From an uncultured Acidobacteriia bacterium (lineage in GTDB: Bacteria; Acidobacteriota; Terriglobia; Bryobacterales; Bryobacteraceae), in contig CAIKAS010000012.1 in assembly GCA_903825445.1 (NCBI GenBank), positions 1-43,134 of the forward strand: 43,134 nucleotides of DNA, in the 5' to 3' direction. This document shows, piece after piece, positions 1 to 43,134 of this stretch. Both the position numbers and the translations under genes were made by a program. The notes below the pieces were generated by a model. The model worked only from the letters and a program-made list of their open reading frames with translations, did not search any database and was not told where the DNA came from. Numbering within the stretch: the first letter of the stretch is position 1; each line of letters begins with the position of its first letter.

Positions 1-540
1 GATCGCGACGTAGTCGTCCCTGCGCATCGTATTGAGGAACGCATTGGCTGTTTGAAGCGTGTAAAACCAGTCTCGTCCCCCGTACCATTGAAAGAGTTTG
101 CTGAACTCGATGACCAGCGCGATCGTCATGGGCGCCTGGCCAACCGAAAACTGCTTGATCGTCTGAGGTACGTTGTCTTCCAGAATCCGAAAATACTGAC
201 GACCGATCTGCGGAACGAAATTATTTTTGTTATCGAACACCGCCACGTCTACCGTAACAAGGCTTGTGTCGGTGGAAAATGTCGCGGCGGGCGGGCCGCC
301 GTCATCCTTCGGTTTTGGAGCCAGTTTCGAGGGGATTTTCGGCAGATCGGGAGTGGGTGCCTGCGCGGCGGGCGCGGGGGTGATGGCGCCGCCGGCATCG
401 GGCGATGACGCCGTCGCCGGGTCGACCGTCTTACGGGGCCTGGCGACAGTGTCGCTGCCGACCGAAACCGGGCCATCCTGCGCGGAGAGCCCCGCCAGCA
501 GACCCAGCAACGCGGCAATGCCGACTACAAATTTTTTCAT
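1..540 (-). CDS. vWFA-related acidobacterial secreted protein, 3' end outside window
   Basis: The frame is open from an ATG at 540 to the window edge, so 180 residues are visible and the C-terminus is missing. Upstream of the ATG is AGAGG at a 5-base spacing. The N-terminus is a signal peptide (basic MKK, then a Leu/Ala/Gly core ending LSAQ). A Pro/Ala-rich linker of about 60 residues follows. After it come the motif SLVTVDVAVFDNKN and the segment FRILEDNVPQTIKQF, the typical entry of the vWFA-related acidobacterial family (TIGR03436 type). The expected metal-site motif DxSxS appears as IEFSKLF, so metal-dependent adhesion is doubtful. The protein is probably exported; its function is unknown. 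It lies 61 bases downstream of the rhomboid gene on the same strand and may be cotranscribed with it. Confidence 0.8.
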   Translation of the reverse strand, partial: MKKFVVGIAALLGLLAGLSAQDGPVSVGSDTVARPRKTVDPATASSPDAGGAITPAPAAQAPTPDLPKIPSKLAPKPKDDGGPPAATFSTDTSLVTVDVAVFDNKNNFVPQIGRQYFRILEDNVPQTIKQFSVGQAPMTIALVIEFSKLFQWYGGRDWFYTLQTANAFLNTMRRDDYVAI

Positions 541-601
541 AAATACCTCTGACGCGGGGCGACCGTGGTGTGTTCCAACCGCCCTGCCGCGCACTCCGTC
601 A

Positions 602-1381
602 TTAATTTACCCAGGGACCCTTATCCGAATCATGCCGTTTCATATAAACCTGAAATTTTTTACGGGCTCGTTGCAGTTTGTACTCGCGCCACCAGCCAGA
701 GGGGCTGAAACCGGGCGAACTCGCGACTCCGCGCACTCGGCTGCGCCGGCTGGAAAACTGCGTCCGGATATAAATGTATCCCACCAGCATGCCGCCCAGG
801 TGGGCGAGGTTGCTGACTGTGCCGCCAACCTGAAATGAACTGAGAAACGCCAGAGCACCGAAAATCATCACCATGTACTTGGCTTTGATCGGAAACAGAA
901 ACATCACCAGAATTTCCTGATCCGGGAAAAGCATGCCGAAGGCCAGCAGGAGACCATAGATCGCGCCCGACGCGCCGATCACGCGCTGGTATGGATTACC
1001 AAACGCCAGGTTCGCCAACACCACGCAAATACCCGCCCCAATGCCGCAGATGAAATAGTACTGAAGAAAACGTCGGGTCCCCCAGGTTTGTTCAATGGCG
1101 GCACCGAACATCCAAAGCGCAAGCATATTGAACAGGATGTGCCCAAAGCCAGCGGTGCTGTGCAGGAACATGTACGTCACCAGCTGCCACAGTTCGCCCC
1201 GACGCACTACGTCGTACGGCATCAGGTTCAGCCAGAGAAGGATTGGGCGATCGGAAACCAGCGAGCCAAAGAAATACAGGATGTAGACGGCGACGTTGAC
1301 GATAATCAGCCACTTCACGCCGGGCGGGAAGGCCGGAAATAACAGCGACGCCGAATTACGGTACCGCGTGCCGATGCTCAT
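602..1381 (-). CDS. Rhomboid family intramembrane serine protease
   Basis: This 259-residue polytopic membrane protein has the rhomboid hallmarks. HILFN occurs at residues 81-85, the nucleophile motif GASG has Ser138, and AHLGG carries the catalytic His194. At least six hydrophobic segments lie between residues 22 and 207, followed by a basic cytosolic tail of about 50 residues. Rhomboids cleave transmembrane helices of client proteins inside the bilayer; the client here cannot be told from sequence. All catalytic residues are present, so the enzyme should be active. It lies upstream of, and on the same strand as, the truncated vWFA-like gene. The start is an ATG at 1381. Confidence 0.93.
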   Translation of the reverse strand: MSIGTRYRNSASLLFPAFPPGVKWLIIVNVAVYILYFFGSLVSDRPILLWLNLMPYDVVRRGELWQLVTYMFLHSTAGFGHILFNMLALWMFGAAIEQTWGTRRFLQYYFICGIGAGICVVLANLAFGNPYQRVIGASGAIYGLLLAFGMLFPDQEILVMFLFPIKAKYMVMIFGALAFLSSFQVGGTVSNLAHLGGMLVGYIYIRTQFSSRRSRVRGVASSPGFSPSGWWREYKLQRARKKFQVYMKRHDSDKGPWVN

Positions 1382-1431
1382 GAGGAAAGACGGGCGACCC
1401 TGCCGCCAGAATAGCAGATATCACCAAGTAT

Positions 1432-1776
1432 TCAGATGCGGGCGGTAAGTTTGTCCGCGTCGTCGTCCGTGCCGTCCGGCGCGGGGTTTTCATCCGGCTC
1501 ATCATCACTCTGTTTCGAATACCGAGTCAACCGCCAGCAGCCATACTGGACGGCGGCCGCAGCTGCCATCCACACCTGCCAGTGGGAGAGGATACCGTCG
1601 GAAAAAACGAAGTCGCCGGCGAAACCCATGTCTTCGCAGAGACCCCAGAAGCCGAAAATGGCGAACGAGAGGGACACAAGAGTGAGAAAGCTGGCAAGCA
1701 GTCGCGCCGCCTTGCCATTCTTACCCTTCCGGCCCGTTACCAGCCGGCCACGCCCGAAACGGACCCTGACGATCAT
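1432..1776 (-). CDS. Small two-helix membrane protein, unknown function
   Basis: This 114-residue protein belongs to no family I recognise. A basic N-terminus (RVRFGRGR, then GRKGKNGK) is followed by two hydrophobic stretches, one centred on LLASFLTLVSLSFAIFGFWG and one on WQVWMAAAAAVQYGCW. The tail is very acidic (DDEPDE and DGTDDDAD). I chose the ATG at 1776 because GGAGAG stands at the right distance before it. A GTG at 1845 (23 codons upstream) also has a GAGGAG four bases ahead of it and cannot be excluded. The gene runs in the same direction as the rhomboid gene, 50 bases upstream of it. Confidence 0.6.
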   Translation of the reverse strand: MIVRVRFGRGRLVTGRKGKNGKAARLLASFLTLVSLSFAIFGFWGLCEDMGFAGDFVFSDGILSHWQVWMAAAAAVQYGCWRLTRYSKQSDDEPDENPAPDGTDDDADKLTARI

Positions 1777-2132
1777 GACTCTCTCCGGAAACTGCGCGCG
1801 TTGGTGATCACATACCGCAACCCGCGCGCTGAACCCTACCTTCACTATACTCCTCGAGAGAGATCTATGGCGTATTCACCAGACCTCCCTAAAGACCACT
1901 TAGTGGTGTACGGGACCACATCGCCGACAATTTCGAGTTCGGCGTACCAAACGTTTGCGTCATCGACCCGCGGAACAAATGGGGGTGGCGGTCTGCGCTG
2001 CAAGCCAGGTCGATTCCGCGTGTTACGGTACGGCGAGGTCGCATCGCCACGATGATGACGAAGCGGTAGATTCAACTTGTTGCGAAGAGGCAATGGCCAC
2101 GAAGCCGCAGATTGGCGATAATTGGCGTAAGC
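1777..2132. other. Gene-free stretch between divergent genes
   Basis: About 356 bases separate the small membrane protein (minus) from the M1-type peptidase (plus). Open frames of 80-157 codons exist on both strands but have odd composition (Pro/Arg runs) and no family resemblance. An ATG at 2093 with AGAGG ahead of it is out of frame with the peptidase. I see no convincing promoter pair or RNA structure. It presumably carries two divergent promoters. Confidence 0.5.
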
Positions 2133-4538
2133 GTGACTTCGTTGAACAATTTCCGCACTTTGTGCCTGGCGGCGGTGTGCACACTGCCTGCGTTAGCGCA
2201 GTCCCACGCCGCCGCCGACCTTAGCCGTCAGATCCTCGCCGCTAACCTGGACCCAGCCGAGTGCTATCACGTTCGCGACCTTCGCATCCATGAGGATGAC
2301 GTCACTTTCGAACTCACCGAGGGCTACCTTATCTTCGGCAAACCCGTGAATGGCGCGCCGATTACCGCGGTCTTCAGCACGGACGTGGAGGGCGGCGATG
2401 CCGATGTGGTTCTGCTGCCACCGGATCGGGCCGAGCGCCGAACACTCGCGTCCTTCACTGGCTCTCCCAATCTCGACGAGCATTTCACACAGGCGATTTT
2501 CTTCTTTACCGATCCCGCCATTCGCGCGCTCGCGGAAAGCATCCGCAACAATCCGGACGCCGAAAGGGTGTCGTCTTCGGGTCTGCTGCTGGCCGAGAAA
2601 TGGAATCTCACGGTCACGAACCTTTTGACGAGCTTCGATACCCGCATTGTTCTCGATCTGCTCGCCAAAAACTCCGGCGGAAACGGATTTCTGGAAGCTG
2701 CCATTCGTGGACGCAGCCTCGGCGATTTCGATGTAATGCACGACGCCCGCGCCAGCGAACAAATCGCCGCGGGCAAGGTCAATATCCGCAACGGCGCGCC
2801 CGAGTGGGATACGTGGACGAGGTTCGTCGCCGCCAGCCTTCGGGACGCGGCGCCGCCAAAGCCCGAAGAGCAGATTCTGAGTTACAACATCGACGCCTCG
2901 ATGGATGCGTCGCTCGCCATGCACTGCGTCACGCGGTTGCGCGTGCGGACCACCGAAGATTCCCGCTACGTGCTGCCATTCGAACTGGCCGCCGAGATGC
3001 GCGTGCTCTCTGCCAGGATCGATGGACAGCCAGCGGAAGTGCACGAGCGGCAATCGTTGCGCGACGGACTAGTGGAGAACTCCGGCAACGAACTGCTGCT
3101 GATTGTCCCCGACACGCCCCTGGAGCCGGGTTCCGAACACGAAATAGAAATCGTGCACGAAGGCAAAGTGGTGCAGGAAACCGGCAACGGGATTTATACG
3201 GTGAGCGCACGCGGCACGTGGTATCCGGGGCGCGATTTGCAGTTCGCGTTATACGACGCGACGTTTCACTACCCGGACAATCTGGACCTGATTTCCGCAG
3301 GCGCCATCAAAGAAGACCACACAGAAGATCACGTGCGTACAACGCATAGAATTCCCGAAGGCCGGCTCAGGTTGCTCGGCTTCAATCTGGGTCGATACAC
3401 CCGTCGTGATTCCGGAAAGAACGGGCTCACACTGGAAGTTTTGGCAAATCCGGAGTTCGAGGCAACACTGCAGCGCGCTGCGGCGCTGCCTCCGGTGGAG
3501 ATGTCGCCGCCGACTGCGGTTTCACACGCCATGCACATTCCGCAGGTAGCGCCGCTGGCGGCGGAACCCTTAACTCCCGCGAGCCGTCTGGATACGATTT
3601 CCTCGGAGATGCTCGAGGCGATGGAATATTTCCGTTCACGATTTGGCGAGCCGCCGCTCCGGCGTATCGAAGTCTCCCCTGTACCTGGGCGTTTCGGCCA
3701 GGGCTTCGCCGGAATGATTTATCTGCCCACCATGATATACATGGATCCGGCCGAAATCACCGCGCGTACACGGAATACAGGTATCGACGAAGCCTTCATG
3801 GGCCGGGTGCTGCGCGCTCATGAACTCGCCCATCAGTGGTGGGGCAATGTGGTTGGCACCGATTCCTACCATCATGAGTGGCTGATGGAATCTCTGGCCA
3901 ACTATTCCGCCGTGATGTTTCTCGAGAGCACCATGGGGCCGCAGGCGGTGGAGAAGGCTCTCAATGTTTATCGCGCGGAGTTGCTCCTGAAGGGCGCCGA
4001 TGGCCTGATAGCGGAAGAACGCGGGCCGGTGGTGGAGGGTCGGCGACTACAGAGTTCGGCGGTTCCCGGCGCGGCGGACGCTGTGTTGTACGGCAAGGGA
4101 ACCTGGATCATCCACATGTTGCGGCGTCGTTTGGGCGATACGAATTTCCTGAAAATGCTGGCGGAACTGCGGCGCCGTTACGAATGGCAGACGGTTACAA
4201 CCGATGAATTCCGGCAGCTCTGCGCGGAGTACTTACCTAAGGGTTCGCCCGATCCGAAGCTGAACGAGTTTTTTGATCTCTGGGTTTACGATACGGGCAT
4301 GCCGATGCTGAAGCTAACGTATGCAGTGACGGGGCGCAAGCTGACAGGGACGATTACGCAGACGGATGCGCCGGACGATTTCAGCGTGGCGGTGCCGGTT
4401 GAGATTCGGAGTGGCGCAGCGAAACCGGTAGTGAAGGTGGTGCGGACATCGAGCGGTCCGGTGAAGTTTACTGCGGATGTGGTGGGGCCGGGAGCGAAGG
4501 CGACGCTGGATCCGGGTTGGAGCGTTTTGCGCCGGTAG
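2133..4538 (+). CDS. Secreted M1-family (gluzincin) metallopeptidase
   Basis: The peptidase domain carries the zinc motif HELAH at residues 563-567 and the third ligand Glu586 in LMESLANY. That is HExxH-X18-E, the M1 spacing. About 480 residues of beta-rich N-terminal sequence precede it. The N-terminus is a signal peptide (NNFRTLCLAAVCTLPALAQ), so the enzyme is exported. The start is uncertain. The frame can open at TTG 2112, GTG 2133 or TTG 2142; I use GTG 2133 because it gives a compact signal peptide, but none has a clear ribosome site. The GAMEN exopeptidase motif expected upstream of HExxH is replaced by GFAGMIYL, so classical aminopeptidase specificity is not assured. It likely digests peptides in the periplasm or outside the cell. 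Confidence 0.85.
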   Translation: MTSLNNFRTLCLAAVCTLPALAQSHAAADLSRQILAANLDPAECYHVRDLRIHEDDVTFELTEGYLIFGKPVNGAPITAVFSTDVEGGDADVVLLPPDRAERRTLASFTGSPNLDEHFTQAIFFFTDPAIRALAESIRNNPDAERVSSSGLLLAEKWNLTVTNLLTSFDTRIVLDLLAKNSGGNGFLEAAIRGRSLGDFDVMHDARASEQIAAGKVNIRNGAPEWDTWTRFVAASLRDAAPPKPEEQILSYNIDASMDASLAMHCVTRLRVRTTEDSRYVLPFELAAEMRVLSARIDGQPAEVHERQSLRDGLVENSGNELLLIVPDTPLEPGSEHEIEIVHEGKVVQETGNGIYTVSARGTWYPGRDLQFALYDATFHYPDNLDLISAGAIKEDHTEDHVRTTHRIPEGRLRLLGFNLGRYTRRDSGKNGLTLEVLANPEFEATLQRAAALPPVEMSPPTAVSHAMHIPQVAPLAAEPLTPASRLDTISSEMLEAMEYFRSRFGEPPLRRIEVSPVPGRFGQGFAGMIYLPTMIYMDPAEITARTRNTGIDEAFMGRVLRAHELAHQWWGNVVGTDSYHHEWLMESLANYSAVMFLESTMGPQAVEKALNVYRAELLLKGADGLIAEERGPVVEGRRLQSSAVPGAADAVLYGKGTWIIHMLRRRLGDTNFLKMLAELRRRYEWQTVTTDEFRQLCAEYLPKGSPDPKLNEFFDLWVYDTGMPMLKLTYAVTGRKLTGTITQTDAPDDFSVAVPVEIRSGAAKPVVKVVRTSSGPVKFTADVVGPGAKATLDPGWSVLRR

Positions 4539-4681
4539 GGTGACCGGCAACCCGCCCAAGTACCCCGGGGTACCGGATCTAAACAGATATAAAATGGATC
4601 ATGTCAGTTGTCCAGAACTGTATTCCGGGATCAAGATCTCGCCGACGTCACCGCACCCGGAGATCGCGATAAATAAACACC

Positions 4682-6331
4682 ATGGCTGAACCCAATCTGC
4701 ATTCCGTAGCCTTCCCCACCCTCGACGATGCGCAGATCGCGCAAGTGTCGGATTGTATCCAGGTCGCACCCAAGCACTTCCCGGATGGGGAGCACATTAT
4801 CTCGGTCGGTGAGCGTTCGATCAATTTCTTCATCGTAAAGTCGGGGGCAGTCGATATCATCGATTCTTCCGGCGACGAACCGAAGGTACTCGCCACTCAT
4901 GGCCCGGGCCAGTTCACCGGCGACATCTCGCACCTCACGGGTATGCCGGCCATATTTACCGCAATCGCCCGGGGTGACTGCGAACTTTATGAGATCTCGC
5001 AGGAGGCACTTCGCCGGGTCCTGAATCAGTGCCCCACCCTAAGCGATATCATTCTCCAGGCATTCATCGCGCGACGTCAGCTTGTCCGCGAGTCACCGAG
5101 TTTCACGGGTCTCCGCGTGATCGGATCGCGATACTCTCCCGACACCTTTCGGGTTCGCGATTTCCTTGCCCGAAACCGCGTGCTCTTCACATGGGTCGAT
5201 CTGGAAACCGATCCGCAGGTCGACCAATTGCTGAAGGAATTCGGCGTCACCGAGGCCGACACACCGGTAGTCGCCTGCTCGCACATGTTACTGCTGCGAA
5301 ATCCGTCCAACCAGGAACTCGCCGACCGGGTCGGCGTCCATCAGCCTCTGACGAGCACCGTATACGACCTGCTCGTGGTGGGCGCTGGACCAGCCGGACT
5401 GGGCGCGGCCGTCTATGGCGCGTCGGAGGGTCTGTGCACGGCGGTGCTCGAATCCCTGGCGCCGGGTGGCCAGGCGGGCAGCAGCATGCGGATCGAAAAC
5501 TACCTGGGCTTCCCTACCGGCCTCACTGGAGCTGAACTGACTGATCGCGCCACCCTGCAGGCCAACAAATTTGGCGCCCACTTATCGATACCGACGCCTG
5601 CCACCCGCATGACATTTGAAAACGGCTACACGACCGTCGAACTGGATGGCGGCGAACCGATTACGACCAAATGCCTTTTGATTGCCACCGGAGCGCAGTA
5701 CCGCAAGCTGGATGCGGAGGGATGTGAGCGCTTCGAGGGGACCGGGGTTTACTACGCCGCCACTCCCGCCGAAGGGCGCCTCTGTCGCGGCTGCGATGTC
5801 CTGGTGGTGGGAGGAGGGAATTCGGCGGGGCAGGCCGCCGTATTCCTTTCAGGGCAGGCGCGCAAGGTGTTGCTCCTGATTCGCGGCGACGATCTGAACA
5901 AGAATATGTCGAGCTACCTGGTCAAGCGTATCGGGCAGACCGCCAACATTGAATTACTGTGCAACACTACGGTCCGGCGTTTGGAGGGCAACGGTCATCT
6001 CCAGGCGGCGGAAATAGTCGACGGCAAGACCAGGGAGAGCCGGAGAATTGAGACCCCTGCCGTGTTCAGTTTCATCGGGGCCACTCCCCGCACGGACTGG
6101 CTCCCGGCGGAAATTGAACGGGACGCCAAAGGCTTCGTCCGCACCGGCGCGGCTCTCGCGGAGTCTCCTTACTGGACGGCTGCCCGTGCGCCGTTTCTGC
6201 TCGAAACCAGCCGACCAGGTGTATTCGCGGCGGGCGACGTGCGCGCCGGATCGTCGAAGCGGGTTGCGGCGGCCGTTGGCGAAGGCGCCATGTCGGTGCA
6301 GTTCGTGCACGAATATCTTCGACAGATGTAA
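4682..6331 (+). CDS. Three-domain FAD oxidoreductase: cNMP-binding-like, thioredoxin-like, thioredoxin-reductase-like
   Basis: The 549 residues split into a cyclic-nucleotide-binding-like fold (about 15-130), a thioredoxin/glutaredoxin-like fold (about 142-215) and a thioredoxin-reductase fold. The last has FAD motif GAGPAG at 234-239, NAD(P)H motif GGGNSA at 377-382 and an AAGDV FAD motif near the C-terminus. The CATC redox site of true thioredoxin reductase is replaced by AATP at 359-362; a CRGC follows at 368-371. The cNMP phosphate cassette reads TGDISHLTGMPAIFT and lacks the usual Arg, so cyclic nucleotide binding is doubtful. The electron acceptor is unknown. The gene converges on the ergothioneine operon, ending 38 bases from egtD. 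Confidence 0.9.
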   Translation: MAEPNLHSVAFPTLDDAQIAQVSDCIQVAPKHFPDGEHIISVGERSINFFIVKSGAVDIIDSSGDEPKVLATHGPGQFTGDISHLTGMPAIFTAIARGDCELYEISQEALRRVLNQCPTLSDIILQAFIARRQLVRESPSFTGLRVIGSRYSPDTFRVRDFLARNRVLFTWVDLETDPQVDQLLKEFGVTEADTPVVACSHMLLLRNPSNQELADRVGVHQPLTSTVYDLLVVGAGPAGLGAAVYGASEGLCTAVLESLAPGGQAGSSMRIENYLGFPTGLTGAELTDRATLQANKFGAHLSIPTPATRMTFENGYTTVELDGGEPITTKCLLIATGAQYRKLDAEGCERFEGTGVYYAATPAEGRLCRGCDVLVVGGGNSAGQAAVFLSGQARKVLLLIRGDDLNKNMSSYLVKRIGQTANIELLCNTTVRRLEGNGHLQAAEIVDGKTRESRRIETPAVFSFIGATPRTDWLPAEIERDAKGFVRTGAALAESPYWTAARAPFLLETSRPGVFAAGDVRAGSSKRVAAAVGEGAMSVQFVHEYLRQM

Positions 6332-6360
6332 AACGGGACAGATGCAAATCGGGACAGATG
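6321..6360. repeat. 16-bp tandem repeat, about 2.5 copies
   Basis: GACAGATGTAAAACGG and GACAGATGCAAATCGG stand head to tail at 6321-6336 and 6337-6352, followed by GACAGATG. The first unit includes the last codons and stop of the thioredoxin-reductase-like gene. The array lies between two convergent genes. No long stem can form within it. Confidence 0.7.
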
Positions 6361-6369
6361 TGATGTGAG

Positions 6370-7341
6370 TTAATGTGCGAGTAACAGGGTCTCGGCAAAC
6401 GGCCACTCTTCGTCTGTCCACTGTGCTTCTACCCGGAAACCGGACGAGACCGCCAGTTCGCCGATCGCCTCATGCGTGTACTTATGGCAACTCTCTGTCC
6501 AGATCGTTTCACCCTCCGCGAAGGTAACGGAAAACTCTTGGTGGCGAAACATTACAACCTGTCTCCGCTTCGAACGAATATGCATCTCGATACTGCCGGT
6601 CGCTTCATTTAACACGGCCACATGTTCAAACTGACGCAGATCGAAATCGCCGCCGAGTTCGCGGTTGATCCTGACCAGCAGATTCAGATTGAACGCCGAC
6701 GTAACTCCCAGCGGATCGTCATACGCCTGAAGCAGCTGATCGAGCGGTTTCATCAGATCGGTTCCAAGCAGCAGGGAATCGCCCGGTAACAGAAAGCTTC
6801 GCACCTGACGCAGGAAGCGCGCATCCGCCCCCGAATCGAAATTGCCAATGGCGCTGCCCAGGAACAGGACCAGCAGATGCGCGCCGGCGGGCCGCAGGGC
6901 AGCCACTTCACGCAAGCCATCCAGATATTCACGCTCAACACCGACGATGCTGACATGTTCGATGTCGCGCAGTTCGGATTCGCAGGATTCGAGCGCGGTT
7001 CGCGAAATCTCAATCGGATAGTACGAGAGCGGCTCCCTTTCACAGAGAGCGCTGAGTATCCAGCGGGTCTTTCGTCCGCTTCCGCTGCCGAGTTCGGATA
7101 CCAGCGCAGGCGTCGGAACGTGCCGCACGATTTCCCGCGAGTATCGGCTGAGGATTCGCTCGTCGGCGCGAGTCAGACCATATTCGGGAAGAAGGCTGAT
7201 CGCTTCAAACAGCGTGGATCCCAACGCGTCATACAGGTACTTGGAGGGAAGGGTCTTTTGCCCGGGCCGACTAAGACCTGCGCGTATTTCAGATGCAAAA
7301 AGCGCGGTGCAGAGGGTCGTCGGATGTTCCGATGTGGTCAT
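6370..7341 (-). CDS. egtD: L-histidine N(alpha)-methyltransferase (ergothioneine biosynthesis)
   Basis: EgtD transfers three methyl groups from S-adenosylmethionine to the alpha-amino group of histidine, giving hercynine, in the cytosol. The 323-residue length is normal. Family blocks in order are YDALGSTLFEAI near residue 37, the SAM motif ELGSGSGRKT near 83, FLGSAIGNF near 159, and a run with DDPLGVTSAFNLNLL and INRELGGDFD near 208-232. SIEMHIRSK and ESCHKYT follow near the C-terminus. It is the last gene of the run, 7 bases after egtB. There is no good ribosome site, so it is probably translated by coupling with egtB. The pairing with egtB makes the assignment firm. Confidence 0.95.
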   Translation of the reverse strand: MTTSEHPTTLCTALFASEIRAGLSRPGQKTLPSKYLYDALGSTLFEAISLLPEYGLTRADERILSRYSREIVRHVPTPALVSELGSGSGRKTRWILSALCEREPLSYYPIEISRTALESCESELRDIEHVSIVGVEREYLDGLREVAALRPAGAHLLVLFLGSAIGNFDSGADARFLRQVRSFLLPGDSLLLGTDLMKPLDQLLQAYDDPLGVTSAFNLNLLVRINRELGGDFDLRQFEHVAVLNEATGSIEMHIRSKRRQVVMFRHQEFSVTFAEGETIWTESCHKYTHEAIGELAVSSGFRVEAQWTDEEWPFAETLLLAH

Positions 7342-7348
7342 GGTTGGT

Positions 7349-8611
7349 CTAAGCCCTGGTCACGCATCTGAATCCGGAATAGACGTACTGGTAGTGCGGC
7401 TGAAACCAGTTACGGAAACTCGGCCGCAACATGCACGGCGCGGTCCGGACACTGCCGCCTTTCAGAACATAATGCCGGCCATCGAAAAACGGCTCCGAAT
7501 ATCCGGGGTAGCACGGGAAGGGCCGGAATCCCGGAAACGGCGCGAACTCAGACGATGTCCACTCCCATCCATTCGCGATCATTCCGGTCACGCCGAACGG
7601 GCTGGAACTTGCCTGCGCGCAGTTGACCGGAGTGGGGTCCCAGGTTAGTGGATTGTGATGACTCGCGGTAGTCGCGGAATCTCCATAGGCGGCCCGCTGC
7701 CACTCTGCTTCCGTGGGGAGCGACTGACCTGCCCAGCGCGCGTAGGCCCTGGCTTCCGCATGGCTGACATAGACTGGCCATTCGGGCGGAAGAGGTAACT
7801 CATCGAACATCGAACGATATGACCAGGCATTTCCGCGGCGAATCCAGAACGCCGGATGGGAGATTTTATTTACAGTTCGCCAAGCCCGGTCGTCGGGCAT
7901 CCACAGTGCGTCGTTAAAGTAGCCACCAGCTTCGAGGAAGCGCAGAAATTCTCCATTGGTGATCTTGTACCTGTCTATCGTGAACTCTGGCACGTGGACC
8001 ACGTGCTCATCGAACTCGTTGTCCCAACCGAAAGCGGGGGAATCACGGCGTAGCCCCAGAACCGCTTCACCAGCCGGGATTTTTATACTATCGGGGAGAA
8101 ACGCCCCGCTCTGAGGTAACGCCCGCGCACCCCTGCTTCGTTTGCTCACGAATGGCATCTGGTGGAGCATGTACGCGAGCGTTTCCGCGTGCATCAAGCG
8201 GTGCTCGATCGCGACATTGAGCAACTCGGCGTCGCGATGCCCCAGGTGCGTGATCACTTCGTCCAACTGCTCTCGCACACGGTCCCGATAGTCATGAACG
8301 ATCTGAAGTCGCGGCCAGTCGTCCGGGCTATCCGTTGGTAAGCCGCCACCGACCGGATCGATACCGAATGCGAACAGCCGATCCAACTCAGCGTGCGTGC
8401 CACCGCCCTCGCCATGAGCTCCCAGCAGATTCCAATCGAACGCCTCCAGATGTCCGATATAGAAGACGATGCGATGCCGTTCGGGAATCGGCCGATCGTA
8501 CATTGCTTCGGGCCGGACCTCATGGAAGATCGCATCAGTCTCTTGTCGCGCTGACAGCAAACGCGAAATAAGCACGTCATGACCAGCGCCGACGGCACTC
8601 AGGGCAGTCAT
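7349..8611 (-). CDS. egtB: Ergothioneine sulfoxide synthase (EgtB-type iron enzyme)
   Basis: EgtB is a non-heme iron enzyme that joins a cysteine-type thiol to the imidazole ring of hercynine with oxygen. The N-terminal DinB-like domain supplies three iron ligands. His54 is in GHLEAFDW, and His137 and His141 are in EHRLMHAE; these match the three-His spacing of mycobacterial EgtB (51, 134, 138). The C-terminal half is a formylglycine-generating-enzyme (sulfatase-modifying) fold with PTEAEWQRAAYG, NGWEWT and YSGFRCV. The length of 420 residues is normal. The start ATG overlaps the stop of the upstream flavoprotein gene (ATGA at 8608-8611). No gamma-glutamylcysteine ligase, EgtC or EgtE gene is in the window, so the thiol donor could be cysteine itself. 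Confidence 0.93.
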   Translation of the reverse strand: MTALSAVGAGHDVLISRLLSARQETDAIFHEVRPEAMYDRPIPERHRIVFYIGHLEAFDWNLLGAHGEGGGTHAELDRLFAFGIDPVGGGLPTDSPDDWPRLQIVHDYRDRVREQLDEVITHLGHRDAELLNVAIEHRLMHAETLAYMLHQMPFVSKRSRGARALPQSGAFLPDSIKIPAGEAVLGLRRDSPAFGWDNEFDEHVVHVPEFTIDRYKITNGEFLRFLEAGGYFNDALWMPDDRAWRTVNKISHPAFWIRRGNAWSYRSMFDELPLPPEWPVYVSHAEARAYARWAGQSLPTEAEWQRAAYGDSATTASHHNPLTWDPTPVNCAQASSSPFGVTGMIANGWEWTSSEFAPFPGFRPFPCYPGYSEPFFDGRHYVLKGGSVRTAPCMLRPSFRNWFQPHYQYVYSGFRCVTRA

Positions 8612-10014
8612 ATCGGTTTCCCCAGCGGCTCAAGATCTCCCAACACAGTCGGGATGAGTTCCGACACCGTGGGGTGAATGTTCACCGATCTTTGCAGGAC
8701 GGTATACGGGACCTTCGCATACATGACGTCCAGAATGCAATGGATTGCCTCATCGCCCTCCGTACCCAGAATCGCCGCTCCCAGGATTTGCTTTGTCTCC
8801 GCGTCCACGAGGATCTTGATGAAGCCCTGCGTCTCGCCTTTCTCTGCCGCCCGACCTACCCGCGTCATCAGACGTCTGCCAATCAGTGCCTGCCTCCCCG
8901 AGGCCACGACCTGCGTTTCCGTCAATCCCGCACGTCCCAGTGGTGGATCCGTATAGAGCGCGTAGGCCGTTATCCGGTCGGTAACGCGCCTCGGATCGTT
9001 ATCGAGGAGATTCGCCGCCACAATTTCAAAATCGTTATAGGAAGTATGGGTGAACGCGCCCCGCCCGTTGCAGTCTCCGAGTGCCCAAACGTTCGGCGCG
9101 GTGCTTCTCAACTCGTCGTCGACCTGGATGTACCCGTGTTCATTCATTCGGATGCCGGCATTCTCCAACCCGAGGTCGTCCGTGTTGGGGCGTCGGCCCG
9201 TTGCGACCAGCAGGTGCGACCCCTGAATATTTCCGCTGCTCGTCCGCACTTCAACGCCCTCGCTTATGTTCACGATGCCGGTAATATCGCTGTTAAGACG
9301 TATCGCGATTTCCTCTTTTTCCAGAATCTGCCGCACCGTGTCCGATACATCGGGATCCTCTGTCCCTATGAGCCTCGGCCCGCGTTCAAAAACCGTGACC
9401 TGACTGCCAAACCGCCGGTACATTTGCGCGAACTCCAGCGCGATGAAGCTTCCGCCAATGATCACCAGATGCGGCGGCACGAAGTCGAGATTCATCATCG
9501 ACGAATTTGTAAGGTAATTGACATCATGCAAGCCGGCAATGCCCGGAACCGTAGCGCGCGCGCCGACATTGATGAAAATCCTGTCCGCGGTCAGCGTCTC
9601 ATCCCCGACGCGAATTTCCCGATCCGACAGGAATTTCGCCTGCGCTTGATAGACGGTACAGTTCGGCGTGTTTCTTAGCCATTTCTCCACGCCAGTTTCC
9701 GAACGACCGGCGATTTCATCTTTGCGCGCCTTCACGCGCTTCATGTCGACGGTGATAGGGCCAGCGATTTCAACGCCAAAGTCACCCGCTCGGCGAGCCA
9801 TGTGGGCAACACGCGCACTGGCGACCAGTGCCTTGGTCGGAATGCAGCCGGTGTTTACGCAGGTGCCTCCAAAACGGTTCCGCTCGATGACAGCGACCCG
9901 CTGACCCGCTTGCGCCAGGCGAACGGCGAGCGAAGGCCCCGCCTGTCCTGTCCCGATGATGATGGCATCGTAGTTGTCGTGACGCGTCGCGTCACTATAG
10001 GATTGTTCCGCCAT
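8608..10014 (-). CDS. Mercuric-reductase-like pyridine nucleotide-disulfide oxidoreductase
   Basis: This 468-residue flavoprotein has the FAD site GTGQAG (21-26), the redox-active pair Cys52/Cys57 in GGTCVNTGC, a second Rossmann motif GGSFIALEFA, an ALGDC FAD motif, and the C-terminal NIHPTVSEL that supplies the active-site His-Glu of the neighbouring subunit. It therefore looks catalytically complete as a dithiol/disulfide flavoenzyme. It lacks both the N-terminal metal-binding domain and the C-terminal Cys pair of real mercuric reductase, so mercury is an unlikely substrate. Its stop overlaps the egtB start, and it follows the transporter lipoprotein gene by 9 bases. A role in redox cycling of ergothioneine or a related thiol is inference from position only. 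Confidence 0.9.
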   Translation of the reverse strand: MAEQSYSDATRHDNYDAIIIGTGQAGPSLAVRLAQAGQRVAVIERNRFGGTCVNTGCIPTKALVASARVAHMARRAGDFGVEIAGPITVDMKRVKARKDEIAGRSETGVEKWLRNTPNCTVYQAQAKFLSDREIRVGDETLTADRIFINVGARATVPGIAGLHDVNYLTNSSMMNLDFVPPHLVIIGGSFIALEFAQMYRRFGSQVTVFERGPRLIGTEDPDVSDTVRQILEKEEIAIRLNSDITGIVNISEGVEVRTSSGNIQGSHLLVATGRRPNTDDLGLENAGIRMNEHGYIQVDDELRSTAPNVWALGDCNGRGAFTHTSYNDFEIVAANLLDNDPRRVTDRITAYALYTDPPLGRAGLTETQVVASGRQALIGRRLMTRVGRAAEKGETQGFIKILVDAETKQILGAAILGTEGDEAIHCILDVMYAKVPYTVLQRSVNIHPTVSELIPTVLGDLEPLGKPI

Positions 10015-10023
10015 ATTTACCGA

Positions 10024-10896
10024 TTACTTCAGTTCTTTCAGAAAATCGCGCGCAACTTCCCCCGCGGGCTTATGCTCCACGTCCACCAGTTCGTTCATGC
10101 GTCGCATCGACGCGTCGGAAATACGACCCGAAAGTTCTGTCAGGGCTTCCCTCAGCCGCGGATATCGCGTTAGCGTATCGGCGCGAACAGCAATGGCGCA
10201 CTCATACGGCGGGAAATAATGCAGGTCATCCTCGAGGACCGTGAACTCCGGGTGCGCCAGCATCCCGTCTGTAGCATTTGCCGCAGCCATTTCGACTTTC
10301 TGCGACAGCAGTGCGGGATAGAGTAATCCGAGGTCCATAGCCACCGGGTCTCCGTCCACGCGCAAGCCATAAGTTTTCACCAGTCCCCGTAGGCCGTCGG
10401 GCCTCTGTGTAAATTCGTACCCAACTCCCAGGCGCCAGGCTTCACGACGCCGGGCCGCATCGCTGAGGCTCTTCAAATGTTGGTCCCTGGCAGTACGGGA
10501 TCGCACGACCATAGCGAAACTATCGTTGAAGCCCAGGGGCGGAAGCCACTCGATACCCCACGCGCTGTAGCTCTGGTGGACTATGCCAAATGCGGTTTTT
10601 GCATCCCTGACTACGGTCTGTTTCAAGATGGCAGTCAGCGCAGTTCCCGTGTACTCGGGATAGAGATCGATAGACCCACCACGCAGCGCTTCGTGAGCCA
10701 GCAGGGTTCCTCCCAAGTCGAGCTTCCGATCGACTTCGACTCCCAGACGCCGTTCAATTTGCTGCGAAATGATTTCGCCGAGCACTACCTGCTCTGTGAA
10801 ATTCTTGGATCCCACGACAATACGCGGCTTGGACGAGCACGCCACCGTAAACATGGCGAGCAGGATTATTAATAGGAGAACCGGCGTTCGACCCAT
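10024..10896 (-). CDS. ABC transporter substrate-binding lipoprotein, OpuC/ProX (EgtU-like) type
   Basis: The 290-residue protein starts with a lipoprotein signal ending in TVAC (Cys20), so it is membrane-anchored outside the cytosol. It then shows the quaternary-amine binding-protein hallmarks GSKNFTEQ, LGGTLLAHEAL and DLYPEYTGTAL. This family binds glycine betaine, choline and related compounds. EgtU of Helicobacter pylori and Streptococcus pneumoniae, which binds ergothioneine, belongs to the same fold group and was earlier annotated as OpuC-like. Given the egtB/egtD neighbours, ergothioneine or hercynine (both trimethylated histidines) is a reasonable ligand guess. Here the binding protein is separate from the permease. 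It overlaps the permease gene by 28 bases. Confidence 0.88.
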   Translation of the reverse strand: MGRTPVLLLIILLAMFTVACSSKPRIVVGSKNFTEQVVLGEIISQQIERRLGVEVDRKLDLGGTLLAHEALRGGSIDLYPEYTGTALTAILKQTVVRDAKTAFGIVHQSYSAWGIEWLPPLGFNDSFAMVVRSRTARDQHLKSLSDAARRREAWRLGVGYEFTQRPDGLRGLVKTYGLRVDGDPVAMDLGLLYPALLSQKVEMAAANATDGMLAHPEFTVLEDDLHYFPPYECAIAVRADTLTRYPRLREALTELSGRISDASMRRMNELVDVEHKPAGEVARDFLKELK

Positions 10897-11474
10897 TCGA
10901 GAACCTCGTCTGCGGTAATTGCCATGATGGCGGCCGGCACGGCGCCAGCCAGAATTGTTCTCGAATCGGCCATCGCAATACCGCGAAAAACAAATGTGCC
11001 GAGGCCCCCTCCGCCGATCGCCGCCGCGATTGTAGCTGTCCCGATAGTTGTGACCGTGGCGATTCGAACGCCTGCCAGAATGGTCGGCAGCGCGAGTGGC
11101 AGCTCCACATCCCGAAGAATTTGGCTGTCCGTCATACCCATCGCGACCGCCGATTCCCGCACAGTGGAATCCACACCCGTGATCCCAACTACCGTGTTTC
11201 GAAGAATCGGAAGCAGTGCGTATAGGATCAGTGCCAGCACTGCTGTCTGCTTGCCGACGCCCCCGATAAACGGAAGGGGCAGCAGGAAACCAAAGAGCGC
11301 CAGGCTGGGTATGGTCTGCACGATGTTGACTAGGCCGAGCGTCCAGCGCCGCGCACGTGCATGCCGTGTCAGGAAGATCGCGGAAGGGGCCGCAATAGCC
11401 GTCGCCGCGACCACCGCAATGGCGACCAGAATCAAGTGCTCGGCGGACAATCTGACGATCTCATTGAATAGCAT
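10869..11474 (-). CDS. ABC transporter permease, OpuC/ProW type
   Basis: This 201-residue inner-membrane protein has about five to six hydrophobic segments. The central loop EVELPLALPTILAGVR-like block (residues DVELPLALPTILAGVR) is the coupling-loop signature of betaine-type permeases, followed by TIGTATIAAAIGGGGLGTF. I placed the start at ATG 11474 because the upstream in-frame extension to 11597 is Arg-rich and unlike a permease. This start overlaps the ATPase stop by 14 bases, suggesting translational coupling. It forms the channel for the adjacent binding protein and ATPase. Unlike EgtU, no binding domain is fused to it. Confidence 0.88.
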   Translation of the reverse strand: MLFNEIVRLSAEHLILVAIAVVAATAIAAPSAIFLTRHARARRWTLGLVNIVQTIPSLALFGFLLPLPFIGGVGKQTAVLALILYALLPILRNTVVGITGVDSTVRESAVAMGMTDSQILRDVELPLALPTILAGVRIATVTTIGTATIAAAIGGGGLGTFVFRGIAMADSRTILAGAVPAAIMAITADEVLEWVERRFSY

Positions 11475-12222
11475 GCGATTTGCCGAAAGGTTCCTCACGC
11501 AGGGTGGCAAGGAACGCACGCGCTTCCTGCGAATGCGCCGCCGGGAACTCATCCGCGAGCGCCACCAACTCCAGCCGGCCGTCTTTGAGCAACGCAATAC
11601 GCGTGCCCAGCATCAATGCCTCGCGAATGTCGTGAGTCACGAACAGCGCGGTCTTACCGAAAGCCTGAGTCAAGCGCGCGAAATGCTGCTGCATCTCAAA
11701 ACGCGTCACGGGGTCCAGCGCTGCGAAAGGCTCATCGAGTAAGAGCAACGGAGGATCCGCCGCCAGAGCCCGCGCAATCCCAACTCTCTGCTTCTCACCG
11801 CCGGAAAGTTGCCGGGGATACCGCGCGGCGTATACGCTCGGCTGCAAGCCAACAGCATCGAGCAACTCCGCTACGCGTGCACGGATTCGGTCTTCCCCCC
11901 AGCCTTCCAGTTTCGGCACAAGCCCGATATTCTGTGCCACGGTCGCGTGGGGGAACAGCCCGCCTTCCTGAATCACATAACCGATGCGGCGGCGCAGCCG
12001 GAAACGATCCTGATCCACGACCGGCTGGCCTGTGAACAACACTTCGCCGTCGGAGGGTTCCAGCAGGCGGTTCACCATTCTGAGCAGCGTTGTCTTTCCC
12101 GAACCGCTTCGGCCCAACAAGACCACGGTTTCGTGCTGTTCGATACTGAGATCGATTCCGCGCAAAATCTCGCGGCCCCCGACCTGGTAAGTCACGCCTC
12201 GAAACTCAACCAGAGCCGCCAT
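11461..12222 (-). CDS. ABC transporter ATP-binding protein, OpuC/ProV type without CBS domains
   Basis: The 253 residues hold a complete ATPase. Walker A GRSGSGKTT is at 37-45, the Q-loop is near 85, the signature LSGGEKQRVGIA starts at 139, Walker B LLLLDE is at 159-164 and the switch His197 is in VTHD. It energises import by the neighbouring permease and binding protein. Typical OpuCA/ProV proteins carry a C-terminal tandem CBS module that gates activity by ionic strength; this one ends about 40 residues after the ATPase core and has none. That argues against simple osmoregulation. The ATG follows the stop codon of the upstream zinc-finger gene directly. Confidence 0.9.
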   Translation of the reverse strand: MAALVEFRGVTYQVGGREILRGIDLSIEQHETVVLLGRSGSGKTTLLRMVNRLLEPSDGEVLFTGQPVVDQDRFRLRRRIGYVIQEGGLFPHATVAQNIGLVPKLEGWGEDRIRARVAELLDAVGLQPSVYAARYPRQLSGGEKQRVGIARALAADPPLLLLDEPFAALDPVTRFEMQQHFARLTQAFGKTALFVTHDIREALMLGTRIALLKDGRLELVALADEFPAAHSQEARAFLATLREEPFGKSHAIQ

Positions 12223-12495
12223 TCAGGCGAAATCCAGCTCCACTTCGTCGACAAAACACCAGCCCCAGTCCTCGCCACGCTCGAGTGAGCGCATGATCGG
12301 ATGTTTGGTCTTATGAAAGTGCCTGGATGCGTGTTTATTTATTGAAGAGTCGCAGCATCCCACATGCCCGCAGATCATGCAGAGCCGGAGATGAACCCAC
12401 TGATCGCCGGTTTTCAGGCACTCTTCGCAGCCGTTCGTGTGTGGCTTGACGTCTTGAATCTGATCGAGATGGGTGCATTCGTTCATTGCAGACAT
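12223..12495 (-). CDS. UBP-type zinc finger protein
   Basis: This small protein (about 90 residues from the chosen start) is almost entirely a UBP zinc finger. It has CTHLDQI near the N-terminus, then CEEC, CMICGHVGCCDSS, NKHASRHFHKTKHP and WGWCFVDE. All Cys and His ligand positions expected of the family are visible. In eukaryotes the fold binds the ubiquitin C-terminus; in bacteria the role is not settled. In some bacterial genomes, as I recall, it occurs near or fused to flavin oxidoreductases with a cNMP-binding-like domain, and one such enzyme lies at the other end of this locus. The ORF could start at 12558, 12495 or 12486; none has a strong ribosome site. Its stop abuts the ATPase start, so it is probably the first gene of the operon. 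Confidence 0.85.
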   Translation of the reverse strand: MSAMNECTHLDQIQDVKPHTNGCEECLKTGDQWVHLRLCMICGHVGCCDSSINKHASRHFHKTKHPIMRSLERGEDWGWCFVDEVELDFA

Positions 12496-12631
12496 TCCGT
12501 TTCGAGTGGCATACAAGCCGATGCTCGGATCGAGCCTGTTTACTAACTTTCCGATCATAACGCAAAACGCGTTTACGCGGAATCGGCGGCGGATCGATGA
12601 AATGGTCTAGAATCAAAAGAGCAGCAATTGT

Positions 12632-12708
12632 CGGGGCGTAGCGCAGCCTGGTAGCGCACCTGCCTTGGGCGCAGGGGGTCGTGAGTTCGAATCTCGCCGC
12701 CCCGACCA
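12632..12708 (+). tRNA. tRNA-Pro(UGG)
   Basis: A full cloverleaf can be folded by eye. The acceptor CGGGGCG pairs with CGCCCCG, the D stem is GCGC/GCGC, and the anticodon stem CCTGC/GCAGG encloses loop CTTGGGC with anticodon TGG at 12666-12668. The variable loop is GGGTC. The T stem GTGAG/CTCGC has loop TTCGAAT. The discriminator is A, and CCA is encoded. Length is 77 nt. Confidence 0.97.
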
Positions 12709-12741
12709 AACTCTTAGCCCACAGTACCTTACGAGCTCAAT

Positions 12742-12759
12742 TCGAGCCTGCAGGCTCGA
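12742..12759. repeat. 18-bp perfect palindrome downstream of tRNA-Pro
   Basis: TCGAGCCTGCAGGCTCGA is a perfect palindrome 33 bases after the tRNA. It has no spacer loop and no following T-run, so it is a poor rho-independent terminator. It could be an operator or a small dispersed repeat. Confidence 0.5.
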
Positions 12760-12853
12760 GCCTACCTCCTCAGCCTCATGCTCAAACTTCCCCCTGAAAT
12801 CGCAATCCGGAAGTGATAGGCTTTGTTGTATTGATTTGGAGGTTGGAGGCCCC

Positions 12854-13840
12854 ATGAAGATGTTCGTTAAGATTCCGGTCATGATGGCTATGGCCGTCAT
12901 TCATTTGATGAGCCAGCCTCCCGGACAGACCTGCAGTGCGCTCACTCGGGAACATGCGGATGCGAGCGCGGGAACTTCAAATATCAATCATGACGGGACT
13001 CCTCTGGCTGGGACGCCCGCGCCGGACATTTCGAAGGGGTTTAACGGGATTCCCCGGTCCGCGCAGCCGAAGCTCACGGCATCGCAAGAGCGCATTTGGG
13101 AATGTACCTATCACCTGGCGGAAACAAATGGGGACATGCCGTACACGCTTTTCGTGCCAACGACTTATGACGGGAAGAAGGCGTTTCCCCTGATTGTCGA
13201 CCTGCACGGTTTGAATATCACGCCACTGCAGCAGATTCTTTTTGATGGCACCACTGATTGGGCTGAGAAATACGGGTTTATTGTGGTGGCGCCGATGGGC
13301 TACAACGTTTCGTCGTGGTGGGGCGCACGCGCGGGAGGAAATCCCGTGGCGACTGCTGCGACGAAGCCTGGTGGCGATGTGCATTATTCCGCATACGAAC
13401 TTTCCGAACTGGATGCGATGACGCTCCTGAAGCTGATTCGCGACAAATACAACGTGGACAGCGACCGCGTCTTTCTGATGGGGCATTCGATGGGGGGCGC
13501 TGGTACTTATTATCTGGGCGGGAAGTATAGTGACGTCTGGGCCGGGATCGCGCCGATTTCGGGCGCAAACGGAATCGCGGATGCCGCGGCTGCGGAAAAG
13601 TACAAGTCGTTGCCCGTGCTGCTCATGCATGGCGAGAAGGATTCAATCGTGCCGGTGGGAACGTCGCGGCGGTCGGCTCTGGCTCTCCAGACGGTGGGCG
13701 CTCAGCATGTTTATCTGGAGTTCCCTGGGATGGATCATGAGTTCTGGATCCGGCGTGGTGCGGATCATATGGAAAAGGTTTTTCTGTTTTTCAGTTTGCT
13801 GTCCAGGCAGACCAATAAGGGGTTCATTACGCCCCAGTGA
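12854..13840 (+). CDS. Secreted alpha/beta-hydrolase esterase (polyhydroxybutyrate depolymerase/feruloyl-esterase-like)
   Basis: This 328-residue protein starts at ATG 12854, preceded by two GGAGG elements. The N-terminus is a signal peptide ([19 protein letters not shown]). The catalytic domain shows an oxyanion-type HG motif (VDLHG), the nucleophile elbow GHSMGG with Ser212, MHGEKDSIV carrying the acid and GMDHEFW carrying the catalytic His. That is the LpqC/PHB-depolymerase-like arrangement of secreted esterases. It should hydrolyse an ester substrate outside the cytosol; polymer, plant feruloyl ester or other cannot be told. A short hairpin (13832-13850) overlaps the stop codon. Confidence 0.85.
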
Positions 13841-13929
13841 CTTCCTGGGGGGCAGCCTGCGGTCCCGGCATTCAGGTATCCTTCAGATCCGGATGCTTCA
13901 ATTGAAAACGTCCGGTAATGGGAGGAAAT

Positions 13930-14616
13930 GTGCGACGGCACTACTTCAGACTACTGCTTATCACAGGCCTTTGCATTCCTTTAGGAAATGGCCAGGTTTC
14001 GAGGGCGCCCGTTGTGACCGCCCTGGGCACAACCGGCGATGAGGATGTCCGGAGCCTCAAGATACCCGGCGTCACACTGAAGGCAGGTGAGACCTTGCTG
14101 GTCTCCTCCAATGACGAAGGCGACGACGCTAAGGTCACATGGAATGGCATCTCCCTCCATCAGGACATTGGCTCGACGAACGGGAATGGTTGTTACGCGA
14201 AGATCTTTTCGCTTTACATTGCCACTGGCGGCACCGGCGACATCGTCGCCAGTCATACGGTGGGCGACCTGTCGATTAATGCATCCTCAGTCACAAACCT
14301 CGCCCCTTCGGCGCTCGACAAGGCCAAAGAGGGGCACGGGGTCGGTACTAATCCGTCATCGGGAGCGACGCCGATCACGGCGAAAGCCAACGAGTTTCTG
14401 TGGGGAACGATCGGTTACGCAAGCAACAGTGTCGTGTCGGGTGTCTGGAGCGAAGGGTTCACATCCGGCGGACAGTTTAGTTTCACGGGAGATACCGGTG
14501 GGGTCGAAGACGGCTACAAGATCGTCTCTTCGACCGGCACATTCACGGCGGCGAAGACCGGTGTTATCAAGGACGGCTGGAGTGCGCTCATTGCCACCTA
14601 CGCAATAGCGCCATAG
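13930..14616 (+). CDS. Secreted protein of unknown function
   Basis: I place the start at GTG 13930 because GGAGG lies 5 bases ahead and the product then begins MRRHYFRLLLITGLCIPLG, a standard signal peptide; an ATG at 13918 adds four codons. The mature part (about 205 residues) is rich in Gly, Thr, Ser and Asp and predicted beta. It has one Cys and no motif that I recognise. GVTLKAGETLLVSSNDEGDD and the later GWSALIATYAIAP suggest a single beta-sandwich domain. Nothing in the neighbourhood indicates a role. Confidence 0.7.
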   Translation: MRRHYFRLLLITGLCIPLGNGQVSRAPVVTALGTTGDEDVRSLKIPGVTLKAGETLLVSSNDEGDDAKVTWNGISLHQDIGSTNGNGCYAKIFSLYIATGGTGDIVASHTVGDLSINASSVTNLAPSALDKAKEGHGVGTNPSSGATPITAKANEFLWGTIGYASNSVVSGVWSEGFTSGGQFSFTGDTGGVEDGYKIVSSTGTFTAAKTGVIKDGWSALIATYAIAP

Positions 14617-14749
14617 CCAGGCGCAAGGCTGTGAGTATCACCAGATTGAACCAAGGCTGTAGATGAAAAGCAGGCGGTCGTATCCGGAGATCGGCCCATC
14701 CCCGGACTTCCTGTATCGCCACATCGAATTCGGACTAGCCACCCTGACG

Positions 14750-16072
14750 CTAAAATGCAGCGCCCGGTAGCTTCCGCCCGTTCTCAAAGGAATCGGATGC
14801 CCCGGACCTTTCCAAGGCTACTCTAATCCTGGCCGCCAGCATATCCGGGCAAAACGGCTTGAAGACACAATCCACGGCTGATCCCAGGAGATCTGCAAGG
14901 GCGGTTTCGCTGTAGCCTGACATGAAGATGACCTCCGTTTGGGGCCGCAGCGGCCTGGCGCGGCTGGCCAATTCTGGACCAGTCATTTCCGGCATCACGA
15001 CGTCAGTCAGCATCAAGTGAATCGGGCCCGCGTAGCGTTCGCAATGGAGCAACGCTTCCCCTGGACGGGATGCTTCCAGCACGCGATAACCGTAACTGCG
15101 GAGGATGCTCCCTGCCATCTTCCTGAGTTGTTCGTCGTCTTCAACCAACAGAATTGTTTCTGTTCCGCGCAACGACTCGGTTGGAGGTTCAGGTGCCTGC
15201 ACTGAGCTTACTCCGGCATCCGCGCGCGGAAGATGGATCGTAAAGACGCTCCCCTTCCCCTCCTCACTGTGCGCCCGGATGGATCCGCCGTTTTGTTTGA
15301 CGATACCGTGAACGGTCGTCAGACCCAACCCGGTTCCTTTCTCAGGTTTCTTGGTGGTATAGAAGGGCTCGAACAGATGGGACATTGCCTCTTTCGTCAT
15401 GCCAATACCCGTATCAGTGACTTTCAGTTCTACGTAAGGCCCGGGTTTCGTGAGTTCGTGTTGTGCCGCCCCTGAGTCATCCAAATCGATGTTGTTGGTT
15501 TCGATCAGCAGTGTTCCGCCGTCGGGCATCGCATCGCGCGCGTTTAAGGCGAGATTCATGAGCACCTGGTGCAGTTGTCCGGGGTCCGCCAGCACGGATC
15601 CCAGCGCGGGGCTGAGAATGGAATGCAGCCAAATATCCGCTCCAATCACCCTCTCCAGCATCTTCTCAACCTCCACGACGATGTCGTTGAGGTTCACCTC
15701 GGCCGGCTGCGGAGCCTGTTTTCTGGTAAGGCACAATAACTGGCGGGTCAGATCCGCGCCACGTCGGCCGGCTTTCCGGATCTCGGTTACCATCCCGTGG
15801 AGCGGGTCGGCGGGTGTAAGACGTTCGAGCACGAGGGCGCTGTACCCGTTGATCACGCTGAGCAGGTTATTGAAGTCGTGTGCCACGCCTCCGGCCAAAC
15901 GGCCGACGATTTCGAGTTTTTGTGCTTGCTGAAGCTGTTCGCGAAGCAGCGCGAGTTCGCCATGTGACGTCGACCCGGAATCCATTCGGTCGCCAGGCTT
16001 GTTATACTCAAGGCCTTGGAAATCGCAGGCCGGTGTGAAGGCAGAAATCGGCTGTGCTCTCTCGGTGCTCAT
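14750..16072 (-). CDS. Soluble hybrid sensor histidine kinase with C-terminal receiver
   Basis: The 440 residues contain a short N-terminal region with a coiled-coil stretch (about 38-55), a HisKA domain with phospho-accepting His65 in AHDFNN, and an HATPase domain with the N box NLALNARDAM near 173, DTGIGM at 220-225 and GTGLGL at 246-251. A receiver domain (about 305-425) has phospho-accepting Asp357 in LTDVVMP. There is no membrane segment and no PAS or GAF sensor, so the input must come from a partner or from cytosolic conditions. It is divergent from the AraC-type regulator, sharing a 121-base gap. The phosphate flow partner is unknown. Confidence 0.93.
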   Translation of the reverse strand: MSTERAQPISAFTPACDFQGLEYNKPGDRMDSGSTSHGELALLREQLQQAQKLEIVGRLAGGVAHDFNNLLSVINGYSALVLERLTPADPLHGMVTEIRKAGRRGADLTRQLLCLTRKQAPQPAEVNLNDIVVEVEKMLERVIGADIWLHSILSPALGSVLADPGQLHQVLMNLALNARDAMPDGGTLLIETNNIDLDDSGAAQHELTKPGPYVELKVTDTGIGMTKEAMSHLFEPFYTTKKPEKGTGLGLTTVHGIVKQNGGSIRAHSEEGKGSVFTIHLPRADAGVSSVQAPEPPTESLRGTETILLVEDDEQLRKMAGSILRSYGYRVLEASRPGEALLHCERYAGPIHLMLTDVVMPEMTGPELASRARPLRPQTEVIFMSGYSETALADLLGSAVDCVFKPFCPDMLAARIRVALERSGASDSFENGRKLPGAAF

Positions 16073-16193
16073 AACATTGTTTCAGGTTGAAGCCCTGGAC
16101 GGATTTCGGCTGAGGCTCCCAATCCAAGTATTGAGGATTTTTAGTTGGATGTCTTTTCGTTTCTTCTTGAAAATTTTGGAATCTTAAGAATAA

Positions 16194-17117
16194 ATGGCGG
16201 GCAAAAAGTTCACCACGGCAGCGAACGACAAGCGTGTTAAGCTTGTCGGCCTTGACGATCCGCTCCCATCCAATTACTTCTGGTTTGAGGGTGACGGCTA
16301 CTCTATTTACGCGGCCGAACAACCACAAAGCACGTGGCGTGAACATACCCACGACTGCGCGCAGATCGCCGTGGGACTCGAGGCCCGCGTCCGAATGGAG
16401 TGGCGGACGGGCGCCAAATCTCCAGATCGCCGCGATGCGATCGGAAATGTAGTTTCCGTCATTCCGCCAGGCGAACCTCATCGCACGCTGTGGCACCGCC
16501 GCGCCACTCTTGTTTTCATTTTTCTCACCCGCGACTTTCTCGCGTCCACCGCGCGCCGGACCTCGCAACAGACTTGCATTGATCTGCAACCTGCGCATCT
16601 GATGCGTGACCCATTAATCGAGGATCTGGCACGCGCTCTTTATCACGAATGCGAAGCGCACGACCTTTCCAGGTTCTATGCCGATTCGATGACCACAGTG
16701 CTGGCAACATACCTGTTGCGCAACTATAACGCGAGTCCGGAAGTGTGCGACTCCTTCAGCGGTCTTGGGCCAGCTCGCACGCGTCGGGTTCGCGAATACA
16801 TCGAGAAGTCTCTCGAACACGATCTTTCCATCGATGCACTTGCTAAAGTCGCCGGATTGAGTCCAACCTACTTCGCCGACCTGTTCCGGCAGACAACTGG
16901 CTTCACGCCGCACCAGTACGTCTGTAGCCGGAGGGCGGACCGGGCACGAGAACTACTCACTCACCCGGACCTGCCAATTGCCGAGGTGGCACACCGATGC
17001 GGCTTCACGAGCCAGAGCCAGTTCACCACCGTCTTTAACCGGCTGACAGGCGTAACGCCGGGGAGATTTCGGGCCGAGCACGCACGACACGATAATCCAC
17101 TGTCGGCCACCACTTAA
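16194..17117 (+). CDS. AraC-family transcription regulator
   Basis: The N-terminal half (about 1-195) looks like a cupin-type sensor with HTHDCAQIAVG and VIPPGEPH. The C-terminal 100 residues are the double helix-turn-helix DNA-binding module: LSIDALAKVAGLSPTYFADL and IAEVAHRCGFTSQSQFTTVF, ending in the typical GVTPGRFR. The length of 307 residues is usual. It activates or represses genes in response to an unknown small ligand. It is transcribed divergently from the hybrid kinase and ends 23 bases before the convergent secreted-protein gene. The start ATG at 16194 has only a weak AAG ribosome site. Confidence 0.92.
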   Translation: MAGKKFTTAANDKRVKLVGLDDPLPSNYFWFEGDGYSIYAAEQPQSTWREHTHDCAQIAVGLEARVRMEWRTGAKSPDRRDAIGNVVSVIPPGEPHRTLWHRRATLVFIFLTRDFLASTARRTSQQTCIDLQPAHLMRDPLIEDLARALYHECEAHDLSRFYADSMTTVLATYLLRNYNASPEVCDSFSGLGPARTRRVREYIEKSLEHDLSIDALAKVAGLSPTYFADLFRQTTGFTPHQYVCSRRADRARELLTHPDLPIAEVAHRCGFTSQSQFTTVFNRLTGVTPGRFRAEHARHDNPLSATT

Positions 17118-17140
17118 ACACGGGACACCGAAGTTCAGTA

Positions 17141-17917
17141 TCAACGCGAAGGAATCGGCGCAGTTTGCGCAGAACCCTGTGACGACGATTGTGCAACCGG
17201 TGTTACCGCCGGATCCGGCGCTCCGTGCCGATTATTCAAATGCATGCGGGTAACCAACGAGTGGGGTCCGCTGTAGAAGAACTCCAGAGCGATATTCGCA
17301 CCCACGTAGGCCAGCAGGTTATAGTTACCCAGACGGAGAGCATCCATGGCGTCATAGCGGCCTGGGTACCAGCCATACACCGCCGTCATGGTGCCTGCGT
17401 ATGGCGCAACGAGCGCCGGGATCGAGAACACGCGGTGACCGTCTTTACCACGCCGCGCGGTTACCGTTGAAACTACGGCGTGCTTCAGGCGCGGAAACAA
17501 GCCTGTGCATTCGCAGCGGTAGTACAGCGCATCCTGGCCGAAGGCTTCCGATAACGCATAACGCGTTGTAGTGCTTACCGCTGCAATTCCAAAATCGGAC
17601 GCGAAACGTTTGCCGTAACCCTCTGGGTCTTTCCTCCACTCCGGGGGTGCATTGCTCACCTGGCTAATTCCGGCCGCCAGCGCCGCGCCAAAGATCGGGT
17701 ACGGGCCGATGACGTCGAACAAATAGTTATGAATCTCGGTTGTCTGCGTCGGGCGAGTGTACGACAAGTCCGGCTGCACAGGGACGGTGCCAGTAGCAGT
17801 ATTCGAGGGATCGGGCGTCGTTTGTGCATTGGCCGGCCCTTGCAGGGCTACAAGAAGCCCGATTACTATGAGCGGCAACATCGCGGCAACGCTCGGCTTC
17901 GGTCTGTTGGTCTGCAT
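17141..17917 (-). CDS. Secreted or membrane-associated protein of unknown function
   Basis: The open frame reaches 18082, but the upstream part does not look like a protein start. From ATG 17917 the product is 258 residues with a signal peptide (KPSVAAMLPLIVIGLLVALQ, cleavage near GPANAQ). The mature part contains YPIFGAALAAGISQV, a CEC pair and GANIALEFFYSGPHSL. Several Gly/Ala-rich semi-hydrophobic stretches may be membrane segments or barrel strands. The C-terminal 35 residues are Ser/Gln/Pro-rich. I do not recognise the family; a member of a small acidobacterial orphan family is my guess. Confidence 0.65.
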   Translation of the reverse strand: MQTNRPKPSVAAMLPLIVIGLLVALQGPANAQTTPDPSNTATGTVPVQPDLSYTRPTQTTEIHNYLFDVIGPYPIFGAALAAGISQVSNAPPEWRKDPEGYGKRFASDFGIAAVSTTTRYALSEAFGQDALYYRCECTGLFPRLKHAVVSTVTARRGKDGHRVFSIPALVAPYAGTMTAVYGWYPGRYDAMDALRLGNYNLLAYVGANIALEFFYSGPHSLVTRMHLNNRHGAPDPAVTPVAQSSSQGSAQTAPIPSR

Positions 17918-18091
17918 GTTAGTCAGTTCGCAATTCATGGTCCAATGCCAAGCGAGCCAGATGCGCGCGCACGGGACCAAGGGTGCTGGTTTTTGTGTTC
18001 GGCCTTGGCGGTAACCCGTTGTGCCGGAACGCAACCCGGTGAAACTCAGCTCCAGCTCGGGTGATCGCCCGGAATTCATCAACGTCCGGTT

Positions 18092-18109
18092 ATGACCTTA
18101 TTTGGTCAT
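18092..18109. promoter_or_regulatory. Candidate operator: ATGACC-6-GGTCAT inverted repeat
   Basis: ATGACC and GGTCAT flank an AT-rich 6-base spacer (TTATTT) in the divergent gap between the secreted orphan (minus) and the TIGR03437-type gene (plus). The geometry fits a dimeric repressor or activator site. No regulator is assigned. Confidence 0.3.
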
Positions 18110-18243
18110 TCGTCATTGATTACCCACTGGCAATCGGGAGCCCGGCGTCGAAGTTACTGAGAAACGCTCGATCCTCGCGGTTGTGAACAACCTTGGAGTT
18201 TGGCCCACTTGGTGCGTCTCTGTTTACTTCAAAGGAGCAGATC

Positions 18244-19854
18244 ATGAGAACAGTTTTTGCAGTGGTTGCAGGTTGCCTTGCGGTGTCAAGCGGCATCTTC
18301 GCTCAGACGCCGATGATTACCTCCGTGCAGAATCCGGCGAGCAATATGCCCGCCGCTCTGCCAAACGGGGGAATCGCTCAAGGTGCGATTTTTGTGGTCT
18401 ACGGGAGCAACCTCGGGCCGTCTGCAATTATCCAGCCTGCAGGACTGCCGTTGCCTTCCACTGCGGGCCTGGGAGGTACCGTGATCACCGTCATTGTCAA
18501 TGGCACCACCCTCACTGCCCCCATGGTCTATAGCCTGAATTCCCAGGTTGCTGGCGTTTTGCCCTCCAACATTCCCATCGGGACTGGTTCTTTGACTGTG
18601 GCGTACAACGGGGTCCCCTCGTCGCCTTTTCCGCTCAACGTCGTGCAAAGCAATTTCGGCATCTCGACCTTCCTCGACGGCAGCAACACAGCCGTCGTGA
18701 CTACGCCGATCGTCTCGGGACTGGGTTACCAGGTGATCACGAAGACGAATCCGGCAATTCCCGGCAGCACATACACAATTTGGGGCACCGGCCTTGGAGC
18801 TGCAAACAGCGACAACAACACGCCGAGCCCCGCCGATCTCGGGACGCCGGTTGAGGTTTGGATTGGAGGCCTGCCAACCTCCGTCACGTACGCTGGCCGA
18901 TCCTTCGATCCGGGCCTGGACCAGATCAACTTCACGATTCCGGCAGGAGTAGGGATGGGGTGCGAAGTTTCGCTCGCTGTGCAGACCGGAACCATGCTTA
19001 GCAACTACACAACGATACCCATCGCGCTCAACGGCAGCCCATGTTTCGATGCGATTGGCATTCCGACCGCCACGTGGCTCCCGTTGCTGGCGAAGAACGG
19101 AGCCGATGTGGGCGCCTTCGATTTGAACCAGAGCACCTCAACTGTTTTCCAGGGCAATACGCCCTCCACAACCATTGCGGTAAAGGCGAAGGCGACGTTC
19201 ATGAACTTTACGCAAGTGCAGTTAACGCCCCAGGTTCAGGCGATTTTCAATCCTGCGGTATCACCTGGTGGCTGCGTAGTAAGAATCTCTCAATCTGCCA
19301 ACACAGGAAACTTCGCCTACACCGGACTAAATGCCGGATCTGCCGTCACTTTCACCCCATCCACGGGCAGTGCCCTGAACCTCGCTGCGCAGAGTGCCGG
19401 CGTGTACCAGGTTGCGACCGCAACGCCGGTTTCCGCTGGGATCGACACGGTTGGTAACGGCGCGGGCGGCGCAAACGTCGGCTCGTTTTCAACTACTCTC
19501 ATCGTTGGGCCGTTCGATACCTGGACCAATCAAAACAGCCTGGCCAATACGACCGTCAACAGAGCCAATCCCCTGACTATTCAATGGACCGGTGGCGGGG
19601 CCTCTTCTTCGAGCTACATCGATATCCAGGGTTCGGCCGGTTTCGGCAACAACGGGACGGTGACATTCGAATGCACGGCGCTGGTCGCATCCGGGCAGTT
19701 CGCGATTCCTTCAGCCGTGCTGCTGGCATTGCCATCAGGCCCCGGACACCTCCAGGTGGGCGCTCAAAGCGAGTCGATAGTCTCCGTATCCGGAATGGAT
19801 CTCAGCGTAGCCTCTTCCGAGACTTCATCCGGAGTGAGCGTGACCTGGCAATAG
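18244..19854 (+). CDS. Secreted TIGR03437-type protein
   Basis: The start ATG at 18244 has AAAGGAG six to seven bases ahead. The signal peptide is MRTVFAVVAGCLAVSSGIFA. The next 250 residues carry the acidobacterial TIGR03437-type block, recognisable from ITSVQNPASN, IAQGAIFVVYGSNLGPS, a repeat of the pattern at STYTIWGTGLGAAN, and SFDPGLDQINFTIPAG. The remaining 270 residues are beta-rich, Thr/Ser/Asn-rich and unrecognised. Such proteins are abundant in Solibacter-like genomes; they are exported and probably act at the cell surface, but no biochemical role is established. A strong hairpin follows the stop. Confidence 0.82.
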   Translation: MRTVFAVVAGCLAVSSGIFAQTPMITSVQNPASNMPAALPNGGIAQGAIFVVYGSNLGPSAIIQPAGLPLPSTAGLGGTVITVIVNGTTLTAPMVYSLNSQVAGVLPSNIPIGTGSLTVAYNGVPSSPFPLNVVQSNFGISTFLDGSNTAVVTTPIVSGLGYQVITKTNPAIPGSTYTIWGTGLGAANSDNNTPSPADLGTPVEVWIGGLPTSVTYAGRSFDPGLDQINFTIPAGVGMGCEVSLAVQTGTMLSNYTTIPIALNGSPCFDAIGIPTATWLPLLAKNGADVGAFDLNQSTSTVFQGNTPSTTIAVKAKATFMNFTQVQLTPQVQAIFNPAVSPGGCVVRISQSANTGNFAYTGLNAGSAVTFTPSTGSALNLAAQSAGVYQVATATPVSAGIDTVGNGAGGANVGSFSTTLIVGPFDTWTNQNSLANTTVNRANPLTIQWTGGGASSSSYIDIQGSAGFGNNGTVTFECTALVASGQFAIPSAVLLALPSGPGHLQVGAQSESIVSVSGMDLSVASSETSSGVSVTWQ

Positions 19855-19864
19855 ATCCCTCTAA

Positions 19865-19898
19865 CAGAAATGGCCAGCCCGAAGGCTGGCCATTTCTG
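19865..19898. terminator. Perfect 15-bp hairpin between convergent genes
   Basis: CAGAAATGGCCAGCC and its exact complement enclose the loop CGAA. The hairpin lies 10 bases after the TIGR03437-type gene and 28 bases before the 3' end of the convergent NYN gene. It is GC-rich at the loop end and AT-rich at the base, as in a bidirectional terminator, but the T-run is weak on both sides. Confidence 0.6.
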
Positions 19899-19926
19899 AA
19901 TTGCTGTTCTTATAGGACCGCGATGC

Positions 19927-21339
19927 CTACGCCGAAGGCGCTCTGCGCTTGCGCGGCGCTGCCGACTTGCTGCGCGCCCGCTTGGGCGGCGGCACCACAT
20001 TGCCATCCACTTCCCTGCCCGTGGTCTTCCGCGCACCTTTTTTGGGGCGTTCCGAACCGGCCGTCGGCTGACCCGGCACCACCGGTTGCGGACCCTCGTC
20101 TTCTTCCGTCTCATCGGGAAGCGGCAGCGGTTCCGGTTCCGGCACGGCGGGCGGATGGAACTCGGCGCCAAGGTATACAAGTAACCCCTGCGTCTCATCC
20201 GGCACTATCCGTACCACTGTCTTGTCCTGCGAGAAGTTCAGGAATTCGCTGAACTCCTGGAAGCCGTATGTCTTCCAGTCGAATGCGGGTGATTCCTCGG
20301 CAACCCATGCCTGCAGATCCACTGCGGTCACGCCGTCTTCCAGTTCCAGACGATGATTCTCCAGCACGTCGCGCAGGAACGGCAGCGCCTCTTCAGGCCG
20401 CACCGTCTTCTCCGGCGCACCGCCGCGCTTACGGGAAATCATATAGCGACCTTCGCCGCCCGTCACCAGAATCAGATCGTTCTTGCGTAGCTTCTCAATG
20501 AAGTCCGTGAACGAACCCGCACCGTAAGCGCGCTCGCTAAAACTGGAATCCAGCTGCAACATGGTCGATTTCAGTAATCCCAGCTGCGGGCGGACTTCGC
20601 GGCGTTCCAGCACCTGCAGCGCGCGTTCCACCAGCGGCATGGCCTGATGCAGATCGAGCGCCGGGCGGCGAGCCTGTTGCCCTTGTCCCTGCCCCTGCTC
20701 TCTTGGCTCACGCGGTTCGCGCGGTTCACGCGGTGCACCCTGCTGGCCACCTTCGCGTGGAGGCCCCTGCTGCCGGTCGACCGAATGAGGTCCACGTTCC
20801 TGACGGTCACGACCACCGCCTGAGCCGCCGGAATCCCGACTGTGATCGCGGTGCGGGCGCGACGAACGGCTGTCGTCCAGCATCGATTCATAGCTGATGA
20901 ACTCATGACAGTTCTTCTGCAGAATCGTACTGGTGAAGGCCTTGCCACCCACCACGAAAACGGTCTTATCGTACTGCTTCAGCTTGTTGACCAGCGCGAT
21001 GAAGTCGCTGTCGCCACTGACGATAGTGAACGCGTTGATGTGATCGTGCGTGAACGCCATCTCCAGCGCGTCGAGTGCCAGATTGATGTCTGCGCCGTTC
21101 TTATCACCGCGCGGCGACGGGTCGCGCTGAACCATCTGTACCGCGTATTCGGAAAGCTGACGGGTGGAATTCTCCATCCTGCCCCAGTTCGCATACGCGA
21201 TCTTGGTGACGATTTCCCCGCGCTCCTTGAGCGCCTCGAGAACGACTGAAACGTCGAACTCTCTTTGCAGCGTCGATTTGACGCCGATTTCAATATTGTC
21301 GAAGTCGATGAAGATCGCAATCTTCAGATGCTTTTCCAT
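19927..21339 (-). CDS. NYN-domain RNase-like protein with two OST-HTH (LOTUS) domains
   Basis: From ATG 21339 (AAGG five to six bases ahead) the product has 470 residues. The NYN (PIN-like) nuclease fold spans 1-155 with acidic metal ligands in FIDFDN (Asp12, Asp14), GADIN (Asp84) and SGDSDF (Asp110, Asp112). A disordered linker (about 156-225) is rich in Arg, Gly and Gln and includes PRE repeated about four times. Two OST-HTH domains (about 228-302 and 315-395) follow; these bind RNA in eukaryotic MARF1 and Tudor-family proteins. The last 40 residues are Lys/Arg/Ala-rich. It is likely an RNA-cleaving or RNA-binding regulator in the cytosol; the target is unknown. Confidence 0.87.
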   Translation of the reverse strand: MEKHLKIAIFIDFDNIEIGVKSTLQREFDVSVVLEALKERGEIVTKIAYANWGRMENSTRQLSEYAVQMVQRDPSPRGDKNGADINLALDALEMAFTHDHINAFTIVSGDSDFIALVNKLKQYDKTVFVVGGKAFTSTILQKNCHEFISYESMLDDSRSSRPHRDHSRDSGGSGGGRDRQERGPHSVDRQQGPPREGGQQGAPREPREPREPREQGQGQGQQARRPALDLHQAMPLVERALQVLERREVRPQLGLLKSTMLQLDSSFSERAYGAGSFTDFIEKLRKNDLILVTGGEGRYMISRKRGGAPEKTVRPEEALPFLRDVLENHRLELEDGVTAVDLQAWVAEESPAFDWKTYGFQEFSEFLNFSQDKTVVRIVPDETQGLLVYLGAEFHPPAVPEPEPLPLPDETEEDEGPQPVVPGQPTAGSERPKKGARKTTGREVDGNVVPPPKRARSKSAAPRKRRAPSA

Positions 21340-21456
21340 GTTTACCTTTGTAATTCTTACTCTATGCGGCGCAAGCCGCAACTGTTGTGGCAGCCTGTGC
21401 TGCCGCGAATTGCCTCGCGCGCGGTGGCGCGCATTCGCAATTCCCGATTATTCCGC

Positions 21457-21855
21457 CTACGCATGGCCAACGGCCTCGCGAACGGCGGCAACGATTGCTT
21501 CCAGTGAAGCGCCGGGCTGAAAGACTTTTGCCACGCCCTGCCGCTCCAGTTCCCGCGCGTCATCGCCGGGAATGATGCCCCCTACAATGACCCTGACGCC
21601 GGTCATATCGTTCTGCCGCAACAACTCCATCACACGGGGGACGATGGCGTTGTGCGCCCCGGAGAGCATCGATAAACCGATCACCTGCACATCTTCCTGC
21701 AGGGCAGCGTTCACAATCATCTCAGGGGTCTGTCGCAAACCAGTATAGATTACTTCCATGCCCGCATCGCGAAGCGCTTTGGCGATTACCTTGGCGCCCC
21801 GGTCGTGGCCATCGAGACCGGGCTTCGCGACCAGGACGCGGATGGGTGTAGTCAT
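21457..21855 (-). CDS. Cobalamin-binding small subunit/domain of methylmalonyl-CoA-type mutase
   Basis: This is a stand-alone B12-binding domain of 132 residues. The DxHxxG motif is DGHDRG (Asp15, His17, Gly20), with His17 as the expected lower axial cobalt ligand. GLSMLSGAH and VIVGGIIP complete the corrinoid pocket. The large catalytic subunit is not in the window. Acyl-CoA mutases with a separate B12 subunit (methylmalonyl-, isobutyryl- or related CoA) rearrange carbon skeletons in propionate or branched-chain metabolism; which substrate applies depends on the missing subunit. Confidence 0.9.
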
Positions 21856-21896
21856 ATCGCAGTCTGCGACCGCTGGCTATATCTTATCAGTGAGCA

Positions 21897-21915
21897 GTGC
21901 TGCATTTTGCAGCAC
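21897..21915. terminator. Hairpin between guaA and the B12-subunit gene
   Basis: GTGCTGCA and TGCAGCAC form an 8-bp perfect stem with a TTT loop. It lies 56 bases downstream of the guaA stop and 42 bases upstream of the mutase-subunit start, both on minus. There is no T-run, so it could end guaA transcripts or be a regulatory stem. Confidence 0.35.
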
Positions 21916-21970
21916 ATTCGCAATCGTGCAGTATTCCACAGTCCATGCCCGTTAATTCGGGCTGACCGAG

Positions 21971-23737
21971 CTACTCCCACTCGATTGTGCCCGGCGGCTT
22001 GTGGGTCAGATCGTAATACACACCGGCAATCTCCGTAATCTCCAGTAACCGCGTTGCCATAGCGCGCAGCAGGTCATCCGGCATGGTAACCGAGTCGGCG
22101 GTCATTCCATCTACCGAGTAAATAGGACGCAGCACCACCGAATCGCGTGACTCGCCAGAACCCAGCGGAATCAGGATCACCGGGAACTGCCAAACATGTT
22201 TATCAAAGCCGGCCTTGAACGACATTTCGCGTACGATGCCATCGGCACGCCTGAGCAACGCCAGTCGTCCGTGGGTGATGTAACTGGAGAAGACCTTTTG
22301 CTGCGACAACGGTTCACGCGCCGCCACGCAGGCCATCACGCGATTCACCCCCACGCTTCGGTTTACGAGTTCGGTTGCTTCGTCCTGCAGCCTCGCCGCT
22401 GCCGACGGAAATGTGTCAATCGCCAGCACCGGTGCGTAACTGCGGGAATCTCCCTGCACTCCAACCGAATGCACAGGCACCAGCCAGCCTTCGGAAAATC
22501 GCGTGACCGCATGCTCTTCTGAGGAACATAGGCAGCGAATCGCGAGCCCTGGACCAGGAAAAGGGTGCCGATCAAGCAGGGCTGCCGAAAGGCCCATTTC
22601 GCGGCCGATCTCCCGCACCTCGTCTTTATAGAAATCCGCCAGCGGTTCGACGATCAAACCCTGTTCCATCAGCTTCTGGATGCCGGGAACGCGGTTGTGG
22701 TGTGTCTTGATAGTCGCGGCCTTAGACTTATCTCTGGAACTGCCACCCGATTCAATCGTATCCGGATATATCGTTCCCTGCCCCAGAATCCAGCTGCCAT
22801 CAGCCAGGCCACGCGCCGCCATGATGCGTTCCTGAACCTTGACGAACTGCTCGCCGATGATATGGCGCTTCAGTTCAGGCTCGTAGACGCCTTCGAGCGG
22901 TCCGAGAAATTCTTCCTCCGCCCGCTCAATGTTCACGACGCCATGCCCCAGCGCCGCAAATGTTTCTTCCACAAAATCGGTTTCGCCTTCGCGCATCAGC
23001 CCGGTATCCACGTAAACGCCGCAGACTCGCTCGGAGCCCAGCGCCTCCAGGCAAAGTGTGAATGCAACGGTGGAATCGACGCCCCCACTGACAAAGAAGA
23101 ATACGCTGCGGTCACCGGCGCGTTCGCGAATCTGGTCTTCTACCAGCGCGATCCGATTGGCCGGATTCCAGTCTTTGGCACACCCGCAAATGCTAAAAAG
23201 GAAATTCTCCAGTATCCGCGCACCTTCGGTCGTGTGAACTACTTCAGGATGGAACTGGACTCCGAAGATGCCGCGGGCCGCGTCTTCAATCGCTGCAGTC
23301 GAACAGGTGCTGGTAGACGCCAGAATTCGGAACCCGGTCGGCGGGACGGCCACCATATCGCGATGCGACATCCAGATCTTCTGATGATCTGTCAGGCCGG
23401 CGAACAGCGCGGAATCGTTGACGCACAAATCGAGGAACGCCAGACCAAACTCGCCTTTGTCTCCCTTGCGAACCTCGCCGCCCAGTAGTTGCGTAATTAA
23501 CTGCTGGCCATAGCAAATGCCGAGCGTGGGAATACCTGCCGCCAGAACCGCCGGGTCCATCGTGGGGCTGGATTGATCGTAGACGCTGCTCGGACCGCCG
23601 GAAATGATCACGCCGCGCGCATGACGCAGAGCGTCAATCGGCGATTCGCTGGGAAACACCTCGGACGAGACGCCGAGTTCCCGCACCTTACGGGCGATCA
23701 GGTGACAATACTGGCCACCCGTGTCCAGTACCGCGAT
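21971..23737 (-). CDS. guaA: GMP synthase (glutamine-hydrolysing), eukaryote-like extended form
   Basis: GuaA converts XMP to GMP with ATP and glutamine. The glutaminase domain has Cys75 (GICYGQQ), His163 and Glu165 (QFHPEV). The PP-loop is SGGVDS at 217-222, and the substrate motif HPFPGPG is at 391-397. After it, about 190 residues follow instead of roughly 120 in E. coli. They hold VPVHSVGVQGDSRSY, an extra segment with GVNRVMACV and ITHGRLALLRRADGI, and then FPVILIPL, SVVLRPI and KPPGTIEWE, which is the order seen in human GMPS. The start is odd: homology (IAVLDTGGQYCHLIARKV) extends upstream of the first usable start (GTG 23686), and no ATG, GTG or TTG exists in frame upstream. I used ATC 23737 as a placeholder. 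Confidence 0.9.
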   Translation of the reverse strand: MAVLDTGGQYCHLIARKVRELGVSSEVFPSESPIDALRHARGVIISGGPSSVYDQSSPTMDPAVLAAGIPTLGICYGQQLITQLLGGEVRKGDKGEFGLAFLDLCVNDSALFAGLTDHQKIWMSHRDMVAVPPTGFRILASTSTCSTAAIEDAARGIFGVQFHPEVVHTTEGARILENFLFSICGCAKDWNPANRIALVEDQIRERAGDRSVFFFVSGGVDSTVAFTLCLEALGSERVCGVYVDTGLMREGETDFVEETFAALGHGVVNIERAEEEFLGPLEGVYEPELKRHIIGEQFVKVQERIMAARGLADGSWILGQGTIYPDTIESGGSSRDKSKAATIKTHHNRVPGIQKLMEQGLIVEPLADFYKDEVREIGREMGLSAALLDRHPFPGPGLAIRCLCSSEEHAVTRFSEGWLVPVHSVGVQGDSRSYAPVLAIDTFPSAAARLQDEATELVNRSVGVNRVMACVAAREPLSQQKVFSSYITHGRLALLRRADGIVREMSFKAGFDKHVWQFPVILIPLGSGESRDSVVLRPIYSVDGMTADSVTMPDDLLRAMATRLLEITEIAGVYYDLTHKPPGTIEWE

Positions 23738-23751
23738 TTGTGCCGGGGAGA

Positions 23752-25389
23752 CTACTTTTGTGCCCTCGCAGCTCTCATTTTGCTGGCGCTGTTCAATAAC
23801 GCCTGGGCCTTCGGCATAGCGGCAACGGCCGCTTCCACTTCCGGATCGGTCTGCATAATGTATTTGCTGGACTCATCGACACTGAACGCAGTTTTATATA
23901 TCTCACCCTGCATCCGGCGGCGTATAGCCTCGTACTCTTTCGTGAAACCGACGTCCGCGACTTCAACCTTCTGAGTTGGCAGCCAGGCTTTGAAAGCCTG
24001 CATCTGCGCAGCGTCGAACGTCCAGCCAACCGGCAGCTGGTCTTTATGAAGCGAGAAAAAATGCTTCGTGTAAGTCTGGAACATGTACTTTACGTACAGT
24101 TCTGTTTCGACAGGACCCGCTTGCGGAACCTCGAATTTCTCGTCCGGCGATATGCCGCCCCCGCCGTAAACGGTGCGACCGCTGTCCGTCATTTTGACGT
24201 CGGACGAATTGCGCGCTTCCGTATTCTTGCGGTAATAGTAATCGAAGAACGATACACTCGAGTAGTCGCGCTGGATCAGGCGGCCGCTCGGCGTGTAATA
24301 TCTGGCGGTAGTGAGCGCGAGGCCGGTATTTTCCACCAGCGGATAAACGGTCTGCACCAGCCCTTTCCCGAAAGTATTGTCGCCCAGAATCCACGCCCGG
24401 TCATGATCCTGTAGCGCGCCCGAGACAATCTCTGAAGCACTGGCCGAATTCCGGTTCACCAGCACCACAATTGGATAGCTGCGCCCCCGATTGCCTTCGT
24501 CTGCCTTGTAGGATCTTTCCTGCGACGCGCGCCCGTGATGAGAAACAATCTCCACACCCTTCGGCAGCAAATGCCCGGCCACCGAAACGGCTTCCGTCAG
24601 AAGCCCCCCAGGATTGCCTCGCAAATCGAGAACCAGTCCTTTTAGGTTGTCTTCGCCCAGCTTCTGCAGGGCACCCGCAAAATCCGCGCCGGTAGTTTCA
24701 ATGAACTCTTCCAGTTTGACGTAACCGATGCCTGGCTTCACCATGAAAACCACCGGCACGCTCGTCCGATTGATCTCATCGCGAATTAAATCGAACGTCA
24801 GTTCGTCGGAACCTTCGCCACGGAGCACTTTAATGCGGACCGGCGTCCCTTTCGGGCCCTTCAAAAGATCGGCGACTTCTGTGGAATTCAGTCCGTTGGT
24901 GTTCTTGCCATTGACGTTCGCGATGATGTCATTCGGCCGAAGCCCCACTTTGTACGCAGGCGATCCCACAAACGGCTCCACTACGATGGTCTGGATCACG
25001 CCGGCCGGGCTGTTTCTGCCCTCCACGCGCATCCCGACGCCGTAATAGTGCCCGCGCTGATCTTCGCGCATCTGCGCGAGAGCTTTAGGATCAAAGAAGT
25101 TGGAATGCGGATCCAGCGTCTTCAGCATTCCGGGAATCGCTCCGTGTCCCGGTTGCCCGTCGCCGTAAATGGCCTTGTCCGCGTTCAGAGGGTCGGCAAA
25201 GTTCTGTTCCACCGCCGAATAGAGGCGAGTGAAATCCTTGACGCTGGCGCTGATATCGTCGTCACCGCCCGCCGCGGAAGCGATCTGGGCATTCGGACCG
25301 TAAAGGCCACCCAGCACGGCGCAGACCACTACCAGCAGCGGTATCAGGAAGAAAGACCGGCGTATTTGCGACTTTCCAGACTGAGCCAT
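23752..25389 (-). CDS. S41-family C-terminal processing peptidase, copy 1
   Basis: The 545-residue protein begins with a membrane anchor or signal (SFFLIPLLVVVCAVLGGLYG). It has a PDZ domain (about 120-205, with GSPAYKVGLRPNDIIANVNG) and an S41 catalytic core with the Ser-Lys dyad Ser317 in NSASASE and Lys342 in NTFGKG, plus the supporting Gln four residues later. A C-terminal helical region of about 120 residues follows. Such enzymes trim the C-termini of periplasmic proteins. It is the downstream member of a tandem pair. Its stop lies 14 bases before the inferred guaA start. The start ATG has only a distant AAGGAAAG. Confidence 0.93.
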   Translation of the reverse strand: MAQSGKSQIRRSFFLIPLLVVVCAVLGGLYGPNAQIASAAGGDDDISASVKDFTRLYSAVEQNFADPLNADKAIYGDGQPGHGAIPGMLKTLDPHSNFFDPKALAQMREDQRGHYYGVGMRVEGRNSPAGVIQTIVVEPFVGSPAYKVGLRPNDIIANVNGKNTNGLNSTEVADLLKGPKGTPVRIKVLRGEGSDELTFDLIRDEINRTSVPVVFMVKPGIGYVKLEEFIETTGADFAGALQKLGEDNLKGLVLDLRGNPGGLLTEAVSVAGHLLPKGVEIVSHHGRASQERSYKADEGNRGRSYPIVVLVNRNSASASEIVSGALQDHDRAWILGDNTFGKGLVQTVYPLVENTGLALTTARYYTPSGRLIQRDYSSVSFFDYYYRKNTEARNSSDVKMTDSGRTVYGGGGISPDEKFEVPQAGPVETELYVKYMFQTYTKHFFSLHKDQLPVGWTFDAAQMQAFKAWLPTQKVEVADVGFTKEYEAIRRRMQGEIYKTAFSVDESSKYIMQTDPEVEAAVAAMPKAQALLNSASKMRAARAQK

Positions 25390-25501
25390 AGCGGAAGACA
25401 GACTTTCCTTTTAAACAGAAGTATAACAGTCTGCCCCAAAGATGTTTTGGCGTTTGGCGCCTTGCCCGCGCCCGGTTACACCGCGCCCTGAGTCCGACGC
25501 C

Positions 25502-27142
25502 CTACTTCTGCGCCTTCTCCACGCGTCCTTTGGTCAGGGTGTCGAGCAGGGCCTGTGCCTTGGGCATAGCGGCCTCGGCAGCCACAACTTCGGGATCCGT
25601 CTCGAGTTCGTACTTCGTCGATTCATCCACGTTGAAGGCCGTCTTGTAGATATCCATCTGCAGGCGGCGACGGATCTGATCGTTCTCCTTCGCGAAATCA
25701 GCGTCGGTGTACTTGAACTTCTGATCCGTCAGCCATGCCTTGAAGGTGTCCATCTGCGCGCTGTCAAGATTCCAGCCCGCCGGCAATTGCTCTTTGTGCA
25801 GCGAGAAAAAATGCTTCGTGTAGCTGGCGAACATATCGGCCACATACAGTTCCACTTCCAGCGGACCTGGCTTCGGCACTTCGAACTTTTCGTCCGGCGA
25901 AATTCCGCCGCCGCCATAAACCGTGCGCCCGCCGTCAGTCTTCTTCACATCAGCCAGGTTACGAGCTTCCGTGTTGTTGCGGTAGTAATAATCGAAGAAC
26001 GAAACGCTGGAATAGTCGCGCTGAATCAGCCGCCCGCTCGGCGTGTAATAGCGAGCTGTCGTCAGAGCAAGTCCGGTGTTCTCCACGAGCGGATAAACAG
26101 TCTGGACCAGACCTTTGCCGAAAGTATTATCGCCCAGAATCCAGGCACGGTCATGATCCTGCAATGCGCCGGAGACGATCTCCGAAGCGCTGGCTGAATT
26201 ACGATTCACCAGTACCACGATCGGATAGTTGTAACCGTGATTCCCCTCGGTGGCTTTGTACGATTGCTCCCGCGACGCGCGTCCGTGGTGCGAAACCACT
26301 TCGGCCCCTTTGGGCAACAAATGACCAGCCACCGTAACAGCTTCAGTCAGCAATCCGCCCGGGTTGTAGCGCAGATCGAGAACCAGGCCCTTGAGATTCG
26401 GTTCGTCCAGCTTCTTCAGTGCGGCTAAGAAATCCGACCCTGTCGTCTGGATGAAGCCGACCTTATCGATGCGAACGTAACCAACTCCCTGCGGCAACAT
26501 AAAGGAGGCCGACACGCTTGAGCGGTTGATCTCATCGCGAACCAGATTGAACGTCAGTTCGTCAGCGCCCTCGCCCCGAGCGACCTTGACCTGAACCGGC
26601 GTCCCACGCGGTCCCTTGAGCAGAGTCACGACATCCTCGGAGGGCAGGCCGTCCGTATCCTTGCCGTTAACATTCTTGATCACATCGTTCGGACGTAAGC
26701 CGGCTTTGTATGCAGGCGATCCAACAAACGGGTCCACCACAATGGTCTGCAAGTGTCCGCTCGGACCAGCCTTGCTCACAATCTCCATTCCCACACCGTA
26801 ATAGTGGCCGCTCTGGTCGTCGCGCATTTGCTTCAGCGCTTTAGGATCGAAGAAATGGGAGTGCGGATCGAGCGTGCGCAACATGCCCGGAATCGCTCCA
26901 TCGCCGTCGCCCGAACCGTAGATTGCCTTGTCGGCGCTCAGCGGGTCGGCGAAATTCTGCTCCACTGTGGAATAGAGGCGGGTAAAATCCTTGACACTGC
27001 TGCTAATCTCGTCATCCGTGCTGGCCGCGGAGGCGACCTGTGAACCCGGCCCATAAAGACCGCCGACACAAGCGCTTACCAGCACCAGAACCGGGACAAC
27101 GATGAACGACCGGCGTTTGCTCTTGATACCGAAGTGAGCCAT
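25502..27142 (-). CDS. S41-family C-terminal processing peptidase, copy 2
   Basis: This is a paralogue of the next gene downstream, with the same length (546 residues) and domain order: membrane anchor, PDZ (GSPAYKAGLRPNDVIKNVNG), catalytic dyad Ser318 and Lys343, and C-terminal helical region. The stretch from NRNSASASE through the tyrosine-rich FFDYYYR segment, more than 80 residues, is nearly identical between copies. The N-terminal third and the C-terminus differ clearly (LDLRYNPGG here, LDLRGNPGG there). An upstream GAGAGG is about 11 bases from the ATG. The 112-base gap to the second copy contains no other gene. Both copies look active, so they probably differ in substrate or expression. 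Confidence 0.93.
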   Translation of the reverse strand: MAHFGIKSKRRSFIVVPVLVLVSACVGGLYGPGSQVASAASTDDEISSSVKDFTRLYSTVEQNFADPLSADKAIYGSGDGDGAIPGMLRTLDPHSHFFDPKALKQMRDDQSGHYYGVGMEIVSKAGPSGHLQTIVVDPFVGSPAYKAGLRPNDVIKNVNGKDTDGLPSEDVVTLLKGPRGTPVQVKVARGEGADELTFNLVRDEINRSSVSASFMLPQGVGYVRIDKVGFIQTTGSDFLAALKKLDEPNLKGLVLDLRYNPGGLLTEAVTVAGHLLPKGAEVVSHHGRASREQSYKATEGNHGYNYPIVVLVNRNSASASEIVSGALQDHDRAWILGDNTFGKGLVQTVYPLVENTGLALTTARYYTPSGRLIQRDYSSVSFFDYYYRNNTEARNLADVKKTDGGRTVYGGGGISPDEKFEVPKPGPLEVELYVADMFASYTKHFFSLHKEQLPAGWNLDSAQMDTFKAWLTDQKFKYTDADFAKENDQIRRRLQMDIYKTAFNVDESTKYELETDPEVVAAEAAMPKAQALLDTLTKGRVEKAQK

Positions 27143-27332
27143 TTAGGATAGACCTCTCTGAGCTCGCTTGCGGTCGCGGCCCCTGACACTAAAATACAGC
27201 AATGCGACTACTGTCCGCGACTCCCCGGCGAATTTCCCTGCTCTAACAGCCGAAAATCACCCAAATTTACCTTCCGGTTTGCATTCGAGAGACACGGACC
27301 CTGCATTCAAAGACGCCGACAATCTAAAGACG

Positions 27333-28622
27333 TTAGTTTTTGGCCGCTGGTTTCGCCGCAACCGGCCTTGGCGCCGCTGGCTTGGGCGACTTCGTCATGT
27401 TTTCTGCGATGAACACGCCGCTTTTGCCACCTGCGACGATATCCAGATCCCCGTCGCCGTCCAGATCCACTGCGGTGACCTGGAGCCCGGCGCCCATCCG
27501 TCCGCCGTAATCGATCAGGTGCCGGATCCACTCCAGCCCCCCGTTGCCCGATGGCCCCCGTCCCGTCGCAGGCACCTTTCTGTATTCGTACCAATACAGC
27601 CCGAGCGGCTCTTTCTCGCCGGGATCGCTGCCATTGTGCGCCATGTACCGCTTACCCGTCACCAGATCCGGCTGCCCGTCGCCATTTAGATCCACCAATT
27701 GCGACGCGTGAGCCTGGGACCAGGAATTGTCGATCGTATGCCGCACCCATTGGGGATCTTTTCCCGGCTCGGCAGCCAGTTGCTCGAACCAAAAGATGCC
27801 GTAGTCGTGCGCGGCGGTTGTCAGGATGTCCATTCGGCCATCACCGTTCAGGTCTTTCACGTACATAAACCCGAAACTCGTCTTCCCCGGAGTCGGCGGC
27901 GGGGGTGTACCTGCCCGACCGGCCGGTGGAGCGGGCGGAGTCTCCCAGTCCGTGGCATGGAACGTCCATTCCGCATCGCTCGAAGGATCGCGCGGAGCTT
28001 CAAACCAGCCTTTGGGCGTCAGGATATCGTTTCGGCCGTCACCGTTCACGTCGCCCACACCGATCCCGTGTCCATAGCTCTGCTTGCTGATAACGTGCTT
28101 CACAAACTTGTGATCCTTCAACTCAAACCAGGCAAGCGGCACCGTCGGCCGGTCGAATTCCGGCAGGATCTCCTGCGCTTTGCCGTCGTTGTTCAGGTCC
28201 ACCAAAAATGCAAACTCCGTCGGGCCGCTGGCGTCAATCTCAGTCTTCTGCCACTCTTTGACCGAAGGCGATGCCACGTTCTTCCCCGGGTTCTTCAGCC
28301 AGACAATATTGCCCGAAAAGTAGCCGAACTGGATGATATCCGGGTAACCGTCACCGTCCACGTCGAGAACCAGATCGCTGAAATTATCCACATAGTTGGA
28401 CGTGAAATTGATTTCGCGGATCGGATGCTTCTTCCAGGTGGGCGCTTCATACCAGCTATCGCCAGAGACTATGTCGAGCAAACCGTCCTTATTGACGTCC
28501 ACAACCGCAGTTGTTTCCGTCGCCCCTGGATCAATCATCCGGACCCTGAATGTGATATCCGGCGGACGGCTGGCGGCAACCAGAATGGCAGCTGTGGCGA
28601 TCGGGATCAGGATGTTTCGCAT
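27333..28622 (-). CDS. Secreted FG-GAP/VCBS calcium-binding beta-propeller protein
   Basis: The 429-residue protein has a signal peptide (MRNILIPIATAAILVAAS) and a series of DxDxDG-type calcium loops: DVNKDGLLDI, DVDGDGYPDI, DLNNDGKAQEI, DVNGDGRNDI, DLNGDGRMDI, DLNGDGQPDL and DLDGDGDLDI. These mark six to seven blades of an FG-GAP/VCBS propeller. A Pro/Gly/Ala-rich loop interrupts the middle, and the tail is KPAA-rich. AAGGAG at a good distance precedes the ATG. Such secreted propellers bind partners or polysaccharide, but no enzyme domain is seen. It is upstream of and in line with the S41 pair, 190 bases away. Confidence 0.88.
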   Translation of the reverse strand: MRNILIPIATAAILVAASRPPDITFRVRMIDPGATETTAVVDVNKDGLLDIVSGDSWYEAPTWKKHPIREINFTSNYVDNFSDLVLDVDGDGYPDIIQFGYFSGNIVWLKNPGKNVASPSVKEWQKTEIDASGPTEFAFLVDLNNDGKAQEILPEFDRPTVPLAWFELKDHKFVKHVISKQSYGHGIGVGDVNGDGRNDILTPKGWFEAPRDPSSDAEWTFHATDWETPPAPPAGRAGTPPPPTPGKTSFGFMYVKDLNGDGRMDILTTAAHDYGIFWFEQLAAEPGKDPQWVRHTIDNSWSQAHASQLVDLNGDGQPDLVTGKRYMAHNGSDPGEKEPLGLYWYEYRKVPATGRGPSGNGGLEWIRHLIDYGGRMGAGLQVTAVDLDGDGDLDIVAGGKSGVFIAENMTKSPKPAAPRPVAAKPAAKN

Positions 28623-28770
28623 ATACGTCTCCTTGAGGCTTCCTGGCGGATTCTGTCGGTCAGTCCATCATCATATCCCCGCCTGAACGTCCACCCCTCC
28701 GGTAGCCGCCGGGTGGCCCAAAATCTCATGGAACAATCCCCCGTCCCCCGGAGTCCTATACAATGAAGCA

Positions 28771-29454
28771 ATGTTCGAGGTGCCGGTGACCGGTCCTTAT
28801 TCGCTTAACATCAACGCGAGTCTCACTCCCGAGCAGCAGGCGACGCTGGAAGACCAGGCGCTCCTCTCCGCTCTCCAGCGAGCCGAGCCTAACGCGTACG
28901 AAACCCTGATTCGACGTTTTCAGTCGCCGGTCTATAACCTCGCCTGGCGGCTGCTCGACGATCCCGCCGACGCTGGCGACGTGGTCCAGGAAGTGTTCCT
29001 GAAAGTTTTCCGCAACGTGGATAGCTTCCGTGGCGACAGCACCCTGCGCACCTGGATCTACCGCATCGCCGTGAATGAATCGCACAACCGGCGCCGCTGG
29101 CTGTTCCGCCACCGCAAAGGCGAAACCGCCATTGACGATCTCTATTCAAACGACGACAACCGCGAAGCACCTCTCGTCGACACTGGTGACACCCCGTTCG
29201 ATTTCACCATGAATCGCGAAGCGCAGCTTCTGCTCGAAGAAGCCCTCACGGCTATCAGTCCCGCATTCCGCGCGGTCCTGGTGCTCCGCGAGATTGAAGA
29301 AATGAATTACGAAGAAATCGCCGGCGTCCTCGATATCTCGATCGGCACCGTGAAGTCACGAATCGTGCGAGGACGTGAAGCTTTGCGTCGATATCTGTCG
29401 AGCCGCCTCAACCCCGCCGGCTCGCTCCAAATGGTTCCGGGGACGGTGAAGTAA
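28771..29454 (+). CDS. ECF-type RNA polymerase sigma factor (RpoE-like)
   Basis: The 227 residues include a 25-residue N-terminal extension. Sigma region 2 follows with YNLAWRLLDDPADAGDVVQEVFLKVFR and the TLRTWIYRIAVNESHNRRR promoter -10 recognition helix (about 50-115). A linker leads to region 4 with YEEIAGVLDISIGTVKSRIVRGREALRRYL (about 185-215), which binds the -35 element. It directs RNA polymerase to a stress or envelope regulon. The stop codon is directly followed by the ATG of the membrane anti-sigma gene, a standard pairing. Confidence 0.94.
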   Translation: MFEVPVTGPYSLNINASLTPEQQATLEDQALLSALQRAEPNAYETLIRRFQSPVYNLAWRLLDDPADAGDVVQEVFLKVFRNVDSFRGDSTLRTWIYRIAVNESHNRRRWLFRHRKGETAIDDLYSNDDNREAPLVDTGDTPFDFTMNREAQLLLEEALTAISPAFRAVLVLREIEEMNYEEIAGVLDISIGTVKSRIVRGREALRRYLSSRLNPAGSLQMVPGTVK

Positions 29455-30165
29455 ATGAATATGCCCATTGAAGAACGACTATGTAAGAACGTTCGCGCGA
29501 ATCTATGGGACTACGCGGCCCAGGTACTGCCCTGCACAGAAAATGATGCCATCGACAGGCATCTTGATGCTTGCCGGGATTGTGATCGTTGTCTTGCCGA
29601 TGTCTCGTCTTTACGCGCGGGTTTCCGTAATATGCCGGTGCAGCCTGTGCCTCCGCTGGTAGCAACTCGTCTCCGCGTGATTGCTTCCCGCGAACGCTCG
29701 CGCCAGTTGCTGCGCCTGAACCCGCTTGGCTGGCTGCGTGATAAGCTCAGCACCGCTATGATGTCGTTTGATAATTTCCTGCGCCCCTACGCATTTCCGG
29801 CAACGGGTGGCCTGCTCACATCCTGCTTGTGTTTCGGCCTGATCGCGCATACGCTGCAAATGCGCCCCTATCTGACCGAGGATCAGGATAACGACATGCC
29901 GATCGGCTTGTTTACCCAGATGACGATCGACGACGTTTCGCCGTTCTGCTTCTCCAAGAAGGACGTGACCGTCCAGGTTACCGTGGATGCCGACGGCAAT
30001 GTCACGGATTATTCTCTGCCGCAGGGCGCAAACCCCACGCCCGATGAACTCAAGGAGATCGGCAACCTGGTTCTCTACAGCACCTTCACTCCCGCGACAC
30101 GTTTTGGTCAGCGGGTTTCCAGCAAGCGCCTCTTCGCTATCGGCCACCTCGACGTGCGGGATTAA
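29455..30165 (+). CDS. Membrane anti-sigma factor with zinc-finger motif and TonB-like C-terminal domain
   Basis: The N-terminal 60 residues contain the ZAS-type zinc motif HLDACRDC (His-x3-Cys-x2-Cys), which in this family clamps the ECF sigma factor in the cytosol. A single transmembrane segment (PATGGLLTSCLCFGLIAHTL, about 116-135) follows. The periplasmic part has VTVQVTVDADGNVTDYSLP and the ending STFTPATRFGQRVSS, which recalls the C-terminal fold of TonB-like proteins; this is my reading by eye. It begins right after the sigma gene stop, so the two are translationally coupled. The release signal (protease or ligand) is unknown. Confidence 0.82.
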   Translation: MNMPIEERLCKNVRANLWDYAAQVLPCTENDAIDRHLDACRDCDRCLADVSSLRAGFRNMPVQPVPPLVATRLRVIASRERSRQLLRLNPLGWLRDKLSTAMMSFDNFLRPYAFPATGGLLTSCLCFGLIAHTLQMRPYLTEDQDNDMPIGLFTQMTIDDVSPFCFSKKDVTVQVTVDADGNVTDYSLPQGANPTPDELKEIGNLVLYSTFTPATRFGQRVSSKRLFAIGHLDVRD

Positions 30166-30174
30166 CGCTTCCTC

Positions 30175-30933
30175 GTGCGTCAGAAACTAGGCCAGCACTT
30201 CCTCGCCAGCGAGCGCGTTCTCGAGAGAATTGCCAAAGCCGCCTGCCCGGATGGCACCGAACTGGTCGTCGAAATCGGTCCCGGCAAAGGGGCGTTGACC
30301 GAACATCTTCTCACCCGAGCGAGTTCTGTCGTTGCGCTTGAAATGGATCGCGATCTTGCCGCTCATCTTCGTGAAAAATGGCCGGATCATCCAGGCTTGC
30401 GCATCGTCGAAGGTAACGCCCTGAATTTCAACTGGACTCAATGGGGCCTTGGAGTTCTCGCTGGCAATCTTCCCTATTACATCTCGACGGCGATTATCTC
30501 GAAGTACCTTGCCAACCCCGGGCTGCTGCGGCACGCTGTGTTCCTCATCCAAAAAGAAGTCGCTGAGCGAATCACCGCCACGCCGGGAACGAAGGACTTC
30601 GGCTACCTTTCGGTCGAGTGCCAGCATCTGGCCGTTGCCGAATATCTGTTCACCGTGCCGCCCGGCGCCTTTCGTCCGCCGCCCAAAGTGGATTCCGCCG
30701 TGGTCCGCCTGACGCCGCGCGAAGAACCGCTCCACGACGAATCCGCTCGCGCCGAAACCAAAGCATTCCTGACCTTCGCCTCGGCCTGCTTCCGCCAAAA
30801 ACGAAAGACTCTTCGCAATAACCTCACCAGCCTTTATCCAAACGCGCAAACGGAAACTTTGCCCGCCCTCGCGAAACGCGCCGAGCAGTTGAGTACTCCC
30901 GAGTTGCTGGAACTCTTCCGCGCCCTCGCATAG
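30175..30933 (+). CDS. rsmA: 16S rRNA (adenine1518/1519-N6)-dimethyltransferase
   Basis: RsmA (KsgA) dimethylates two adjacent adenines near the 3' end of 16S rRNA during small-subunit assembly. Diagnostic blocks are RQKLGQHFLAS at the start, the SAM site VVEIGPGKGALTEHL (GPGKG at 35-39), the catalytic NLPYY at 98-102 and the C-terminal FRPPPKVDSAVV. The length of 252 residues is near normal. The start is GTG 30175, nine bases after the anti-sigma stop, with no ribosome site visible, so it may depend on translation of the previous gene. Confidence 0.95.
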   Translation: MRQKLGQHFLASERVLERIAKAACPDGTELVVEIGPGKGALTEHLLTRASSVVALEMDRDLAAHLREKWPDHPGLRIVEGNALNFNWTQWGLGVLAGNLPYYISTAIISKYLANPGLLRHAVFLIQKEVAERITATPGTKDFGYLSVECQHLAVAEYLFTVPPGAFRPPPKVDSAVVRLTPREEPLHDESARAETKAFLTFASACFRQKRKTLRNNLTSLYPNAQTETLPALAKRAEQLSTPELLELFRALA

Positions 30934-30972
30934 TAGACTGAATTCGTCGTTGAAACTGGAACTGAGACGACG

Positions 30973-32070
30973 ATGAAAATTCTCTTCACGCGAAGCTTCT
31001 GCCTTCCAATCACCGCGTCGCTGCTGTGCCTGCAAGCCGTGTCAACAGCACAGGAACCCGCCCCGGACGCCGTTTTCAAAACGCGATCCGATCTCGTATT
31101 CCTTCCCACACGCGTCCAAAAGAAGAACGGCGCCACTTTTCACGGGCTCAAAGCAGAGCAGTTCGTCGTCGAAGATAACGGACTGCGCCAACCGGTACAA
31201 GTGGAAGCCTCCCCGGAAGATCCTGGGTTTTCCATCGTGGTTCTGATCCAGTGCAGCCGTTCCGCGCCTGCCGAATTCCCTAACCTGCAAGGTCTCGCCA
31301 CCATGATCGAAGGCATCGTCGGCGCGGCAAAGCATGAAGTGGCCATCGTGAGCTACGGAGATCGCCCCTACATCCTCGGCAATTTTTCCGCCAGTCCGGC
31401 TGCCGCCCGGTATGCCGTCTCAAGGCTGAAAGCCTGCAGTGATTCCAACGCCGCCGCCATCGACGCAGTCAGTTACGCCAATGGGATTCTGGGGGCGCAA
31501 AATAACAACTACAGACGCGCGATTCTGCTCATCGGAGAAATGCGCGATCATGGCAGCCACACCAAACTCGAAAACGTCGTAGCCGGACTCGGCGTCAGTG
31601 ATACCGTCATCTATTCTGTCGCGTTCTCCCCGGTCAAAGACGAAGCCGCGCGCAGTTTCTCGAACAAGCCCGGCAATGCAGTCCCCGCCCCGCCCATAGG
31701 CGACCAGCCCGATTCTCCTTTGGCAGCACCCGTTCCGGACGCTGCCTACTCCGAAAGCACGCCTCAGGTGCCGCTGGTTCCGGAGATCCTGCCCCTGATA
31801 GACGCGCTCCGCAAAAACACCGCCGCCGAACTTGCGGAACTGTCCGGCGGAGAATACTTCAGGTTTTCCAACAAACGGAACTTCGACGAAGCTCTTCTTC
31901 GGGTCTCGAATCAGATCCGCAACTACTATCTGCTCAGCTTCAAGCCATCCCCATCCGCCGCGACGGGGTTGCATTCGCTCAGTGTCACTATTCCGGACTC
32001 CCCGGACGCCGTCATCCAGGTGCGCAAGAGCTACTGGTTCACGCCCACTTCCACCGCCAGTCCACGCTGA
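30973..32070 (+). CDS. vWFA-related acidobacterial secreted protein
   Basis: The 365-residue protein has a signal peptide (MKILFTRSFCLPITASLLCLQAVSTA). It then has the family entry SDLVFLPTRVQKKNG and FVVEDNGLRQPVQVE, and a vWFA-like fold (about 90-290). The metal-ion motif is degenerate: where DTSGS-like DxSxS is expected the sequence is VLIQCSRSAP. The ending NQIRNYYLLSFKPS and the segment IQVRKSYW also fit the TIGR03436-type family. It has the same type as the truncated gene at the left edge. It is likely exported and of unknown role. Confidence 0.85.
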   Translation: MKILFTRSFCLPITASLLCLQAVSTAQEPAPDAVFKTRSDLVFLPTRVQKKNGATFHGLKAEQFVVEDNGLRQPVQVEASPEDPGFSIVVLIQCSRSAPAEFPNLQGLATMIEGIVGAAKHEVAIVSYGDRPYILGNFSASPAAARYAVSRLKACSDSNAAAIDAVSYANGILGAQNNNYRRAILLIGEMRDHGSHTKLENVVAGLGVSDTVIYSVAFSPVKDEAARSFSNKPGNAVPAPPIGDQPDSPLAAPVPDAAYSESTPQVPLVPEILPLIDALRKNTAAELAELSGGEYFRFSNKRNFDEALLRVSNQIRNYYLLSFKPSPSAATGLHSLSVTIPDSPDAVIQVRKSYWFTPTSTASPR

Positions 32071-32220
32071 CCGCTACCTTTTCCGAGCCGCGACCGCAAG
32101 GGAGTGGTAAGCAAACTGCTGCCCTAACCTAATCTTCCACCTTTGTCCTCTTCAGCACCAACTGAACCTCACACTTATGATGGAAGAGTTCCTTAGGCAG
32201 GCCCGTCGCAGCCAGTACGC

Positions 32221-33639
32221 ATGAGCACCGCAACGCTCTCCATCCTGATTCCGCTTTATAACGAGGAAGAGTTCATCGTCGAACTCCTGAATCGCGTCGT
32301 CGCGGCGCCGCTTCCCGAAGGCCTCGACCGGGAAATCATCATCGTCGACGATAGTTCCACCGATGATTCCGCCGAACTCGCCGAAGCCTTTATCGCCCGC
32401 CACCCGGATGTCCGCATGCGCCTGCTCCGGCAAGTACCGAATCGTGGCAAAGGCGCGGCTATTCGCAAGGCTATCGACGCCGCAACCGGAGAGTACGGTG
32501 TCGTGCAGGATGCCGACCTCGAATACAACCCCGCCGAACTCGGCAAACTCATGGGACCTCTGCTGCGTGGAGACGCCGACGCCGTTTTCGGCTCTCGCTT
32601 TCTCGTAGCAGGCGAAACCCGCGTGCTCTACTTCTGGCACTCTGTCGCCAACGGTTGGCTCACCCTGCTTTGCAACATTGCTTCCGATCTAAACCTGACC
32701 GATATGGAAACCTGTTACAAGGCCTTCCGCACCGGCCTGGTCAAGACCATCCCGCTCACCAGCGAACGCTTCGGCATGGAACCCGAGCTCACCATCAAAC
32801 TCGCCCGCCGGAAAGCCCGCATCTACGAAACCTCCATTAGCTACCACGGCCGCACCTATGAGGAAGGCAAGAAAATCGGCCTGAAAGACGCCTTCGAAGC
32901 GCTTTGGGTGATCCTGCGCTCCCGCTTCACCAGCCAGATCTACAAGGGACCGGTCCCGACCGCACTGGAAACACTGAGCGTCGCCCCCCGTTTCAATCGG
33001 TGGATGGCGGACACGATCTCGCCGTGGCTCGGAACGCGCGTGCTCGAAATTGGCGCCGGCATGGGCAATTTAACCCGCCAGTTCTGCCGCCGCCGCAAGC
33101 TCTACATCGCGACCGATTCCCATGCTGAATACGTTGACCAGTTGCGAATGGCCTTCCGCCACCGGCCGCTGGTGCAAGTGGCCAGCCTCAATCTGGAGAA
33201 CGAGGCGGATTTCCGTCAGTTTGATACCCCGCTCGATACCGTCCTCTGTCTGAACGTTCTGGAACACCTCGAAGACGACGCAGGGGCGCTGCGACGAATT
33301 GGAAATCTGCTCCGGCCCGAAGGACGCCTGATCCTGCTGGTACCGTGCAATCCCAACGCGTTTGGCTCGCTGGACACGGCGCTCGGGCATCACCGCCGCT
33401 ACACAAGAACTCAGTTGACCGGGCTCGTGGAGTCGGCTGGATTCGACGTGGAGGCAGTTCTGGCCTTCAACCGTGTTTCGACGCCAGGATGGCGCTTGAG
33501 CGGTCAGATCCTGAAGCTGAAAACCATTTCGGCCCTGACGCTGAAGGTCTTCGATCGTCTGGTCTGGCTCTGGCGTATGATCGATTCGAAGTTGCCCTGG
33601 CAACCTATGTCGCTCATCGTGATCGCCCGCAGGAAATAA
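32221..33639 (+). CDS. GT2 glycosyltransferase fused to a SAM-dependent methyltransferase
   Basis: Residues 1-240 are a family 2 glycosyltransferase of the dolichyl/polyprenyl-phosphate sugar-transferase type: SILIPLYNEE near the start, IIIVDDSSTDDS near 40, GKGAAIRKAI near 77, and the metal-binding DAD at 97-99 (VVQDADLEYNP). Residues 250-472 are a class I methyltransferase with motif I VLEIGAGMGNLT (274-285) and VLCLNVLEHLED. There is no multi-span membrane region. The enzyme would transfer a sugar from a nucleotide sugar to a lipid or glycan acceptor, and the second domain may methylate the product. Both activities are inferred from motifs. No glycan gene cluster surrounds it. Confidence 0.9.
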   Translation: MSTATLSILIPLYNEEEFIVELLNRVVAAPLPEGLDREIIIVDDSSTDDSAELAEAFIARHPDVRMRLLRQVPNRGKGAAIRKAIDAATGEYGVVQDADLEYNPAELGKLMGPLLRGDADAVFGSRFLVAGETRVLYFWHSVANGWLTLLCNIASDLNLTDMETCYKAFRTGLVKTIPLTSERFGMEPELTIKLARRKARIYETSISYHGRTYEEGKKIGLKDAFEALWVILRSRFTSQIYKGPVPTALETLSVAPRFNRWMADTISPWLGTRVLEIGAGMGNLTRQFCRRRKLYIATDSHAEYVDQLRMAFRHRPLVQVASLNLENEADFRQFDTPLDTVLCLNVLEHLEDDAGALRRIGNLLRPEGRLILLVPCNPNAFGSLDTALGHHRRYTRTQLTGLVESAGFDVEAVLAFNRVSTPGWRLSGQILKLKTISALTLKVFDRLVWLWRMIDSKLPWQPMSLIVIARRK

Positions 33640-33874
33640 CAGCTGGCGCGTGGCCCGAACTCCAAATCAGATCCGCAATTTCATCCAGCGCTGACTGCGG
33701 GACCAGCACGGCATGAGCTTCACCATCCGCCACGCCCCAATGGGACAGCATGAATAGCTTTGAATCCCGTCCTTCTACCAGGCGGTCCTGCAAATTCTTA
33801 GCGGAAACAACGTCCGCCGACGGGATGTTCCAGACAACATGGAGCGCTCCCGGTTCGACTTCGAGTGGGGCCAT
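33614..33874 (-). CDS. Small protein of unknown function
   Basis: This 86-codon frame overlaps the 3' end of the glycosyltransferase fusion by 26 bases in the convergent direction. Its product has a folded-protein composition (LHVVWNIPSADVV, LFMLSHWGVADGEAHAVLVP, LDEIADLIW), and third-position GC looks like coding DNA. No family is recognised. No good ribosome site precedes the ATG at 33874. It is less certain than its neighbours. Confidence 0.4.
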   Translation of the reverse strand: MAPLEVEPGALHVVWNIPSADVVSAKNLQDRLVEGRDSKLFMLSHWGVADGEAHAVLVPQSALDEIADLIWSSGHAPAVISCGRSR

Positions 33875-33913
33875 TGACGGTAAAGTGGCCCGGGACCCCG
33901 ATTATTCTCAAGT

Positions 33914-34621
33914 TTATTGGCGGCCGATCAAAGCGCGGGGACTTTGCGTCGTCATCCGCCGGCGGGCTATAGCGCACACCAGAAGCGACACTCCCGTTAG
34001 TAACCACGTTGCCGGTTCCGGCGTCTCGGAAAACTGCGTTGCCACACCCGTATTCGCCGCGCCGAAGTTTCCATACAAAGAAGTATCGGAGTTGCTCCCA
34101 ACCAAAGCACTCGAATAGCTCGCCGATAGCGCAATGAAACCGTCCGTCGACGGCGTCGAGACCCAGTCGAAATCCATCAGCAGGTTGCCCGCGCTCGGGT
34201 CGAATGTAAATGGTGTGGCAAACGAGAACACCAGATCAAAGGTGGAGTTATGCAACACAGGCGTGCTGAAAGTGCCATTGAACACCGTCGTCGCATCCCC
34301 GCCCTCGTTAGCAACACTCCATGTGCCTGGAGCACCCGGAGTCAGCGTCGAGGTCGTGCTGAGCGTGATAGACGCATCACCGGATAGTGTCGTCGCATCC
34401 CCGGCTACCGTCGCCGAACTGGAGAATGCCAGGGCGTAAAGCGTAACCGGCGATGAGCCGAATTGGGACGCCGAATATACCTCCTGGAACTCGTCGCCCG
34501 CCACGCTGGAAGTACTGATCGGGAGCAGATCCACGCCAGCGCCCGGCGTCAAAAATGTGACCACGCTGCTGGCGCAGGCCGCCGAAGCAAACGCAAGTGA
34601 AACAAGGATGGTATTTCGCAT
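33914..34621 (-). CDS. PEP-CTERM sorting-domain secreted protein
   Basis: The 235-residue protein has a signal peptide (MRNTILVSLAFASAACASS) and a Ser/Thr-rich beta domain. The C-terminal sorting tail is TPEPATWLLTGVSLLVCAIARRR: PEP motif, hydrophobic segment, basic cluster. In this system exosortase cuts at PEP and hands the protein to the surface or extracellular matrix. About a dozen residues (MTTQSPRALIGRQ) follow the basic cluster, longer than usual. No exosortase gene is in the window. Confidence 0.85.
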   Translation of the reverse strand: MRNTILVSLAFASAACASSVVTFLTPGAGVDLLPISTSSVAGDEFQEVYSASQFGSSPVTLYALAFSSSATVAGDATTLSGDASITLSTTSTLTPGAPGTWSVANEGGDATTVFNGTFSTPVLHNSTFDLVFSFATPFTFDPSAGNLLMDFDWVSTPSTDGFIALSASYSSALVGSNSDTSLYGNFGAANTGVATQFSETPEPATWLLTGVSLLVCAIARRRMTTQSPRALIGRQ

Positions 34622-34685
34622 ACTGGTTGAGGAGTATTGCCATTTTGGCGACTTCTTACCATCGCTGGTTTCTTTGTGGCATGGC

Positions 34686-36965
34686 CTATGGTTTCGCGAA
34701 AACCGTCAGGGGAATCGATGTACCGGTCGATCCCGGACTCGTCCCGGCAGCGAGCGGACCAGCCGGAAGACTATTGAGCATCACAGTGAGGGAGATCGGA
34801 CTCTCCGGGGTCAGCGTGGAGATCGTGTCCGGAATTCGCATGTTCAATTGCCCAACGCCGGATATTGCTCCAGACTGGCTGATGAAGGAGTCGACTTCCG
34901 CGGAATAGTTGTCGACCGAAACCGTCGCCGTGCCCACAATAAATCCAGGATTAATTCCATTCAGCGCACCCGTTGTCAGGTTCTCGCCCGACGTTCCGAT
35001 TCCGTTCACGAAGAGCGACACCAGCGATCCCACCTTCGCCGGGTTCGCACAGGAGTTCAGCGTGCCATCCTCGTTGAGCGCGAGAGCCAGCAGACTCGGT
35101 CCCACCTGCAAATTTCCGCACGTAAACCCCGCCACCTTCGACGCCACAAAAACGCTCGGGTTCTCCGGCGCGACCGCGAACTGGCGCGTGCCCAGCACCG
35201 TGCCGTTGAAGCTCAATTGCATGACCGTGGATGCGCGTGTTTTGACTTCAAACGGAACCTGCACGTTGATCTGCGTCGACGAGACGTAAAGGAGCGGCGC
35301 GGGCTGGTTGTCAAAAGTGATGGTGACCCCCGCGAGCGAAGTGGGGACAGCCGGCAGACCAACGCCAATTCCATCCGCGGGCTGTGTCGGGCCGATTGCA
35401 TTGCCGTAAAGAGTGATCAGCTGGCCCGGCGCGACGGGGCCGATCAGTGTTGCGCTGGTTGAATCCGTCACGCAGCCGATCGCGTTCAATGCGGAAAAAT
35501 TCGTGCGCTGAAAAAATGCCCCGGGAACCGTTCTCGCGGTAACCCCGGCGTCAAAGAGAACGTTAGGCGCGAGTGGAACATCGGGAAGTCCGTCTGTCCC
35601 TGCAAAGTAGACATTCCCCGCCGCGTCAACCGTGGAACTGATGTTTGTCAGGGAGCCAGGAAAAACCTGCGTTCCCATGACGCTGCCATCGTGGCTGCTC
35701 ATGCGCATCACATACACGGCAACGGAGATCGTCGAAGTTGGACCGGGCAGACACTGTGATGTTAAGTTACCGCCGGAAGGCTGGGGTGGCTGCGGGTAGG
35801 AATTTGGGAAGACCGAAGGGTTGAATGTATCGGGAAAAAGACCCGTGAGCACAACGTTGCCCTGCGGGTCGATTTCGATATTACTGCCGTTGCCTGCCGG
35901 AACGCCGGTGGGAACAGACAGAAGCAGCTGTGAGCCCGCGGGGTTGAGCTCCGTGGTGAACGCTTGCGACAAGAGCGCGCTGGCGCCCTGTGTGAATGGA
36001 TAATCCGGCGAATTTGTTGCGCCTGTCAGCCAGACGTCGCCCGCGGCGTCAACCGCCATGCCCGCGTTATACGCTCCCCGCGAGCCGGTGATGAAAGTGG
36101 AGTAGATCAACGCGGAACCATCGGCGCTCAGTTTCGTCACGTACTGTTCACCGGCGGTTGCAGGGAACATGCAGTCTGGAGAAATACAGAAGTAGTATTG
36201 TGTGTAGGATTGCTGGAAGGCTCCGGACGTCGTCGGGTACCGCGCCCCGCTCGTGGGAGGCTCAAAATTCCATGTTCCCGCGATGAATACGTTGCCCGCG
36301 CCATCCAGCGCGAGGCTCGAACCGCCTACACCCAATACGGAGAACACGAGGTGCGTTCCGCTTGCATCGAGCTTCGTGGTGAACGGCAAATCATAAGTCC
36401 ATAGATTGCTATAGGCGCCCTGAGTGACGGGGAAATTCGTGCCGTTGCCGGCCCCGACCCCCGAGATGATCGCCTGGCCATTGCTATCCACCGCGATAGC
36501 CTCGGGGGTTGCCGACGCGCCGTTCGAAAACAACGTGGCATAGACGATGGCCCCGCTCGGGTTGATCTTCGCCGCAAAGGGTAACTGCGCGTTGAACGGG
36601 ATCGGGCTGGAGACGGCTGGCACGACCGGGAAATCAGACGCGTCCGTGATGCCCGCTATGTAAGCGTTCCCGGCAGCGTCGACTGTCATAGCGTCGGCGA
36701 GGGTCGCGGCTGAAGCAGTCAGATACGTGAGGTAGAGGAACTTTGTGGCCGCCGGATCAAGTCGCCCGACAAAGACCTGATCGCTGTCCTGGTTCGGAGC
36801 CGTGGGATTTACGTTCCCGCAGACGTAGATGTAGCCCTGAGCGTCGGTAGCAATCTGTTGGATGGTGCTGTTGGCTTTAAGGAAAGTGGAAACCGGCGGC
36901 AGGTTCGCGGGAACCTGCGCGGATAATGAAAACGCCAACAGGAATAGTGCGAATGCGGAGCGCAT
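34686..36965 (-). CDS. Secreted SBBP beta-propeller protein with C-terminal TIGR03437-type domain
   Basis: The 759-residue protein starts with a signal peptide (MRSAFALFLLAFSLSAQ). I count seven SBBP-type repeats, seen as ATDAQGYIYVCG, TVDAAGNAYIAG, AVDSNGQAIISG, ALDGAGNVFIAG, AVDAAGDVWLTG, EIDPQGNVVLTG and TVDAAGNVYFAG, usually followed by an FPV or YPFTQ element. Seven repeats would close a seven-blade propeller. The last 210 residues are the TIGR03437-type domain (APGQLITLYGNAIGP, PLLYVSSTQINVQVPFEV, LVSLFVNGIGTSG, GQLNMRIPDTI). It is probably a surface-exposed scaffold. It is upstream of the PEP-CTERM gene on the same strand, 64 bases apart. Confidence 0.9.
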   Translation of the reverse strand: MRSAFALFLLAFSLSAQVPANLPPVSTFLKANSTIQQIATDAQGYIYVCGNVNPTAPNQDSDQVFVGRLDPAATKFLYLTYLTASAATLADAMTVDAAGNAYIAGITDASDFPVVPAVSSPIPFNAQLPFAAKINPSGAIVYATLFSNGASATPEAIAVDSNGQAIISGVGAGNGTNFPVTQGAYSNLWTYDLPFTTKLDASGTHLVFSVLGVGGSSLALDGAGNVFIAGTWNFEPPTSGARYPTTSGAFQQSYTQYYFCISPDCMFPATAGEQYVTKLSADGSALIYSTFITGSRGAYNAGMAVDAAGDVWLTGATNSPDYPFTQGASALLSQAFTTELNPAGSQLLLSVPTGVPAGNGSNIEIDPQGNVVLTGLFPDTFNPSVFPNSYPQPPQPSGGNLTSQCLPGPTSTISVAVYVMRMSSHDGSVMGTQVFPGSLTNISSTVDAAGNVYFAGTDGLPDVPLAPNVLFDAGVTARTVPGAFFQRTNFSALNAIGCVTDSTSATLIGPVAPGQLITLYGNAIGPTQPADGIGVGLPAVPTSLAGVTITFDNQPAPLLYVSSTQINVQVPFEVKTRASTVMQLSFNGTVLGTRQFAVAPENPSVFVASKVAGFTCGNLQVGPSLLALALNEDGTLNSCANPAKVGSLVSLFVNGIGTSGENLTTGALNGINPGFIVGTATVSVDNYSAEVDSFISQSGAISGVGQLNMRIPDTISTLTPESPISLTVMLNSLPAGPLAAGTSPGSTGTSIPLTVFAKP

Positions 36966-37579
36966 CGGGTGTGCTGGAGCAATCCGGTTGCCAGTGCATC
37001 ATGGTTTATTTTGCTGGAGATGATCCAATGTTTCGGTGCCGTACTGACACAGGCGGGGGCGATACGCCACGGTGGCCGGATAACCCCTGCTTTTGGGCGC
37101 GTTCACATCCTGACGGTAGATATCAACACGATCACAAGTTTCAACCAGGAGAATTCACTCTGGAATCAATACCTTGACTTCAGGCGACCTTTCAGCACCT
37201 GCGAAGCGTGATACTTTTCGGCATGAGGAGAGCTTCCTGCCATCCGAAATCCATACGCAGGGAACTCCCCCGCCGGATATCTCCAATTGGGTTCGTTCCG
37301 TCAAATTCGATTTTCCGCCTCCGCGTCCAAATTGGCTTCGTTCCGTCAAATCGCCGCGGAACATCGCCCTCACACCCGCTCCGTACCCGGGGCATTCCGA
37401 TTCCGGTTCGTTTTGTAAAACCGCCGAGCCACCCCTCCCGACCGCCAATCCGGTTCGTTTTTTCAAAACGCCCCGACCGGAATCCTGCGCCCTGCCGAAC
37501 CCGTGCCAAACCAGCCCCAAAACAACGTCCGGTACCCCCTCGCGTGATAACCTTGATATTTCCGGTTGTATCTATATAT
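36966..37579. other. 614-bp gene-free stretch upstream of recO
   Basis: No convincing gene lies here, although frames run through it on both strands. The right half contains four copies of a 28-bp repeat (separate entry). The left half (36966-37280) shows no family or RNA structure that I recognise. It should hold the divergent promoters of the SBBP gene and the recO-glyQ-glyS-ppdK run. Confidence 0.55.
37283..37472. repeat. Four-copy 28-bp interspersed repeat array
   Basis: Units start near 37283, 37327, 37398 and 37445. Shared core: CCAATTGG or close variant, then TTCGTT, then CCGTCAAA or TTGTAAAA, then CGCC. The TTCGTT cores lie at 37292, 37337, 37407 and 37454, spaced 45, 70 and 47 bases. 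Units 1-2 resemble each other most, as do units 3-4. They stand just upstream of recO and would read as FDGTNPI-like peptide repeats on the minus strand. Confidence 0.7.
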
Positions 37580-37580
37580 A
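37553..37580 (+). promoter_or_regulatory. Weak candidate promoter before recO
   Basis: TTGATA at 37553 and TATATA at 37573-37580 form a possible -35/-10 pair with a spacer of 14-16 bases. The -10 element touches the ATG at 37580, so it would need a leaderless message or translation from the GTG at 37592. Confidence 0.25.
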
Positions 37581-38353
37581 TGTCCGCTCGCGTGAGCGAA
37601 GCTTTCGTCCTGCAAACCTGGCCATTCCGGGAAGCGGATGTCGTAGTGAGCTTCTTCACCCGCGATCATGGCAAACTCCGGGGAATCGCCCGTCGCGCGC
37701 GGCGGCCAAAGAGTGGTTTTGGGTCGGGATTAGAACGGCTTTCGCAAATCAGAATGTCTTACTACCAGCGAGAGAATCGCGAACTTGTCAGCATCGATTC
37801 CTGTGAACTCGTCCAGTCGCAGTTTTCTGTCATTCACGATTTCTCGGCTGCCTGCGCTCTCGATTTTCTCGCCGAAGTTTCCGAACAGCTCCTTCCCGCT
37901 AATGAGCCTGGCGAAAAGCAGTTCCGCCTTCTGACCACAGTCCTGGAACATCTGCGCTCCGCAACACCCGGCGCGGTTTGGCGCGCAGTCACTTATTTCA
38001 GTCTTTGGACCGTACGTTTGGCCGGCCTGCTGCCTGACATGGACGTCTGCCTCGGTTGCGGGACTTGGCTGGAAGACCCGGAAAATCCGACCCGGGCCTT
38101 CTTCAGTCGCTTCAGTTTCGGCCTGCACTGCCTCGAATGCCGCCGTTCGCTCCACCTGAGCAACGCCTGGGAGCTTTCGCCGGAATCCCGCGCCATCACG
38201 CGGGAGATTCTGCAGTCGCCCATCGCCGCACTCGCCGAACGCAACTGGACCCAGACGACAGCCGCCGATCTCCGCCGCTTCCTCACCCAGCAAATCGAAA
38301 CTCATATTGAACGAAGGCTGATCACCGCGCCGGTTCTGGAAGCCGCCGCCTAA
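37580..38353 (+). CDS. recO: DNA repair protein RecO
   Basis: RecO loads RecA on gapped DNA by annealing and by displacing SSB with RecR. The family start [20 protein letters not shown] and [16 protein letters not shown] mark the N-terminal OB fold. The C-terminal half has the zinc knuckle CLGCG and CLECRRS. From ATG 37580 the product has 257 residues, the normal size; the frame is open upstream to 37208 only because it runs through the repeat array. GTG 37592 is an alternative start. It is followed after 34 bases by glyQ. Confidence 0.93.
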
Positions 38354-38387
38354 TCGCCACTCTCCCGGAATCTATAGACGCTCCCCC

Positions 38388-39305
38388 ATGCCCATACCGA
38401 ACGCACTCACGCTACAGGAGATGATCCTCCGGTTGAAACAATACTGGGGCGAACGCGGCTGCATCATTCAGGAACCATTTGATCTCGAAGTCGGCGCCGG
38501 CACCATGTGTCCGGAAACTTTCCTCCGAGTGCTCGGGCCCAAGCCGTACCGCACCGCTTACGTGCAGCCCAGTCGTCGCCCAGCCGATGGCCGCTATGGC
38601 GATAATCCCAACCGGCTCTACAAGCACATGCAGTTGCAGGTGATTCTGAAGCCGACCCCTGCCGATGTCATTGAGCAATACATGGGCAGTCTCGAAGCGA
38701 TAGGCATCGATCTGCGCAAGCACGATATCAAGCTCGAAGAAGACAACTGGGAATCGCCGACCCTTGGCGCCTGGGGCGTGGGCTGGCAGGTCATGCTCGA
38801 CGGTCTCGAAATCACCCAGTTCACCTACTTCCAGCAATGCGGTGGTATCGATCTGGACCTGATCCCTGCGGAAATCACCTATGGCCTGGAGCGCCTGACC
38901 TCCTTCCTCCAGGGCGTTGACAGCCTGTACGACATCGTCTGGACGCCCGGCGTGACTTATCGCGACGTCCGCTACACCGACGAACTCCAGTACTCCGTTT
39001 ACAACTTTGAAGCGGCGCACGTGCCGACGCTCTGGAAGCTTTTCGAAATCCACGAGGGCGAAGCCCGCCGCCTGATAGACCTCTACGCCGATTCCGCCGA
39101 GAAAGCCCGATACCCTCTTCTCGCGGCCTATGATCACGTGCTGAAATGCAGCAACTTGTTTAATACGCTCGATGCTCGTGGCGCTATTAGCGTGACGGAA
39201 CGGGTAGGCGTCATCGCCCGCGTCCGCAAACTGGCGGTTGGAGTAGCCGAAGCGTGGGTCGATCAGCAAGCCGTCGTTGCTGCGGCAACCGAGGTGGCCG
39301 CATGA
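38388..39305 (+). CDS. glyQ: Glycyl-tRNA synthetase alpha subunit
   Basis: This is the catalytic subunit of the bacterial two-subunit enzyme that charges tRNA-Gly. It opens with the typical [19 protein letters not shown] and then shows [38 protein letters not shown], the [10 protein letters not shown] block and [14 protein letters not shown]. The 305 residues match the family. Its stop overlaps the glyS start (ATGA), so the subunits are made in step. Confidence 0.97.
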
Positions 39306-41275
39306 ACCTCCTCCTTGAAATCGGCTGCGAAGAAATCCCCGATTGGATGCTGGCCGGCGCACTCGAATATCTCGGCAGCGCCATCGGCGAACTCACGAAG
39401 ACTCTCCGCACCAGCGATTCCCCTATCCGCACTGACGCCACCGCGCGCCGGCTCGTAGTCCGTGCCGAAGGGTTGATTCCGCGTCAGCCCGACTCCGAAG
39501 AACGCGTTTGGGGACCCGCGAAATCCGCACCTGCACCCGCCGTCGCCGGCTTCGCCAAAAAGCAAGGTATCGATCCGGCGCAACTCGAAATTCTCTCTGA
39601 CGGCAAAGCGGAAAAGTACAGCTATATTCGCAAGACGGCAGGCCGCGCGACGACAGAAATCCTCGCCGAAGCTCTGCCGCAGCTCATTCTGAAGACGCCG
39701 TTCCCGAAAACCATGCTCTGGCCAGGCAAAGGCGGCGCGCGATTCATTCGCCCCATCCGCTGGGTAGTGGCGTTGCTCGATGGTGAGGTGATCCCGTTTG
39801 AAATTGCCGACGTGAAGTCAGGCAACGAATCGAGCGGCCATCGCAAGCTCGGTGCCTATCGTTTCACCGTCACTTACGAGAATTACGAAGACCAGCTTCG
39901 CGCCAACTTCGTCGTCCTCTCCGCCGACGAACGCACAAAACGCATCCAGTCCGTCAAGACAAAGTACAAGTGCGATAACGACCTTCTCAATACACTGGTA
40001 AATCTCACCGAATGGCCCACGCCAATCACCGGCAACTTCGATCCCTCATTCCTCGACCTTCCCGGTGAAGTGCTCACCACGGTGATGAAGGTCCACCAGA
40101 AGTATTTCTCCGTGGAAGGCGCCAACGGCCAGCTTGCCCCCCAATTCGTGGCCGTCACAAACACGGATGGCGATCCCGATGGCTTAATTCAGCTCGGCAA
40201 TGAACGCGTCCTCATCTCCCGCTTCAACGATGCCCGCTTCTTCTGGGATTCCGATCAGAAGCGCAAGCTATCCGAACGCGTGGCGGATCTTGCCAACGTC
40301 ACATTTCAGGCCAAACTCGGCTCGTATCTTCAGAAAACCGAGCGCGTGGTGGCGCTGGTAAAGGAACTCGGCGGCAATGAACACGCCGAACGTGCCGCGT
40401 TGCTGGCCAAGACGGACCTCACGACTGAGCTGGTCAAAGAATTCACCGAACTCCAGGGAATTATCGGTGGCCTGTATGCCCGTGCGCAGGGCGAGCCCGA
40501 AGAAGTCGCCACTGCGATTTACGACCACTATAAGCCCGTCAGCATGGAAGGTTCCATTCCTCGCGCACTCACCGGACAGCTCGTGGCCATCGCCGACAAG
40601 CTCGACACATTGCGAGGCTGCTTCAGCGTCGGCATGATCCCCAGCGGCTCGAAAGATCCGTTCGCTCTCCGTCGCGCCGCGCAGGGCATCGTCAAAATTA
40701 TTGTGGAGGGCAAACTGCGCCTGCCGATCCGTCAGCTTCTCGGCGGCGACGCGGCACTCGAAGAATTCTTCTTCGACCGCGTCCGCTACTACTTCCGCGA
40801 AATTCGCGGCTTCAAATACGACGAAGTCAGCGCAGTCCTCGCCGCCGGTGCCGACGACCTGGTCGATATCGATGAGCGCCTCACCGCAGTGCAGCAGGTC
40901 CGCCCAACTGCGGACTTTGAACCGCTCGCCGCCGCCTTCAAGCGAATCAGCAACATCCTGAAGCAGGCGCAGTTGGCCGATCTCGAATTTGCGCTGAAAC
41001 CCGCGCTGCTCGAGGCCGGCCCGGAGGCCAGCCTCCATCAACACTTCATCGCCGTCGCGGCAGTTCTGCGCGAATTGCCCGATTACGCATCCAAACTGGA
41101 ACGCATCGCCACCCTGCGTCCGGCCGTCGACCTTTTCTTCGACAGAGTCATGGTGAACGTCGACAACCCCGCCGTTCGCCAAAACCGTCTCGCACTGCTT
41201 CACAGCGTGCGGACCGAATTTTCTACCATCGCGGATTTTTCAGAAATCGTAACAACTTCTCAGGAGAACAAATGA
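39302..41275 (+). CDS. glyS: Glycyl-tRNA synthetase beta subunit
   Basis: The beta subunit recognises tRNA-Gly and is needed for full activity. It starts [17 protein letters not shown] at ATG 39302, overlapping the glyQ stop by four bases; the longer frame to 39254 is an artefact. Recognisable blocks are [57 protein letters not shown] and [19 protein letters not shown]. The length of 657 residues is near usual. Its stop overlaps the ppdK start (ATGA at 41272-41275). Confidence 0.97.
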
Positions 41276-43134
41276 GTAAGAACGTATATTCCTTCGGCGG
41301 CGGTACCGCCGACGGCAACGGCAAGATGAAAGATATTCTCGGCGGCAAAGGCGCCGGACTCGCGGAGATGTGCCGCAACGGACTTCCCGTCCCCGCCGGC
41401 TTCACCATCGCCACCCATGTCTGCAACATCTACTTCGAAAACCAGAAGCAGATCCCGGACTCCATTCACTCTGAAATTGACAAAGCTCTCGTCAAGCTCG
41501 AAAAGACCATGGGCCAGAAGCTCGGCGACCCGAAGAACCCCATGCTTCTGAGCGTTCGTTCCGGCGCGAAGTTCTCCATGCCCGGCATGATGAACACGAT
41601 CCTGAACCTGGGCCTCAACGACGAAACCACCGCCGGTCTCGCCGCCAAGTCGAACAACCCCCGCTTCGCCTATGACTGCTACCGCCGCTTCATTCAGATG
41701 TTCGGCGAAGTCGCGCTCGATATCGAAATGGAACACTTCGACCACATCTTCGACGCCCGCAAAGCAAAGGTAAAGGCCAAGAGCGATACCGACCTGACCG
41801 CCGAAGATCTCCAGGCCATCATCGTCGATTACAAAAAGCTGGTTCAGAAGGAAACGAAGAAGCCCTTCCCGTCCGATCCCCGCGAACAGCTGACACTCGC
41901 CGTCGGCGCTGTGTTCGGCTCCTGGTGGAACGACAAGGCCAACTACTACCGCAAGATGGAAAAGATTCCGGACAACATCGGTACTGCCGCCAACGTGCAG
42001 GCCATGGTGTTCGGCAATATGGGCGAAAATTGTGCCACCGGCGTCGGCTTCACCCGCGATCCCGGTAGCGGAGAGAAAGTGTTCTACGGCGAATTCCTGC
42101 TCAACGCGCAGGGCGAAGACGTCGTCGCCGGCATCCGCACTCCGGAGCCGATTTCCGATCTCCGCGTCGTCATGCCGGAAGCCTTCGATCAGCTCGTCGA
42201 AATCACGACGAACCTCGAAAAGGCCTACAAGGACATGCAGGATTTCGAGTTCACCATTCAGGAAAAGAAGCTCTACATGCTTCAAACCCGCAATGGCAAA
42301 CGCACTGGTCCCGCCGCCGTCCGTATCGCTGTGGACATGGTGGAAGAAGGCATGATCACCAGGCAGGAAGCCATCATGCGCGTGGCCCCCGCACAGCTCG
42401 ATCAGCTTCTGCACCCGGTCTTCGATCCGAAGACGCTCAATGAACTGGTGAAACTCACTCAGGGCATTTCGGCCTCGCCAGGCGCGGCTGTCGGCCGCGT
42501 GGCGTTCTCCGCAGAAGACGCAGTGGAAATGGCCGAAGGCGGCCCCGTACTGCTGGTCCGCAAGGAAACCACCCCGGATGACATCCACGGCATGGACGTT
42601 TCCCGCGGCATTCTGACAGCCATCGGCGGCAAGTCCAGCCACGCGGCCGTTGTGGCCCGCGGCATGGGCCGCCCCTGCGTCGTCGGTGCCTCAGCGATTA
42701 AGATTGACGAAAAGAAGAAGGTCTTCACTGCCGTCGTAGGTGGCAAAACCATCACGGTCAAGGAAGGCGAGTTCATCTCGCTCGATGGCACCACCGGCGA
42801 CATCTACGTCGGTCACGCCAAGACCATGGAACCGAATCTGGCTCACGCCTCGGTCGGCAAGTTCATGGCCTGGACGGACGAGTTCCGCGGCAAGTTCGGC
42901 GTTCGCGCGAATGCCGACATTCCGCGTGACGCGAAGGTCGCCCGCGCGTTTGGTGCTGAGGGCATCGGCCTCTGCCGCACGGAACACATGTTCTTCGCGG
43001 AAGATCGCCTGCCCTTCGTCCAGCAGATGATTCTGGCCCGCGATGAAAAGAACCGCAAGAAGGCCCTGCTGAAACTCCTGCCCATGCAGCGTTCGGATTT
43101 CGCCGGTCTCTTCAAGGCGATGGACGGCTTCCCC
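41272..43134 (+). CDS. ppdK: Pyruvate, phosphate dikinase, C-terminal part outside window
   Basis: PPDK interconverts pyruvate, ATP and phosphate with phosphoenolpyruvate, AMP and pyrophosphate. The 621 codons visible cover the ATP-grasp domain (DILGGKGAGLAEM, SVRSGAKFSMPGMMNTILNLG), the mobile phosphohistidine domain with GGKSSHAAVVARGMG (His457) and the start of the PEP/pyruvate barrel (GAEGIGLCRTEHMF). The usual Thr before the catalytic serine-histidine pair is Ser here, a mild change. AGGAG precedes the ATG. The frame continues past the window end; the family is about 870-900 residues. Coupling to glyS by ATGA overlap is clear. Confidence 0.96.
   Translation, partial: MSKNVYSFGGGTADGNGKMKDILGGKGAGLAEMCRNGLPVPAGFTIATHVCNIYFENQKQIPDSIHSEIDKALVKLEKTMGQKLGDPKNPMLLSVRSGAKFSMPGMMNTILNLGLNDETTAGLAAKSNNPRFAYDCYRRFIQMFGEVALDIEMEHFDHIFDARKAKVKAKSDTDLTAEDLQAIIVDYKKLVQKETKKPFPSDPREQLTLAVGAVFGSWWNDKANYYRKMEKIPDNIGTAANVQAMVFGNMGENCATGVGFTRDPGSGEKVFYGEFLLNAQGEDVVAGIRTPEPISDLRVVMPEAFDQLVEITTNLEKAYKDMQDFEFTIQEKKLYMLQTRNGKRTGPAAVRIAVDMVEEGMITRQEAIMRVAPAQLDQLLHPVFDPKTLNELVKLTQGISASPGAAVGRVAFSAEDAVEMAEGGPVLLVRKETTPDDIHGMDVSRGILTAIGGKSSHAAVVARGMGRPCVVGASAIKIDEKKKVFTAVVGGKTITVKEGEFISLDGTTGDIYVGHAKTMEPNLAHASVGKFMAWTDEFRGKFGVRANADIPRDAKVARAFGAEGIGLCRTEHMFFAEDRLPFVQQMILARDEKNRKKALLKLLPMQRSDFAGLFKAMDGFP

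Follow-up and report, generated by a model that had tools for sequence, protein, structure and literature searches.

Organization of the gene run

The window, i.e., the whole 43,134-nucleotide stretch of the contig CAIKAS010000012.1, comes from a soil bacterium of the Acidobacteriota and raises the question of whether the production of the antioxidant ergothioneine may be combined with its transport and redox recycling in one genetic module. Seven open reading frames (ORFs) follow one another on the minus strand in the order zf-UBP, ATPase, permease, OpuAC lipoprotein (substrate-binding protein, SBP), flavoprotein, egtB and egtD. Gene families were assigned with Pfam and NCBIfam profile searches, and the features (including a convergent neighbour) are as follows:

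4682..6331, plus strand: convergent neighbour, cNMP-binding domain and thioredoxin reductase (TrxR)-like flavoprotein (PF00027, PF07992)
6370..7341, minus strand: egtD, hercynine-making histidine N-alpha-trimethyltransferase (PF10017, 305.7 bits; TIGR03438)
7349..8611, minus strand: egtB-type sulfoxide synthase, DinB and FGE-sulfatase domains (PF03781, PF12867)
8608..10014, minus strand: FAD-dependent disulfide reductase-type flavoprotein (NF004992, 762 bits)
10024..10896, minus strand: OpuAC-type substrate-binding lipoprotein (PF04069, 184.6 bits)
10869..11474, minus strand: permease, BPD_transp_1, with the ATG start chosen in the first-pass annotation (PF00528, 76.9 bits over 10869-11489)
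11461..12222, minus strand: ABC ATPase of the ProV/betaine class (PF00005, 127 bits)
12223..12495, minus strand: small zf-UBP protein, longer start possible with the frame open to ATG 12558 (PF02148, 51.7 bits)

Re-reading of the ORFs and the family assignments bore out, to the base, the gene order and all six junctions given in the first-pass annotation. On the importer side, the UBP and ATPase genes abut, the ATPase and permease genes overlap by 14 bases, and the permease and OpuAC genes by 28 bases; on the synthesis side, there are a 9-base gap (OpuAC/flavoprotein), a 4-base ATGA overlap (flavoprotein/egtB) and a 7-base gap (egtB/egtD). From this spacing only, we infer that the seven genes may be transcribed as a single message, as a sequence scan of the run revealed promoter-like and terminator-like sites at the chance level (2 found vs. 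2.8 expected, and 4 vs. 5.8, respectively). The identical seven genes, in the identical order and followed by the same convergent neighbour, are present in a genome of the same genus (G009, locus L032), so the run is neither a chance arrangement nor a misassembly or chimera. No description of an operon with this content was found in the retrieved portions of the literature.

Genes of ergothioneine synthesis

The EgtD protein scores narrowly above the curated cut-off of TIGR03438 (291.2 vs. 290.9 bits) and matches the solved EgtD 4pim with 195 bits. Its E283 and N167 are invariant in 83 of 83 aligned rows, and the residue two positions after E283, Cys in this run, is S in 58 and C in 25 of them. 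The synthase stays under the cut-offs of EgtB (TIGR03440; 261.6 of 360 bits), OvoA (TIGR04344; 253.0 of 400) and SenA (NF041186; 248.9 of 420), so that the name egtB rests on family membership and genomic context. It shows the DinB and FGE architecture with H54, H137 and H141, presumably the three-His iron site, kept in 81, 82 and 82 of 82 rows, respectively. Its closest solved relative is 8vih, named EgtB-IV (242 bits); a literature search on EgtB-IV gave no match.

The run resembles the mycobacterial egtABCDE cluster in having egtB and egtD together and differs from it in having no egtA, egtC or egtE; in the retrieved portions of the literature, no importer is mentioned for that five-gene cluster. 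A gene for the C-S lyase step is absent from the run, and no EgtE over the TIGR04343 cut-off was found in the assembly (the best match has 92.5 of 400 bits; below-cut-off matches to this profile also occur in 14 of 14 control genomes).

Linkage of the importer and egtBD in related genomes

The claim that transport and synthesis form one module was supported in a set of 201 related genomes. The SBP and EgtD genes lie at most 15 kb apart in 51 of the 103 genomes holding both, and farther apart or on different contigs in the other 52, so the possibility that every relative conserves egtB-egtD on its own, which was looked for, is not borne out. This count uses 130 of 131 SBP genomes (G063, with a short weak match, was left out) and 120 true EgtD carriers out of 134 genomes with any match (matches of about 72 bits or less were dropped); two weak EgtD matches beside an SBP, i.e., a contig-edge fragment in G012 and a 62-bit match in G123, were kept, and without both the result is 49 of 101. 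A distance of up to 6 kb was found in 46 of 103 genomes vs. about 0.25 expected by chance, uncorrected for kinship; this and the other expectations given below are for genes placed at random in 6.2 Mb, with neither kinship nor split contigs taken into account. It should be added that the genomes counted as unlinked include G058 (at a contig end), G080 and G093, in which ATPase and permease genes without an SBP follow egtB-egtD, as well as G102 (the ATPase alone in this position) and G104 (a run cut by contig ends).

Three layouts were distinguished (egtB-egtD-ABC, ABC-egtB-egtD, and opposed strands), which need eight changes on the SBP tree (69 loci in 66 rows, three identical rows dropped), with starred branches forcing at least 1, 4 and 4. 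In the SBP alignment of 195 rows, the low-similarity rows, which are misaligned, were taken as "another subfamily" and no more; the misaligned L142 (from G069, with an EgtB-like ORF and no EgtD) was nevertheless counted as egt-adjacent in both alignment and tree. Moreover, G116 has a fused permease-SBP of the Tyr type, from another clade and closest to the betaine binder AfProX, in front of a flavoenzyme-egtB-egtD run, whose flavoenzyme is 75% identical to that of the run analyzed here. In related bacteria, makers of ergothioneine and importers of this type have been brought together repeatedly, which suggests that these producers also re-import the compound or its precursor. As the linkage recurs in three layouts and with the swapped-in importer of G116, importer and synthesis appear, from gene neighbourhood, to be functionally tied.

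Canonical SBPs (taken in list order down to an E-value of 9.8e-73, plus G120 and G128 as manual additions) co-occur with EgtD in 82 of the 201 genomes, while 10 genomes have the SBP only, 38 EgtD only and 71 neither, uncorrected for kinship; four of the ten EgtD-less genomes (G005, G101, G173 and G198) are less than 90% complete. EgtD near this importer was also found in two cyanobacteria (L192 and L234) and in two MAGs, one of the Gemmatimonadales (L214) and one of the Binatia (L236), and all four EgtD proteins are over the EgtD cut-off. Shared-neighbour clustering yielded mostly genes taken as belonging with a different, distant OpuAC subfamily.

The binding protein and its pocket

The OpuAC lipoprotein is the only PF04069 match in the assembly. 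The best NCBIfam match of the ATPase is TIGR01186 (proV subfamily; 246.4 bits, cut-off of 326.6 not reached). The AlphaFold2 model of the SBP (mean pLDDT 95.1) superimposes on the ergothioneine-bound EgtU structures 8dp7 and 7txk with TM of about 0.87-0.88, and the top sequence and fold matches include acetylcholine, nicotine and cytisine sensors and betaine/choline binders on a par with EgtU.

The importer belongs to the same class as EgtU of Streptococcus pneumoniae (OpuAC-type SBP and ProV-type ATPase) and shares its fold (TM 0.88 to 7txk), but its permease and lipoprotein are separate instead of fused, and it is joined to biosynthesis genes. The main text of the S. pneumoniae EgtU paper (PMC9732360) does not contain "egtB" or "egtD"; its specificity determinants are Gly244, Phe293 and Tyr337 (PMC9732360). 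These are absent from the SBP (G244 replaced by F33, F293 by Y82, Y337 by F123), with the same Phe (244) and Tyr (293) in 78 of 78 aligned SBPs. The cage residues F293, N339, Y341, Y419 and Y443 correspond to Y82, D125, F127, N207 and Y231, so that Y443 is kept and the aromatic residue at 419 is lost; it is replaced by N or S in 68 of 78 SBPs, whereas it is retained in the aligned solved chains visible in the alignment (ProX, both S. pneumoniae and Helicobacter pylori EgtU, Lmo1422 and the acetylcholine sensor). Accordingly, membership in the SpEgtU type by residues was rejected.

Among the retained SpEgtU positions, the carboxylate and imidazole ligands K242, T296, R379 and E375 are present as K31, T85, R165 and E161 (T275 is also kept), with the K242 equivalent conserved in 78 and the R379 equivalent in 77 of 78 SBPs. 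This match is not discriminating, since Lys, Glu and Arg stand at the corresponding AfProX positions (by eye); in 6uru, an engineered acetylcholine sensor, K242 and R379 are replaced by Ile and Lys, respectively (by eye). The failed residue test was, in turn, not taken to rule out ergothioneine, since the EgtU of H. pylori, whose solved structure contains the compound (EGT), likewise carries Tyr at 293 and lacks Gly at 244 (residues read by eye via L080). H. pylori EgtU/EgtUV (8dp6, 8dp7; TM 0.84-0.87), described as acting in uptake from the host in the retrieved portions of the literature, shares Tyr293, Phe337, Lys242, Thr296, Arg379 and Tyr443 with the SBP (by eye) and differs in Phe419, Ser244 and Tyr341, which are Asn, Phe and Phe here. 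The glycine betaine/choline importers OpuB, OpuC and AfProX are similar in family and fold (AfProX also in Tyr at 293 and Phe at 244); they differ in the aromatic residue at 419 (Tyr in AfProX, Asn/Ser here) and in the genomic tie to egtBD found here.

Proposed function and alternative substrates

We slightly favour the reading that the run serves to make, recapture and keep reduced ergothioneine. EgtD would trimethylate histidine to hercynine and the EgtB-type enzyme would add sulfur from a cysteine donor, as family and motifs indicate. The ATPase-permease-lipoprotein system would import a zwitterionic trimethylammonium carboxylate, most likely ergothioneine leaked from cells or free in soil, given the gene association, the sole OpuAC of the genome and a pocket with carboxylate ligands (Lys31, Arg165). 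The flavoprotein probably reduces ergothioneine disulfide or a mixed disulfide with NAD(P)H, the weakest enzymatic step of this scheme. Together, the UBP protein and the TrxR-like flavoprotein of the convergent neighbour resemble a module of redox or nucleotide signalling that adjoins the operon. The bacterial ergothioneine importers described in the retrieved portions of the literature belong to organisms that obtain the compound from their host. If importer and synthesis genes form a conserved unit in producers that has been reassembled repeatedly, production and recapture would be one trait, and the turnover of ergothioneine in soil would become accessible genetically.

The same association with egtBD would also fit an importer that supplies the EgtB-type enzyme with its precursor, be it hercynine or another trimethylammonium histidine; we hold this to be unlikely. 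The SBP lacks SpEgtU residues that contact or water-cage the thione sulfur (I243 is N and T274 is G, in addition to Phe at 244), and since SpEgtUC itself has an about 10,000-fold lower affinity for hercynine, such a loss would fit a ligand without sulfur. Against this, EGT is bound by HpEgtU, although that protein does not have all of these residues, and the importer is kept in ten genomes without EgtD. A comparably low probability is given to an ordinary glycine betaine/osmolyte importer, co-regulated with egtBD under stress and acting in osmoprotection or in methyl supply for the three SAM-dependent EgtD steps. Membership in the OpuAC/ProV family, the AfProX-like Tyr at 293 and Phe at 244, and the AfProX-like replacement importer of G116 speak for it, and the only OpuAC gene of the assembly may be the sole such importer of the cell; yet a strong and repeated tie to egtBD is not expected of general osmolyte uptake, and the N/S in place of the cage aromatic residue is not seen in the visible solved chains. 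Finally, a divergent synthase (OvoA-like, SenA-like or new) could make another histidine-derived thiol or selenol, served by the importer. The synthase is below the EgtB, OvoA and SenA cut-offs alike, the assembly has no EgtE over cut-off, and the synthase next to EgtD in the cyanobacterial locus L192 is OvoA-type by NCBIfam (591 bits, cut-off 400). This possibility seems quite improbable, as the adjacent EgtD makes hercynine, the nearest solved synthase is named EgtB-IV, and, for a selenol, no selenium-pathway partner was matched among the seven genes and the one neighbour.

The flavoenzyme and the UBP zinc finger

The flavoprotein has an intact C52-x4-C57, His447-Pro448 and Glu452, conserved in 8 of 8 rows. 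Among its best 25 NCBIfam families, it passes only NF004992, "FAD-containing oxidoreductase" (762 vs. 629 bits). It shares the Pyr_redox_2 and dimerisation architecture and the CxxxxC motif with RclA and with hypothiocyanous acid, mycothione and mercuric reductases, but is below the curated cut-off of each (e.g., RclA 358 of 740 bits, MerA 326 of 454, mycothione reductase 317 of 501); the glutathione reductase cut-off is also not reached, and the nearest solved chain is 6kgy. A literature search for a reductase of ergothioneine disulfide returned nothing beyond a nutrition review; if the proposed role is true, a candidate for this enzyme is named here. The flavoenzyme gene is at most 6 kb from EgtD in 9 of 46 genomes holding both (0.11 expected, uncorrected for kinship), in keeping with the module proposed in the first-pass annotation. 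Nevertheless, the egt-linked enzymes are scattered and do not form an egt-specific clade in a tree of 32 (including 20 sampled of the 40 genomes with the enzyme near neither EgtD nor importer), and in the same-genus genome G007 the run is UBP-ATPase-permease-SBP-egtB-egtD, with the flavoenzyme on another contig. The flavoenzyme is thus a looser partner of the egt genes than the importer.

It is possible, if somewhat doubtful, that flavoenzyme and UBP gene are passengers, i.e., lineage-specific insertions beside a functional importer-egtBD link, which is compatible with the preferred explanation of the core. The G007 run and the scattered tree fit this, as do 100 mapped loci with a close flavoenzyme in only five and a UBP gene in three. 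On the other side, both genes occur near EgtD above chance (the UBP gene in 7 of 74 genomes holding both vs. 0.18 expected, uncorrected for kinship) and in several arrangements, including that of the distant G186 (egtB-egtD-flavoenzyme, then UBP and a kinase on the other strand).

The UBP protein, assigned to the ergothioneine genes in the first-pass annotation, fared differently: its gene neighbours that of a TrxR-like flavoprotein in 25 of the 60 genomes with both, against only the 7 of 74 given above for EgtD. An ergothioneine-specific role was rejected in favour of a separate module with the TrxR-like flavoprotein and often a cNMP-binding kinase. Judging by its neighbours, the UBP gene is mainly part of this other module, which itself settles beside the importer. 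The protein has no NCBIfam match, and its candidate zinc-ligand Cys/His residues are conserved in 5 of 5 rows. A literature search on UBP in a cyclic-nucleotide/TrxR context gave no match containing UBP, and a PADLOC search for defence genes matched neither this protein nor the flavoprotein.

Tentatively, we propose that Acidobacteriota and some cyanobacteria may possess an undescribed class of ergothioneine/hercynine importers with a rebuilt cage (Asn/Ser for the second-lobe aromatic residue), which would be a standing partner of synthesis, swapped at least once for a distant betaine-type importer, and linked to redox signalling through a module of UBP zinc finger, cNMP-binding kinase, and receiver- or cNMP-fused TrxR-like flavoprotein that is common to producers and non-producers. 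If so, ergothioneine would be more than an antioxidant inside the cell, namely a soil thiol that is recycled and perhaps shared, and an orphan bacterial UBP zinc-finger module would be connected to low-molecular-weight thiol physiology. In G088 and G120, which have no EgtD, the run that holds the importer also encodes a cNMP-binding kinase and a receiver-TrxR-like flavoprotein. The convergent neighbour (4682-6331) of the run analyzed here reaches 207 of 343 bits with TIGR01292 and has AATP where CxxC stands in three solved thioredoxin reductases, with another C-x-x-C (368-371) a few residues on, as in 6 of 24 rows in total, two of them identical.

Linkage of the importer to egtB and egtD

The seven minus-strand genes in the window were named with the use of Pfam and NCBIfam, and both these assignments and the reading of the window sequence bore out the gene order and the junctions described in the first-pass annotation. 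The genes are presumably cotranscribed. The features considered here are as follows.

4682-6331 (+), TrxR-like protein: cNMP-binding domain and thioredoxin-reductase-like flavoprotein
6370-12495 (-), seven-gene run: UBP zinc finger (zf-UBP), ABC ATPase (ProV class), permease, OpuAC substrate-binding lipoprotein (SBP), FAD disulfide oxidoreductase (flavoprotein), DinB/FGE sulfoxide synthase (egtB) and EgtD
12223-12495 (-), zf-UBP
12632-12708 (+), tRNA-Pro (TGG), just upstream of the operon, on the other strand

In the set of 201 related genomes, the SBP was found in 131, and EgtD matches in 134, 120 of which were counted as true EgtD. It was revealed that the SBP and EgtD genes are no more than 15 kb apart in 51 of the 103 genomes carrying both (49 of 101 after leaving out two weak cases) and no more than 6 kb apart in 46 of the 103, where about 0.25 would be expected at random. 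Part of the 52 genomes classified as having them apart also retains the importer-egtBD link: in G080 and G093 (loci L105 and L110) the ATPase and permease genes, and in G102 (L117) the ATPase gene alone, follow egtB-egtD, with the SBP gene elsewhere in the genome, while in G058 the contig ends after the permease gene and in G104 the locus is cut by contig ends.

Gene maps showed three layouts: egtB-egtD-ATPase-permease-SBP, ATPase-permease-SBP-egtB-egtD, and a third in which importer and egtBD occupy opposite strands. These require 8 changes on the tree of 66 egt-adjacent SBPs, and its well-supported branches force at least one, four and four changes for the three layouts, respectively, which indicates that the union of the importer with egtBD was rebuilt several times. 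Such rebuilding is stronger evidence than the inheritance of one old operon. The proposal that synthesis and transport form one module is well supported by comparative genomics. Of at least 590 loci, the best 80 were listed; these are mostly of Acidobacteriota, overlap with the 201 genomes and give no frequency estimate. In the fetched flanks of 18 of them egtB or egtD was present, and EgtD over the cut-off lay near the importer in two cyanobacteria, a Gemmatimonadales MAG and a Binatia MAG. The nearest titled locus in this list was that of a Bryobacterales MAG (72% identity). A fused importer adjoins egtB-egtD in the cultured cyanobacterium Nostoc paludosum FACHB-159 (L192), whose locus was among those compared. 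In two cultured acidobacteria, Acidipila rosea (L205) and Edaphobacter lichenicola (L222), the importer is present and the fetched 8 kb contain neither egtB nor egtD. No description of the seven-gene operon was found in the accessible parts of the openly licensed ergothioneine literature, including PMC11993508, PMC12689799, PMC10903977 and PMC11722985.

The importer also occurs in genomes with no EgtD. In G088 (L148, 2674-7861) and G120 (L154) it forms a run with a cNMP-binding histidine kinase and a receiver-TrxR gene, in G072 (L143) it is kept with the kinase, and in the titled locus L179 receiver-TrxR, kinase and importer genes are found together.

Biosynthetic enzymes

The window EgtD barely exceeds the curated NCBIfam cut-off. 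Its C285 aligns with the Ser of the TEVSCKF motif in the solved EgtD 4pim, and this position is occupied by Cys in 25 and by Ser in 58 of 83 aligned rows. The distance of the sulfoxide synthase to each of three curated families (EgtB, OvoA, SenA) is about equal, and the nearest solved protein is EgtB-IV; His 54, 137 and 141 of the synthase are conserved in 81, 82 and 82 of 82 aligned rows, respectively. For EgtE, performing the last step of ergothioneine synthesis, there was no match over the cut-off in the window's own genome, which leaves this step without an assigned gene.

Putative ligand of the importer

The OpuAC gene of the run is the sole one in the assembly (96% complete, 9.2% contamination). 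Residues of the encoded SBP were mapped on pneumococcal EgtU, an ergothioneine importer, using the accessible part of PMC9732360, with chain numbering taken from the alignment. Six positions are kept (K242=K31, T275=T64, T296=T85, E375=E161, R379=R165 and Y443=Y231) and eight are changed (I243 to N32, G244 to F33, T274 to G63, F293 to Y82, Y337 to F123, N339 to D125, Y341 to F127 and Y419 to N207); at position 419, Asn or Ser is present in 68 and Tyr or Phe in 10 of 78 SBPs. In the engineered acetylcholine sensor 6uru, Ile and Lys stand, by eye, where the window SBP keeps the carboxylate-holding Lys and Arg, which weakly suggests that its ligand may be carboxylated, the comparison being with engineered choline-type chains only.

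Two residues are named as ergothioneine determinants by the EgtU authors in the part of PMC9732360 consulted, and both are missing from the aligned window SBP. Since the EgtU of Helicobacter pylori, solved with ergothioneine, likewise lacks them (by eye), the pocket residues neither prove nor exclude ergothioneine as the ligand. The SBP model (mean pLDDT 95.1) resembles binders of betaine, of choline and of ergothioneine to about the same degree, and the ligand assigned to the importer is a putative one. A natural exchange of importers was observed in G116 (L071, 7477-13574), where a fused permease-SBP of another clade precedes flavoprotein-egtB-egtD, the flavoprotein having 75% identity with that of the window. 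That a distantly related importer of this class has taken over the place, with the rest of the run kept, argues that the importer's job belongs to the ergothioneine pathway. The alternative that a betaine importer is involved is kept alive by the same genome, as the fused protein is closest to the betaine binder AfProX.

Flavoprotein

The window flavoprotein has the redox CxxxxC motif and the C-terminal His-Pro with Glu, and was assigned to NF004992, a family named only "FAD-containing oxidoreductase". Close relatives (E up to 1e-120) are encoded in 50 of the 201 genomes. The first-pass annotation had placed a redox enzyme in the module, which holds in part: 9 of the 46 genomes having both this gene and EgtD have the two no more than 6 kb apart, whereas on the tree of 32 enzymes egt-linked and unlinked flavoproteins are intermixed (8 changes, equalled in about 120 of 500 shuffles), and the activity is a predicted one. 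In one further genome (G106) the flavoprotein gene lies near the importer, and in G186 a more distant relative (364 bits) is located beside egtD. The best reading of the protein is that of a disulfide reductase of general function which has been recruited repeatedly; that it acts on ergothioneine disulfide is at present a guess in keeping with this reading.

UBP zinc finger and other neighbours

The zf-UBP gene, found in 80 of the 201 genomes, had been counted in the ergothioneine module, and a different explanation is needed: it lies within 6 kb of the TrxR-like gene in 25 of 60 genomes with both (two of these pairs, 5.8-5.9 kb apart, have the arrangement seen in the window) and near EgtD in 7 of 74 genomes with zf-UBP and EgtD. 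In the window, the zf-UBP and TrxR-like genes are situated one on either side of the operon. Together with a cNMP-binding or receiver-fused TrxR-like flavoprotein, zf-UBP makes up a conserved pair, extended in some loci to a trio by a cNMP-binding histidine kinase; among the loci fetched, receiver-TrxR, kinase and UBP genes were found in 6 and cNMP-TrxR adjoining UBP in 8. Among the cases near EgtD, the UBP gene and egtB are arranged divergently in G054 and in G077, and L176, from a MAG labelled Nitrospirae, has the order TrxR-UBP-ATPase-permease-SBP with egtDB convergent.

The window TrxR-like protein has AATP in place of the CxxC of solved thioredoxin reductases, and in 6 of 24 aligned rows, the window included, C-x-x-C is present a few residues beyond the usual site. 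A protein of the same cNMP-binding architecture is reported as a thioredoxin reductase in the part of PMC6544261 consulted.

A family of ORFs of about 850 residues (e.g., L059, 12134-14689) was also observed in 17 genomes, no more than 3.5 kb from an OpuAC or egt gene, and many of its occurrences adjoin a distant OpuAC subfamily.
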